Positions 1 to 64,000 of a stretch of DNA of 64,000 nucleotides are shown here, piece by piece. Numbering within the stretch: the stretch's first letter is position 1; every line of letters begins with the position of its first letter. A program made the translations under genes and the position numbers. The notes below the pieces were generated by a model that saw nothing but the letters and a program-made list of their open reading frames with translations, searched no databases and was not told the DNA's origin. This stretch comes from Bolinopsis microptera (Eukaryota; Ctenophora; Tentaculata; Lobata; Bolinopsidae). The stretch spans positions 2,680,536 through 2,744,535 of the forward strand of contig NC_087083.1 in assembly GCF_026151205.1 (NCBI RefSeq). Direction: 5' to 3'.

Positions 1-1699
1 TTACGCATTAACTAACGCAACGAACCACATAATAGGAAGGAATCGTGTTCAACGGCAAAGAGATTCAGATATAGCGGAATGAATCCTTATTTGTTGAAAT
101 AAAGCCAGAACAGTAATTGAATTAATATGACTGTAATGCAATAGTGTCATGGATACTACCTTCATGGAATAAGATCCTGATCATTTTGTGACTGTACGTA
201 TGAGAACGAAGGAAACAGACCTACAGAAGTGGTTAACAAGCCCCAACAAAATGAAGGAGTAAGGAAAATCTACAATCAACTACTTACCAGTAGAAGAAGT
301 TGTATTGCCAGGTCTCGAGGTAGACGATTACAGTTTACTTTTGTAACTTAAAATACAACAGCAATTATATGATCGAAATACAGTAAGTACATATTTATGA
401 TGCCATTTGTAATACACAATTCTCTCGAGAAAGCATCAAGCATGATGATAGAGCGCTGCATATGGTTCTTACAACTGTTTGACACTGACAGGTGTTAGAC
501 ATGAATTAATAAGTCACAGTTTTTTTTAAAGCACTTTTTTAATCAATGATTATTCTGGTAAAACTTCTTGGTCTGGAACAATACAGTCTCAATTAGGCAC
601 CCAGGTTACAGAAGACATAATCTGCAAACTGAAGTTTTACAGTAATCCAGGTCAAAACGACAAACTTGATTAATTATATCTAATCATCCAGACTTTCAAA
701 CATATTTGTTGAATATTAGAGGTTGTAGGGAACAAAATTAATATAAGAAATTGGACAAAGGTTCAAGAGGCAGAGGTTAAGAACATTTGGGATCTGAATC
801 TCACACTGTGAGCCGCACAAAAAATGGCTGAAATAAAAATAAGGGCCGAAACGGGTAATATAATATAATATAAGGGATAATCTCAGAATTTCGATAACGT
901 GTGTCTATATATAAAGATCTATATATCAGTTTCACGTTTTGGAGAAAACCATAATTTTGTCTCGGTCTCCGAAATCATCATTACCACCCTTGACAGATGA
1001 CTGTAACTTTTAAAAGAAAATGGAGACAGGAGTAATCACTAATTGCCTGCATTTAATGATAAGGAGAGGTTATAAGCTCCCGTCGCAAGAATCGAGTCCA
1101 TTACATGTTATAGATTAAGAGTCGATGTGAGCCCATTTTAAAAGTGCGAGAATTGGAATTTCACATTACAAGCTTGAGCAATGAGCACTAATATTTGAAT
1201 GGAGCCATTTTTACTAGAGATAAGAGATTTCAACATCACAGAACAGGGAGCACTAGGGCACCATATATAATTATATAGTAGTTATAACTACCGTTCCTTA
1301 ACCATCCTATATCTACTAGTTAAACATCATAGTCCCGTGCTCTCCGGAAACGCCCCAAAATAGGAAAAAAAATATGGCTTAACCCTTTCATTGAATTTAT
1401 CAATGATATCGAACATTGTATCATGTGCACTTTGTGATTTGAATTGTGTTAGCTGATGACACTCCATATCCGTTTGCTATCAAATCAGAGAATGACATCA
1501 AGCTCCAGCCAAAAAGATCTGCAAAATGTCATTTGAATTTGTCCTGAAAGAAAATAAGACGGCCCTTCACAAAGACAAATTTGAGTAAAGTGCCACAAAT
1601 TCAACCACCAATTATGTACTATCTTAGCTTCCATTTAGGTTGAACAATATCAATACTCATTTCAAAGACACTTACAACTTGAGTTATACATGCAGCTCA

Positions 1700-2280
1700 A
1701 GGGATTATATGGCGTCCTAGTGTCAAGTGATATTTCTTGGTCCCATGCGTAACCGTGCCTGTTGGCACCCCCGCCCCCACCCCCAGAATATCAGGAATCA
1801 CGATTTCGCACTACTGGGATCGCTGTCTATCTATCTCTGATGCTCGTCCCACCGACGGCAGGAGCGATCCATCAATCTCCATATGTGAAAAATCTCACGA
1901 AAGACCAGCAATAATCTGAACGTTTCTAATTTTTCACGCCCAAGGCTTTGGAAACTTCCGGCAATAATTCCATCAAAACGTATAACCAGTTCAACAGCAA
2001 ACCTGATCACCCATGTTTCATGACAACTCATTTGCAGTTCAGGGACTTTAAGCTGCAATCCCCTACCATCTGAATGACATTCAAGAACTGGAGCACTTCA
2101 AAGATAAAGCTTACAAAGTCCATGATTGTTCTCTCCCGGAAAGCCGCCGGATCAGGAGATATACTCTTCCAAATACGAACTCACTGCAGTGCTGGCGCAA
2201 CGAGCGAGACCTTACCTCGCTATGGGGTGGTCAGAAGGATGTGATGGCCCCGTCAAGTACTTGACAAAACACAGCATAGG
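1700..2280. other. Higher-GC, coding-like block in each repeat unit
   Basis: This stretch is less AT-rich than the rest of the unit and carries partial open frames on the plus strand in every copy (counterparts near 15100-15680, 28500-29090 and 41970-42560). Fragments such as GRSDPSFSICEKS and SKYELSAVLA appear in more than one copy but shift frame because of indels. It starts with a C-rich run (CCCCCGCCCCC) whose length differs in each copy. It could be a gene exon, an old pseudogene or chance. I recognise no family, and only a polished consensus would show whether one frame stays open. Confidence 0.3.
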
Positions 2281-2498
2281 TCACACAGGTAGTACATGAT
2301 TAATATTGTACAACTAAATTGACTATAAATTAAGACAGAAGAAAAATGCCTGCAATAGGTAATTAGTAACTTAGTAAGTATAAAGCATGTCTGAAAAAAG
2401 ATCCATGTGTTAATATGACTCGATGATGCTCGATAAATTGAGGCATTTCTAATAGTAATGGTCACTAATTTAAGATGTATAAGATTGTAGAAGATTGT

Positions 2499-2518
2499 AT
2501 AATGTTTTAAAACATTAT
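2499..2518. repeat. Perfect 20-bp palindrome
   Basis: ATAATGTTTTAAAACATTAT is its own reverse complement. The same site occurs in copies 2, 3 and 4 (near 15890, 29310 and 42770), with small indels in copies 2 and 4. It could be a dimeric protein-binding site or simply an AT-rich palindrome. Confidence 0.7.
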
Positions 2519-2959
2519 GAAAGTACATACTACATATATATCCGATATACGATAATCTTATTAATATTAACATGATTAAGCAATTGTTATAAACCTCCTG
2601 GAAACTATACATTATCGGTCATAGAATAAGCACAAAATGATGATTAATAAATGATAAATTATGATAAGGACATATAACACCGGTAACAAGAAAATAGAAT
2701 TCGGCCGCAAACTCGTAATATTTCACCACAACTGTCAAATAATTTCTTATTTATCGATAGTTGCGCAATTAAATAAAAATCCTGTCACTGTTTTGAACCA
2801 GTTTTATTTTGAGTAGAAAACTTTGGGAGAAAAAAATTCAACTGCAGGAGAAAATAAGCAATATAACGTGTGAAATAATAATGTACGATAATGCGGATGT
2901 AAGTGTACTGAATTAGTGACTCATCTCATTCATCACAGCAAAAGACGACCTGTAGTCAT

Positions 2960-3040
2960 CCAAGTATACACACTAACTGAACTTAAACAAGTACTGTTAA
3001 CATTTACTGTTTTAAACAAGTACTGGTTAAAGCAGAGTTA
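2960..3040. repeat. Short direct repeats of a CATGTACTGTTAA motif
   Basis: Three adjacent copies of a ~13-base motif, clearest in the other units (16390-16435, 29785-29825, 43262-43300) and blurred here by indels. In copy 4 it sits just before the end of the array. Confidence 0.6.
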
Positions 3041-5771
3041 AAAAACGAAAGTTAAAACGAATGGCAGTAACTGTGTAACAGTCACAAATCACAAAAAATA
3101 TCACAAACATGGTTATGAATGTAATTAAAACGATAAAAGTGGCTACACAAGTGTACATTGTAAAACTACAAATTAGTCACGCACGGAAATATGCACTAAG
3201 AGAAGAGGAGTATTTAACAAGCCGTGAAAACCAACATGTGTATACCTACTACCGCACTCTTAACACAGTGTACTGCACTTCTCAACACTCATCACCACGT
3301 ATAATGTCACACTTCTAATCTATCTTCTAAGAATGTTTCTTTTATTGAATGTCAGTACTTTCTTTGACCTGATGTGTTCAAGGAGCACGTGAAAGTTAGG
3401 TTAATTTCTTTGACAGATTGAAATAGAATCGAATAAGAAAATTCACCGCATAACGGTCATAACCTTTACCCATACATAGTGGTTATAAATGACCTTATCG
3501 TTTAGGTGCAAACTCTATAATAGAGCTAATATATGCACTCAACTTATTAAGGGCATCGGACCGATAACAAAAGGATAAAGGTACAACACCATGCACCATA
3601 GCACCATTGCATAGATCTGTCAACTATTTATATATCTTAACACATTTGTATAACGTGGAGCTTACAAGTTACAAAAAACATAAATTTTTAGTCCCCCACG
3701 AAAAAGCCAAACACCTCGTTAGTTTTTTTGAAATAGAGCCATTTTAATAAAATATGACACCCTTTTAGGAACCGTTTCGATTGACAAAGCCACATCTTCT
3801 TTACGATCAGATATTCATAATGATACAGTCTGGAGATATATTAATATTCTCATAGATCCTTCAGAACAGCGAATATGTGGTACCAAATGAACGCATAAAT
3901 AGCCACTACACACCATCCTTCAAATACGATTATCAATCAAAGGTGATGCATACACGTCATTAACAGGATTGCTACGTGCATCAGGTGACTGTTAACTTAC
4001 TGTACTGAGAGAACATAAAGTATAGGTGTTGGTATTTAACGTTAAAAGAAATACAGATAAGTGGGTTGCTGGGAGACGTACATTAAAACTGAGCGAACAA
4101 ATATAACATTAGTGGCACCGGTCATGACCACCAGGTGTCACTAAGTACTGATGTTTATAACCTGCAGTGCAGCCGCTCTACATGTTGTATTACCTTTAAA
4201 TATTAGATTATAACGTCAGTTAATAAATTTAGTGGCATGTCACGTGAATAATAACGTACTATCCCACTTATTCAATCATGGGTCGTGTAATTACTCAAAT
4301 AGTAACAGCCTCAATTAGAAACGTGCTCAATTAGTAACTACAAAAAAATAGTACTACTCAAGTCGTAAACCTAAACTACTAAATTAGAACTACCCAATTA
4401 CCTATAGCACTTAAGATTAATTCCCTCAAGAATGAAACATTGCCACAATGGGCACATTTAAGTCACCATTAAGAGTCCTAGTATGAGGATATTGTTGGAA
4501 TTTTTAAACCCATTCGTTTGTCTGCCGTCTGACTGTGGGAACTATTGAATTCATTGAGGAGCACCTAGTATAGAGAGGATTGACTGTAGTAGGAATTAGG
4601 ATCTAGTTTAACGGAACTTGATAAGGAAAGCACCAGCTATGGAAACGGATTTCCAGTTGTGATGGTATACGAGTCTCTCATCCGAACCAGAGGTGACCAA
4701 GTTGGATACTAGATCCACGTTACGATGCAGACAATGCAACGAGCAAAAATTAAAGAAGGAAAGAGCAATATTCTGAATATTGCATTTGCGACCAGATTCA
4801 GCTTTCTAAGACATGATCAGACTCTAAAATGGCGAACACTAGACATCACGTCCCACCATGGTATTGGTCACGGCGTGAGGTGGACGAGTTTAACCGATAT
4901 GATAGGCTATAACTCAAGACGAAACTTACGGTATATACACTGAAATAGCTTTCGCGTGAGAATATAATGGCCATTACTCGTGCACTCTGCTATAACAAAA
5001 TGGTAAAAGTGTGGCTTAATAGCGATAGGGAGAAAGTCGACCGTAAGAAAATTACAACAGGTAATGTAAGTTTTTAAACCATTACTTTTCTGAATACCGA
5101 AACAAACCGATTACATAACCAATGTGCCACATAGGCGATTAAAATGAAACGCGACTTAAGTCCGTACAATATTCCGATGATTCGCGATTAATGAGATGAA
5201 AGTTCATACGACTGAAAACATTTGTCCAGCATAATTCACTGCATTTAACATATATTATAATGTAATTAAAGTAAATGATAACTCACTAAAAGTCACTATA
5301 GAAGCTTTGCAATTAGTGACACGCATACAAACATTCTAACTATAATGACATGCATTTAACCCCACATGTTTTCCCTTAAAGCCTTAATATGAAGGCCGGC
5401 TTTTAGGGATGAAAAGAGCAACAGAGCAAACCTGCCATTAGGTTGTAGGATTACAGGTGCCTCCTGCGATAAACCTGACAACGTACTTTAATTCTGATTC
5501 AAAATCCTCGCGGATGGCAGTGCTTCCTTAGGACCGGGTATCGTACAGGTGCTATGGGTTTGCTTCGCTTTTTTGTGCCACTGCTTCTTCAATAAGCCAT
5601 GAACAAATGACTATTTAAGCTTTATCGTATCTTTACAGTGTAATGGCTGTTGTCAACTTAATCGGCAGAGAAGTGATCTTCAGTATAATCCTGCACTGGG
5701 AACAGAACCCCTCCATGAGGTTGCTTCGGAATCACAGAGAGATAGTAATGCAACGTGATAAGTAATCTAAA

Positions 5772-5798
5772 CAGTGGTAAACACTGATTACCCACTGT
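5772..5798. repeat. Near-perfect hairpin CAGTGGGTAATCA/TGATTACCCACTG
   Basis: The consensus from the three copies gives two 13-base complementary arms separated by a single base. Counterparts are near 19175-19200 and 32616-32642; each copy carries one or two indels. It lies in a stretch with further ATTACCCACT and GCCACCTGT motifs, so it looks like a cluster of short inverted and direct motifs. Function unknown. Confidence 0.6.
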
Positions 5799-7189
5799 TA
5801 TGTAATGCCACCTGTCATTACCCACTCAAGCCCACTGATAGTTTTATATCTGTTGTGGTACTAAAGGATAATTAATTGACGCTTAACTAATTTTAATATC
5901 AAATCCTTCGACCCTCAGGGAGGTTCAAAATGGATATTTATTTGATTTGGCTATGAATTTCTGAACAGTTGATCCACGTTGTTAAATTTCAAAGAACTCA
6001 AAACATAACTGAATTAGGGGGGACAATGGTGGCGACAAGACGTTCCTCATGAGTCAAAGAAAAGGTAAACCTGAAACACGGTGGACCTCGTCCGGAAGGC
6101 AAGTCAATGTCCAGGAAATGACGCTTGACGACTGCGAAAAGAGGTGAAAAACTCAATCCCTCAAATATCACAGGCACATAATAAGGCACAAATATGTCTA
6201 CATCGGTCGAGTGATGAAGGTTGCCTTTTAAATAAAGGGCGATATAATACGATTTGAGATTCTCTCGTAATTACTTCTTTAAATGATTATTACTATCAAT
6301 GTGGGTAGATTCAACAAAAAGTATTATACTATTGTACTAATATGGCAATTATTGGATTTGCAATCGATTAAGTAAAAAACATTTATTAAGAACTGAAATG
6401 GTAACGACACAACTGAAAAACGAATAATAAATGTCATATACGGCAACCACCCGGTAAATCTCCAGACAACACTGATCTAAACCTACAGCACACGTACACA
6501 ACAACACTAAAAGCTCACTGCTGAAAGTAAACTTGGCGTGATTAGTTAAAGTTCCCAAAGCTCTCCCACCGGCAGCCCTATACAACTCTATAATATACTT
6601 ATATACATACGGCAGGTTATTGATGTCAACGTTTCCGGAATTACAGGACAAATAAATCCTCATCAACCGCCGGGCTAGGTTGGTTATGAATGTGGCCCCT
6701 TTATAACATATAAAAAAGTAATGGGGGTGGCCGTAATAATAATAGTGTTAAATCTGTTAAAACTTGGGTTAATATTGCGGGTCCTTTATAACCAGTGCTC
6801 TGTGTGCAGAAATTCAGCAATGATTTTAAGCGATATCTTAGACCCTGTTGAGTGTGATAGTATTACTTATAGCCTCAGTAACTAAACTGTACAGTGTATA
6901 TACGCGGAATACGTGCCGACAGTTCATCATATTGTGAGCAGCATCAACAGATACAAAACTTTTTAATTTTGCGAGCAATGAACTGGTTGGGATGGAAACT
7001 ACGCTGTTAAATCTGAATCAGTCTATCTAATGTAGATTTAGAAATTATTCGAGCTTTTGGTTTTTATGTTTACTTTGTAGCTCTAACCGAGCTAAAATAA
7101 TGGTTTACATTAGTACTAAAGACTGAGACTAAGAATTTTATTAACTGTATTTAAGAAGTGAGAACTGAGAAGTACGAAACTAAGACAAA

Positions 7190-7625
7190 CAGGCAATTGC
7201 AGGTAGGTTTGAACGAAAGAGACGGCAGCAGTGGAGACCCGATACTAATACAAACCGCCATTGCAGGTAGAGTTTGAACGAAAGACACGGCAGCAGTGGA
7301 GGACCCTAACTAAAACAAAACTGGCATTGCAGGTTATAGTTTGAATTGAAAGAGACGCAGCAGTGAGGACTCTACTAATACAAGTTGCATTGCAGGTAGG
7401 AGTTTGAACGAAGAACGGCACAGTGGAGGAACCTACTAAAACAAACTGGCATTGCAGGTAGAGTTGAACAAAGAGGCGCAACAGGAGGACCCTACAATAA
7501 AAAACTGGTATTGCAGGTAGAGTGTGAAGCGAAAGAGACGCAACAGCGAGACCCTACTAATAATAACTGTATTTGCAGGTAGAGTTTGAACGAAAGAGAC
7601 GCAGCAGTGGAGGACCCTACTAAAG
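7190..7625. repeat. 64-bp tandem array (7 repeats), megarepeat copy 1
   Basis: Seven head-to-tail repeats of a unit containing GTTTGAACGAAAGAGACGGC, then AGCAGTGGAGGACCCTACTA, then an ACTGGCATTGCAGGTAGA segment, about 64 bases in all. The number of repeats is seven in all three full units, and the third repeat carries GAATGAAAG instead of GAACGAAAG in each. The internal variant order is therefore conserved between units. The minus-strand frames here (Phe/Val/Gln-rich) are translations of the repeat and not a gene. Confidence 0.9.
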
Positions 7626-7896
7626 GAGTCAGCAGCCGTGATATCGGGAAGGAAAGAAGAGATCATTGATAAGAACGGAGAGGATGAAGGAAGACGAGCG
7701 ATGCCTCAACAAATACAAGATTCAGAGACCAAAAATGCAGGTTTTAACCAGAGAAATTTAGATATATCCCGGGATAAAGTTTTCAAACGAACCCAGCGAC
7801 CCAACAGATCAAATAACGGTTAGAGATTCAGTCATCACAGCGTACACAATCAAATTACAGAATAAGAACGTGGGACAGAACCGGACAGCAAGTCCA

Positions 7897-8065
7897 GCTG
7901 CTAAAACTGTTTACTTAAGGCTAGTAGCACGGCTGCAAAACTGTTATTAAAAGACTGCCAGCACGGCTGGCCAAACTGTTACTTAAGGCAGACAGCACGC
8001 TGCCAAACTGTTTACTGTAAGGCGCAGCACGGCTGCCAAACTGTTACTCAAGCTACAACACACTG
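7897..8065. repeat. 32-bp tandem array, megarepeat copy 1
   Basis: About five repeats of a ~32-base unit with the core GCACGGCTGCCAAACTGTTA followed by CTTAAGGCTGCA. It lies a few hundred bases after the 64-bp array. Confidence 0.85.
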
Positions 8066-10713
8066 TTCAACACCCCATTCTTCAGAGCTGGAAGCTGACA
8101 TGAAGACGTACTCGCTAAGATCAACATTACAAAACTAAAGCAGAAGGATGCTGAACGTTCTATGGCACGTCACAAAACCCCTGTACGACGATTGGTAACA
8201 GCAATTTTAATGTGTTAAAGGTGGGTATATAAGTTGTCGGCAAATATAACTCGAGCAAACTGTGACTGAGCAAATATTCTAGGTATTTTGCAGGTATTAT
8301 AAACACTACATGTAGTAGCAGCTGGAGAAAATTACCGCAGACAACCTCTACTGTCATCAATCAGTAACCACCATGTGCCACGAGGTGAAAGTGAAATCGT
8401 ATTTTGCAACCCATACATTATTTGACAAAGAAAGACCGGTGAAGTAACCCTAAACCGTGTCAGAATACTCTTGACGCAGAAGGAGGAAACTGCTCGTAAC
8501 CACCACAAAGCGAAGAAAGATCTGACGATGAGCTGAAGGATTATGAGTGAGACTGGATAGTGAGTCCCAGGTTCGTCAACCAGGATCTGTTGTAGGAGAA
8601 AATCTAAGAATAGTCCGAAAACAGCCTATCTATAACTTAAACTATCAGCTATCAGTGAGTGGCCATGCATATGTTGAATGTCAAAGCCTGGCATGGCGAA
8701 TTCCAACCTAAAAAATTGTATTCACAGTATCATACAAAAGTTTCAAATTCTATCAACATGTTAACAAAACCATCCGCAACGCAATAGAAGTTCTCGAAAG
8801 GCCGAGGAACAGCGGAAGACCTTCATGGTGCAACTATACGGGCAACGGAGGCAACAGGATCCTTAACACCGAACACAGGTTGAAACACGAGCGACTGCAA
8901 GAGCATATCACAGAACAATTAGTCGTATGATTTTAGATTCGTGTCGATTTCAAATTAGGTCGCACGTTCGAAACCTGTAAATGCTCTTAATTTTGTAATT
9001 CACGCTAATCATAGCGTTATGCACCGTTATTCCGAGCAAAGCAACATAATCATGCTTCTAGGTTAGTATAATATTATAGTATTATCATCGCACACTGATA
9101 AGTCAACAATGTCAAAATAGAAAGATATGGCTTTGAAGTAGCCTAGAGTGGTTAATTTAGCGGACTATTTCACGATTCCCCGCAGAAATACACACCAAGT
9201 ACAAAAGTGCGCGTGCTCAAAGCAAAGAATTAGAAGAACAAGTTGGCCGGGTGTTGAGATTGTGTGTCGAACATGTGGTCCCCTTCGGGGGGGGGGGGGG
9301 GGCAGAATACAAACTACACCGGCTAAAAGTAATGAGGTCGTTGGAAAAGATTCTGTCGTGTCACCAAGAATTTGTTTTACAATTACATTCAGTGAATATT
9401 TTAGGCTGCCTGGCATCCCAGAATTCGGAGAAGCACGATTTTAATTATTTGCTAAGCTGCAGATCAACAAAATAAGACAAATATATCTGTAACAAGCTGT
9501 CGCTTTGTACATTAATTGGGACATCTCGACCGAAACGGCCGTCATAGCTACACCTTCCAAAAGTCAAGTAGGAGGTTTAGTCCAGGTAGAATGACTTCTA
9601 AATGTTTAATCAGTCACGTTTTAATCGAATCACTGTCATAGTGTAGTAAAAAGTAAAAATCATAGTGAACAGTGTTTAGTATAGACATGTCAAATATCTG
9701 GGATCTGCAAAACTAATTAAAGACGGCCGAACAGTTGGTAAGAGATGTCCCAATAACCTGTCCATTTCATCGCCGAAAATTCAGCACAATTTGATATGAA
9801 AAGGGGGGCTAGCAACCCTGGCAATTCTGCGATTTGTCAAGTTTATAGTGCATGGTGTGATTGATTAGCTGAGCTGAGAAACAATAAACGATCACCCCCC
9901 ACCTATGAAATCAACAATCACAAGGGCGGTCCTGGAGGGTGTGGGTCTAGCAATCTGTAGTTTCATACAATGAGAGCATTCGTCACTGTTTTCTCTGATA
10001 TTGGACAGATTCTTCGCACACCCTACAAACCATCGGAGACCTAGGAAGGTTTCTTATCAATAGCTCATGAACGAAGATTCCCTGAAGCATCCTCTAAACA
10101 ATTCCTAACAAATAACAGAATTGCCTAAAGACAATGTAAGAATCGAACACTTTTATTAGAGTTACATTTAAATTTTGTTAGAGAAATAAATCTCATTCTG
10201 AAGATTTGCGGTGGGATTATTTTTTGTTTGTTATAGCGGTTGCAAGTTATTCTCATTACTTGTTTTATATACCCTTTTACTTTTGGGTATATTTATTTTT
10301 TTATTGGGTCAGACATAACATTAACATTTTGACTTTTGAATCGTTTAATCCGTTAATCCGTTTAAATAAAATGACAGGGTCACCAATTTTTATTGCTGCT
10401 AGGGAGTCAACTTAATAATCATGTTTATCCCGATTCTGGAGACGGCTGTTAATCCTATGGCTATACAATGAACTCTGTGGAAAACTCTTATGATTCTCAT
10501 TTAACGCTACTTCTAAACGAAATTCTGAAATATATTAAATTGTTATATTGATCAATATTTTAATATGGTAGTGGGTACCATCTCAGATATTTCTTATTAC
10601 AGGCTTAGTTGAAAAGAAATAACTCCCAACCAAACAGAAAAGTTACAAGTTGTATTAAAGCCTTTGCCGAATGTATTTACCACAATTGAAACCTTTTTAT
10701 TATCGATTATTTA

Positions 10714-11204
10714 CCAAAACCCCATAATCATGGTAGAGTGGACCGCTGCCATTGTCTCTCTTTCCCAAACAAAATGAAATATATCAATTTGATTACCGTT
10801 TTTCAAATGCAAAAATGATACCGAATGAAATCGGTTTGTTTCGCTCGCTTTCCATTCATTCACGGCTTATACGAAATGTAATAGGTTTCCGATAAATTAA
10901 CATCGATCACATGCTGTAATAATCTCTTGGGTTGCGTTCGGTCGATACCCAGTATTTCAGGATAAGGGTGGTAGTTAGAGGAACTAGCTGAATTTATGAT
11001 CCTTATTCCGAGTACAGCTGTCCTTCGGTATGGTAAGTTCTTCTTAACTATTAACATTTGTAAAGAATGGGAAAAGCGAGCGACCGCATTCATTCTCGGT
11101 ATCATTATGCATTTGAAAACGGTCATCAAATTAATATCATATCCTTTCTGGTGGGGAAAAGAAAGACACTGCAGCGGTCCACCTACCATGATTATGGGTT
11201 TTGT
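10714..11204. repeat. 145-bp inverted repeat with ~200-bp loop, copy 1
   Basis: 10714-10863 is the reverse complement of about 11065-11204, with small gaps. Both arms carry CCATAATCATGGTAGAGTGG, GCAGCGGTCC, GCATTTGAAAACGGT and GCGAGCGA on opposite strands. The RNA from either strand would fold into a long stem. It could be a small foldback or MITE-like insertion fixed before the unit was amplified. Three overlapping open frames here are too short and copy-dependent to call. Confidence 0.85.
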
Positions 11205-12257
11205 AAATTAACATATATTTTTGATAATGTCAGGGTACTTTATAAAGTCGAAATATAAACCGATATCTTCATAATAAGGATCGGAATTCAACGATTTCGA
11301 AATTTTTTCCTTTGAACAAATTTCCTCGTTTGGGTAAGCATATCGTTCGATCACTGATCTGAATTGCCACTTTATACTCATTCAAGTTGCATAATTTATA
11401 TATATGACAATAAACTTCGTGGCAAAGCATGAATTTTTGGAAATCACGAATGAGCAAGAATTCTCAACTTTCGCACGTGCAAACTTTAGCGGCGTATGCG
11501 GTGCGCATCCAATATTGAATCGCCGTAAATTTTTGCATGTACTTGATTTATATATAGTTTGAAAAGCACGCAAAGTTTTCCAGTATTTCAAGAAGAAACT
11601 GTAATCACAACGGCCACTCTATAGTTTGACAGAAAATGACGAAAACAGCAATTTCAGTGATTTTAGCAATTTTACTATCAATTTGGGCGTGTCCCCACGG
11701 TGCAACTTTTCGATTTTAACTTTAAACTAGCCATAATGCACAATTTATACCTATAGAAAGCATAACTGAGCTCCACACAACCCTAGGCATGGCCCAACAC
11801 CAAAATACTAAATCGCAAAATTGACGTTTTTATAAAATAATTTCTTCAAAAAAAGCACAAACTTCAATGACGAATATCTTATGAAGGACAAGCTAGAAAA
11901 ACGTTCCGGTAGAATTTTCAGAATGCTGAACATTTATCTGAGGTAAAAATTTACTACAGATTTTGAATAAAATTACTCCTTAATGGTTTTAAAATAGTTT
12001 TAAAAGTTATTACTTTGTCACAAATCAGTATTAAAAACGCTAACTTGATGACGGTACATCAAGGGGGTGTTCAAGACGTCAATAATTTGTTTATAACAAT
12101 GTAAACTAAAGTGTAAAACAATTATTTTCAGACCTGTGTCGGAATGGCTGTATCTTTTATACTTTTGAATCTATGGCCAAATTAAATACAGGCTACAATT
12201 GACTGGCAAAGCGTCTATCCCTGAATATATATATATATATGTATATATATAGATATA

Positions 12258-13340
12258 TCACGACAAATCTGTCGTAAAACGGGGTTCTAGAAAACCCACT
12301 TCCGTTGTTCCTGAAACCCTGAACATTTGTTTTGGGCAGTCGAGTTGGACAACACACATCCGTTTCCTAGACGCCCTGAAAATTTCAGATCTCTACCTCG
12401 ATGTTAACATGGTTTTTAGGCACCTGAATATGGCGAATTTGGTTATTTTTACCGAATTTCGAATAACAGTGCAGGCGAAGTTTTTTTTATTTTATGCAAA
12501 TTTCTCAAAAATCTCAAACATAACTATTTTTTATTCCTGTCATACTTTGACATCAAATTAGAATGTTTTGAACTAAAAATAAATCTGCTGAACGACTTCC
12601 GATGAGTCTTAATGCCTGAAAACCCTGCCGGAGGCGGCGGCCTTCGGCCGCCGCCACCGGCGGAGTGCACAGCTTCCGTGCACTAAAGAGGCTTGAAACG
12701 TGTCCCAAAGGGGTTATAATAGTAAAGGGGGTATAATAGTAAAGGGGTAATAATAGTAAAGGGGGTAACATAGTATACCCACAATAAATGGCACCGTCGT
12801 GCTTGCCAGCCCCTGTGATCACGACAATCATGTCGTAAACAGGGTCTAGAAAACCCATTTTCCGATGCTCCTGAAACTTGAAACTTTTTTGCAGTCGATT
12901 GGTCAACGTCCTAGACCCCTAACAATTTCAGATCTCTAACTCAATTTTAACATGGTTTTTAAGGCACCTGAATATGGCGAATTTGGGTTTATTAACCGAT
13001 TTCGTATAACAGTGGCTGGCGAGTATTTATGCAAATTCTTAAAAATTCAGCATAACTTTTTTTATTCCCGGTCATCTTTGACAATCAAATCAGAATGTTT
13101 TGAACTAAAAAGTAAATCTGCTGACGACTACCGAATGAGTCTTAAAGCTGAAAACTCCTGTCGGAGGCGGCGCCTTCGCCGCCCCTCCGGCCAGAGTGCA
13201 CACCTTAACGCGTGCACGAAAGAAGCTTCCGCACGTGTACCAAAGGGGGTGTAAAGGGTATATATAAGTGGGTACAATAGTAAAGGGGTACCTAGTATAC
13301 CCCCAAATAAAGACACCGTCGTGCTTGCCAGCACTGTGAA
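12258..13340. repeat. Duplicated 0.55-kb block with GC-rich stem-loops, copy 1
   Basis: Two direct copies (12258-12819 and 12820-13340) of a block. It begins with a small hairpin (ACGACA...TGTCGT) and continues through a conserved tract containing CATGGTTTTTAAGGCACCTG. It then reaches a strongly GC-rich stem-loop around GGCGGCCTTCGGCCGCC, then a second one (GTGCACGCTTCGCGTGCAC in the best copies). It ends with repeats of GGGGTATAATAGTAAAG and a CGTGCTTGCCAGCA tail. An AT dinucleotide run (about 12226-12255) precedes the first copy. The GC stem-loops stand out sharply from the AT-rich surroundings. Confidence 0.88.
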
Positions 13341-16300
13341 ATCATGCATTAAACTTTAAACTACTATTTGTGTCTTAAGTTTTACACCTATTGACTCTAA
13401 GTTTAGCTTTGTTTATTACGCATTAACTAAGCAACAACAACAAAATAGGAAGGAATCGTGTTCAACGGCAAAGAGATTCTGATTTAGCGTATGGAATCCT
13501 TAATTTGTGAAATAAAGCCAAAACAGTAAATGAATTATTGACTGTAATGCAATAGTTATGGAATACTATCCTTCATGAATACGAACCTGTCATTTTGTGA
13601 CTGTACGGTTGAGAACAAGGAAACAACTACAGAAGGGTGTGGGTTAAAAGCCCCACCAAAATGAAGGAGTAAGTAAGAATCTACATCAACTTCCTACAGG
13701 TAAAGAGAAATTGTATTGCCAGGCAGGTCTCGAGTATAACGATTACAGTTACTTGTAATTAAATACAACAGCTTTATATGATCGAAAATACTGTAAGTAC
13801 ATTTTTATCGATGCATTTTGTATAACACAATCTCTCGAGAAGCATCAATCATGAAGATAGAGCTATGCATATGGTTCTTACAACTGTTGACGTACTGACA
13901 GGTGTTAACATGAAATTAATAAGTCACAAGATTAGTTTTAAAAGGCAGCTTTTAATCATTGATTTTTCTGGTAAAACATCTTGGTCCCTGGAACAATACA
14001 GTCTCCATTGGAGGCACCCAGGTTACAGGACATATTCAGCAAACTGAAGTTTTAACAGTAATCCAGGTCAAAAACGACAAACTGATTAATTATAATCTAA
14101 TCTATCCAGACTTTAAAACATATTGTTGAATATTAGTGGTTGTAGGGGAACAAAATTAATATAAGAAATTGGACACAAGTTTCCAGAGCATAGGGTATAA
14201 GGAAAATTTGGGATTCTGATCTCACAACTGTGAGCAGCACAAATAAAGTCTGAAAATAAATACGGCCAAAGCGGGGTAATATAATATTAATATAAGGGAT
14301 AATCTCAGAATTTCGTAACGTAGGTCTATATATAAATATCTATATATCAGTATCACGTTTTTGAGAAAACCTAATTTGACCCTCGGGTCTCCGAAATCAA
14401 CGATTCCACTTGACAGATGACTTGAACGTATAAAGAAAATGAGAGACGGTAATCACTAATTGCTCAATAATATCGGAGAGGTTATATAGCAGCCAGTCGC
14501 AGAATCGAGTCATTACTTGTATAGATCTAAGGTCGATGTGAGCCCATTTTAAAAGTGCGAGAATTGGAATTCTTCAACATTACCAGCTTGGAGCAATGAG
14601 CACTATATTTTTTGAATGTGAGCCCATTATTTAACAGAGGATATGAAGATTTCAACATCACAGAACAGGGAGGCACTAGGCACCTATATATAATTAAATA
14701 AGTTTAACTACCGTTCCTTAACCACCTATATCTACTTAGTTAAACCATCAAGTCCTGCTCTCCGAAAACGCCAGAATATGCTTAACCCTTATTCCTTATT
14801 TTATCAAGATATCGAACATTGTATCATGCACTTGTGATTTGAATGTTTTCTGATGACACTCGCATATCATAGCTATCAAATCAGAAGAATGAACATCAAG
14901 CTCCTCCAAAAATATATCTGCAAAATTCATTGAATTGTCTGAAAAGAAATAATACGGCCCTTCACAAAGACAAAATTTGAGTACATGTGCCACAAATTCA
15001 ACCACCAATATGTACTATCTGAGCTCCATTTATGGTTGAACATTATCAATACTCCGTTTCAAAGACACTAACACTTGATTAGTACATCAGCTCAGGGATT
15101 TAGCGTCCTAGTGTCAATGATATTTTCTTGTCCCTCAGTGGCAGTAACGTTCCTGTTGGCACCCCCGCCCCCCCCCCCCCCCAGAACTATCAGAATGCAC
15201 ATTCCACTACTGGGTATCGCCTGGTCTATCTATCTCTGATGTCCTCGTCAACGAAGGCAGGAGCGATCCATCATTCTCCATATGTGAAAAATCCTCCACG
15301 GAAAGACCAGCAATAAATCTAACGTTCTATTTATTTCACGGCCAACTTGGAAACTTCGCAATAATTCCCATCAAAACGTAGAACCAGTTTCAACAGCAAA
15401 CCTGATCGACCTGTATTCATACAACTCATTTGCAGTTCAGGGACTTAAGCTGCAATCCCCTACCATCTGAATGTCATTCAAGATCTGGACACTTCAAAAG
15501 ATAAGCTTACAAAGTCCATGTTGTCTCCCCTGATAAGCCGCCGATCAGGAGATATACCTTCCAAATACGAACTCTCTGCTGTCTGGCGCAACGACGAGAC
15601 CTTACCTCCTATGGGTGGTCAGACGATGTGGATGGCCCCGTCAAGTCTTGACGAAACTCAGCATAGGTCACTCAAGGTAGTAATATTATTATTGTACTAC
15701 TAAATTGACTATAAATTTAAGACAGAGAAAATGCGCTGCAATATGGAAATTAGTAACTTATAAGTATAAAAGCATGTCGGAAAAATGATCCAGTGTGTGT
15801 AATCACGGACTCGATGATGCTCGATAATTGAGGCATTTTCTAAAGTAATGTCACATAAATTAAGATATGTATAAGAATGTAGAAGATTGTTAATGTTTAA
15901 AACATTATGAAAGTACATACTACATATATATCGATAGACGATATCTATTAATATTAACGATGATTAAGGCAATTGTTATAAACCGCCTGGAAAATATTCA
16001 TATATCGTCATAGAATAAGCACATAAATGATGATTAATAAAATGACTAAATTAGATAAGACATAACCCACGGTAACAAGTGAAAAATATAATTCTGTTCT
16101 GCCGCAAACTTTCGTAATATTCACCACAACTCGTCATATAATGTTCTTTTTTTCGATAGTTTGCGGCCAATTAAATAAAAAAATCCAGTCACTGTTTTTG
16201 AAACCCAGTTTATTGGAGAAACTTTGGGAGAAAATAAATCAACTGCAGGAGAAATAGAGCAATTACGTGTGAAAATAATAATGAACGATAATTGATGTAA

Positions 16301-19300
16301 GTGTACTGAATTAGTGACTCCATCTCATTCATCAACACAAAAGACGACCTGTTAGTCATCACAAGAATACACACTAGACTGAACTTAAAACATGTACTGT
16401 TTCATGTACTGTTTTAACATGTACTGGTTAAAGCAGAGTTAAAAAACGACGTTAAAACGAATGCAGTAACTGTGTAACAGTCCACAAACACAAAACAAAA
16501 TCACAAAAACATGGTATGAATGTAATTTAAAACGGATAAAGTGGCTACACAATGGTAAACATTGTAAAACTACAAAATTATCACGCACGAATTATGCGAC
16601 TATGAGAAGAGGATATTAACATGCCCGTGAAACCATAAATGTGTATACCTACGACCGCACTCTACTACAGTGTACTGGCACTTCTGCAACACTGATGCAC
16701 ACGTATAATGTTCAACACTTCTAATCCTATCTTCTAGAATGTTTCTTTTATTGAACTGTCAGTACTTTCCTTTGAACCTGATGTGTTCAAGGGAGCCGTG
16801 AAAGTTAGGTTAATTTCTCTGAGGCAAAGAATTGAATAGAATCGAATAAGAAAACATGGTACGCTACGTCATTACTTTTAACCAGTACAAAGTGGTGTAT
16901 AAATGACCTTATCGTTTAGTGCAAACGCTATAATAGAGCTAATATATTGCACTCAAACTTTTTAGGGCATAGACCGATAACAAAAGGAAAAAGTTACAAC
17001 ACCATGCACCATTGCACAGTTGCATAGATCTGTTAAACTATTTTTATCTAACACATGTGTATACTTGTGCGCTTACAAGTTACAAAAACAATAAATGTTT
17101 TAGTCCACCAACGACAAAAAGCAAACACCTCGTAGGTATTAGAAATAGGGGCATTTTGATAAAATATGAACACCCTTTAGGAACCTTTGATTGACACGCC
17201 TCAGTCTTCATTTACGTCAGATATTCAATGCTAAAGTCTGGAGATATATTATATTCTCATAGACCTTCCAGAACAGCGAAATAAATGGTACCAAATAACG
17301 CATACCACACACCAGCCACAAATACGAGAATCAGATCAAATGGTGATGCAGACACGTCATTACAGATTGCCTACGTGCATCAGGGGACTGTTAACTTACT
17401 GTACTTGAGAAGAACAGTAAAGTTATAGGTGTATGGTATTTAAACTTTAAAAGAAATTACAGGATAAGTGGCTTGCTGGGAGACGTAGCAATTAAACTGA
17501 GCTAACAAATATAACATAGTGGCACCGACATGTCCATCCAGGTGTCCACTAAGTACTGATTTATAGACCGTGCAGCTCGCTCTACAGTTGTATTACCTTA
17601 TATATAAGTTAATACTTCAGTAATAAATTTTAGGGCATTCACGTGAAATAACGTACTATACCACTTATTCAATCATGGGACGTGTAAATTACTCAATAAG
17701 TAACAGCTCAATTAGTAACAGCTGCAATTAGTAACTACTAAATTGAGTAACTACTCAATTAGTACCTAACTACTAAATTAAAGAAAACTACCCAATTACC
17801 ATAGTCTTAAGATTAATACCTCAAGAATAACATTGCACAATGGGCACATTTAGCCCCCCTGAGGAAGCCTAAGTAAGGATTTTGTTGGAATTTTTAAACT
17901 CATTCGTGTCTGCAGTCTGACTGTGGGAACTATTGATTCCTGAGGAGTCCTAGTATAGAGAGGATTGACTGATTGTTAGGATTAGGATATGGGGGTTTTT
18001 AGAAAACGGAAACTGATAAGGAAAGCACCAGCTATAGATAACGTGATTGTCCAATTGTGATGGTATACGAGTCCTCATCCGAACCAGAGGGACCAAGTTG
18101 GATACTAGATCCACTTACCGATGCAACATTGCAACGAGCAAAAATTAAGAATGAATAGGCGAATTTTCTGAATATTGGCAGTTTGCACCAAATCCAGCTT
18201 TCTATGACAGATCAGACTCTAAAAGGCGAACACTAGACAGTCACGTCCCACCATGTGTGGTCACGGCGTGAGTGGACGTAGTTTATAAACCGATATGATA
18301 TCGATAACTCAAGACGAAACTTACGGTAAATCACTGAAATTGCTTTCGTGGTATATTAAAGGCCCTTACTCGTTCACTATGCTAGAACAAAAAGGATAGT
18401 GTGGCTTATTACGAGAGGGTAAGTCGACAGTAAGAAAATTACAACAGTATATGTTTAAGTTTTAAACCATTACATTTTCTGAATAACCGAACAAACGATT
18501 ACATAACCAGAGTGTGCCACATGGCGATTACAATGAAACCGACTTTAAGTCAGTACAATATTCCAGATGATTCGCGATAATGAGATGAAATTTCAGACGA
18601 CTGAAACTTTTGTCCAGCATAATTCACGCTTTTAACATATATTATAATGGAATTAAAGTAAATGAGTAACTCACTAAAAGTCACTATATAAGCTTTGCAA
18701 TTAGTGACTCGTCATACAACATTCTAACAATAATGACATGCATTTAGACCCCAGATGTTACACTTACAGCCTTAATATGAAGGCCGGCTTTTTAGCGATG
18801 AAAGAGCAACTGTAGGGCAACCTTGGCCATTAGGTGTAGGATTTACAGGTGCCGTCCTGCGTTACCCTGACAACGTACTTTAATTCTGATTTCATAATCC
18901 TCGCGGATGGCATGTGCTTGTCTATGACCGGTATCGTACAGGTTGCTATGGTTTGCTCGCTTTGTTTTGTGCCACTGCTCTTCAATAAGCATGAACATAT
19001 GACGTTTTAAGCTTTATAGAAGCTTTACAGTGTAATGGCTGTTGTCATCTTTAATCGTGCAGAAGAAGTGATATACTCAGTATAATCACTGCACTGGTGA
19101 AACATACCACATCCATGAGGTTGCTTCGGTGATCACATGAGAGTTGTAATTCCACCTGTGATTAGTAATCTAAAAGTGGGTAATCACTGATTACCCACTG
19201 TTCTGTATGCCACCTGTCTTACCCCTCAACCCACTGTTTAGTGTTTTTATATATGTGTGTGGTAAAATAAAGGATAATTATTTGAACGCTTAACACTAAT

Positions 19301-20590
19301 TTATAATATCAAAATTCATGTCCGACCTCAGGGAGGTTCACACGATGGATTTATTTATTTGATTTGGCTATGAATTTTCCTGAACAGTTGATCCACGTTG
19401 TTAATTTCAAAGAAATCAAAACAAACCTTGAAATTAGGGGGACATGGTGGAGACAAGACGTTTCTCATGATCAAAGAAAGTAACCAAAACACGGTGGACC
19501 TCGTCCGGCAAGGAAGTCTAGTCCAGGAAATGACGCCTGACGAGCTGGCGAATAGAGGTAATAACCCAAATCCTCAAATAACACAGGCACATAATAACAC
19601 AAATAAGTCACATCGTCGATTGAATTGAACAGGTTTGCAGTTTAATTAAAGGGCGATATAATACGATTTGGGATTCTCTCAAAGTTGACTTGCTTAAAGA
19701 TTTATTAATCAACATGTGGGAGAATCAACAAAAAGTATTTACTAATGTACTACATATGGGCATTATTTGATTTTCAAATCGATAAAGTTAAAAACATTTT
19801 TAAAGAACTGCATGGGTTAACGACCCCAGCTGAAAAACGAATAATAATGTAAATCGGCAACCACAACGTAAATAATCCAGGACACACTGATCTTATACAC
19901 TACAGCTCACTACACAACAACACTAAAAGCTCACTGCTGAAAGTAAACTTGCTGATAGTTCTTAAATTCACAGCTCTCTCCACCGGCATCCCTATACAAC
20001 TCTATATATACTTATATACATACGGCGTTAATGTATGTCAACGTCCGATAATTACAGGACAAATATCCCTCATCAACAGCCGGGCTAGGTTGGGATTATA
20101 TATGTATGTGGCCCCTTTATAACATATAAAAAGATAAATTGGGGTGGCGTAATAAAAATAGTGTTTATAACTGTAAATATTGTATATGCCGTGTCCTTTA
20201 TCACTCAGTACTCTGTGTGCAGAAAAATCATCAATGATTTAAGCGATATCAAGACCCTGTGGATGTTGATTAGTATTACTTATAGCCTCATAACTAACTG
20301 TACAGTGTTATACGCGAATCGTGCCACAGTCATTATATTGTGAGCAGCATTAATCAGATACAAAACTTATTAATTTTGCGATCATGAACTGGTTTTTGAT
20401 GAAACTATCGCTGATATCTGAATCATCTAGTCTAATAATATTTAGTATAATTAGAGCTTTGGTTTTTATGTTTTACTTTGTAGTCTAACCGAGCTACTTC
20501 GCAATGTTTAACATTAGTAACTAAAGACTGAGACTAAGAATTTTGATTAACTGTATTTTAAGAAGTGAGACTGAGAATACAATTCTAAGA

Positions 20591-21040
20591 CAAAACTGGC
20601 ATTGCAGTAGAGCTTTGAACGAAAGAGACGGCAGCAGAGGAGGACCCTATACTAATACAACCGGCATTGCAAGTAGAGCTTGAACGAAAGACCGGCAGCA
20701 TGGAGGACCCTACTAAAACAAACTGGCATTGCAGTAAGAGTTTGAATGAAAGAGACGGCAGCAGGTGGAGGACCCGACTAATACACGTTGGCCATTGCAG
20801 GTAAGAGTTGACGAAGAGACGGCCAGGCAGTGGAGGACCCTACTAAACAAAACTGGCATTGCAGGTAAGTCTTGAACGAAAGAGGCGCACAGTGGAGGAC
20901 CCTACTAATAAAAAGAACTGTATTGCAGGTATAGTTGAACGAGAAGAGAACGGCCCAACAGTGGAGACCCTACTAATAAAAACTGGTATTGCAGTAGAGT
21001 TTGAACGAAAGAGCGGCAAGCATGGAGGACCCTACTAAGG
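20591..21040. repeat. 64-bp tandem array (7 repeats), megarepeat copy 2
   Basis: Same seven-repeat array as at 7190, including the variant third repeat. Confidence 0.9.
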
Positions 21041-21299
21041 ATCCAGCCGCGTGATATCGGGAAGGAAGAAAGATCTTGATAAGAGACGGGAGAGATGAGG
21101 AAGACGAGTCGATGTCTCAACAAATACAAGATTCAGAGAACCAAAAATGCAGGTTTTTACCAAGAAATTTAGATATATCCGGGAAAAGATTTTCTAACGA
21201 ACCCGCGACACGAACATATCAACAGAAGGTTTAGAGATTCTTCACCACAGCGAACACTATCAAATTACTGAATAGAACTGGTGACAAGACGAAACTGAG

Positions 21300-21452
21300 C
21301 CAGCTGCCTAAACTGTTACTTAAGGCTGTAGCAGACGGCTGCAAACTGTTATTTTAGACGCAGCACGGCTGCCAAACTGTTCTTATAAGCTGCACACGCT
21401 GCCAACTGTTACTTAAGGCTGCAGCACACCGGCTTACCAACTGTTACTCAAG
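21300..21452. repeat. 32-bp tandem array, megarepeat copy 2
   Basis: Counterpart of 7897-8065 with the same core and a similar repeat number. Confidence 0.85.
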
Positions 21453-24112
21453 CTACCACGGTCAACACCCCCCATTCATCAGAGCTGGAAGCTGAGCATA
21501 AGACTTACTCGCTAAGATCAACATTACAAAACTGAAAGCTGAAGGATTGCTGAACTTCTATGCACTAAAAAACCCCCAGGGTACGACGATGTTTTAACAT
21601 CAATTTAATGTGGTTTAAAGGTGGGGTATTATAAGTTTGTCGGCCAAATATAACTCGAGTCAAGCTGTGACAAGCAATTATTCTAGTATTTTTGCACAGG
21701 TATTATAAACACTAGCAATGTTAGTAGCAGCTGGAAAAAGTTACCGCAGGACAACTCTACCTGTCATTCAATCAGTAACCACCATGTGCCACGTGGTGAA
21801 AGTGTAATCGTATTATGCAACCCATACATTATTTTACAAAGAAAGACAGATAAGTACCTAAACGTGCAGATACCTCTGACGCAGAGTGGGAAACGCCGTC
21901 ACCACCAACAAAGCGAAGAATAGTCGACGAGTGAGCTGCAGGATTATGAATTGGAGACTGGATAAGAGTCCCCGATCGACACCGGATCTGTTTAGGAGAA
22001 AATCAAGAATATCGAAAACTGCCTATCTTATAACTTAAACAATCAGCATATCATGAGTGGCCCAGTGCCAGTTGGAATGTCAAAGCTGGCATGGCGAATC
22101 CAACCTAAAAAATTGTATTCCACAGTATCATACAACGTTTCAAATTCTATCAAAATGATAACAAAACCATCCGCAAACGCATAGAAGTTACTCGAAGCCG
22201 AGGAACCGCGAAGACCTTTCATGTGCCACTATATCGGACTACGAGGCGACCAGGAATCCTTAACACCCCCGAACACGAGGGGAGAACACGAGCGAAATCA
22301 GAAGAGCAAATCACAGAACAATTAGTCGTATGAATTTAATATTCGTGTCGAATTCAAAATTATGGTCGCACGTTCGAACCTGTTAAATGCCTCTTATTAT
22401 TTAAGATCACGCTTATCATAGCGTTAAATGCACCGTTATTCCGAGAAGAGCAACATAATCTGCTTCGTAGTTAGTATAATAATTATAGTTATCAGCGGCA
22501 CACAGGAGTAAGGTTCAATACTTCAAAATAGAAAATATGCTTTTGGAGTAGCCAAGAGTGGGTTAATTAGCGAGCTATTTCACGATCCCCCAGAATTACA
22601 CACCACGTACAAAAGTGCGCGTGCTCAAAAGCCATAAGAAATTAGAAAGTACAAAGTTGCCGGTGTTGAGATTGTGTTCGATCATGTGTCCCTGCAGAAT
22701 ACAAAATACACCGCTAAAAGTTAAAGGTCGATGAAAGTTTTCCAGTCGAGTCCACAAGATTGTTTCACCATTACATTCTGTGAATATATTTAGGACTCCT
22801 GGCATCCCAGAATTCGGAGAAGAAGTGATTTTTTAAATTATTGCAAAGCTGCAGATCAACAATAATAAGACAAATATATCATTAACAAGCTGTCGCTTGT
22901 ACGATTAATTGACGATCTCCGACCGAAACGGCGTCCATAGCTAATAACTTTTTCCAAAAGTCAAGAGAAGGTTTAGTCCAGTAGTATGACTCTAAATGTT
23001 TATCAGGTCACGTTTTAATATTCGATCACTGTAATAGTGTAATTAAGTAAACAATCGTGAACAAGTTTAGATAGACAAGTAAAATATCTGGATCTGCAAA
23101 AGCTAATTTTAAGACGGGCCGTAACATTGTGTAAGAGATTGTCCCAATATAACACCTGACCAGTTTCTCGCCGAAATTCAGCTACAATTGAGATGAAAAG
23201 CGGCTAGCAACCCCTGCAATCTGGCGTTATTGTCAGTTTATAGTGCAGTTTGATGATTTAGCTGGAACAGAAGAACAATAAACTATCACCCCCACCGTAT
23301 GAATCACATCACAGTAGGGGGCTGGTCCAGGTGGGTGTGGTCTAGGCAATCTGTAGTGTCCATACAATGGAGACTTTCGTCACTGTTCTCGTGAATTGGA
23401 CAGATCTTCGCACTACCCTACACCACGGAACCTAGGAAGTTTCTTACAAAAGCTCAAGAACGAAGATTCCTGAAGCATCCTCTAAACAAATTCCTAACAA
23501 TAACAGTATTGCCTAATGACAATGTTAGAATCTGAACACTTTGATTAGAGGTTCATTTAAATTGTTAGAGAATTAAACCTCATTCTGAAGATTTGCGGGG
23601 ATTATTTTTTTGTTTGTTATAGCGTTTGCAATTTTATTCTCATTACCTTGCTATAACACTTTTTGACTTTTGGTAAATTTATTTTTTGTAATGGTCAGAC
23701 ATTACCATATAATTTGACTTTTGAATCGGTACTAAATCGTTTAATCCGTTAAACAATGACAGGGTCACCATTATTTTATTGAGTGCGTGCTAGGGAGTAC
23801 TTATAATAATCATGTTTATATCCCGATCTGTAGACGGCAGTTAATCCTATGGCTTATACATATGAACTCTGTGGAAAACTCTTATGTTTCTCATTTAACG
23901 CTACTTTTCTAAACGATATTTCTGAAAATATATTAATTTTATATTGATCAATATTTTATATGGAAGTGGTACCATCCTCTGATATTTTTCTTATTACAGG
24001 CTTAGTGAAAAGAAGATTACTCCTACCCAAAAGTAAGTTATAAAGTTTGTATAAAGCCTTGGCCGAATGAATATTACCACAATTGAAACCTTTTTATTAA
24101 CGATTAATTTTA

Positions 24113-24608
24113 CCAAAACCCATAAGCATGGTAGAGTGGACCGCTGCCGTGTCTCTCTTTCCCAAACAAAAGGAAATGATAACAATTTGATTGACCGTCT
24201 TCAAATGCAAAATGAACCGAGATGAATCGGTCGCTCGCTTTTCCATTCATTCACGGCTTATACGAATTGTACATAGGTTTCGATAAATTACATCGAACAA
24301 TGCTGTAAATAATCTCTTTGGTGGCGTTCGGGTCGAATACCTAGTATTTCCCGGAAAAGGGTGGTAGTTAGTGAATTAGCTGAAGTTTATTGAATCTTTA
24401 TTGGCCGAGTACAGCAGTCCCCTTTTCGGGTAGTAGTTCTTCTTTCTTCTATACATTTGAAATGAATGGAAAAAGCGAGCGACTATTTCATTCTCGTATC
24501 ATTTTGCATTTGAAAACGGTCAAGTCAAATTAAATATCATTTCCTTTTGTTTGGGAAAGAAAGACACTGCAGCGGTCCCTCTACCCATGTATTATGGGTT
24601 TTGGTAAA
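24113..24608. repeat. 145-bp inverted repeat, copy 2
   Basis: Arms about 24113-24254 and 24473-24608, counterpart of 10714-11204. The stem extends a few bases further out here (TTTTACCAAAACC opposite GGTTTTGGTAAAA). Confidence 0.85.
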
Positions 24609-25676
24609 ATATCATATAATTTTGATATAATGTCAGGGACTTTATAAGTCGAAATATAAACTGATATCCTTCATTAATAAGGATCGGAAGTTCACGATTT
24701 CTGAAATTTTTCCTTTGAACAAATTTCCTCGTGTTTGGGTAAGCATATCGGTCGATCACTGACGGAATTTGCCACTTTATACACGACAATGGTCATTAAA
24801 TTTATATAAGATGACATTAAACTGTCCGTGCAAAGCAGAATTTGTTGGAAATCACGAATGAGCAAAATTCTCACCTTTCGCACAGGCAAACTTTGCGCGG
24901 ACGGTGCGTGCGCATCCAATATTGAATCGCCGCAAATTTTTGCATGTACTTGTTTAATATATAGCTTGATAAGCACAGCAAAGTTTCAAGTATTTCAAGA
25001 AGAACTGTAATCCCACGGCACACTAAAAGTTGACAGAAAATGACGTAAAAACAGCAATTTCCAGTGATTTTTTATTAGCAATTTTCTATCCAATTTGGGC
25101 GTGACCCACGTGTGCAACTTTTTTCGATTTTTTAACTTTAAAACAGCCTAAAGCACAATTTAAATACCTATAGAAAGCAGAACTGACCTCCACAAACCAA
25201 AAGGCATGGCCAAACACCAGAGGAATACTAAATCGCAAATTGACGTTTATATAAAATAATTCTACAAAAACGCATACATACTTGCAATGTCGATTACTTT
25301 AGAAGGAGCATGCATAGAAAAACTTTCCGTAGAATTTTCAGAATGCTTGAACAATTATCGAGGTAAAAATTAACATCAGACTTTGAAAAAATTACTCCTT
25401 AATGGTTTATAAAACGTTTTAAATTATTACCTTTGTCAAAATCAAGTTTAAAAACGGTTAACTGATACGTCATCAATGGGGTGTTCATGACGTCAAATAA
25501 TTTATGTTTATACAAAGTAAACTATAGTGTAAACAATTATTTTCAAGACCTGTGGTCGGAAATGGCTGTATCTTTTTATACTTTTAATCTATGACAATTA
25601 AACAGGCTACAATTGACTGGCAAGCGTCTAATCCCTGAATATATATATATATATGTTATATATAGTAGATAGATAA

Positions 25677-26775
25677 CACGACAATCTGTCGTAAAACAGG
25701 GGTTCAGAAAACCCACTTCCGATTTGTATCCTGAAACCTGAAAATTTTTCGCATCGATTTGGTCAACGCTAGAACGCCCTGAAAAATTTTCAGATCTCTA
25801 AACTACGATTTAACATGGTTTTTAAGGCACCTGAATATGGCGATTTTGGGTTTTTTACCGAATTTCGTATAACAGTGCTGCGAGTATTTTATCAAATTTC
25901 TTAAAATCATCACATAACTATTTTTTATATACCTGTCATCTTTACATCAAATAAGAATGTTTTGAACTAAAAAAAAACTGCTGAACAGACTCCCGATGAG
26001 TCTATAATGCCTGAAAAAAACTCCATCCGGAGGCGCGGCCTTCGCAAGCCGCCTCCGGCCGGAGTGCACAGCTACGCGTTGGCCGCAAACGAAAGATGCT
26101 TGTAAACGTGTACCAAAGGGGGTAATAATAGTAATGGGGGTATAATAGTAAAAGGGGTATAATAGTAAAGGGGGTACATAGTATACCCACAATAATGCAC
26201 CGGTCGTGCTTGCCAGCACATGTGATCACGACAAATCTGTCCCTTAAACAGGGGTTCTAGAAAACCCATTTACCCGATGCTCCTAAAACTTGAACTTAAT
26301 TTTGCAGTCGATTTGGTCAACGCTAGACGCCATAAAAAATTTCAGATCTCTAACTCATTTAACAGGTTTTTAAGGCACCTGAATATGGCGATTTGGGTTT
26401 TTTACCGAATTTCCGTATAACAGGGCTGGCGAGTATTTTTACTGCAAATTCTTAAAAAATTTTTCCGTCAGCATAAACTATTTTTATTCCTTCATCTTTT
26501 GACATCAAATCAAATGTTATGAACTAAAAATAAATCTGCTGAACGACTTCCGATGAGTCCCGTAATGCCCTGAATAACTCCTGTCGAGGCGGCGGCCTTC
26601 GGCCGCCGCCTCCGGCCAGAGTGCAACGCTTCGCGTGCACGAAAGAGGCTTTCCGAACGTGGTACCAAAGGGGTGTAAAGGGGTATAATAGTAAAGGGGG
26701 TACAATATTAAAGGGGAGTAACATAGTATACCCCCAATAAAGACACCGCTCGTGCTTGCCACACGTGTATCTCAT
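25677..26775. repeat. Duplicated 0.55-kb stem-loop block, copy 2
   Basis: Blocks 25677-26226 and 26227-26775, counterparts of 12258-13340. GC stem-loops lie near 26030-26090 and 26583-26645. Confidence 0.88.
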
Positions 26776-29700
26776 GCATTCAACTTAAACTACTATTTGT
26801 GTCTTGAGTTTTAACACTTTTGACTCTAAGTTTAGCTTTATGTATATTAACCATTAACTAACGCAACAACAACAAAATAGGAAGGAATCGTGTTCAACGC
26901 AGAAGAGATTCTGATTTAGCGTGATGAATCCTTATTTGTGAAAGTTATAAAGCCAAAACAGTAATTGAATTAGTTGACTGTAATGCAATAGTGTATGGTA
27001 ATACTATCCTTTCATGAGAATAAGATCCTGCTCATTTTGTACTGAACGGTTGAGAACTAAGGAAACAGACTACAGAAGGTGGTTAACAGCCCCAAACATA
27101 AATGAAGGAGTAAGGAAGAATCTACAATCAACTTCCTGACAGTAGAAGAGAGTTTGTATTGCCAGTCTCGAGGTATACGATTACAGTTTACTTTGTTAAT
27201 TAAATACTACAGGCTATTATATGACGAAATACTGTAAGTACTTTTTTATGATGCATTTGTATACACAATTCTCTCGAGAAGCATCAAGCATGATGATAGA
27301 GAGAGCGCTGCAAATGTTCTTACAACTGTTGACCTGACAGTGTTACACAGAAATTAATAGTCACAGTTTTTTTAAAATCACTCTTTTTAATCATTGATTT
27401 TCTGTAAAACTTCTTGTCTGAAACAATAACAGTCTCAATTGAGGCATCCCAGGTACAGGACACAATCACAACTGACGTTTTACAGTAATCCAGGTCAAAA
27501 CGCAAACTGTTAATATAATCTAATCTATTCAGACTTTAAAAACCTATTGTTGAATAATATGGTTGTAGGTGAACTAAATTATAATAAGAAATTGGCCGAA
27601 CAAGTTTCAAGAGCATAGGGTTTAAGAATATTTGGGATTCTGATCTCACTCTGTGGAGCATCACATAAAATGGCTGAAATAAAATAAGGCCAAAAGCGGG
27701 TAATATAATATAATATAGGATAATCACAGAATTCGTACGTGTGTCTATATATACAGATCTACATAATATCATATCACGTTTTGGAGAAAACCCTAATTGT
27801 CTCGGTCTCCGAATCATCCGATTCACCCTTGACAGATGACTTGAACTTTATAAAGAAAATGAGAGACGGTAATCACTAAATGCTTCATTTAAAGATCGGA
27901 GAGGTTATATAGCTGCCCAGTCGCAAGAATCGAGTCAATACATGTTATAGATATAAGAGTCGATGTGACCCATTTTAAAAGTGCGAGAATTGGGAATTTT
28001 CAACATTACCAAGCTTAGCAATGAGCACTATATATTGATGTGAGCCCATTTTTACAGAGATATGAGATTTCAACATCACAGAACAGGGAGCACTAGGCAC
28101 CTATAAAATTATATTATTATAACTACCGTTCCTTAACCATCCAATATCTACTTATTTAAACATCATAGTCCGTGCTCTCCGGAAACGCCAAATATGGCGC
28201 TTAACCCTTTTCTTGATTTTTATCAATGAATCGAACATTGAAATCTGCACTTGTGATTTGATGTTTTGCTGATGACACCTACTCGCATAATCCATTGCTA
28301 TCAAATCAAGAATGCATCAAGCTCCTCCAAAAATATCTGCAAATTCAATGATTGGATCTGAAAGAAATAATACGGCCCTTCACAAAGACAAATTTGAGTA
28401 CATGTGCCACAAATTCAACACCAATATAACTATCTGAGCTTCCATTTATGTTGAACATATCAATACTCAGTTTCCAAAAACAATACACTAGATTAGTACA
28501 TCAGCTCAGGGATGTAGGCGTCAGTGACAAGTGATATGTCTTGGTCCAAGTGGTAACGTTGCCTGTGGCCCCCCCGCCCCCCCCCCCAGAATATCAGGAT
28601 GCACGATTTCCCTACTTGGGATCGCCTGGTCTATCAATCCTCTGATTGTTCTCGTCAACGAAGGCAGAGCGATCCATCATTCTCCATATGTGGAAAAACC
28701 TCCACGAAAACCAGCAATAATCTGAACGGTTCTATTTTTTTCACGCCCAAGGTCTTGGAAACTCGCAATAATTCCAGTCAAAACGTAGAACCAGTTCAAC
28801 AGCAAACCTGATCACCTCGTTTTCATGACAACTCATTTGCAGTTTCAGGGACTTAAGCTGCAATCCCCTACCATCTGAATGTCATTCAGAGTCTGTAAGC
28901 ACTCAAAGATAAGCTTCTACAAGTCCATGTTGTCTCTCCCTGATAAGCCGTCCAGATCTGAGATATACTCGTCCAAATACGAACTCTCTGCTGTGCTGGC
29001 GTCAGACGAGCGAGACCTTACCTCGCTATGGGGTGTCAGAAGATGTGATGGCCCCGTCAAGTCTTGACGCAACTCAGCATAGGTCATCACAGGTATAACA
29101 TGATATTATTGTACTACTAAATTGACTATAATTAAGACAGAGAAAATGCGCTGCAATAAGGTAATTGTAACTTAGTAAGTATACAAGCAGTCCTGAAAAT
29201 GATCCAGTGTTTGTAATCAACGGACTCGATGATGCTCATAATTGAGGCATCAATAGTAAAAGTCACTAAATTAAGATTGGTATAAGATTGTAAAGATTGT
29301 ATAATGTTTTAAAACATTATGAAGTATCATACTACATATATATCGATAGACGAAATCTTATTAATATTAACATGATTATGGCAATTGTTATAAACCTCCG
29401 AAAATATTCAATATCGTCCATAGAAAAGCACATAAATGATGATTAATAAATGATAAATTAATGATAAGGACATAAACACGGTAAACACGAAAAATATAAT
29501 TCTGCCGCAAACTTCGTAAATATCCCACAACTTGTCAATACTTTTCCTTTTTTCGTAGTTTCGGCAATTAAATAAAAAAAAATCCTGTTCACTGTTTTGA
29601 ACCCAGTTTATTTAGAAGAAAACTTTGGGAAAATAAATCAACTGCAGGAGAAATAGAGCAATTACGTGTGAAATAAAATGAACATAATTGGATGTAAGTG

Positions 29701-32700
29701 TAACTGAATTAGTGACTCATCCATTCATCAACAGCAAAAGACGACCTGTTAGTCAACACAGTATACACACTAGACTGAACTTACACATGTACTGTTACCA
29801 TGTACTGTTAACATGTACTGGTTAAGCAGAGTTAAAAAACGAAGTTAAAACGAATGCATAACGTGTGTAACAGACACAAATCACACAAAAAAAAATCACA
29901 AAAAACATGGTATGAATGTAATTAAAACGGATAAAGTTGGCTACACAAGTGTACATTGTAAAATACAAATTAGTCACGCACGGAATTATGCACTATGAGA
30001 AGAGGATATTTAACATGCCGTAGAAACCATACATGTGTATACCTACTACCCGCACTCTACTACAGAGTACTGCAACTTCTACTTCTGCCAACACTCATCA
30101 TCCACGTATAATGCACACTTCTAAACTATCTTCTAGAATGTTCTTTTTTATTGAAATGTCATACTTTCTTTGACCTGATTGTTCAAGGAGCACGTGAAAG
30201 TTTAGGTTAATTTCTTGACAGAATTGAAATAGAATCGAATTAGAAAATGTTACGCTACGTCATTAACCTTTTAACCCAGTAACATAGTGGTTATAAATGA
30301 CCTTATCGTTTTAGGTGCAAACTCTATAATAGAGCTAATATAATGCACACAAACTTTTTAGGCATAGACACGTAACAAAAGATAAAGTTACCACACCATG
30401 CACATTTCCCAACCATTGCATAGATCTGAAAACTATTTATTTATCTTAAACATTGTAAATCTGAGCGCTTACAAGTTACAAAAAACATAAATGTTTGTTT
30501 AGTCCACCAACGACAAAAAGCCAAACACCTCGTAGGTTTGAAGATAGAGCCATTTATAAAAATGACACCCTTTTAGGAACCTTGAATTGACAAAGCCTCA
30601 GTCTTCATTTTAACGTCAATCTTCATAATGCTACAGTCTGGAGATAAATTATATTAATTTCTCATAGATCCTTCATAAACAGCGAAATAAATGTACAAAT
30701 GAAACGCATACACTACAACCAGCCATCAAATACGATTATCAGATCAAATGGTGAGCAGACACGTCATTACAGGATTGCCTACGTGCATCAGGGGACGGTT
30801 AACTTACTGTACTTGAGAGAACAGTAAAGTATAGTGTTGGTATTTTTAACACTTTAAAAGAAATACAGATAAGTGGCTTGCGGGACGTAGCATTATAAAT
30901 GAGCGAAACAAATATGAAACAATAGTGGCACAGGTCAATGTCCAGCCAGGTGTCACTAAGTACTGATGTTTAGACCCCTGCAGCTCGCTCTACATGTTGT
31001 ATAACTTATATATAAGTTTTATACTTCAGGGATTAATACTTTTAAGGGCATGTCACGTGAATATCAACGTACTATATATACCACTTATTCAATCATGGGG
31101 TCGAGTTATTACTCAATTAGTAACTGCTCAATAAGTAACAGCTCAATATAAACACTAAATAGTAACGACTCAATTAGTACCTAACTACTAATTAGAAACT
31201 ACCCAATTACCTATAGCACTTAAGATTATACCCAAGAATGAACATTGCACAATGGGGCACATTAAGTCTCCTGAGGAGCCTAGTAAGGATTTGTTGGAAT
31301 TTTTAAACTCATTCGTCGTCTGCATCCCGACTGTGGGAACTATTGGATTCTTGAGAGCCTATATAGAGAGGATTGACTGTTGTGGAAATAAGATATAGTT
31401 TAACGGAAACTTGATAAGGAAAGCACCAGCTATGATAACGATTTCCAAGTTTTGGTGATGGTAAACGAGTCCTCTCATCCAACCAAGGACCAAGTGTGAT
31501 ACCAAAAAAAAGATCCACTTACGATGAACTTTGCAACGAGCAAAATTAAGATGATGAGGCAATATTCTGAATAATTGCATTTGCACCAAAATCAAGCTTT
31601 TCTATGACAAGATCAACACTAAATGGCGAACACTAGACAGTCACGTCCACACCCACAAACACATGGAACCCAAAAACTTTCCATGGTATTGGTCACGGAG
31701 CGTGAGTGGACCGGAGTTTAACCGATATGATAGGCAATAACTCCAAGACGAAAACTTACGGTATATTCACTGGAAAATTGCTTTTCGTAGTATATTTAAA
31801 GCCATTACTCGTGCACTATGCTATAACAAAATGGTAATAGTGTGGCTTATTAGCGATTAAGGGTGAAGTCCGACAGAAAGAAAATTTACAACAGGTAATG
31901 TTAAGTTTAACCATTACTTTTCTGAATACCGAAAAAACCCAAACCGATTACATAACAGAATGGCCAAATGGCGATTAAATGGAAACCGACTTAAGTCAGT
32001 ACAAATTCCAGGATGAATCGCGATAAATGAGAGGAAGTTCAACGACTGAAACTAGTTGTCCAGCATAATTCACGCTTTTACATATAATAATAATGAATTA
32101 AGAAAATGAGTAACTCACTAAAAGTCACTATAAAGCTTTGCAATTAGTGACTCGCATACAACATTCCTAACTAAAATGACAAGCCATTTAACCCCACATG
32201 TTACCTTAAAGCCTTATATGAAGGCCGGCTTTTAGCGGATGAAAAGAGCAACTGGAGCCAAACCATGCCATTAGTGTGTAGGATAACAGTGCCTCCTGCG
32301 TACCTTGACAACGACATTTAATTCTGATTTCATAATCCTCGCGATGGCAGTGCTGTCTTAGGACCGGTATCGTACAGGTTGCTATGGTTTGCTTCGCTTT
32401 GTTGTGCCCACTGCTTTCTTCAATAAGCCATGAACAGTATGACGTTTTAAGCTTTTAGTATCTTACCAGTGTAATGGCTTGTTGTCATCTTTAATCGTGC
32501 AGAGAAGTGATATCCAGTTACACAATAATCACTGCACTGGTGAAACAGTACCACTCCCATAGGTTGCTTCGAAGATCCCAGAGAGTTGTAATGCCACCTG
32601 TGATTAGTAACTAAACAGTGTAATCACTGATTTACCCCACTGTTATGTATTGCCACCTGTCCATTACCACTCAAAACCCACTGTTTAGTGATTATATATG

Positions 32701-34020
32701 TGTGTGGTAATAAAGGATAATTATTTGACGCTAACTAATTTAATATCAATCCTGTCGACCTCAGGAGGATCCAACGAAATGGATATTATTTGATTTGGCT
32801 ATGAATTTTCCGAACATTGATCCACGTTGTTAATTTCAAAGACTCCAAACATAACCTTGAATTAGGGGGACAATGTGGCGACAAGACGTTCTCATGAGTT
32901 CAAAGAAAGGTAACCTAAAACACGTGGAACCTCGTCCGGAAGGAGTCAATGTCCAGGAAATGACGCTTGACGAGCAGCGATAGAGGTGAATAACACAAAT
33001 CCTCAAATAACACAGGCACATAATAAACACAAATATGTCTACACGGTCGATTGATGAAGGTTGCAGTTTAAAGGGCGATATAATACGAACTTGTGGATTC
33101 TCTTCTAAGTTGACTTCTTTAAATGAGTATTATCTATCTTGTGGGGAGAATCAACAAAAGTATTTACTATGTACTAACTATTTTAACTAATATGGCATTA
33201 TTGGATTTCAATCGATAAGTAAAAACATTTATTAAAGAACTGAATAGGGTAACGACCACAGCTGAAAACGAATAATAATTGTCATAAACGCAACCACATG
33301 TAAATAGTCCAGGAACCACACTGATCTATACATACAGCTCACACACAACAACACTAAACGGCTCACTGCTGAAAGTAAACTTGGCTGATAGTTTAAAGTT
33401 TCACAAAGCTCTCCCACCGCAGCCCTATACTACTCTATAATATACTTATATACAAACGGCAGTATTGTAATTCAACGATTCCGGAATTACCAGGACAAAT
33501 AATCCTCGATCAACAGCCGGGCTAGGTTTGTTATGTATGTGGCACCTTTATAACAAATAAAAAGATAAATGGGGGTGGCGGATAAGAATAAGTGTGTATA
33601 ATCGTTAAATTGGTAATAAATCGGACCTTTATAACCAGTACTCTGTGTGCAAACAATTCAGCAATGTTTTAGAGAAGCGATATCTTAAGACCCTGTTGAG
33701 TGTTGATAGTAATACATATAGCCCTCATAACTAAACTGTAGCAGTGATATACGCGAATACGTGCCACTTCATATATGTGAGCAGCATAACAGATACAAAA
33801 CTTTAAAGTTTGCGAGCATGACTGGTTTTATGGAAACAATCGCTGTAATCTGAATCAGTCTTCTAATGTAGATTTAGTATAAATTAGAGCATTGGTCTTT
33901 TAGGTTTTTACTTTGTAGTCTAACCGAGCTATCAATAATGTTTACATTAGTAACTAAAACTGAGACTAAGAATTTTGATTAACTGTATTTAAGAATGAGA
34001 ACTGAAAGTACGAAACTAAA

Positions 34021-34470
34021 ACAAACCTGGCATTGCAGTAGAGTATGAACGAAAGAGACGGCAGCAGTGGAGAGACCCAATACTAATACAAACCGGCATT
34101 TGCAGTTAGAGTTTGAACAAAGACACGGCAGCAGTGTAGGACCCTACTAAAACAAACATGGCATTGCAGTAGAGTTTGAATGAAAGAGACGGCAGCAGTG
34201 GAGACCCTACTAATACAAGTTGGCAATGCAGGTAAGTTTGAACGGAAGAGACGGCAAGCAGTGAGACCCAAACTAAACCAACTGGCATTGCAGTAGAGTT
34301 TGAACGAAAGAGGCGGCAACAGTGGAGGACCCTAACTAATAAAAACTGGTAATGCAGGTAAGTTTGAACGAAGAGACCGGCAACAGTGGAGGACCCTACT
34401 AATAAAAAACTGGTATTGCAAGGTAGAGTTTGAAACGCAAGAGACGGCACAGTGGCGGACCCTACTAAAG
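34021..34470. repeat. 64-bp tandem array (7 repeats), megarepeat copy 3
   Basis: Same seven-repeat array as at 7190, including the variant third repeat. The 132-codon minus-strand frame across it is repeat translation. Confidence 0.9.
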
Positions 34471-34729
34471 AGTCAGCCCGGATATCGAGGAAGGAAGAAG
34501 ACACTTTGAATAAGAAGACGGAGAGGATGAGGAAGACGGATCGTGGCTAAACAAATACAAGATTCAGAGAACAAAAATAGCCGCAGGTTTTTTACCAGAG
34601 AAATTTAGATATATCCGGGCAAGTTTTCAACGAACCGCGACACGAACAGTATCAACATAAGTTAGAGATTCAGTCCCCTCAGCGACACTATCAAATTATG
34701 AATAGAACGTTGGACAGACCGCACTGCAG

Positions 34730-34885
34730 CACAGCTGCTAAACTGTTAACTTAAGGCTGTAGCAACGGAAGCAAACTGTTATTTAAGACTGCAGCACGGC
34801 TGCCAAACTGTTACTTAAAGGGCTGCAGCACGGCTGCCAAACTGTTACTAAGGCGCAGCACGGCTGCCAACTGTGTACAACAAGC
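34730..34885. repeat. 32-bp tandem array, megarepeat copy 3
   Basis: Counterpart of 7897-8065. The clearest copies of the core GCACGGCTGCCAAACTGTTA are seen here. Confidence 0.85.
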
Positions 34886-37569
34886 TACAACTGTTTTCAA
34901 CACCCCATTCTTCAGAGCTGAATCTAGCATGAAGACTTACTCGCAAGATCAACATTACAAAACAAAAGCTGAAGGATCGACGTTCTATGGCACTCAAAAA
35001 CCCCTTGGTACGACGAGTGTTAACAGCAAGTTTAATGTGTAAAAGGTGGGAATTACAAGTTTGTCGGCACATATAACTCGAGTCAGCTTGCCAGCAATTA
35101 TTCTAGTATTTTGCAGGGTAATATAAACACTAGCATGTAGTAGCAGCTGAGAAAATTACGCAGACAACTCTACATGTCAACATCAGTAACCACCAAAGCC
35201 ACGTGGTGAAAGTGTAATCGTAGATGTTTGCAAACCCATACATTATTTTACAAAGAAAGAACAGGTGAAGTAACCCTAAACCGTGTCAGATTACTCTGAC
35301 GCAGAAGTAGTATAAACTGCTCGTCACCACCAACAAAGCGAAGAATAGTCTACGAGTGGAGCTGAAGGATTATTAGTGGAGACTGGATAAGTGAAGTCCC
35401 AGTTCCGTCACCGATCTGTTGTAGGAGAAAATCTAAGAATAGTCGAAAACTGCCTATCTTATAGCTTAAACTATCAGCTTATCAGTGAGTGGCCAGTGCC
35501 CATGTGAATGTCATAGCCTGGCATGGCGAATTCCAACCTAAAAATTGTATTCACAGATATCATACAAATTTTCAAACTCTATCAAAAAGTTAACAAAACC
35601 ATCCGCAACGCATAGAAGTTCCTCGAAAGCCGAGGAACACGGATGACCTTCATGTGCAACTATAATACGGAGCAAACGGAGGCTAACAGGATCCTGAAAG
35701 CACCGAACACAGGTTTGAAACACGAGCGAATGCATAAGCGCAAATCACAGAACAAGTTAGTCGTATGATTTAAGATTCGAGTCGATTTCAAAATTATGGT
35801 CGAGGGGGCCGTTCGAACTGTTTAAATGCTCTTAATGTGTAAATCACGCTTATATATAGCGTTATGCCACCGACCTTCCCGATAAGAGCAACATAATCCA
35901 TGCTTCGTATTTAGTAATAATAATTATAGTTATCATCGGCACACTGAGTAATTCAATAATTCAAATAGAAAATATGCTTTTGAGTAGCCAAGTGGTTAAT
36001 TTAGCGACTATTTCACGATTCCCCGCTAGAAATACACACCAAGTACAAAAGTGCGCGTGCTCAAAAGCCATAAGAAAATTAGAAAGTACAATTTGCCGGT
36101 GTTGAGATTTGTGTGTCGAATCATGTTCCCCTGCAGAATACAAAATACACACGCTACAAGTAATGGTCGGTGTTGGAAATTTCGTCGTAGTCACCAAGAT
36201 TGTTTACATTTAACATTCCCTGTGACTATTTTTAGGCTCCTGGCAATCCCAGAATTCGGAGAAGACGTGAGTTTTTAAATTATTTGCTAAGCTGCAGATC
36301 AACAATAATAAGACAAATATATCTTTAACAGCTGTCGCTTGTACGATTAATTGGGACGATCTCCGACCGAAACGGCCGTCCATAGCTAAAACTTACCAAA
36401 AGTCAAGTAGAGGTTTAGTCCAGTAGGATGACTCTAAATGTAATCATGGTCCGTTTTTAATCGATCACTGTAATAGTGTAATTAAGTAAATAATCATGAA
36501 CAGTGTTTTAGTATAACACTAAAATATCTGGATCTGCAAAAGCTAATTTAATGACGTGCCGGTAACATGGTAAAGAGATTGTCCCAATAACACTTGTCCA
36601 GTCATCGCCGTAATTCCGCTAACAATTTTTGAGATGAAAAGTCGGGGCAAGCAACCCCTGCAATCTGCGATAATTGTCCAAGGTTATAGTGCAGGTGTGA
36701 TTGATTAGCTGGAGCGAGAACAATAAACGATCACCGCCCATCCGTAATGAAATCACATCACAGTAGGGGCGGGTCCAGGGGGTTGTGGGTGCTATGCATC
36801 TGTAGTTTCCATCTACAAGGAGAACTTACGAGGCACTGTTCTCTATATTGGACAGATCTCCGCACACCCTACAACCATCGGAGACCTAGGAAGGTTTCTT
36901 ACAAAAGCTCATGAACGCAGATTCCCAGAAGCACTCCTCTAAAACAAATTCCTAACAATAACAGTATTGCCTAATGACAAAGTAAGAACGGAACACTTTT
37001 ATTAGAGTTTCATTTAAATTGTTAGAGAAAAAATCTCATTCTGAAGATTGCGGGATTATTTTTTTGTTTGTTATAGCGTGCAATTTTATTCTCATCATCT
37101 TGTTTATATACACTTTTTGACTTTGGGTAAATTTATTTTTTTGTATTTGGTCAGACATTACCATTATAATTTGAACTTGTTAAATCGTTTTACTCCGTTT
37201 AATCCGTTTAAATACAATTTTTGATTTTGAAAAAACAAGGTCACCATATTTATTGCTGCAAGGGAGTACTTAATACTCATGTTATCCGATTCTGGAGACG
37301 GCTGGTATCCTATGGCTAAACAAAGACCTCTGTGGAAACCTCTTTGCTTCTCATTTAACGCTACTTCTAAACGATATTCTGAAAATATATTAAAATGTTT
37401 ATATATGATCAATATTTTATATGGTAGTGGAACCATCTCTGATATTTCTTTATTACAGGCTTAGTGAAAGAAGATTACTCCTACCAAAAAGTAAGATTTA
37501 AAGTTGTATTAAAGCCTTTGCCGAATATATTTTAACCACAATTGAAACTTTTTATAATCGCTTATTTTA

Positions 37570-38048
37570 CCAAAACCATAAGCATGGTAGAGTGACCGCT
37601 GCCAGTGTCACTCTTTCCCAAACAAACGAAATGATATCAATTTGATTGCCCGTTTCAAATGCAAAAATGATACCGAGAATGAAATCGGTCGCTCGCTGTT
37701 CCATTCATTCACGCTTAACGAAATTGTAATAGGTTTCGATAAATTACATCGATCACATGCGTAATAATCTCTATGGGTTCGTTCGTCGATATCCTAATAT
37801 TTCAGATAAGGTGGTAGTTTAGTGAATTAGCTGAGAGTTATTGAATCTTTATTGCCGAGTACAGCTGTCCCTTCGGTATTGTAGTTCTTCTTATCTATTA
37901 CATTTGTAAAATTACTGGAAAAGCAGCGACCGATTTCATTCTCGGTATCATTGCATTTGAAAACGGTCATCAAATAAATATCATTTCTTTGTTGGGAAAG
38001 AAAGACAAACTGGCAGCGGTCCCCTCCCCATGATTATGGTTTGGTAAA
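37570..38048. repeat. 145-bp inverted repeat, copy 3
   Basis: Arms about 37570-37713 and 37914-38048, counterpart of 10714-11204. Confidence 0.85.
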
Positions 38049-39129
38049 ATATCATATATTTTTGAATTAATGTCAGGGTACTTTAAGTAAAGTCGAAATA
38101 ATAAACTGATATCTTTCATTAATAAGGACGGAAGTTTCAACGATTTCGAAATTTTCCTTGAACAAATTTCCTCGGTGTTTGGTACGCATATCGTCGATCA
38201 CTGACTGGAATTTGCCACTGATACTCTTCAAGTTGCATTAATTTAAATATGATGGCATTAACTGTCGTGGCCAAGCAGATTGTGGAATCACGAATGAGGC
38301 ACAAATTCTCGACCTTTCGCAGTGCAAACTAAGAGTCGGGACGTTGCGTGCCGCATCCAATATGAATCGCGAAATTTTGGCATGTACTGTTTTATATATA
38401 GCTTGATAAGCACGCAAAAGTTTTCAAAGTCTTTCAAGAAGAACTGTAATCACACGGCACCTCTAAAGTTGACAGAAAATGACTAAAACAGCAATTTTCA
38501 GTGTGTTTTAGCAAATTTACTATCAATATTGGGCGTGGTCCCCACGAGTGCATCTTTCCGATTTTTTAAACTTTAAAAACTAGCCTAATGCACAATTTAT
38601 AGCCTATATGAAAGCAGAACTAGAGCTCGCACAACCCAAGGCATGGCCCAACACCAGAGAAAATACTAACATCGCAAATGACGTTTTGATAAAATAATAC
38701 TTCAAAAAGCACAAACTTCAATGACGAATATCTTATGAAGTGAGCAAGCTAGACAAACTTTCCGTAGATTTTACAGAATGCTTGAACAATTATCAGGTAA
38801 AAATTACTCAGATTTTGAATAAAAATTACTCCCTTAATGGTTTATAATTATTTTAAAAAGTTATTACTTTGTCAAAAATCAAGTTTAAAAAACGGGTTAA
38901 ATCTTGATGACGGTCATCAAGGGGTGTTCATGACGTCAAATAATTTGTTTATACAATTAAACTAAAGTGGTAAACAATTAATTTTCAAAGAACCTGTGGT
39001 CGAAAATGGCTGTATCTTTTATAAACTTTTGAATCTATGTGACAATTAAATAGCAGGTAGTACAATTGACTGGCCAAAGCGTCTAAACCTGAATATCTAT
39101 ATATAAAATATGTATAAATATATGATAGA

Positions 39130-40225
39130 GTACACACATCTGATCGTAAAACAGGGGTTCTAGAAACCCACATCCCGATGTTCCTGAAACCTGAACTTTT
39201 TTTTGCAGTCGATTGGACAATGACGTCCTAGACGGCCCTGAAAATTTCAGATCTCTAACCTCTAACTCGATATTAACATGGTTTTTAAGGCACCTGAAAT
39301 ATGCGATTTTGGGGTTTTTTTACCGAATTTCGTATAACAGTGCTGGCGAGTATTTTAAGCAAATTATCTTAAAAATCTCAACAAACTATTTTTATATTCC
39401 ATGTCATCTTTGACATCAAAATTAGAATGTTTTGATACTAAAAATAAATCTGCGAACACTCCGATGAGTCTATAATCCTGAAAAACTCCTGCAGGAGGCG
39501 GCGGCCCTTCGGCCGCCGCCCCTCCGGCCGAGCGCACGCTTCGCGTGCAAACGAATGAGCTGTTAACGTGTACCAAAGGGTGGTATAATAGAGAAAGGGG
39601 GTATAATAGGTAAAGGGGGTATATAATCGTAAAGGGGGTACATAGGTATACCCACAATAAAGCCCCGGTCGTGCTTGCCCAGCACGTGTTCACGACAATC
39701 TGTCGTAAAACAGGGTTCTAGAAACCATTGTTCCGAGCTCCTGAAAACTTGAAACTTTATTTTGCAGTCCCGATTTGGTCAACGTCTAGAACGCCCTAAA
39801 AAATTTTCAGATCTCTAACTCAATTTTAACATGGTTTTTAAGGCACCTGAATATGGCGATTTTTGGTTTTTTTACCAAAAATTCGTATAACCAGTGCTGG
39901 CGAGTATTTATGCAAATTTCTTAAAATCTCAGCATAATATTTTTTATTCCTGTCTCTTTGACATCAAATCAGAATTTTTGAACAAAAAATAAATCTGCTG
40001 AACGACTTCCGATGAGTCTTATTGCCTGAAAAAACCCTGTCGAGAGCGGGCGGCCTCGGCCGGCCGCCTCCGCAGAGTGCACGCTTCGCGTGCACGAAGA
40101 GGCTTCCGACGGTACCAAAGGGGGTTGTAAAGGGGGTATAATAGTAAAGGGGTAACAATAAGTAAAGGGGTACATAGTATACCCCCAATAAAGACAACCG
40201 CCCGTGCTGCCCACACTGTGATGAT
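39130..40225. repeat. Duplicated 0.55-kb stem-loop block, copy 3
   Basis: Blocks about 39130-39690 and 39691-40225, counterparts of 12258-13340. GC stem-loops lie near 39495-39550 and 40045-40095. GGGGTATAATAGTAAAG-type repeats follow each. Confidence 0.88.
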
Positions 40226-40297
40226 CATGCATTAACCTTAAACCTACTATTTAGTGTCTTAGTTTTAACACTTTTGACATCTAAGTTTACTTTGTTA

Positions 40298-43200
40298 TTA
40301 ACGCATTAACTAACGCAACAACAACAAATAGAAGGAAACGTGTTCAACGGCAAAGAGAAGCTGATTTAGCGTGAAGAATCCTTATTTGTGAAATAAAGCC
40401 ACAAGCAGTAATTGAATTAATGACTGTGTAATGCATAGTGATGGTATACTAAATCCCTTCTGGAATAAGATCCTGTTCAGTTTGTGACTGTACGGTTTGA
40501 GAACGAAGAAACAGACTACAGAAGGTTGTTAACAGCCCCAACAAATGAAGGAGTAAGGAAGAATCTACAATCACTTCCTACAGTAGAAGAAGTTGTATTG
40601 CCAGGTCTCGAGGTATACGATTACAGTTACTATTTTAATAAAAAACAACAGGCTATTATAGATCGAAATAAACTGTAAGTACATGTTTATGATGCGATTT
40701 GTATTACACAATTCTCACGAGAACATCAAGCATGATGATAGAGCGCTGCATATGGTTCTACAACTGTAGACACTGACAGTGTTAGACATGAAAATTAATA
40801 TCACCGGTTTTTTTTTAAAGCAGCTTTTTTAATCATTGATTTTCTGGTAAAACTTCTTGGTCTGGAACAATACGTCACAAGTGAGGCACACCGTTACAGA
40901 CCTAATCAGCAAACTGAAGTTTACAGAATCCAGGTCAAAACGAAAACTGAATTAATTATAATCCTAATCTATCCAGACTTTAAAACTTTTGTTGAATATT
41001 AGTGGTTTGTCGGGACAAAATTAATATAAGAATTGGACACAAGTTCCAAGACTAGGGTTAGATTATTTGGGATCTGATCTCACACTGTTAGCAGCACATA
41101 AAATGGCAGAATAAAAATAAGGCCAAAGCGGGTATATAATATAATATAAGGGATAATCTCAGAATTTCGTAACGTGGTGTCTATCGTTAAATAAAAGATC
41201 TATATATCATGTATCACGTTTTTGGAGACAACCATAATTTGTCTCGGTCTCCGAAATCATCGATTCACCCTTTGACAGATGACTTGAACCTTTATAAAGA
41301 AAATGAGAGACGGGTAATCACTAATAGCAATCATTTAATGATCCGGAGAGTTTATATAGCTGCCAGTCCGGCAAGAATCGATTCATTACATGTTATAAGA
41401 TATAAGAGTCGATGTGAGCCCATTTTAAAATGCGAGAATTGGAATTTCCACATTACAGCTTGAGCAATGAGCACTATAATTTGATGTGAGCCATTTTTAC
41501 AGGGATATGAGATTTCAACATCACGAACAAGGGCGCACTAGGCACCTATATATAATTATATATATTATAACTACCGTCCTTAACCATCCATATCTACTTA
41601 GTTAAACATCTAGTCCGTGCTCTCCGGAAACGCCAGAATATGCCTTAACCTTTTCTGATTTTTATCAATGATATCGAACTTTGTAAACATCATGCACTTT
41701 GTGATTTGTATGTTTTGGCTGATGACACTCGCCTAACCATTGCTACAATTCAGAGAATGACATCCAAGCTCCTCCAAAAATTATCTGCAAAATGTCATGA
41801 TTGGTCTGAAAGAAATAATACGGCCCTTTCACAAAGACAACTTACGTACAGTGCCACAAAATACAACGCACCAATATTACGGATCTGAGCTTCCATTATA
41901 TGGTTGAAACCATAAATCAATACACTCAGATTCCAAAGACACAACACTTTAGTTTAGAGTACCATCAGCTCAGGATTTAGGCGCCTAGTGTCAAGTGTAT
42001 TCTCTTGGTCCCAGTGGCGTAAACGTTAGCCTGTTGGCAACCCCCGCCCCCCCCAGAATATCAGAAGGCACGATTTCCACTACTGGGAACGCTGGTCCTA
42101 TCTATCTCTGATGTCTCGTCAACGAAAGAGGAGCGATCATCAATCTCCATATTGAAAAATCCTCCACGAAAGACCACAATAATCTGAACGTTCTATTTTT
42201 TTCACGCCCAAGCTTGGAAACTTCGCAATAATTCCATCAAAACGTAGAACCAGTTTCAACCGGCAGCAAACCAGATCACCTTGTTTCATGACAACTCATA
42301 ATGCCGTTCCAGGGACTTAAGCTGAATCCCTAAACCATCTGAATGTCATTCAAGATCTGGAGCATATTTCCAAAGATAAGCTTACAAAGTCCATAGATTG
42401 TCTCTCCTGATAAGCCGCCGATCAGGAGATATACGCTTCCAAATACGAACTCTCTCTGCTGTGCTGGCGCAACGAGCGAGACCTTACCGTCGCTAAGGGG
42501 TGGTAGAAGATGTATGGCCCCGTCAAGTCTTGACGAAACTCATCATAGGTCACACAGGTAGTACATGATTATTATTGTACTACTAAATTACTATAATTAA
42601 GACAGAGAAAATGCGCTGCAATTATGGTAATTAGTAACTTAGAATATAAAGCGATGTCGAAAAATGAATCCAGTGTGTTGTAATCACGACTCGATGATGC
42701 TCGATAAATTAGGCATTCTAATAGTAATGTCACTAATTAAGAGTGTATAAGATATAAGAAGATTGTAAATAATGTTTTAAAACAATTATGAAAGAACATA
42801 CGACATAAAATCGATAGAACGATATCTTATTAATATTAACATGATTAAGGCAATTGTTATAAACCGTCCTGGAAATATTCAGTATCGGACATAGAAAAAG
42901 CACATAATGATGATTAATAAATGATAAACTTATGATAAGGACATAAACACGGTAACAAGAAAATATAATTCTGCCCAAACTTCGTAAATATTCACCAGCA
43001 CAACTTGTCCATATTATCATTTCTTCTTTTTTTCGATAGTTGCGGCAATTAAATAAAAATCCTGTCACTGTTTTGAACCAGTTTATTTTGGTAGAACTTT
43101 GGAGAAATAAATCAACTGCAGAGAAATAGAGCATTACGTGTGAAATAATAATGAACGATTTTGGATGTAAGTGTACTGAATTAGAGATCATCTTCATTCA

Positions 43201-43330
43201 TCCAACCGCAAAGAGACGGACCTTTAGTCAATCCAATATAACACACTAGACTGAACTTAAACATGTACTGTTAACAGTGTACTGTTAACATGTACTGGTT
43301 AAAGCAGAGTTAAAAAAACGAAGTTTAAAA
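40298..43330 (+). repeat. 13.4-kb megarepeat, partial copy 4 and array end
   Basis: Only the first ~3.03 kb of the unit is present, matching 1-3060 of copy 1. Homology stops at about 43330, just after the CATGTACTG-TTAA direct repeats, where the other copies continue with AAAACGAATG and this one switches to unrelated DNA. The sequence also becomes visibly cleaner at this point. It is either the true array edge or an assembly join. Confidence 0.93.
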
Positions 43331-43548
43331 TTAAAAGCTAGAAGGCAATCAAAACCATAAAAAATCTGAATTTTTTTCAACTTTTTTTGGACGTTTTTTT
43401 AATTTTAGCAAATGATTTTTAAATCCATTTTTCATACACTAAGCAAAAAAAGCAGTCTATAATAATTATAAGTAAAAATGTTAAAATATGTGTACATGAT
43501 CATTATCTAATATCACATATCATCTTCATCAAATGGGTTTTCGTGCAG

Positions 43549-43827
43549 GGAGATATCCCGGTTTGTCTTCTACTTTATCGAGATGGGTGGTATATGGTAG
43601 AAGGTATCGTAGCTGACATAAGCCACCGATGGTCGCCTATACCAAGTGGGTAGGTTTAGATAAAGCTTAAGCTGTACTTTAGGCATTCAAGTATCTCTCT
43701 AGTAGAGCAGTTGGGATCGTTCATTGCCCGGTACGACTACGAGTTGGACAGACAACCAGTTGTAAGACAAAATGAGGTAGAAGAAGCCGAAGATCAACTT
43801 CAAGATAGTGATCATGCAATAATGTGA
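43549..43827 (+). pseudogene. Coding-like remnant with two in-frame stops
   Basis: One plus-strand frame reads 34 codons (containing YRDGWYMVEGIVADISHRW), then TAG at 43651 and 43657, then 55 codons ending at TGA 43825-43827. The second part has coding character, with FIARYDYELDRQPVVRQNEV and a Glu/Asp-rich tail. It starts just after a possible splice acceptor (TTTTCGTGCAG). I do not recognise the family. It could be a decayed terminal exon, a transposon protein fragment or chance; the two stops argue against an intact exon. Confidence 0.3.
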
Positions 43828-43977
43828 TATTTACAATTCAGATTGTTAAAATTTTATGATACCTTGTTTTTATTGATTCAACAATATAGCTTAGTCTAAT
43901 GATAGCAATTGAAATTGACTGAAATTAAAAAGTTGTCATATTCTGGACAAAAAGTTCGAAATGGAAAAATTTTTGAA

Positions 43978-44081
43978 CAAAATTCAACGGACTTTAACTT
44001 GGACGGACATTAATTGAACGGACTTTATTTGAACGGACATTAAAGTGAACGCTAGGGCCTCCAGCGTTCAAGTAATGTCCG
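43978..44081. repeat. GAACGGACATTA/GAACGGACTTTA motifs and hairpin
   Basis: Four nearly identical motifs (CAACGGACTTTAA, GGACGGACATTAA, GAACGGACTTTAT, GAACGGACATTAA) stand in a row. The last opens a hairpin (44034-44081) whose arms CGGACATTA-TGAACGCT pair with AGCGTTCA-TAATGTCCG around a 9-base loop. Confidence 0.65.
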
Positions 44082-44926
44082 ATAAGGTAACTTCGAGTGT
44101 GGACCGTGCTTTATGCTCAAAAGAGGAAATACCAACTTGCGAAATTTAAAATATTGTCCTAACAAAACTGACGCTTACTTTGGTTAATTAACAACATTAC
44201 AGCCAGAATGATTGTCCCCAGACATTTCCGATTTACTTTGCAAACGAGTTATAGCCAGCTTGTAAACCATGTTTCTACATTCTACTCGTAGGTGCAGGTG
44301 CTTTATTTGTGTATTCTCATCATTCTCGATGTCATTTAAATTAATCTTATTTCCTTAAATAAAGTTTGTGAATTGTATGCAGAACGTAAAATTTCGAAGT
44401 AAAACTGTATTATTTTTTCGAACCCTCCGTTATCAAAGTTGGTACATGTAATATTTTGATAAGGCGATGAACTAACAGAAAGAGAGAAAGTGAGCACACG
44501 CGTTTACCTCATAATAATTGTATTACCAAAATGTTAAAACAAGCTTCAAGTAAAATTTTGATTAAGTCATCATTTTATCTGCTAGAAGCGCAGCTGACTA
44601 TCAATTGAACTGTAAAGAAAGTATACAATTTCTCACGTCGCGTATTATTTAATTACCTCATGCAAAACTCGCCCAAAAGCCTTGCTTTTGCTTATCAGTA
44701 TCACGTCATTCTTGAACTGCAGTGGGTAATCTGCAGTGGGTAATCTCATTTAACCCCATGACACTTGGTGCAAGAGTTCTGTCAACTATAAAAAAGGACA
44801 AAATTTCGATCTAGCATATTATTTTAGTTCATCCTATCAGGAACATGGGTTCAATGTTCATGCATAGTTTTCAATTCGATATGATTTGATTTTTAGTAAA
44901 CCCCGAATGATCACTCCTCCTTTATA

Positions 44927-44934
44927 AAAATTTG
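44927..44934 (+). repeat. Target-site duplication, left (AAAATTTG)
   Basis: Directly abuts the left terminus of the foldback element and is identical to 53067-53074 in the same orientation. Confidence 0.85.
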
Positions 44935-45480
44935 GGCAAGTTTCCATAAACGATATTTTATGATCGGCGACGATAATCGCTTATTGAGCGCTTTTTCGGC
45001 GCTTTTTTTTTTAAAAACCGTTTACAATCGCTTTTTTTACGATTATAAACGGTTCAAAAAAAATCGCTTATAATCGACTATAATTGGTGTCATAATTCAA
45101 AAAAGCGCTTTTTTGAATTTAAAAGCGCTTATAAGCGCTTTTAAGCGCTTACTAGCGTCGCTGAGCGACTTGAAAGCGGTTTTCCAGTAGGATTGGCGCC
45201 AAAAACGGGTGGATAAGCGGTTGGCCGGATAAGCGATTCGTGGGCGCTTAATTGAACCAATTATAAGCGATTATAAGCGCTTATAATTGGGGTGCAATTT
45301 AGCTGTTTGTAAAGCGCAAATAAAGCGCTTATAAGCGCTTTTAAAATTGAGTCAGGAAAACGCTATATTACATCTTATAACCGCTTATAATCGATTATAA
45401 GCGTTTTTTTAGAAATCGCTTATTACGGCTAATTCATCGCTATTTCACCGCTTTTACCGCTTTTCCTATCATCCATGGCC
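44935..45480 (+). repeat. Left terminal inverted repeat of foldback element
   Basis: Pairs with 52530-53066 in reverse complement. Shared landmarks include CCAGTAGGATTGGCGCCAAA, ACGGGTGGATAAGCGGTTGG and the GCGCTTATAAGCGC palindromes. It has few gaps, so the two arms are either young or kept alike by conversion. Confidence 0.88.
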
Positions 45481-46855
45481 AGGTGAGCAGGAATTAAAAA
45501 GCGCTTATAAGCGCTTTTTCGATGCTGCCCCTAGCCTGGTCGGAACGGGGTAGTGCCCGGAATTTAAAAGCGCTTATAAGCGATTTCTCAATTCCCCTTA
45601 ACCTGGTCAGAACTTGCATGTGCTTTTCTGAGCAACCTGGGGTGCACCGGCAGAGTCAGGATTTAAAAGCGCTTATAGGCGCTTATGATCGCTTTTCTAC
45701 CACTTTTCCTATCACCCATGGCATGGGTTGGCAAGAATTATAAAGCGCTTATAAGCGTTTTTCAATGCTGCCCCTTAGCTGGTCGGAACGGGGGAGTGCC
45801 CGGAATTTAAAAGCGCTTATAAGCGCTTTTTCAATGCCGCCCCTAACCTGGTCGGAACGGGGTGCCCCGAATTTAAAAGCGCTTATAAGCGATTTCTCAA
45901 TTCCCCTTAACCTGGTCGGAACTGGAGAGTGCCAACTTGCATGTGCTTTTCTGAGCAACCTGGGGTGCACCGGCAGAGTCAGGATTTAAAAGCGCTTATG
46001 ATCGCTTTTCTACCGCTTTTCCTATCACCCATGGCCTGGTTGGCAAGAATTAGAAAGCGCTTATAAGCGCTTTTTCAATGCTGCCACTAACCTGGTCGGA
46101 ACGGGGGAGTGCCCGGAATTAAAAAGCGCTCATTAGCGCTTTTTTAATGCTGCGCTTATAAGCGATTTCTCAATTCCCCTTAACCTGGTCAGAACTGGAA
46201 ATCAGTGTGCCCGCTTATAGTTATAAGTGCTTTTCTGTGCAACCTGGGGTCACCGGCAGAATCAGGATTTAAAAGCGCTTATGATCGCTTTTCTACCGCT
46301 TTTCCTATCACCCATGGCCTGGTTGGCAAGAATTAGAAAGCGCTTATAAGCGCTTTTTCAATGCTGCCACTAACCTGGTCGGAACGGGGGAGTGCCCGGA
46401 ATTAAAAAGCGCTCATAAGCGCTTTTTAAATGCTGCCCCAGGCCCCTAACCTGGTCGGAACTGGAAATCAGAGTGCCCGCTTATAAGTGCTTTTCTGAGC
46501 AACCTGGGGTACACGGCAGAGTCAGGATTTAAAAGCGCTTATGATCGCTTTTCTACCGCTTTTCCTATCACTCATGGCCTGGTTGGCAAGAATTAGAAAG
46601 CGCTTATAAGCGCTTTTTCAATGCTGCCACTAACCTGGTCGAAACGGGGGAGTGCCCGGAATTAAAAAGCGCTCATTAGCGCTTTTTTAATGCTGCGCTT
46701 ATAAGTGATTTCTCAATTCCCCTTAACCTGGTCAGAACTGGAAATCAGTGTGCCCGCTTATAGTTATAAGTGCTTTTCTGTGCAACCTGGGGTCACCGGC
46801 AGAATCAGGATTTAAAAGCGCTTATAGGCGCTTATGATCGCTTTTCTACCGCTTC
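45481..46855 (+). repeat. Left-arm array of 245-313-bp palindrome-rich repeats
   Basis: The phrase CCTATCACCCATGGCCTGG or a close variant recurs at about 45466, 45708, 46021, 46305 and 46565. Each unit carries several AGCGCTTATAAGCGCT-type 16-bp palindromes plus the boxes AACCTGGTCGGAACGGGGG and CACCGGCAGAGTCAGGATTT. Unit length varies as palindrome modules are gained or lost. Open frames across it are repeat translations. Confidence 0.9.
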
Positions 46856-46857
46856 TA

Positions 46858-47217
46858 CTAAATCGCTCGCCCAAATTTTAAGGAAATTCTTGTGAAAAGG
46901 CCCTTTGGGGCATGAAAGTGATATATATCGGTGTATTTTTGGACGCTGATTCCGAATCAACCCCCATGACGTAGGGTTAAAATGCTTCCCTGGAGAGTTA
47001 TGGGCAAAAAACCGTTTTGGTCACGTGACAGGCTAGTAAAATACGAATTCGATTGTTTAGGGCCCGGGTTAGGGTTAGGCTTGTGGTAAGGGTTATGGTT
47101 AACTTCGGGGTTATGGTTAGGGTTAGGGTTGGGATTAGGATTTATGTAAAACCGTTTTGTACGGCTGCAAAACCATAAAAACCAAAGTCACGTGAAATTT
47201 TTGGTCGAGCGAATTAG
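46858..47217 (+). mobile_element. 360-bp MITE-like element with telomere-like tract, copy 1
   Basis: The ends are inverted: CTAAATCGCTCGCCCAAA at the left and the complement of CTAATTCGCTCGACCAAA at the right, each flanked by TA, as expected of a TA-target family such as Tc1/mariner-type MITEs. Inside (about 47058-47135) is a run of imperfect GGGTTA repeats. It has no coding capacity. A diverged copy lies inverted at 48942-49296. Confidence 0.7.
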
Positions 47218-48941
47218 TAAAAGCTGAGTTGGACTCCAATATATGGAACAAATATTTTACGAGTGTCACCCGTCAATTCTCGCAATCACATTCAACATTG
47301 CGCTTCGCTATAGTTTGGTAAAAATTCACCACTAGACTGGGCCTCGCCAAGCTGTGAATTGAAAGATTGACATCGCATTGTGAGTCAATATTTTATTTTG
47401 TCTCATGTTAGTTCATGCTGTAAAATGGGCATATCAGCTTGTTTACCGATTACCGCGCAATTGTTTAATTTACTTATGACTATGTCACGACGCGACCTGA
47501 ATGATACAAATAGACCCAATACCCATGGTTAACAGGTGATACTCTTAATTGACGGATGTTACTCGTCTAAAGTAGCGCGCGCCGCTTTCTTCTCGAAATG
47601 CCACGATGGCACGTGCTATGTCGGGCCAGACCAGTAACATGTAACATGCAATGGTCAAGTGATACTCTTAAAATATTTATCACAAATATAAGCAATTAGA
47701 CCGGCGACAATTAAGTGTCTTGCATGCTTATAAACACGTTTTGCATGGTATAAATACGTCTTGTATGGTTATAAACACACAAACTTATGGTTATAACTAT
47801 ATATAATACAGCCATGAGGGGTGATTCGGAATTGAAGCGTCCTTGTAGGTTAATAACCTACCAGGGCGCGCGCCGAGTTGGACTCGTCGACGTTGACCAT
47901 TGTTAATGATCTGGCCCGGCGCGCGCTACTTCATAGCACTTGCCATCGACTTCGAGAAGAAAGCGGCGCTACTTCGAAGAAATTTAGACGAGTAACATCC
48001 GTCAATCGTCGACGGTCCTAATATTTAAAGCAAATATATTACGAGTATCACCCGTTAAAAGCGTCCAAAATCTATACTAATTTTATCATAATTTAAAGCA
48101 TTTTTAATTATTATTGTATTATTATTACTCTGTATTTAGTATGTATGCACGACTGCCTACGTGCAAATTAGGTGAAAAGCAAAAGGTTGGGAACCAATAT
48201 ATGGTTGCCAAAATCGATGGAGGGTTGGCGGCTAAATCAAAGCCCAACGGCTCTGGATTAGGGGTGGACGATAAAATAAACTTGCTCAGATTTTAAAATT
48301 TTTTGTAACACTGTTTTCTAGAGACTGTGAGAATTTTCACAATACCAAATTTGTCATACCTTTTTGGAAAGATCGGTGAGTTTCGCCTCACTAGCTGGGT
48401 GCCTTTTGTTCTATCCAGAGCCCTTGCGCTTGCAGTAGCGCGCGCCCACTCACGTCTTGATGTACTTGTGAAACAAGCGCGCCCGAAGTGGCGCGAAAGC
48501 ACATGGTTAGGTGAAGGGTGCCATATTTGATGGTGCGCGGCTTTTGGAGCAAAGTAGATGTAAAAGTCGCGTAATTTGACCAAATTCGTTGATTTTTGTC
48601 GTATTATTTCGGACACTTTCCTCGTAAGTCTATGAGTACAGAGTGAGAGCTCACCAATTTTTGTTGCAATCGGAGGTCGGGAAGGATACTCAATATCTAT
48701 TTGTTTGAAGAAAATTGTGCTGGCCGAAATTAGTGCTAAAAAACTATCCTACTATACAGTCGGCACGCGCGGCTCACTGTTGATGGCGCACTACCTATCT
48801 GGATATAATAGAGCAACGGCAGCACGAAGGCACATGGTTAAGTTAGGTGCAAAATAATCAAACATGCAGAAACTCTTAGCTTTATTGCATTGTATATCAT
48901 GTGTACGCTTATTTTTGTATAAAAACCGCGACCGGCTCTTG
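47218..48941. other. Centre of the foldback element, no transposase seen
   Basis: Contains a nested inverted repeat (about 47548-47612 against 47942-48007, sharing GACGGATGTTACTCGTCTAA and CTTTCTTCTCGAA). It also has ~45-bp direct repeats around ATATTACGAGTATCACCCGT (near 47236-47275 and 48018-48060) and several GCGCGCGCC tracts. Short frames on both strands around 48290-48616 overlap each other and show no recognisable motif. Confidence 0.6.
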
Positions 48942-49296
48942 CTAATTCGCTCGCCCAAAAATTTCACGTGACCTTGGTTTTTATGGTTTTGCAGCCGTAC
49001 AAAACAATTTTACATAAACCCTAATATAATCCCAACCATAACCCCGAAGCTATCCATAACCTGCGTACCTTAATCCAAACCCTAACATGAGCCCTAAACA
49101 ATCGAAATCATGTTTTACTAGCCTGTCACGTGACTAAAATGGTTTTTGCCCATGTAACTCTCCAGGGAAATATTTTTACCCTACGTCATGGCGGGTGATT
49201 CGGGATCAGCGTCCAAAAAATACACCGATTTAGATCAATGTCATACCCAAAGGCCTTTTCACAAGAATTTTCTTAAAATTTGGGCGAGCGATTTCG
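48942..49296 (-). mobile_element. 355-bp MITE-like element, copy 2 (inverted)
   Basis: Reverse-complement relative of 46858-47217 along its whole length, clearly more diverged than the outer arms are from each other. Its GGGTTA-like tract (here CCCTAA-like, about 49018-49097) is more degenerate. The right end is flanked by TA, the left by TG. Confidence 0.7.
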
Positions 49297-49879
49297 TAGG
49301 AGCGATTCAAACGCGCAATCTGGCGCGGTTTATTTGTTGCAGTTTTACTATCTAATAATCAAATTTTACAAGCTATCTCAGCACGCCTGCACGCGCACGG
49401 CTTTACTAGCGTATATGTACATTACTTTTTTCCTATTGGTACTCAGCGTGCACTTGTTTTTATGTCCACGATTGATTATGAACAAGTACGTGAATGCTGG
49501 TCACGCACACACTAACTTTCAATGAGCACCGCACTTTTTTCAGACGTCGTGATTCGCTCAGCCCGACTAGAGATTCCTTGGAATGACATAAACAGGCCTG
49601 TCATACTCGTTGACAGACTGAGCGTGGCCCAGCGCAATAATTTAATGTGAAGTGTGTATGACTGATGACGCAGCGCGCATCGACCGCCACCAGGACAACC
49701 ACCACCATTAACAACATATAAATAAACGCTTTACAATTTCTGACAATTATTGTCAGAGAACTTTGCCGCGCCGTGCACTTAGCCTTCTTGCTTGGCTTCT
49801 AGATCGCCAGTCAAACAACTATGTTTAAATCCATGTTGATAAATGATAGATAAATCGGTAAAAACCAGCAATAAAAAGT
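49297..49879. other. Right-arm-specific spacer
   Basis: This stretch has no partner in the left arm. It holds a short palindrome (TCTGACAATTATTGTCAGA at about 49739) and no convincing gene; the 81-codon frame starting in the MITE end is judged spurious. Confidence 0.5.
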
Positions 49880-52529
49880 GATTGTAATCGCTTATAACTT
49901 ATAACCGCTTTTCAAATCCTTAGGGGCAGCATTAAAAAAGTGCTTATAAGCGCTTTCTAATTCCTGCCAATCAGCCCATGGGTGATGGGAAAAGCGGTAG
50001 ATAAGCGATCATAAGCGCCTATAAGCGCTTTTAAATCCTGACTCTGCCGGTGCACCCCAGTTTGCTCAGAAAAGCACATACGAGTGGGCACTCTCCAGTT
50101 CCGACCAGGTTGAAGGGAATTGAGAAATCGCTTATAACTATAAGCGCTTTTAAATTCCGGGCACTCCCCCGTTCGGACCAGGTTAGGGGCAGCATTGAAA
50201 AAGTGCTTATAAGCGCCTTTTAATTCCGGGCACTCCCCCGTTGCGACCAGGTTAGTGGCAGCATTGAAAAAGCGCTTATAAGCGCTTTCTAATTCCTGCC
50301 AACCAGGCCATGGGCGATAGGAAAAGCGGCAGAAAAGCGATCATAAGCGCCTTTAAGCGCTTTTAAATCCTGACTCTGCCGGTGCACCCCAGGTTGCACA
50401 GAAAAGAACTTATAAGCGGGCACTCTGATTTCCAGTTCCGACCAGGTTAAGGGGAATTCAGAAATCACTTAAAAGCGCATATTAATTCCAGGCACTCCCC
50501 CGTTCCGACCAGGTTAGGGGTAGCATTGAAAAAGCGCTTAAAATTCTTGCCAACCAGGCCATGGGTAATGGGAAAAGCGGTAGAAAAGCGATCATAAGCG
50601 CCTATAAGCGCTTTTAAATCCTGACTCTGCCGGTGCACCCGAGGTTGCACAGAAAAGCACTTATAAGCGGGCACTCTGATTTCTAGTTCCGACCAGGTTA
50701 AGGGGAATTGAGAAATCGCTTATAAGCGCTTATTAATTCCAGGCACTCCCCCGTTCCGACCAGGTTAAGGGCAGCATTGAAAAAACGCTTATAAGCGCTT
50801 TATAATTCTTGCCAACCAGGCCATGGGTGATGGGAAAAGCGGTAGAAAAGCAATCATAAGCGCCTATAAGCGCTTTTAAATCCTGACTCTGCCAGTGCAC
50901 CCCAGGTTGCTCAGAAAAGCACATGCAAGTGGGCACTCTCCAGTTCCGACCAGGTTGAAGAGAATTGAGAAATCGTTATAAGCGCCTTTTAATTCCGGGC
51001 ACTCCCCCGTTGCGACCAGGTTAGTGGCAGCATTGAAAAAGCGCTTATAGGGCGATAGGAAAAGCGGTAGAAAAGCGATCATAAGCGCCTATAAGCGCTT
51101 TTAAATCCTGACTCTGCCGGTGCACCCCAGGTTGCTCAGAAAAGCACATGAAAGTTCCAACCAGGTTAAGGGGAATTGAGAAATCGCTTATAAGCGCTTT
51201 TAAATTCCGGGCACTACCCCGTTCCGACCAGGCTAGGGGCAACATCGAAAAAGCGCTTATAAGCGCTTTTTAATTCCTGCTCACCTGGCCATGGATGATA
51301 GGAAAAGCGGTAGAAAAGCGATCATAAGCGCTTTTTAATCCTGACTCTGCCGGTGCACCCCAGGTTGCACAGAAAAGAACTTATAAGCGGGCACTCTGAT
51401 TTCCAGTTCCGACCAGGTTAAGGGGAATTCAGAAATCGCTTATAAGCTCATATTAATTCCAGGCATTCCCCCGTTCCGACCAGGTTAGGGGTAGCATTGA
51501 AAAAGCGCTTAAAATTCTTGCCAACCAGGCCATGGGTAATGGGAAAAGCGCTAGAAAAGCGATCATAAGCGCCTATAAGCGCTTTTAAATCCTGACTCTG
51601 CCGGTGCACCCGAGGTTGCACAGAAAAGCACTTATAAGCGGGCACTCTGATTTCTAGTTCCGACCAGGTTAAGGGGAATTGAGAAATCGCTTATAAGCGC
51701 TTTTTAATTCCGGGCACACCCCCGTTCCGAACAGGTTAGGGGCAGCATTGAAAAAACGCTTATAAGCGCTTTATAATTCTTGCCAACCAGGCCATGGGTG
51801 ATGGGAAAAGCGGTAGAAAAGCAATCATAAGCGCCTATAAGCGCTTTTAAATCCTGACTCTGCCGGTGCACTCCAGTTCCGACCAGGTTGAAGAGAATTG
51901 AGAAATCGTTTATAAGCGCTTTTTAATTCCGGGCACACCCCCGTTCCGAACAGGTTAGGGGCAGCATTGAAAAAACGCTTATAAGCGCTTTATAATTCTT
52001 GCCAACCAGGCCATGGGTGATAGGAAAAGCGGTAGAAAAGCGATCATAAGCGCTTTTTAATCCTGACTCTGCCGGTGCACCCCAGGTTGCTCAAAAAAGC
52101 ACTTATAAGCGGGCACTCTGATTTCCAGTTCCGACCAGGTTAGGGGCAGCATTTAAAAAGCGCTTTTGAGCGCTTTTTTATTCCGGGCACTCCCCCGTTC
52201 CGACCAGGTAAGGGGCAGCATTGAAAAAACGCTAATAAGCGCTTTATAATTCTTGCCAACCCGTGCCATGGGTGATAAGAAAAGTGGTAGAAAAGCGATC
52301 ATAAGCGCCTATAAGCGCTTTTAAATCCTGACTCTGCCGGTGCACCCCAGGTTGCTCAGAAAAGCACATGAAAGTTCCAACCAGGGGAATTGAGGGGAAT
52401 TGAGGGGAATTGAGAAATCGCTTATAAGCGCTTTTAAATTCCAGGCACTACCCCGTTCCGACCAGGCTAGGGGCAACATCGAAAAAGCGCTTATAAGCGC
52501 TTTTTAATTCCTGCTCACCTGGCCATGGA
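49880..52529 (-). repeat. Right-arm array of palindrome-rich repeats (inverted)
   Basis: Same repeat family as 45481-46855 in opposite orientation, with about twice as many units. GGCCATGGGTGATGGGAAAAG variants recur roughly every 220-340 bases. A short internal triplication of GGGGAATTGA lies near 52385-52415. The arms are unequal in length, so the array has expanded or contracted independently on each side. Confidence 0.9.
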
Positions 52530-53066
52530 TGATAGGAAAAGCGGTAAAAGCGGTGAAATAGCGATGAATTAGCCGTAATAAGCGATTTCTACAAAAACGC
52601 TTATAATCGATTATAAGCGGTTATAAGATGTAATATAGCGTTTTCCTGACTCAATTTTAAAAGCGCTTATAAGCGCTTTATTTGCGCTTTACAAACAGCT
52701 AAATTGCACCCCAATTATAAGCGCTTATAATCGCTTATAAATGGTTCAAAAAAGCGCCCACGAATCGCTTATCCGGCCAACCGCTTATCCACCCGTTTTT
52801 GGCGCCAATCCTACTGGAAAACCGCTTTCAAATCGCTCAGCGACGCTAGTAAGCGCTTAAAAGCGCTTATAAGCGCTTTTAAATTCAAAAAAGCGCTTTT
52901 TTGAATTATGACACCAATTATAGTCGATTATAAGCGATTTTTTTTTAACCGTTTATAATCGTAAAAAAAGCGATTGTAAACGGTTTTTTTTTTTAAAAGC
53001 GCCGAAAAAGCGCCCAATAAGCGATTATCGGCGCCGATCATAAAATATCGTTTATGGAAACTTGCC
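52530..53066 (-). repeat. Right terminal inverted repeat of foldback element
   Basis: Reverse complement of the left terminus (44935-45480). Confidence 0.88.
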
Positions 53067-53074
53067 AAAATTTG
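53067..53074 (+). repeat. Target-site duplication, right (AAAATTTG)
   Basis: Directly abuts the right terminus of the foldback element and matches 44927-44934. Confidence 0.85.
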
Positions 53075-53354
53075 TATTTAAAAAAATCAGGACACCATTT
53101 TTGAAACACCCTGTACATACTTACATAGTCTAGATTGTAGTCTTTGATAATTGTTGATCTGCTGAGTAAGATTCAGATATTTACCAATAAGTGACACGTG
53201 ACGTGTCACAAGTGCTTCATCTCTCCGTCAGGGCATCTGACACCACGTGCACAACATTTACTCGAATAGTTGAACAACATAGGGAAGTAGACCTGACTCT
53301 ATATTTCTTGATGAGATCATCCCACACTATGATATTGAGTAGGTACCATTAGCT

Positions 53355-53475
53355 GTCACGTGATAAGACTGCAGCTGTCACGTGATAAGACTGCAGAGGC
53401 ACGTGATAAGACTGCAGAGGCACGTGATAAGACTGCAGAGGCACGTGACTGCAGGAGTCACGTGGCTGCAGGAGT
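53355..53475. repeat. 21-bp minisatellite with CACGTG boxes
   Basis: About six repeats of CACGTGATAAGACTGCAG plus AGG, the last ones degenerate. Each has a CACGTG E-box-type palindrome and a CTGCAG site. The local frame (DKTAEAR repeats) is repeat translation. Confidence 0.85.
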
Positions 53476-54284
53476 CACAACATTTACCGTCACCAGACTG
53501 GGAATACTTCATCATAAACATGTAAAAATCTTTCTACAGAAACCAATCAGTATTTACACATCATTCTTATGGCGTAACTGAATAACGATATTCTGATATT
53601 CGATAAGTAATTACTTTTGACTTTTATCCGTGCATTGACCTTATTCTTGGTGCAGCATTAGAATTACATGGTACATTTTGGTGTTCTTAAAAGACTTTTA
53701 TCTAGATACATTATTTTATTTCGATTTTTCTAACAGGGCCCATTTGCAACCGGCTATAGTTAAAAGCGTTATCCTTGTTTGTAAATAAACTACACTATTT
53801 GACTATCTTTGACAAAAATTCGTAAGTCGATGAATTAAAGAACAATTGCTTAAAAGTTAATATTAAAAACAAATAATGCTTTTAGTTTTTGCGTTTTTGG
53901 ACACGAAGGAAAACACACGACGTAAGGCTAGAAATCTTCGTAAAACTACATCATTAGAGCCTCAAATTATTTGTTATATAGTAGTGTTGAAAATATTAAA
54001 AACATTATAACGAACCGCAGACTAGATTTTCATGAGAGTTTGACCCGCATCTTGCTAAACAAAATACTTAAAATAAGTTGTGAGAAATTAGGGTATTAAC
54101 GAGATTTGGTAACAGTGACACTTTGACACTATTTCTCAAACACCAAGTGACTGTGAATGGCTATCAATGCTTTATTACTTTATTTATTTCATCTGAAAAT
54201 GTTTTTTTTCTGATGATTTTAATTAATTAATTAACTAATTATTCCCAGTAACTGTAAAACTAGGAAAACTGCCTCTAGTTGAAC

Positions 54285-54421
54285 TGTTATAGTGTTATTC
54301 TGCTGTTATAGTGTTATTCTGCTGTTATAGTGTTATTCTGCTGTTATAGTGTTATTCTGCTGTTTTGGTGTTATTCTGCTGTTATAGTGTTATTCTGCTG
54401 TTTTAGTGTTATTCTGCTGTT
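54285..54421. repeat. 19-bp minisatellite
   Basis: About seven repeats of TTATAGTGTTATTCTGCTG with TTTTGGTG and TTTTAGTG variants. Confidence 0.88.
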
Positions 54422-55108
54422 GAAAACAGTGTATTATATTTATTATCAGTGCCGTACAGCCGTACTAAAATTCTGCTGAAAAAAATATCATGGTGGTCAC
54501 AATTTAGGATATTATCTTAACGGGTGATGCGCACTTAACTTTAATTTGAGTAGTATAGGGAGAGACTTCGCAAGAACTCTCAGAATTGTCAAATAATTGC
54601 CACTTCAACTTCCACAGAAAGAAATACCATATTTTGTCTGAAGATATGACATTTGCAGCAGATCATTTTTGAGAGGTATTCACTATTTCCCAGCTCATTA
54701 GTGCCTCTCACAAATCCAACTACTTAAATCCAAATTTTGTCCTTTTTTCAAGGTAATGGTTGACCCCTAGGGTTATTAATAGTTTATTAAGTAATGAGAG
54801 TGCTTTAGCCTATAAAAATGACAGCAACATCCGTTTTAGATGTATTTCTTGATTTGCAGAATCTGCAAGTTAATACATTTTACTCGAAGAAGCTTTTCTT
54901 TTCAATGTTTTTCATTTTAAAGTAATTTAAATGTTACCGTATTTTATTGTTATATGTATATAACTAATATTGTCATTCGTCCAGCCATGTCACTGTAACA
55001 GCCATGTAACTATAACATACTAACTATAATCTGTTTAACAACTAAGATTGAATGTATTTATTGAATTTATAATGGGATGGATCATGGGAATGGTTAGTCT
55101 AAACTACA

Positions 55109-55115
55109 TATAAAA
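55109..55115 (+). promoter_or_regulatory. Candidate TATA box
   Basis: TATAAAA 67 bases upstream of the ATG of the nine-exon gene, giving a plausible start of transcription near 55140 and a short 5' leader. Confidence 0.5.
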
Positions 55116-55175
55116 AAGGCTGAATCTAACTTGAAAAGCACTAATAACACAATTAAATTCCCTATAGATCACATA

Positions 55176-58100
55176 ATGCTACTTTTCATTTTTGCTGCCA
55201 TATCGGCAGTCATTCTGTCGCCCGCCTACGCTAAAAAACCTGTAGATTTCCAAACTATGCAAATCAACTACGCTCCCGACCACGCCCTGGACATAAAGGA
55301 GGGAGAAACCCAGATTTTCAGGTAGCATATTAATATTATCCAATTATTTAATTATATAGCAAAACATTTAACATTCATCTCTTTCTTTACTTTTACCGTC
55401 AACATTTTTTCAGTGAGCCATAACATGCAGGTGCTGTGAAACTAACAAATACCACTTTTACAAAACTTAACTTACTAACTTAGCACTAACTCATAACTTA
55501 TTACTGTACTTAGCTTATCACTTAGCTTATATTTATCTAACTTATAATTTTATTTATAATTTTACTTATAATTTTACTTATAATTTTACTTATAATTTTA
55601 CTTGTAATTTTACTTATAATTTTACTTATAATTTTACTTATAATTTTACTTATAATTTTACTTATAATTTTACTTATAATTTTACTTATAATTTTACTTG
55701 TTTACAGGGCTCCACTCTGCAAAGGAGGTCTGCTGAACGGCTGGTCCTTCAAAGCGAAGGTATACATGATGAACGAACCTTGGGATTCTGCCGAGATAGG
55801 AGATGCTAACTGGCTCCACATCCAAGTCTCCAATGGGTGAGTTCTAAAGTTATGTGCGGATTGCTTGCGGAGATGTATCATTCATACATCTGGCATACGT
55901 GGTATACCTGCATTCTTCTAGCGTTCTACTCATCATTTGAGTAGTATGCAAGTAAATCCCTGTGTATATTGATCAAGTTTATGCTGTTCATATTCAAGTA
56001 TGATATTCCGTAAGGATGAAACTTGATACTGATTGATAAACTATAATAGCAACATGCTTCTTTCTCAGGCCGAGCTTTACAACGATTGTCCGAGATAACG
56101 CACAGGAAGCTAAAAAAGCCGGTTATGACCCGAAACCTGCTACTTCTCCGTTTACTTACGACAGCGCAACGTGTAAGCCAACCTGTAACATGTGATATAT
56201 TACTATTAACTAAACTGTAACAGTTTGGCGGGAACCACCACGCTAGATCGGGGAGCGATACATTTAACTTTGAAACATATTACATATTTTAAAATAATTA
56301 CAACACCACAAATCTATTATATTTATTGAGAATTATGTAATGTAACGTGATGGAAATATTTTAAACGGGCACGGGCAGATCCTGTCCAAACCTAGGATGC
56401 ACTTCATGAAGAATTCGTTGTAACTTTGTTTGAAAAGCATTAATACAAAATCATAAACTCACCATGATGATCAATTAAGATTGAATTGAAGTCTGAGTAA
56501 CGTAACGAAACGGAACTAAGAATATTATTCTGAATGCATTTAACAATTATCCCTTAGCTTTATACCCCGTTAAAGTAGATTTATTTGGTTCGGCCCAGTT
56601 AAAATTCTGCTACATCATTTAATAATATGATGCTCAAATTACGTTTATTTTAATGGCAAGTGTTTTCACTGTTGATTTATTGTCAATTCAAGTACATAAT
56701 TACGACACATCAAAAAAGTAACATTTTAAGTTAATATCAAGGATTAAAGACAAAACGTAAACTAGTTTATAAGATTTTTAACAGATTTATATGGTCATTG
56801 TTTACTGTTTATAACAAATTATTTTGCCCAGTACACAATTATCCGTATCAAATTTCTTTATACTGAGCAGACACTTTTTTGTAATCGACAAGCCCGCTTT
56901 TGATTTTGAGATAAACATGTCATTTTATATTTATATCATAATACCATTAACAATTCGGTAACAGATCATAGTTGAATTTAAAGATTTTAGTTTTTGACAA
57001 TGTGGAAATTACTAGTTTGAAGCACCCCAGTTATACTGGACAGGATTGTACAATCAAATAATCATAATACCATCATATTACAATAAAATTATATTATTAC
57101 AATAAAAATGACAGGGGGTTCGGACGATATCTACATACAGATTACAGCAAGCCACGGTACCCCGACCTTCCAATACGGTTTGGAGCTGGCAGCCAACGAG
57201 CCTAGTGATGATCTCATGATCCCCGACGGCATGGACAGGTAATTACTGATTAAATACAAGACTCATTACCATGATTAGTCTATTTTCAACCAGTTTTGAG
57301 GACGTTTTGCAAACTTTGATCAAACTTTGATTTCAAAAGCTGATCAAGATGTTTTGTTCATTTTATTGATATGAACTGCTCTTCTTGGCAATTGTATAAA
57401 TGATTCCCTTTCAGTGCGGAGACAGTCTCGGCGAGCGCTGCTACTAGAGGGTGTGGTATTCAGACCCTGGAACAGGTTGCCATCCCCCTCACCGCCCAAC
57501 TTACCTCAGGTTAGCTAACTCCTTATATAGAATAATACTAGGGTCGCTGCATTTGTTGCAACGAAATTTTATAATTGTACACTGTGTTTATAGAAGTAAA
57601 CTCAAAAGCTTAAAAAGAGTGGGTATTTGTAAAGGTCCAAATTAACCTTTACTCTTTAGTCTACTATAACTCCCAACTTTAAAACCTGATCACCAGGAGA
57701 CACCGGTCAGTACAAGATCCCCTTCTGTTTCGAGGACACCTACGACCAGAGATCCCTGTCCCTGACCACCCTGGTCCCTGAAACAGTACACGAGGCTCCA
57801 GGTGGTGTTGCATCCTTCCTCTGCACTGACACCATGATGAACAATGGTATCTGCTACAGAGCTGTGGTGAGGAGTGACTGGCTTGATTTAATTTTTGGAT
57901 TTATTGAGGAGACTATTAACTGGATACTTGATAATATGTTCAGAGCATTGTTTGAAATGCAGACTGAAGGTGACCAATTTCAGGTCACAAACCGTGGTAC
58001 GAAGTTCTACGACTCGTCCGGAGCGAAAGTGAACGCAGTTATTCCAACCATCCCTAAAGAAGAGTACGGACCTGTCTACCTGCTTGTCCTTGCTCAGGGT

Positions 58101-59648
58101 ATGATTCATGACATTATTTTAAGTATTTTAGGGTATTTCAGGGTACACTAAAACACTAAAATTTGTTGAAGACCATGTTTTAGAATTATAAAACTGTTTT
58201 TAAATTTTACCTCAGTTATTTTACAGTCTTCAAATTGGCAAGTAAAATTAATTGTCTCTATGATACACCTGGGTAAACACAAAACATCGCAGGTAACTAT
58301 CACGACAAGGTTGAGTTCACCATCACAACCAAGCTGAGAAATCCATCTGGAGACGAACTCAAACTTACCGGTAACTAAGCTTTTTTAATCGAAATTATTA
58401 TAAAACAATATTCAAAATTGAATACATAATGGATCTTGAATCTTGTAAAACTCAGACCCTAAAATATTAATTCCTCCGTGCGTACCAGTTCAAATTAATC
58501 ACTACAAAAACCTCAACACAATATGCAACTAGACTGCACCTGCAAAATTCAAATTCTCTGTACATTGTCTACACAGCCTGTATCAACTCCTACAGCTGGA
58601 GCATATTAATTAGCACATTAATTAGCACATTAATTAGTACATTAATTAGCACATTAATTAGCACATTAATTAGCACATTAATTAGCGCATTAATTAGTAC
58701 ATTAATTAGCACATTAATTAGCACATTAATTAGCACATTAATTAGCACATGATTAATTCGACTCCTACAGCTGGAGCACATTATAATGATTAATTATAAT
58801 TAATTAATTAATTATAATTACTTCGACAGATTTGCGAATGAAATTAGGTGCTTCCTCCGTGGCTAAATGGTTTTGGCTAGTCAATCATTAAACGTCAAAT
58901 CAAGGCCTTAAACTTTCTTCTTGTCTGTTCCTCGCATATTACAAGATCGATATAAAACTATTCTGCAATTTTCAAGTGAACAAATAATGCAGTTTGTTAA
59001 CCAGAAACTGCAAGTGTTATTTGATCACCCGCCTTGCATGCTGTTATCTGATCTCGAGATGACGTACGACACCTTATCAAGCCAATCAGTGTCTGAACAA
59101 CTGAACATTTTCACAGGCCTAGCACTTATATTTATTCGGTACGTAGTTGTGCAAAATTACGATACATACAGGCCACAAAATGATACGTATTGCCAGATCC
59201 TGGTGGAACTAACTTGATGCATCATATTATCACGAAAGGCCCTAACTAAACCCGCCTTGCATGCTACAAGAAGAAATATTAAACTTAATGTCAATTCCAT
59301 GCGGCTGATATGTGGTTGCTTAGATTAAGTTTGCCCATTATATGATTTTGACAAGATCAAGAAATCAAACTTATAGTTTTACTTAATTTTGCTCAAACTA
59401 CATGCTTTTTGAAAAGACTTCAACTTATAAATTCAGTTTTCCTTTTTGTTCAAGACGCAATTAATTAATTAATAACTTAATTAATTTATTAATAATTAAT
59501 GCAAGACGCATGAATTACCAAACTGTTCCCAGGGCACTCTGAGAAGGACCTGCACAGTGTGCTGACCTACCTGAAGAGTAGCTACGAGAACAAACCTGCT
59601 CCTCTTGATCACGCATTTCAGCATGAAGAAATGAAAGAGGAGCTGTAA
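55176..59648 (+). CDS. Nine-exon gene for a secreted protein, 358 aa
   Basis: Exons: 55176-55321, 55708-55836, 56069-56172, 57115-57238, 57415-57509, 57697-57866, 57984-58098, 58293-58370, 59533-59648. The total is 1077 nt, phases join at every junction, and all introns are GT-AG (GTGAGT, GTAAGC, GTGAGG among the donors). The ATG was chosen over an upstream in-frame TTG because it starts a signal peptide, MLLFIFAAISAVILSPAYA, ending in an AxA cleavage site; the mature chain begins KKPVDF. Mature cysteines are at about 53, 181, 210, 242 and 252, the last three in one exon. The middle looks beta-strand rich (for example GSDDIYIQITASHGTPTFQY). The end (about 340-358) is charged and helical. I do not recognise the family; the predicted role is extracellular. 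Intron 1 holds a 12-bp minisatellite and intron 8 another. The exons are GC-richer than their introns. Confidence 0.8.
55530..55702. repeat. 12-bp minisatellite in intron 1
   Basis: About thirteen repeats of TTATAATTTTAC with one or two TTG variants. It ends directly before the acceptor of exon 2 and supplies its pyrimidine/T-rich tract. Confidence 0.9.
57867..57983 (+). other. Open 117-bp intron 6 or additional coding segment
   Basis: The segment is bounded by a good donor (GTGAGG) and acceptor (CAATTTCAG). It is exactly 39 codons, has no stop and keeps the phase of both neighbours. Its translation contains WLDLIFGFIEETINWILDNM, an amphipathic helix-like run, and would enlarge the protein to 397 residues. 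Codons are more AT-rich than in the flanking exons, which favours an intron. Retention or alternative splicing is possible. Confidence 0.5.
58597..58752. repeat. 12-bp minisatellite in intron 8
   Basis: About twelve repeats of ACATTAATTAGC. The minus-strand LINV-repeat frame is its translation. CCTACAGCTGGAGCA occurs on both sides (58590 and 58765), so the array is bracketed by a short direct repeat. Confidence 0.9.
58921..59217 (+). other. 98-codon open frame inside intron 8
   Basis: An uninterrupted plus-strand frame (fragments QIMQFVNQKLQVLF and MLLSDLEMTYDTLSSQSVSE) within the last intron. It begins at TTG, the first ATG is 22 codons in, and it matches no family I know. Being unusually long for AT-rich intron DNA, it could be an alternative exon, a retroelement scrap or chance. 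Confidence 0.25.
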
Positions 59649-59702
59649 AAGGAGAAGAAGCTGAAAAAGGAACAGTTGAAGGAGCTCAAACAGGAGCTGT
59701 AA
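59649..59702 (+). other. In-frame coding extension beyond the stop
   Basis: After TAA at 59646-59648 the same frame stays open for 17 more codons with the same Lys/Glu/Leu-rich character (KEKKLKKEQLKELKQEL) and ends with TAA at 59700-59702. This looks like the original C-terminus cut by a nonsense change, or a product of readthrough. Confidence 0.6.
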
Positions 59703-59816
59703 ATCATTTGTTATTGTGTGTTTTATATATATTACTACTTTACTATTAGAGTATTAGATGCCAAGACAGTTTAGCGCTTTTGGTTAAACTTATAAGTAGT
59801 TACTTGACGGCGTTCT

Positions 59817-60137
59817 GTCTGTCACTAGGCGGCACTCTGCCTGTCACTAGGCGGTACTCTGCCTGTCACTAGGCGGTACTCTGCCTGTCACTAGGCGGTA
59901 CTCTGCCTGTCACTAGGCGGTACTCTGCCTGTCACTAGGCGGTACTCTGCCTGTCACTAGGCGGTACTCTGCCTGTCACTAGGCGGTACTCTGCCTGTCA
60001 CTAGGCGGCACTCTGCCTGTCACTAGGCGGTACTCTGTCTGTCACTAGGCGGCACTCTGCCTGTCACTAGGCGGTACTCTGCCTGTCACTAGGCGGTACT
60101 CTGCCTGTCACTAGGCGGTACTCTGCCTGTCACTCCG
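59817..60137. repeat. 22-bp minisatellite
   Basis: About fourteen repeats of CACTAGGCGGTACTCTGCCTGT with GGCACTC variants at a few positions. It is GC-rich against AT-rich surroundings, just downstream of the nine-exon gene. The rest of 59703-60277 shows nothing further. Confidence 0.92.
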
Positions 60138-60277
60138 CCATATCTTGGATCGTTTATAACACTTAAGCAGCTGAGGTCCCCGCAGGTAAATAGATACGGA
60201 TTCTGGCGGTTAGATGAGCTTTGTTAGGTCTGGCCGGGGTTTTAATTGTCTTCAAATAACGTCCTATCATAAGGTAG

Positions 60278-60604
60278 TTGCTGTCAACAAAATATACCTC
60301 CCCACCAGAATCCACATCTATAAGTAATATTTATATTGTCTGTCATATTACTATATTGAGACTTTTACTTTTTTCTTTACCCAGGGACTTTCTTTTCTTT
60401 TTTATTAATAAGTTAATATTTTACGCTTTTATAGGTGTAATCATTGTTATTGTAGTTACTGCATATCTTGTTTTAAAAAAATTTTTTCTGAATTCTCTGT
60501 CATTATTTATACTTAGTGCTATCAAAAACAATAGTGTAATTAGCGAATTAATTACGAGAAAATCATTAAAACCAACCGAACTAGAAGAAATGTGGATAAA
60601 CTAG
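60278..60604 (+). CDS. Possible exon with one membrane segment, 108 codons
   Basis: The open frame ends at TAG 60602-60604. It holds a hydrophobic run (LIFYAFIGVIIVIVVTAYLV) followed by KKFF, then a polar tail (SVISELITRKSLKPTELEEM). No good start ATG exists, so if real it is an internal or last exon; CTTTACCCAG near 60385 is a possible acceptor. Family not recognised. Hydrophobic frames arise easily from T-rich DNA, hence the low confidence. Confidence 0.3.
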   Translation: MLSTKYTSPPESTSISNIYIVCHITILRLLLFSLPRDFLFFFINKLIFYAFIGVIIVIVVTAYLVLKKFFLNSLSLFILSAIKNNSVISELITRKSLKPTELEEMWIN

Positions 60605-60978
60605 GTTATCCGGCAGTTAATAAACATAAACATCGCGCTTAATTATTTTATCCCAAACCTAATTAATACTCTTATATAATGCCAGAATGGACATTTTAAT
60701 TACACCAAGCCACAGTAATTTGCAAAACTTTTGCATACTAAAAGACGATGGGTTGGCAAGAAGTGTGGTGCACGTGCGCACGTGCGCAATTCCAACTCCG
60801 TTGCTATGCAACTTCTTAGTCTTTACTTAATTCTTTAATTTGCACATGGGAGGACAGTTATCTCTAAAAATAAAAAAACATATATACATTATACAATCTA
60901 TTAACAGAATTACACGTAGGCTGTGTTGTGACTGATATTAAGAATGTTAACGCGCAGGCTCGTTCAGTTGGAAAGGTT
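60605..60978. other. AT-rich spacer
   Basis: Contains a GTGCGCACGTGCGCA palindrome-like tract at about 60774-60788 (TGCGCACGTGCGCA is perfect). Otherwise I see nothing. Confidence 0.5.
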
Positions 60979-61032
60979 TCAAGCCAACAAATTAATGATA
61001 GAAAGTAAGCTATGCACACGTTGTAGTATTAC

Positions 61033-61167
61033 CTTATTACTGAAATTAAATACACTTATATCCAAGTGCTCAGTAAGCCAGTGGCAGTACCGAGAGTTCT
61101 GAGATCTTCTTTTAGTTTTTGTTTTTCCAGCACTGACCTTCTTTTCCGGGTTTAACTCTTGATTCAT
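61033..61167 (-). CDS. Possible first exon of a minus-strand gene
   Basis: Reading the minus strand from ATG at 61167 gives MNQELNPEKKVSAGKTKTKR, then RRSQNSRYCHWLTEHLDISV and FNFSNK, followed by a GTAATA donor-like site at about 61032. The basic N-terminal part would suit a nuclear or nucleic-acid-binding protein, but no further exon was identified to the left. Confidence 0.25.
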
Positions 61168-61404
61168 ATTAGCGGATACTTAACACGTGACCATGGATAC
61201 TCAACACGTTACCATGGAAATTGGTCACGCGTGAGCGCTGCAGAGATTATGGATATAGGAAATGGACCACTATTATTTACTTGGAAACCAGGCACTGTGT
61301 TTTATGCTAGTCATTTTGTATTTGTAGTTATGTGGTCTAAAAGGTTTTGCCAGGTCCAGATTCCAGAACTAATGATACAAATCAAATAGGCTGGAGTTTT
61401 ATGT

Positions 61405-61665
61405 GTATTGGCGGGACACTGCATCAGACATCCTGAGCTACTTACCAGTGATTTAGTCTTATGGGAACCTATGCATGGTAGAGCACAGCAATGAGCAAGG
61501 CCGACCAAAACAAAGCTACTTGTCTATGTTACTGGAGGAAGTTGGGACAAACTCTAAAGAGGAACTGTGAACCCTGATGCGGGACAGGGATATATGGAGG
61601 GGTTATCTGGCGTAGATCGGACTTAGTTCCGACATAGTAGTAGTAGTGGTAGTTATTATGTGTAT
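61405..61665 (+). pseudogene. Decayed 3' end of a LINE-like retrotransposon
   Basis: The plus strand encodes the C-terminal block typical of non-LTR retrotransposon polyproteins: GHCIRHPELL, LVLWEPMHGR, then after a frameshift near 61490 GRPKQSYLSMLLEEVGTNS, a TGA, TLMRDRDIWRGYL and a TAG. The order GHC-RHP, LWEP-HGR, GRP--SY, LLEE-G, L-RDRDIWR is the known C-terminal signature of many animal LINE elements. A GTAGTAGTAGTGG microsatellite at about 61637 follows as the likely 3' tail. The reverse transcriptase is absent, so this is a 5'-truncated, dead copy. Confidence 0.75.
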
Positions 61666-61906
61666 TTGGAGATTTAGAGGTAAAAGTGAAGGTCAAATTT
61701 TGTAAATTTACGTTTAGAAATAAACCTTATAGTTTTTCGATTAATAGTCAACATGGGTTTTTCAGGGGCAGACATTACAGTATAATAGTACCGCACAAAT
61801 GGGGCGACTATTAGTATTTTGTCAATTGATCATACCTTTCTTATCGAATTCCGGGGACAAAGTGTTTATCCCTCTATTTGACATCCCAGCTTTCACTATA
61901 ATATAA

Positions 61907-62092
61907 GGTGTCCTCACCCACAAAGATGTACGGATTCATCCTGATAAACCAAATGAAGAGCGTTCAGCAAGGAAACATCGGGTCGCTGACCTGAAGAAGA
62001 AGAGGACTGAACAAGATGCGAGTATAGCCGTGATAAGGAGATACCATGACGTAATTCTTGTCTCTATGACACTAATCAATATATCCAAGTAG
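61907..62092 (+). other. Charged coding-like open frame, 61 codons
   Basis: This frame is open from a TAA at 61904 to TAG 62090-62092. It contains RIHPDKPNEERSARKHRVAD and LKKKRTEQDASIAVIRRYHD, a charged composition unusual for random AT-rich DNA. No start codon begins it; a second frame has a short ATG reading at 61926. It could be an exon of an unrecognised gene or a piece of the nearby retroelement debris. Confidence 0.3.
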
Positions 62093-62970
62093 TTCAATAT
62101 TTAGGAAAAATGAATGAAAGTAATAAGCATTTTTGGATTCGGATATTTTTATTGAAAATAATGAATTCAGTACAAATTAGACAATATGGCATGCTTATAA
62201 CTTTCAGTTTAAAGATATTAGCATGCCTAATTTGAAATCCCCTGATAGAACTAGAAGTAGAAGATTGCAATCATTTAGACTACGTTTTTCGCAATCATTT
62301 AGACTAGTAATACAAATACAAAATTAGAAAGATTTATTAGAGATGTAAAATCTCTTAAGAGTAAATTATTGTATCGGGATTTGAATATTGATTTGTTGCG
62401 TATATACGTTTAAAAATTTATAAAAGCTAAACATCCGTGTACTTATAAGTTTTACGAGGTTTTAACACCTTCTATTTTCATTTAATCGCATTTTTCTGTA
62501 AATTACAATGTTTGAAAATTTATTTTGGTGAAGGAGCAAATTTGATATTTTACGATTTTGATTCATTTCTTGAAATATCGTATTTTTTGTTGTTATTTTG
62601 TTGTTATTTTGTTATTATGTAATATTATGTTGATATTTGTTTTAATTTATTATCATTTGTGCTTTTATCATATTTTAGATGATTTCTCGTTGTTTTGATA
62701 TTTTTTGGTGTACAGTAATTTTTTGTACAATGTTTTATTATTTATCCGTTACATATTTGTTGTACATTTTTTATTTGATGGGTTACACGGTTATTCCGTT
62801 ATGGGGTTGGGAGCATGGTGGTGATGAATAAGAAAAATACGAAATTGTTGAACGATCAGGTGATAACAACACATTTTTATGTTTTGATTTTGACCCTTGT
62901 TTTATAATCAATCTGTTATCTAGTTTTGTGTAAATGGAACGGCGATAACAACAATATATTACATAACAAG
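62093..62970. other. T-rich intergenic region upstream of the second gene
   Basis: Mostly T-rich low-complexity DNA (TTGTTATTTTG repeats near 62580-62615). TATAATCA at 62903 is a weak promoter candidate for the gene starting at 62971. I see no other feature. Confidence 0.5.
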
Positions 62971-63894
62971 ATGATAGGATTGGCGATACTTCTTCTCTGC
63001 CCAAATACTTTTGAAGGTGAGTCAAAGTGAATCGATCACTTTTCGCAGGTTAATGATGACATGATGAATAAATTATTCCACATAGATTGCACAAGATAAA
63101 CAAAATAGTAGATGACACAGTCTTTTTGTATCATATGCCACATTTAATGACCTAAGTAAAACTTAGCATGACATAATAAACATTCAACATTGTAAAACGT
63201 GAAATCTAGTTCTTCTATCTATCATCATTTTACAGCGAGGCTTGACCCGAGCTGCTTCAAAGCCGACTTGAGGGCAATTGGACCTGTCTTAAAAGAAGTT
63301 GAATACTCTTCAGACAAAGCATGTATGAATATTTGTATCGCTGCAACGAAGTAAGTTTTGATAATTTTAAGTATTTTATATCATTAAAGTATATATAATT
63401 TGTTACTCTTTGACTTCTTTTTCATCATTAGTGGCATAGTACCACTAACCAAGCTTTGCCTTTTTGTTGCAGACAATGGTGACTTGAACAATTTTGAACC
63501 ATATTTCACATGTGCAACGAGCGTTACATATAGAAGACTCACATGCAGTAGTTCCACAGGAATGCTTATAAAAATGTTGTTTTACTATGAGTAGTTCCAC
63601 AGCTGACTCTTTCAAAAACCTAACAATCAGTTTAATTTCTCCAGCTGTATGGTGGCGGTTATTAGTCCAAAGCTTTTGGATGTGACAAGTTGTTACGCTA
63701 TTGGTGAATACACTCTGTCTGATGATAATGCCTATGGTTGGTACACTGCTGTGAAACAATGCTTGGAAACCAAAACCATTACTAATGCAGCTAATACCCC
63801 TGATCCTGGTAATGAAATATTTAATAAACTTGTTCTGCTCTATAACATTAATTTAGGAAACAATATAAAGATACAAAATTTCTGCCCAATATAA
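62971..63894 (+). CDS. Cysteine-rich secreted protein gene, four exons, 189 aa
   Basis: Predicted exons: 62971-63016, 63236-63350, 63432-63590, 63645-63894 (570 nt, phases join). The first exon encodes the hydrophobic start MIGLAILLLCPNTFE, a likely signal peptide, and ends in a GTGAGT donor. Exon 2 has SCF, KAC and NIC, and its donor is GTAAGT. Ten cysteines fall in the mature part (about 22, 45, 49, 63, 81, 92, 108, 123, 146, 187), enough for five disulfides, pointing to an extracellular protein of unrecognised family. The weak point is intron 3: only 54 bases, with a poor donor (GA|GTAGTT). Without that splice, exon 3 ends at TAG 63591-63593. Exon 4 ends at TAA 63892-63894. Confidence 0.65.
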
Positions 63895-64000
63895 TTTCGC
63901 AGAAATTTAACTTTGGAAAACTGCAAGACTCTATGACGCTGTTTATTTCAGCCAATTAGCGGACAAGAATTTTTTATATGTATGAAATGTATCACGCGTG

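What the first reader, a model, noticed from the sequence alone, without database searches (positions are those of the whole stretch)
44935..53066. Foldback transposon whose arms are palindromic satellite arrays, with intact 8-bp target duplication
Perfect AAAATTTG on both sides proves insertion as a unit, yet the body is almost entirely inverted arrays built on AGCGCTTATAAGCGCT. Each repeat can form a cruciform by itself, and each whole arm can pair with the other. This resembles classical foldback elements in plan, but the repeat sequence and organisation match none that I know.
Basis: partly seen in the sequence, partly recalled or inferred. Interest (0 to 1): 0.8.

Follow-up and report, generated by a model that had tools for sequence, protein, structure and literature searches.

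The report
Foldback transposon, probably Merlin-driven
An 8-kb jumping DNA element, whose two long mirror-image arms are built from palindromic repeats, is one of many recent copies in this animal genome and is most likely moved by a Merlin-type transposase, an enzyme family not known to me to drive foldback elements.

Summary
Window 44935-53066 (8132 bp) is one unit with perfect 8-bp duplications (AAAATTTG); a paralogous empty site with a single AAAATTTG exists on the same contig. The palindrome AGCGCTTATAAGCGCT occurs 68 times (up to 3 mismatches), always inside the element (chance 0.2). The arms fill 63% of the element, not almost all.
The family is large: 237 ends, of which the 198 exact ones form 85 pairs of 89 bp to 18.1 kb. 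32 of 35 copies examined have perfect 8-bp duplications. No transposase was found in any.
Best explanation: a non-autonomous foldback family moved by a Merlin transposase. GG ends and 8-bp duplications are Merlin-like. The same genome holds transposase-bearing Merlins with repeat-array arms; one lineage has 0.7-0.95-kb foldback arms, GGSAASTT ends and transposase-free foldback copies. No Merlin match was found inside a copy with this family's exact ends (0 of 58, 0 of 126; 39 inexact ends were not listed), so membership is inferred. New variant of a known kind: the literature searches listed showed no report of foldback Merlins.

The parts
44927..44934 (.). left 8-bp target-site duplication AAAATTTG
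   Evidence: the single copy of it is present in the paralogous empty site L109
44935..46865 (+). left foldback arm, 1.9 kb: terminal GGCAAGTTTCCATAAACG..., then arrays of AGCGCTTATAAGCGCT palindromes with about 69-bp and 260-283-bp higher-order repeats
46866..49879 (.). middle domain, 3.0 kb, no transposase found; holds two inverted copies of a ~380-bp dispersed repeat (46850-47220 at its left edge, 48942-49314 in its right part) also seen near unrelated loci
   Evidence: longest open frame 151 aa, no Pfam match
49880..53066 (-). right foldback arm, 3.2 kb, inverted relative to the left arm
53067..53074 (.). right 8-bp target-site duplication AAAATTTG

Best explanation
A non-autonomous foldback transposon that moves by cut-and-paste using a Merlin (IS1595/IS1016-like, DDE) transposase supplied in trans. 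Shown: unit insertion, constant ends, 8-bp duplications, an empty site, many similar copies, and no transposase found in the copies read. Also shown: other Merlin lineages in the same genome, some with intact transposase frames, carry arms of ~11-bp or palindromic repeats, and one of them (lineage C) has 0.7-0.95-kb foldback arms and transposase-free foldback derivatives with the same ends. Inferred: the transposase recognises the terminal GGCAAGTT and probably repeated sites in the arms (GGCAAG recurs in the arms, always in the orientation of the nearest end). Also inferred: because the arms are mirror images, repair or replication copies one arm onto the other, which keeps the two arms of a copy alike, lets arrays grow and shrink, and lets the middle be replaced or lost.
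For: GG ends and 8-bp duplications (32 of 35 perfect) match the published definition of Merlin, terminal 5'-GG and 8-9-bp duplications (PMC8101967 passages). The genome has 58 matches to PF12762 and 126 to one lineage's 318-aa transposase, five of them 100% identical over the whole length, the query's own locus among these; D, D and E are invariant in the 7 aligned. 10 of 21 Merlin loci scanned gave inverted ends plus an 8-bp duplication, 9 perfect and 1 at 7/8 (GG...CC ends were imposed by the scan). Lineage ends: C GGGAAGTT/GGCAACTT, D GGCAACTT, G GGGAAATT; this family GGCAAGTT. Arrays of 11-bp period with 3 or more units lie at 15 of 31 Merlin loci or pieces scanned, with inverted arms of about 0.3-0.95 kb in lineages B, C, D, F, G. 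Lineage C: transposase-bearing copy of 3919 bp with ~950-bp arms and a perfect duplication; 5 of 6 further copies fetched have perfect duplications, and four of these have arms 94-100% alike; 9 of 58 PF12762 matches lie inside and within 5 kb of the 100 listed C ends, against 0.1 by random placement. Within-copy arm identity 98.9% against 97.9% shuffled, p=0.0002, 11 copies. Empty site.
Against: No Merlin transposase was found in a copy with this family's ends: 0 of 58 PF12762 matches lie in the 85 pairs. Of the 126 protein matches, two lay inward of an unpaired exact end, but the copy there is a 222-bp element with its own duplication, so they lie outside it. 39 of the 237 ends are inexact and were not listed, so they were not tested by position. 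Similarity of the ends to other lineages is short (about 8 bases; its chance level was not computed). The arm repeat has a period near 10 rather than 11, and the arms of this family do not match the arms of the Merlin loci fetched. The lineage-C frame is 240 aa, lacking most of the N-terminal part of its 318-aa relative, so that copy may be defective.
Confidence: 0.75

Rival explanations
1. It is a foldback element moved by another superfamily with about 8-bp duplications, such as Mutator-like (MULE) or hAT, the usual home of foldback elements being Mutator.
For: Most described foldbacks are assigned to Mutator (PMC4079207 passages). Both families are present here: PF05699 150 matches from 150 of 366 candidates scored, PF10551 88 matches from 131 of 131 candidates scored.
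Against: 0 of 150 hAT and 0 of 88 MULE matches lie inside the 85 pairs; one hAT fragment with stop codons inward of an unpaired end lies over 3 kb beyond a 176-bp piece of the family. The duplication is 8 bp and the ends are GG, unlike the CA ends of hAT (recalled). P, Zisupton, Sola and other superfamilies were not searched.
Confidence: 0.15
2. It is a locally grown satellite or inverted duplication, and the matching 8-bp flanks are chance or part of the repeat.
For: The arms are satellite-like arrays with higher-order repeats.
Against: 85 pairs of ends; 32 of 35 copies with perfect duplications that differ from copy to copy; an uninterrupted empty site; copies of 89-359 bp with the same ends, most with perfect duplications.
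Confidence: 0.02
3. The transposase source is extinct in this lineage: a Merlin-like enzyme once moved the family and the copies are now immobile.
For: No autonomous copy found.
Against: 198 ends identical over 23 bases and a pair of 4.7-kb copies 99% identical (L009 and L015) suggest recent movement; related lineages keep long open frames (318, 320, 337 aa).
Confidence: 0.3

Closest known systems
Merlin superfamily (PMC8101967, passages read)
   Same: 5'-GG ends, 8-bp duplications; Merlin transposases with DDE_Tnp_IS1595 are present in the same genome; tandem repeats inside Merlins have been reported
   Different: this family has no transposase that I could find; arms of 1.9 and 3.2 kb exceed the 24-462-bp inverted repeats quoted for Merlin; palindromic arrays as foldback arms are not described in the passages read
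Galileo (P superfamily foldback of Drosophila; abstract of PMC3688188 read)
   Same: long inverted repeats with tandem repeats that carry multiple transposase-binding sites
   Different: another superfamily; its duplication is 7 bp (recalled); arms not built on a palindrome as far as I know
Tetris and other Mutator-type foldbacks (PMC4079207 passages; Tm1 PMC3169594 search listing only)
   Same: flanking domain, tandem-repeat domain and variable middle domain; autonomous partner not found for Tetris
   Different: 8-10-bp duplications in Tetris against 8 bp here; TIR-220 repeats against a 16-bp palindrome; no GG ends that I know of
Sea urchin TU elements (recalled)
   Same: foldback arms of short tandem repeats, 8-bp duplications
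   Different: repeat sequence; not compared here, no sequence held

Membership tests
Foldback elements | long inverted arms made of internal tandem repeats | tested here: met
Foldback elements | target-site duplication at independent copies | tested here: met
   32 of 35 copies perfect
Foldback elements | middle domain variable in size and content | tested here: met
   pair lengths 89 bp to 18.1 kb; core sharing differs between copies
Merlin superfamily | terminal 5'-GG | tested here: met
Merlin superfamily | 8- or 9-bp target-site duplication | tested here: met
   8 bp, 32 of 35 perfect
Merlin superfamily | DDE_Tnp_IS1595 transposase in the same element or in an autonomous copy with the same ends | tested here: not met
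   0 of 58 and 0 of 126 Merlin matches lie in copies with the exact ends; 39 inexact ends not tested by position. Filed as Merlin-like and probably Merlin-driven, not as a proved member
Merlin superfamily | inverted repeats of 24-462 bp | tested here: not met
   arms of 1.9 and 3.2 kb; but transposase-bearing lineage C here also exceeds it, ~950 bp
Mutator-like (MULE) foldbacks | MULE transposase in the element or an autonomous copy | tested here: not met
   0 of 88 PF10551 matches inside 85 pairs
hAT | hAT transposase in the element or an autonomous copy | tested here: not met
   0 of 150 scored PF05699 matches inside 85 pairs; 216 further candidates were not scored
Any named Repbase/Dfam family | library match | not testable with these tools
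   no repeat library is held

The most novel reading that the evidence does not exclude
This genome hosts a radiation of foldback Merlins in which each lineage has replaced its subterminal DNA with its own short palindromic or ~11-bp repeat, arranged as mirror-image arms. The arms behave as a self-copying cassette: they are homogenised within each copy and can enclose foreign middles (a reverse-transcriptase piece in L108, a differently-ended 5.2-kb core in L100), so that arm sequence and transposase specificity change together lineage by lineage.
Probability: 0.4. Interest if true: 0.72.

Novelty: new variant of a known kind. Interest (0 to 1): 0.55.

Why it matters
Foldback elements are mostly assigned to Mutator (PMC4079207 passages), with the P-type Galileo as an exception (PMC3688188 abstract). 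Foldback architecture in Merlin would be an independent origin in another DDE superfamily, with transposase-bearing members at hand. Having several lineages with different arm repeats but related transposases in one genome makes an old question testable: whether foldback arrays are multiplied transposase-binding sites, and how the two arms stay alike. The copies also spread palindromic satellite seeds and long inverted repeats through a chromosome set.

Tried and rejected
Autonomous copy inside the family: looked for by coordinates of 58 PF12762 matches, by reading the surroundings of 42 of those 58 (8, 14, the 1 kb downstream of 20; checked), by the inner 14.3 kb of the 18.1-kb copy (longest frame 132 aa; matches to the family lie in small parts only) and by a transposase protein search. 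One apparent success at C1:4836456-4836928 was rejected after reading the locus: the family copy there is 222 bp with its own duplication CTCAAATC, and the old Merlin lies outside it beside arrays of another lineage. An open end with a hAT fragment inward of it (C11:11581237) carries only 176 bp of the family.

Coding in the middle domain: the longest frame in the copies read whole is 161 aa (L100); it is 151 aa in the window. Only four such frames were put to Pfam (L015, L016 and the window, L100), none with a match over a cut-off. A sub-cutoff bacterial-toxin name for the L016 frame (E 0.026) is taken as chance.

Results against my reading: lineage-C copy L105 and lineage-G copies L103 and L104 had no matching 8-bp duplication at the chosen ends; L102 has no long foldback arms; 11 of 21 Merlin loci gave no end pair in the scan, in part because some fetched pieces stop short of an end; 16 of 31 Merlin loci or pieces show no 11-bp array of 3 or more units (20 of the 31 are only 1-kb pieces, and lineage A has a 15-bp unit instead). 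Lineage labels A-H are mine. Copies fetched were chosen by size class from the listed ends, not at random. The shuffles are Markov resamples, and repeats inside one array are not independent. The 9 Merlin matches rest partly on a variant C end (TTTAGCTCC at its inner side; 4 of the 9).
Full report
OBSERVATION. The element runs from 44935 to 53066 (8132 bp) and starts GGCAAGTTTCCATAAACG, with the reverse complement at the other end; AAAATTTG flanks both sides. Its arms are inverted copies of each other: 678 bp at 97% complementarity without gaps, 942 alignment columns at 95% with gaps. AGCGCTTATAAGCGCT with up to 3 mismatches occurs 68 times in the window, always inside the element, against 0.20 expected. 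Autocorrelation peaks at 10 and 11 bases, with longer repeats near 69 and 250-283 bases. The arms (44935-46865, 49880-53066) make up 63%; the rest is a middle domain without a recognisable gene. A single 20-nt unit can fold into a hairpin of -7 kcal/mol, but 17 of 200 shuffles do as well, so cruciforms are a possibility, not a finding.

INSERTION AS A UNIT. The two flanks joined with one AAAATTTG (300 bases) were searched in the same genome: 45 matches, 40 of 54 candidates scored. Two are the halves at the element itself. One place, C12:3184552-3184814, matches bases 1-263 through the junction at 97%, and bases 261-300 follow nearby. Reading it shows one AAAATTTG and no element; small insertions and deletions elsewhere make it a diverged segmental copy rather than an assembly echo (inference). 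A further 38 matches run from base 133 to 191 or beyond, also through the junction, at 76-87% identity: the element landed at the edge of a dispersed repeat. The other three matches do not span the junction.

THE FAMILY. The window is C12:2680536-2744535 of a 264.65-Mb genome. The first 23 bases with up to 2 mismatches occur 237 times, the reversed-pattern control 0 times (100 places listed). Exact matches number 62 + 36 + 100 = 198. Pairing each forward end with the next end, if that is a reverse end within 25 kb, gives 85 pairs and 28 unpaired ends; 17 pairs are 89-1140 bp, 67 are 2.8-9.0 kb and one is 18.1 kb; together 427 kb. The 39 inexact ends were not listed. Target duplications were read for 35 copies: this one and 20 others (17 of those 20 perfect, two 7/8, one 5/8), 12 of 12, L100 and a 222-bp copy. 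In all, 32 of 35 are perfect at 8 bp, and the sequences differ between copies. The 30 perfect ones show a weak palindromic A/T-rich target preference. Two 4.7-kb copies, L009 and L015, are 99% identical over their length.

WHO MOVES IT. The ends begin GG and the duplication is 8 bp, the published marks of Merlin (PMC8101967, passages; the same passages report Merlin in three ctenophores and tandem repeats inside Merlins). The genome has 58 matches to the Merlin domain PF12762, all 63 candidates scored, and 126 matches to one 318-aa transposase, 125 of 149 candidates scored, five of them 100% identical over their whole length, the query's own locus among these. In seven aligned transposases one E and two D in the positions I take for the catalytic triad are invariant (assignment from knowledge of the family). 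I fetched surroundings of 42 of the 58 PF12762 matches. A scan that requires GG...CC inverted ends and an 8-bp duplication found them at 10 of 21 loci, 9 perfect and one 7/8. Arrays with an 11-bp period and at least 3 units lie at 15 of 31 Merlin loci or downstream pieces, with different units: GCACACCTCGG, ACATTAAGACA, AACCGGCTACT, ACCGGTTAAGA, AGTACGGCGGC, GCCTATCGGGC, TGCCCCAAGTG, CTTATAGCCGG. Lineage A has a 15-bp palindromic unit, TGGTCCATGGACCAC. Inverted arms of about 0.3-0.95 kb occur in lineages B, C, D, F and G.

LINEAGE C IS THE KEY COMPARISON. At C13 a 3919-bp element with duplication CTTCCACT has ~950-bp foldback arms (92% alike) of GGCTACTAACC-type repeats around a Merlin open frame of 240 aa; the frame lacks most of the N-terminal part of its 318-aa relative, so this copy may itself be defective. 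The C end pattern occurs 147 times with up to 2 mismatches (100 listed). Of six further copies fetched, five have perfect duplications. Two of these carry other DNA between the same arms: L108 a frame with a reverse-transcriptase match, L101 an unassigned 308-aa frame. L106 and L107 have only arms and spacer; L102 lacks long arms. 9 of the 58 PF12762 matches lie inside and within 5 kb of the 100 listed C ends; random placement of those ends gives 0.1 on average, 3 at most. So Merlin-borne foldbacks with transposase-free foldback derivatives exist here, which is the arrangement proposed for the window's family. End sequences: C GGGAAGTT or GGCAACTT, D GGCAACTT, G GGGAAATT, this family GGCAAGTT.

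WHAT IS NOT SHOWN. No Merlin match was found in a copy with the window family's exact ends: 0 of 58 and 0 of 126. hAT and MULE matches do not lie in the 85 pairs either (0 of 150 scored and 0 of 88). The link to Merlin therefore rests on ends, duplication length, architecture and the lineage-C precedent. I keep 'works like a Merlin element' (0.75) apart from 'is a Merlin', where the transposase test is not met.

HOW THE ARMS MAY WORK. In Galileo, a P-type foldback, the tandem repeats of the long arms hold several transposase-binding sites (PMC3688188, abstract). Here GGCAAG, the first six bases of the element, recurs 4 times inside the left arm and 6 times inside the right arm, always pointing like the nearest end and never the other way (resampled means, end included, 0.7 and 1.2; the repeats are not independent). 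The two outer arms of a copy are more alike (98.9%) than arms paired across copies (97.9%), p = 0.0002 for 11 copies and p = 0.0007 for 7 after dropping four near-identical ones. This suggests copying between arms within a copy, as expected if a mirror-image molecule is repaired or replicated from its own other arm; that step is inference. L100 fits this: family arms of 755 bp on both sides enclose a 5204-bp core with lineage-G ends, the arm symmetry runs 32 bases into the core, and the core has no 8-bp duplication of its own.

WHERE IT IS. 264.65 Mb with contigs C1-C13 of 15-26 Mb (locus tables) fits the ctenophore Bolinopsis microptera, listed as 265 Mb and 13 chromosomes (PMC11797021, passages), although that table gives 346 scaffolds and this genome has 232 contigs. 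This is an inference and nothing rests on it.

PRINT. Seven searches of the open-licence library for foldback, Merlin, palindromic, sea urchin or ctenophore combinations were run; the rows seen were 20 of 107, 20 of 102, 5 of 5, 1 of 1, 12 of 21,329, 15 of 29 and 15 of 121. None of the titles, abstract starts or passages I saw describes foldback Merlins or this family. Unlisted rows, subscription journals and repeat libraries were not seen.

Noticed in passing
window 1-43330: Three tandem units of about 13.4 kb, 84-85% identical to each other, make up the first two thirds of the window; content not examined.
   Followed up: no
L100 (C12:12201278-12207991): Family arms of 755 bp on both sides enclose a 5204-bp core whose ends are those of another Merlin lineage (GGGAAATTGGTAGATCACC), outer duplication GTTTTAGT, no duplication for the core: a composite foldback.
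   Followed up: partly
window 46850-47220 and 48942-49314; also L042, L045, L050: A ~380-bp dispersed repeat with TCGCTCGCCCAAATTTT-like ends and degenerate GGGTTA repeats lies inverted at the left edge and in the right part of the middle domain, and parts of it near unrelated loci.
   Followed up: partly
L101 and L108: Lineage-C foldback arms enclose foreign DNA: a reverse-transcriptase frame in L108, an unassigned 308-aa frame in L101, each with a perfect 8-bp duplication outside.
   Followed up: partly
C12:1517646-1535775 (L071, L072 and end pieces): An 18.1-kb copy with a perfect duplication CAAATTTT; most of the 14.3 kb read of its interior does not match the other copies, and its longest open frame is 132 aa.
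   Followed up: partly
L110 (C1:4831300-4841200): A 222-bp copy of the family sits beside a decayed Merlin of another lineage with ACTTGGGGCAC arrays.
   Followed up: yes
window 53075-53130: The joined insertion site matches 38 other places at 76-87% from 10 bases left of the duplication onward, so the element sits at the edge of a dispersed repeat that was not identified.
   Followed up: no
window 53357-53478 and 54284-54421: Short tandem arrays right of the element (CACGTGATAAGACTGCAGAGG; CTGTTATAGTGTTATTCTG).
   Followed up: no
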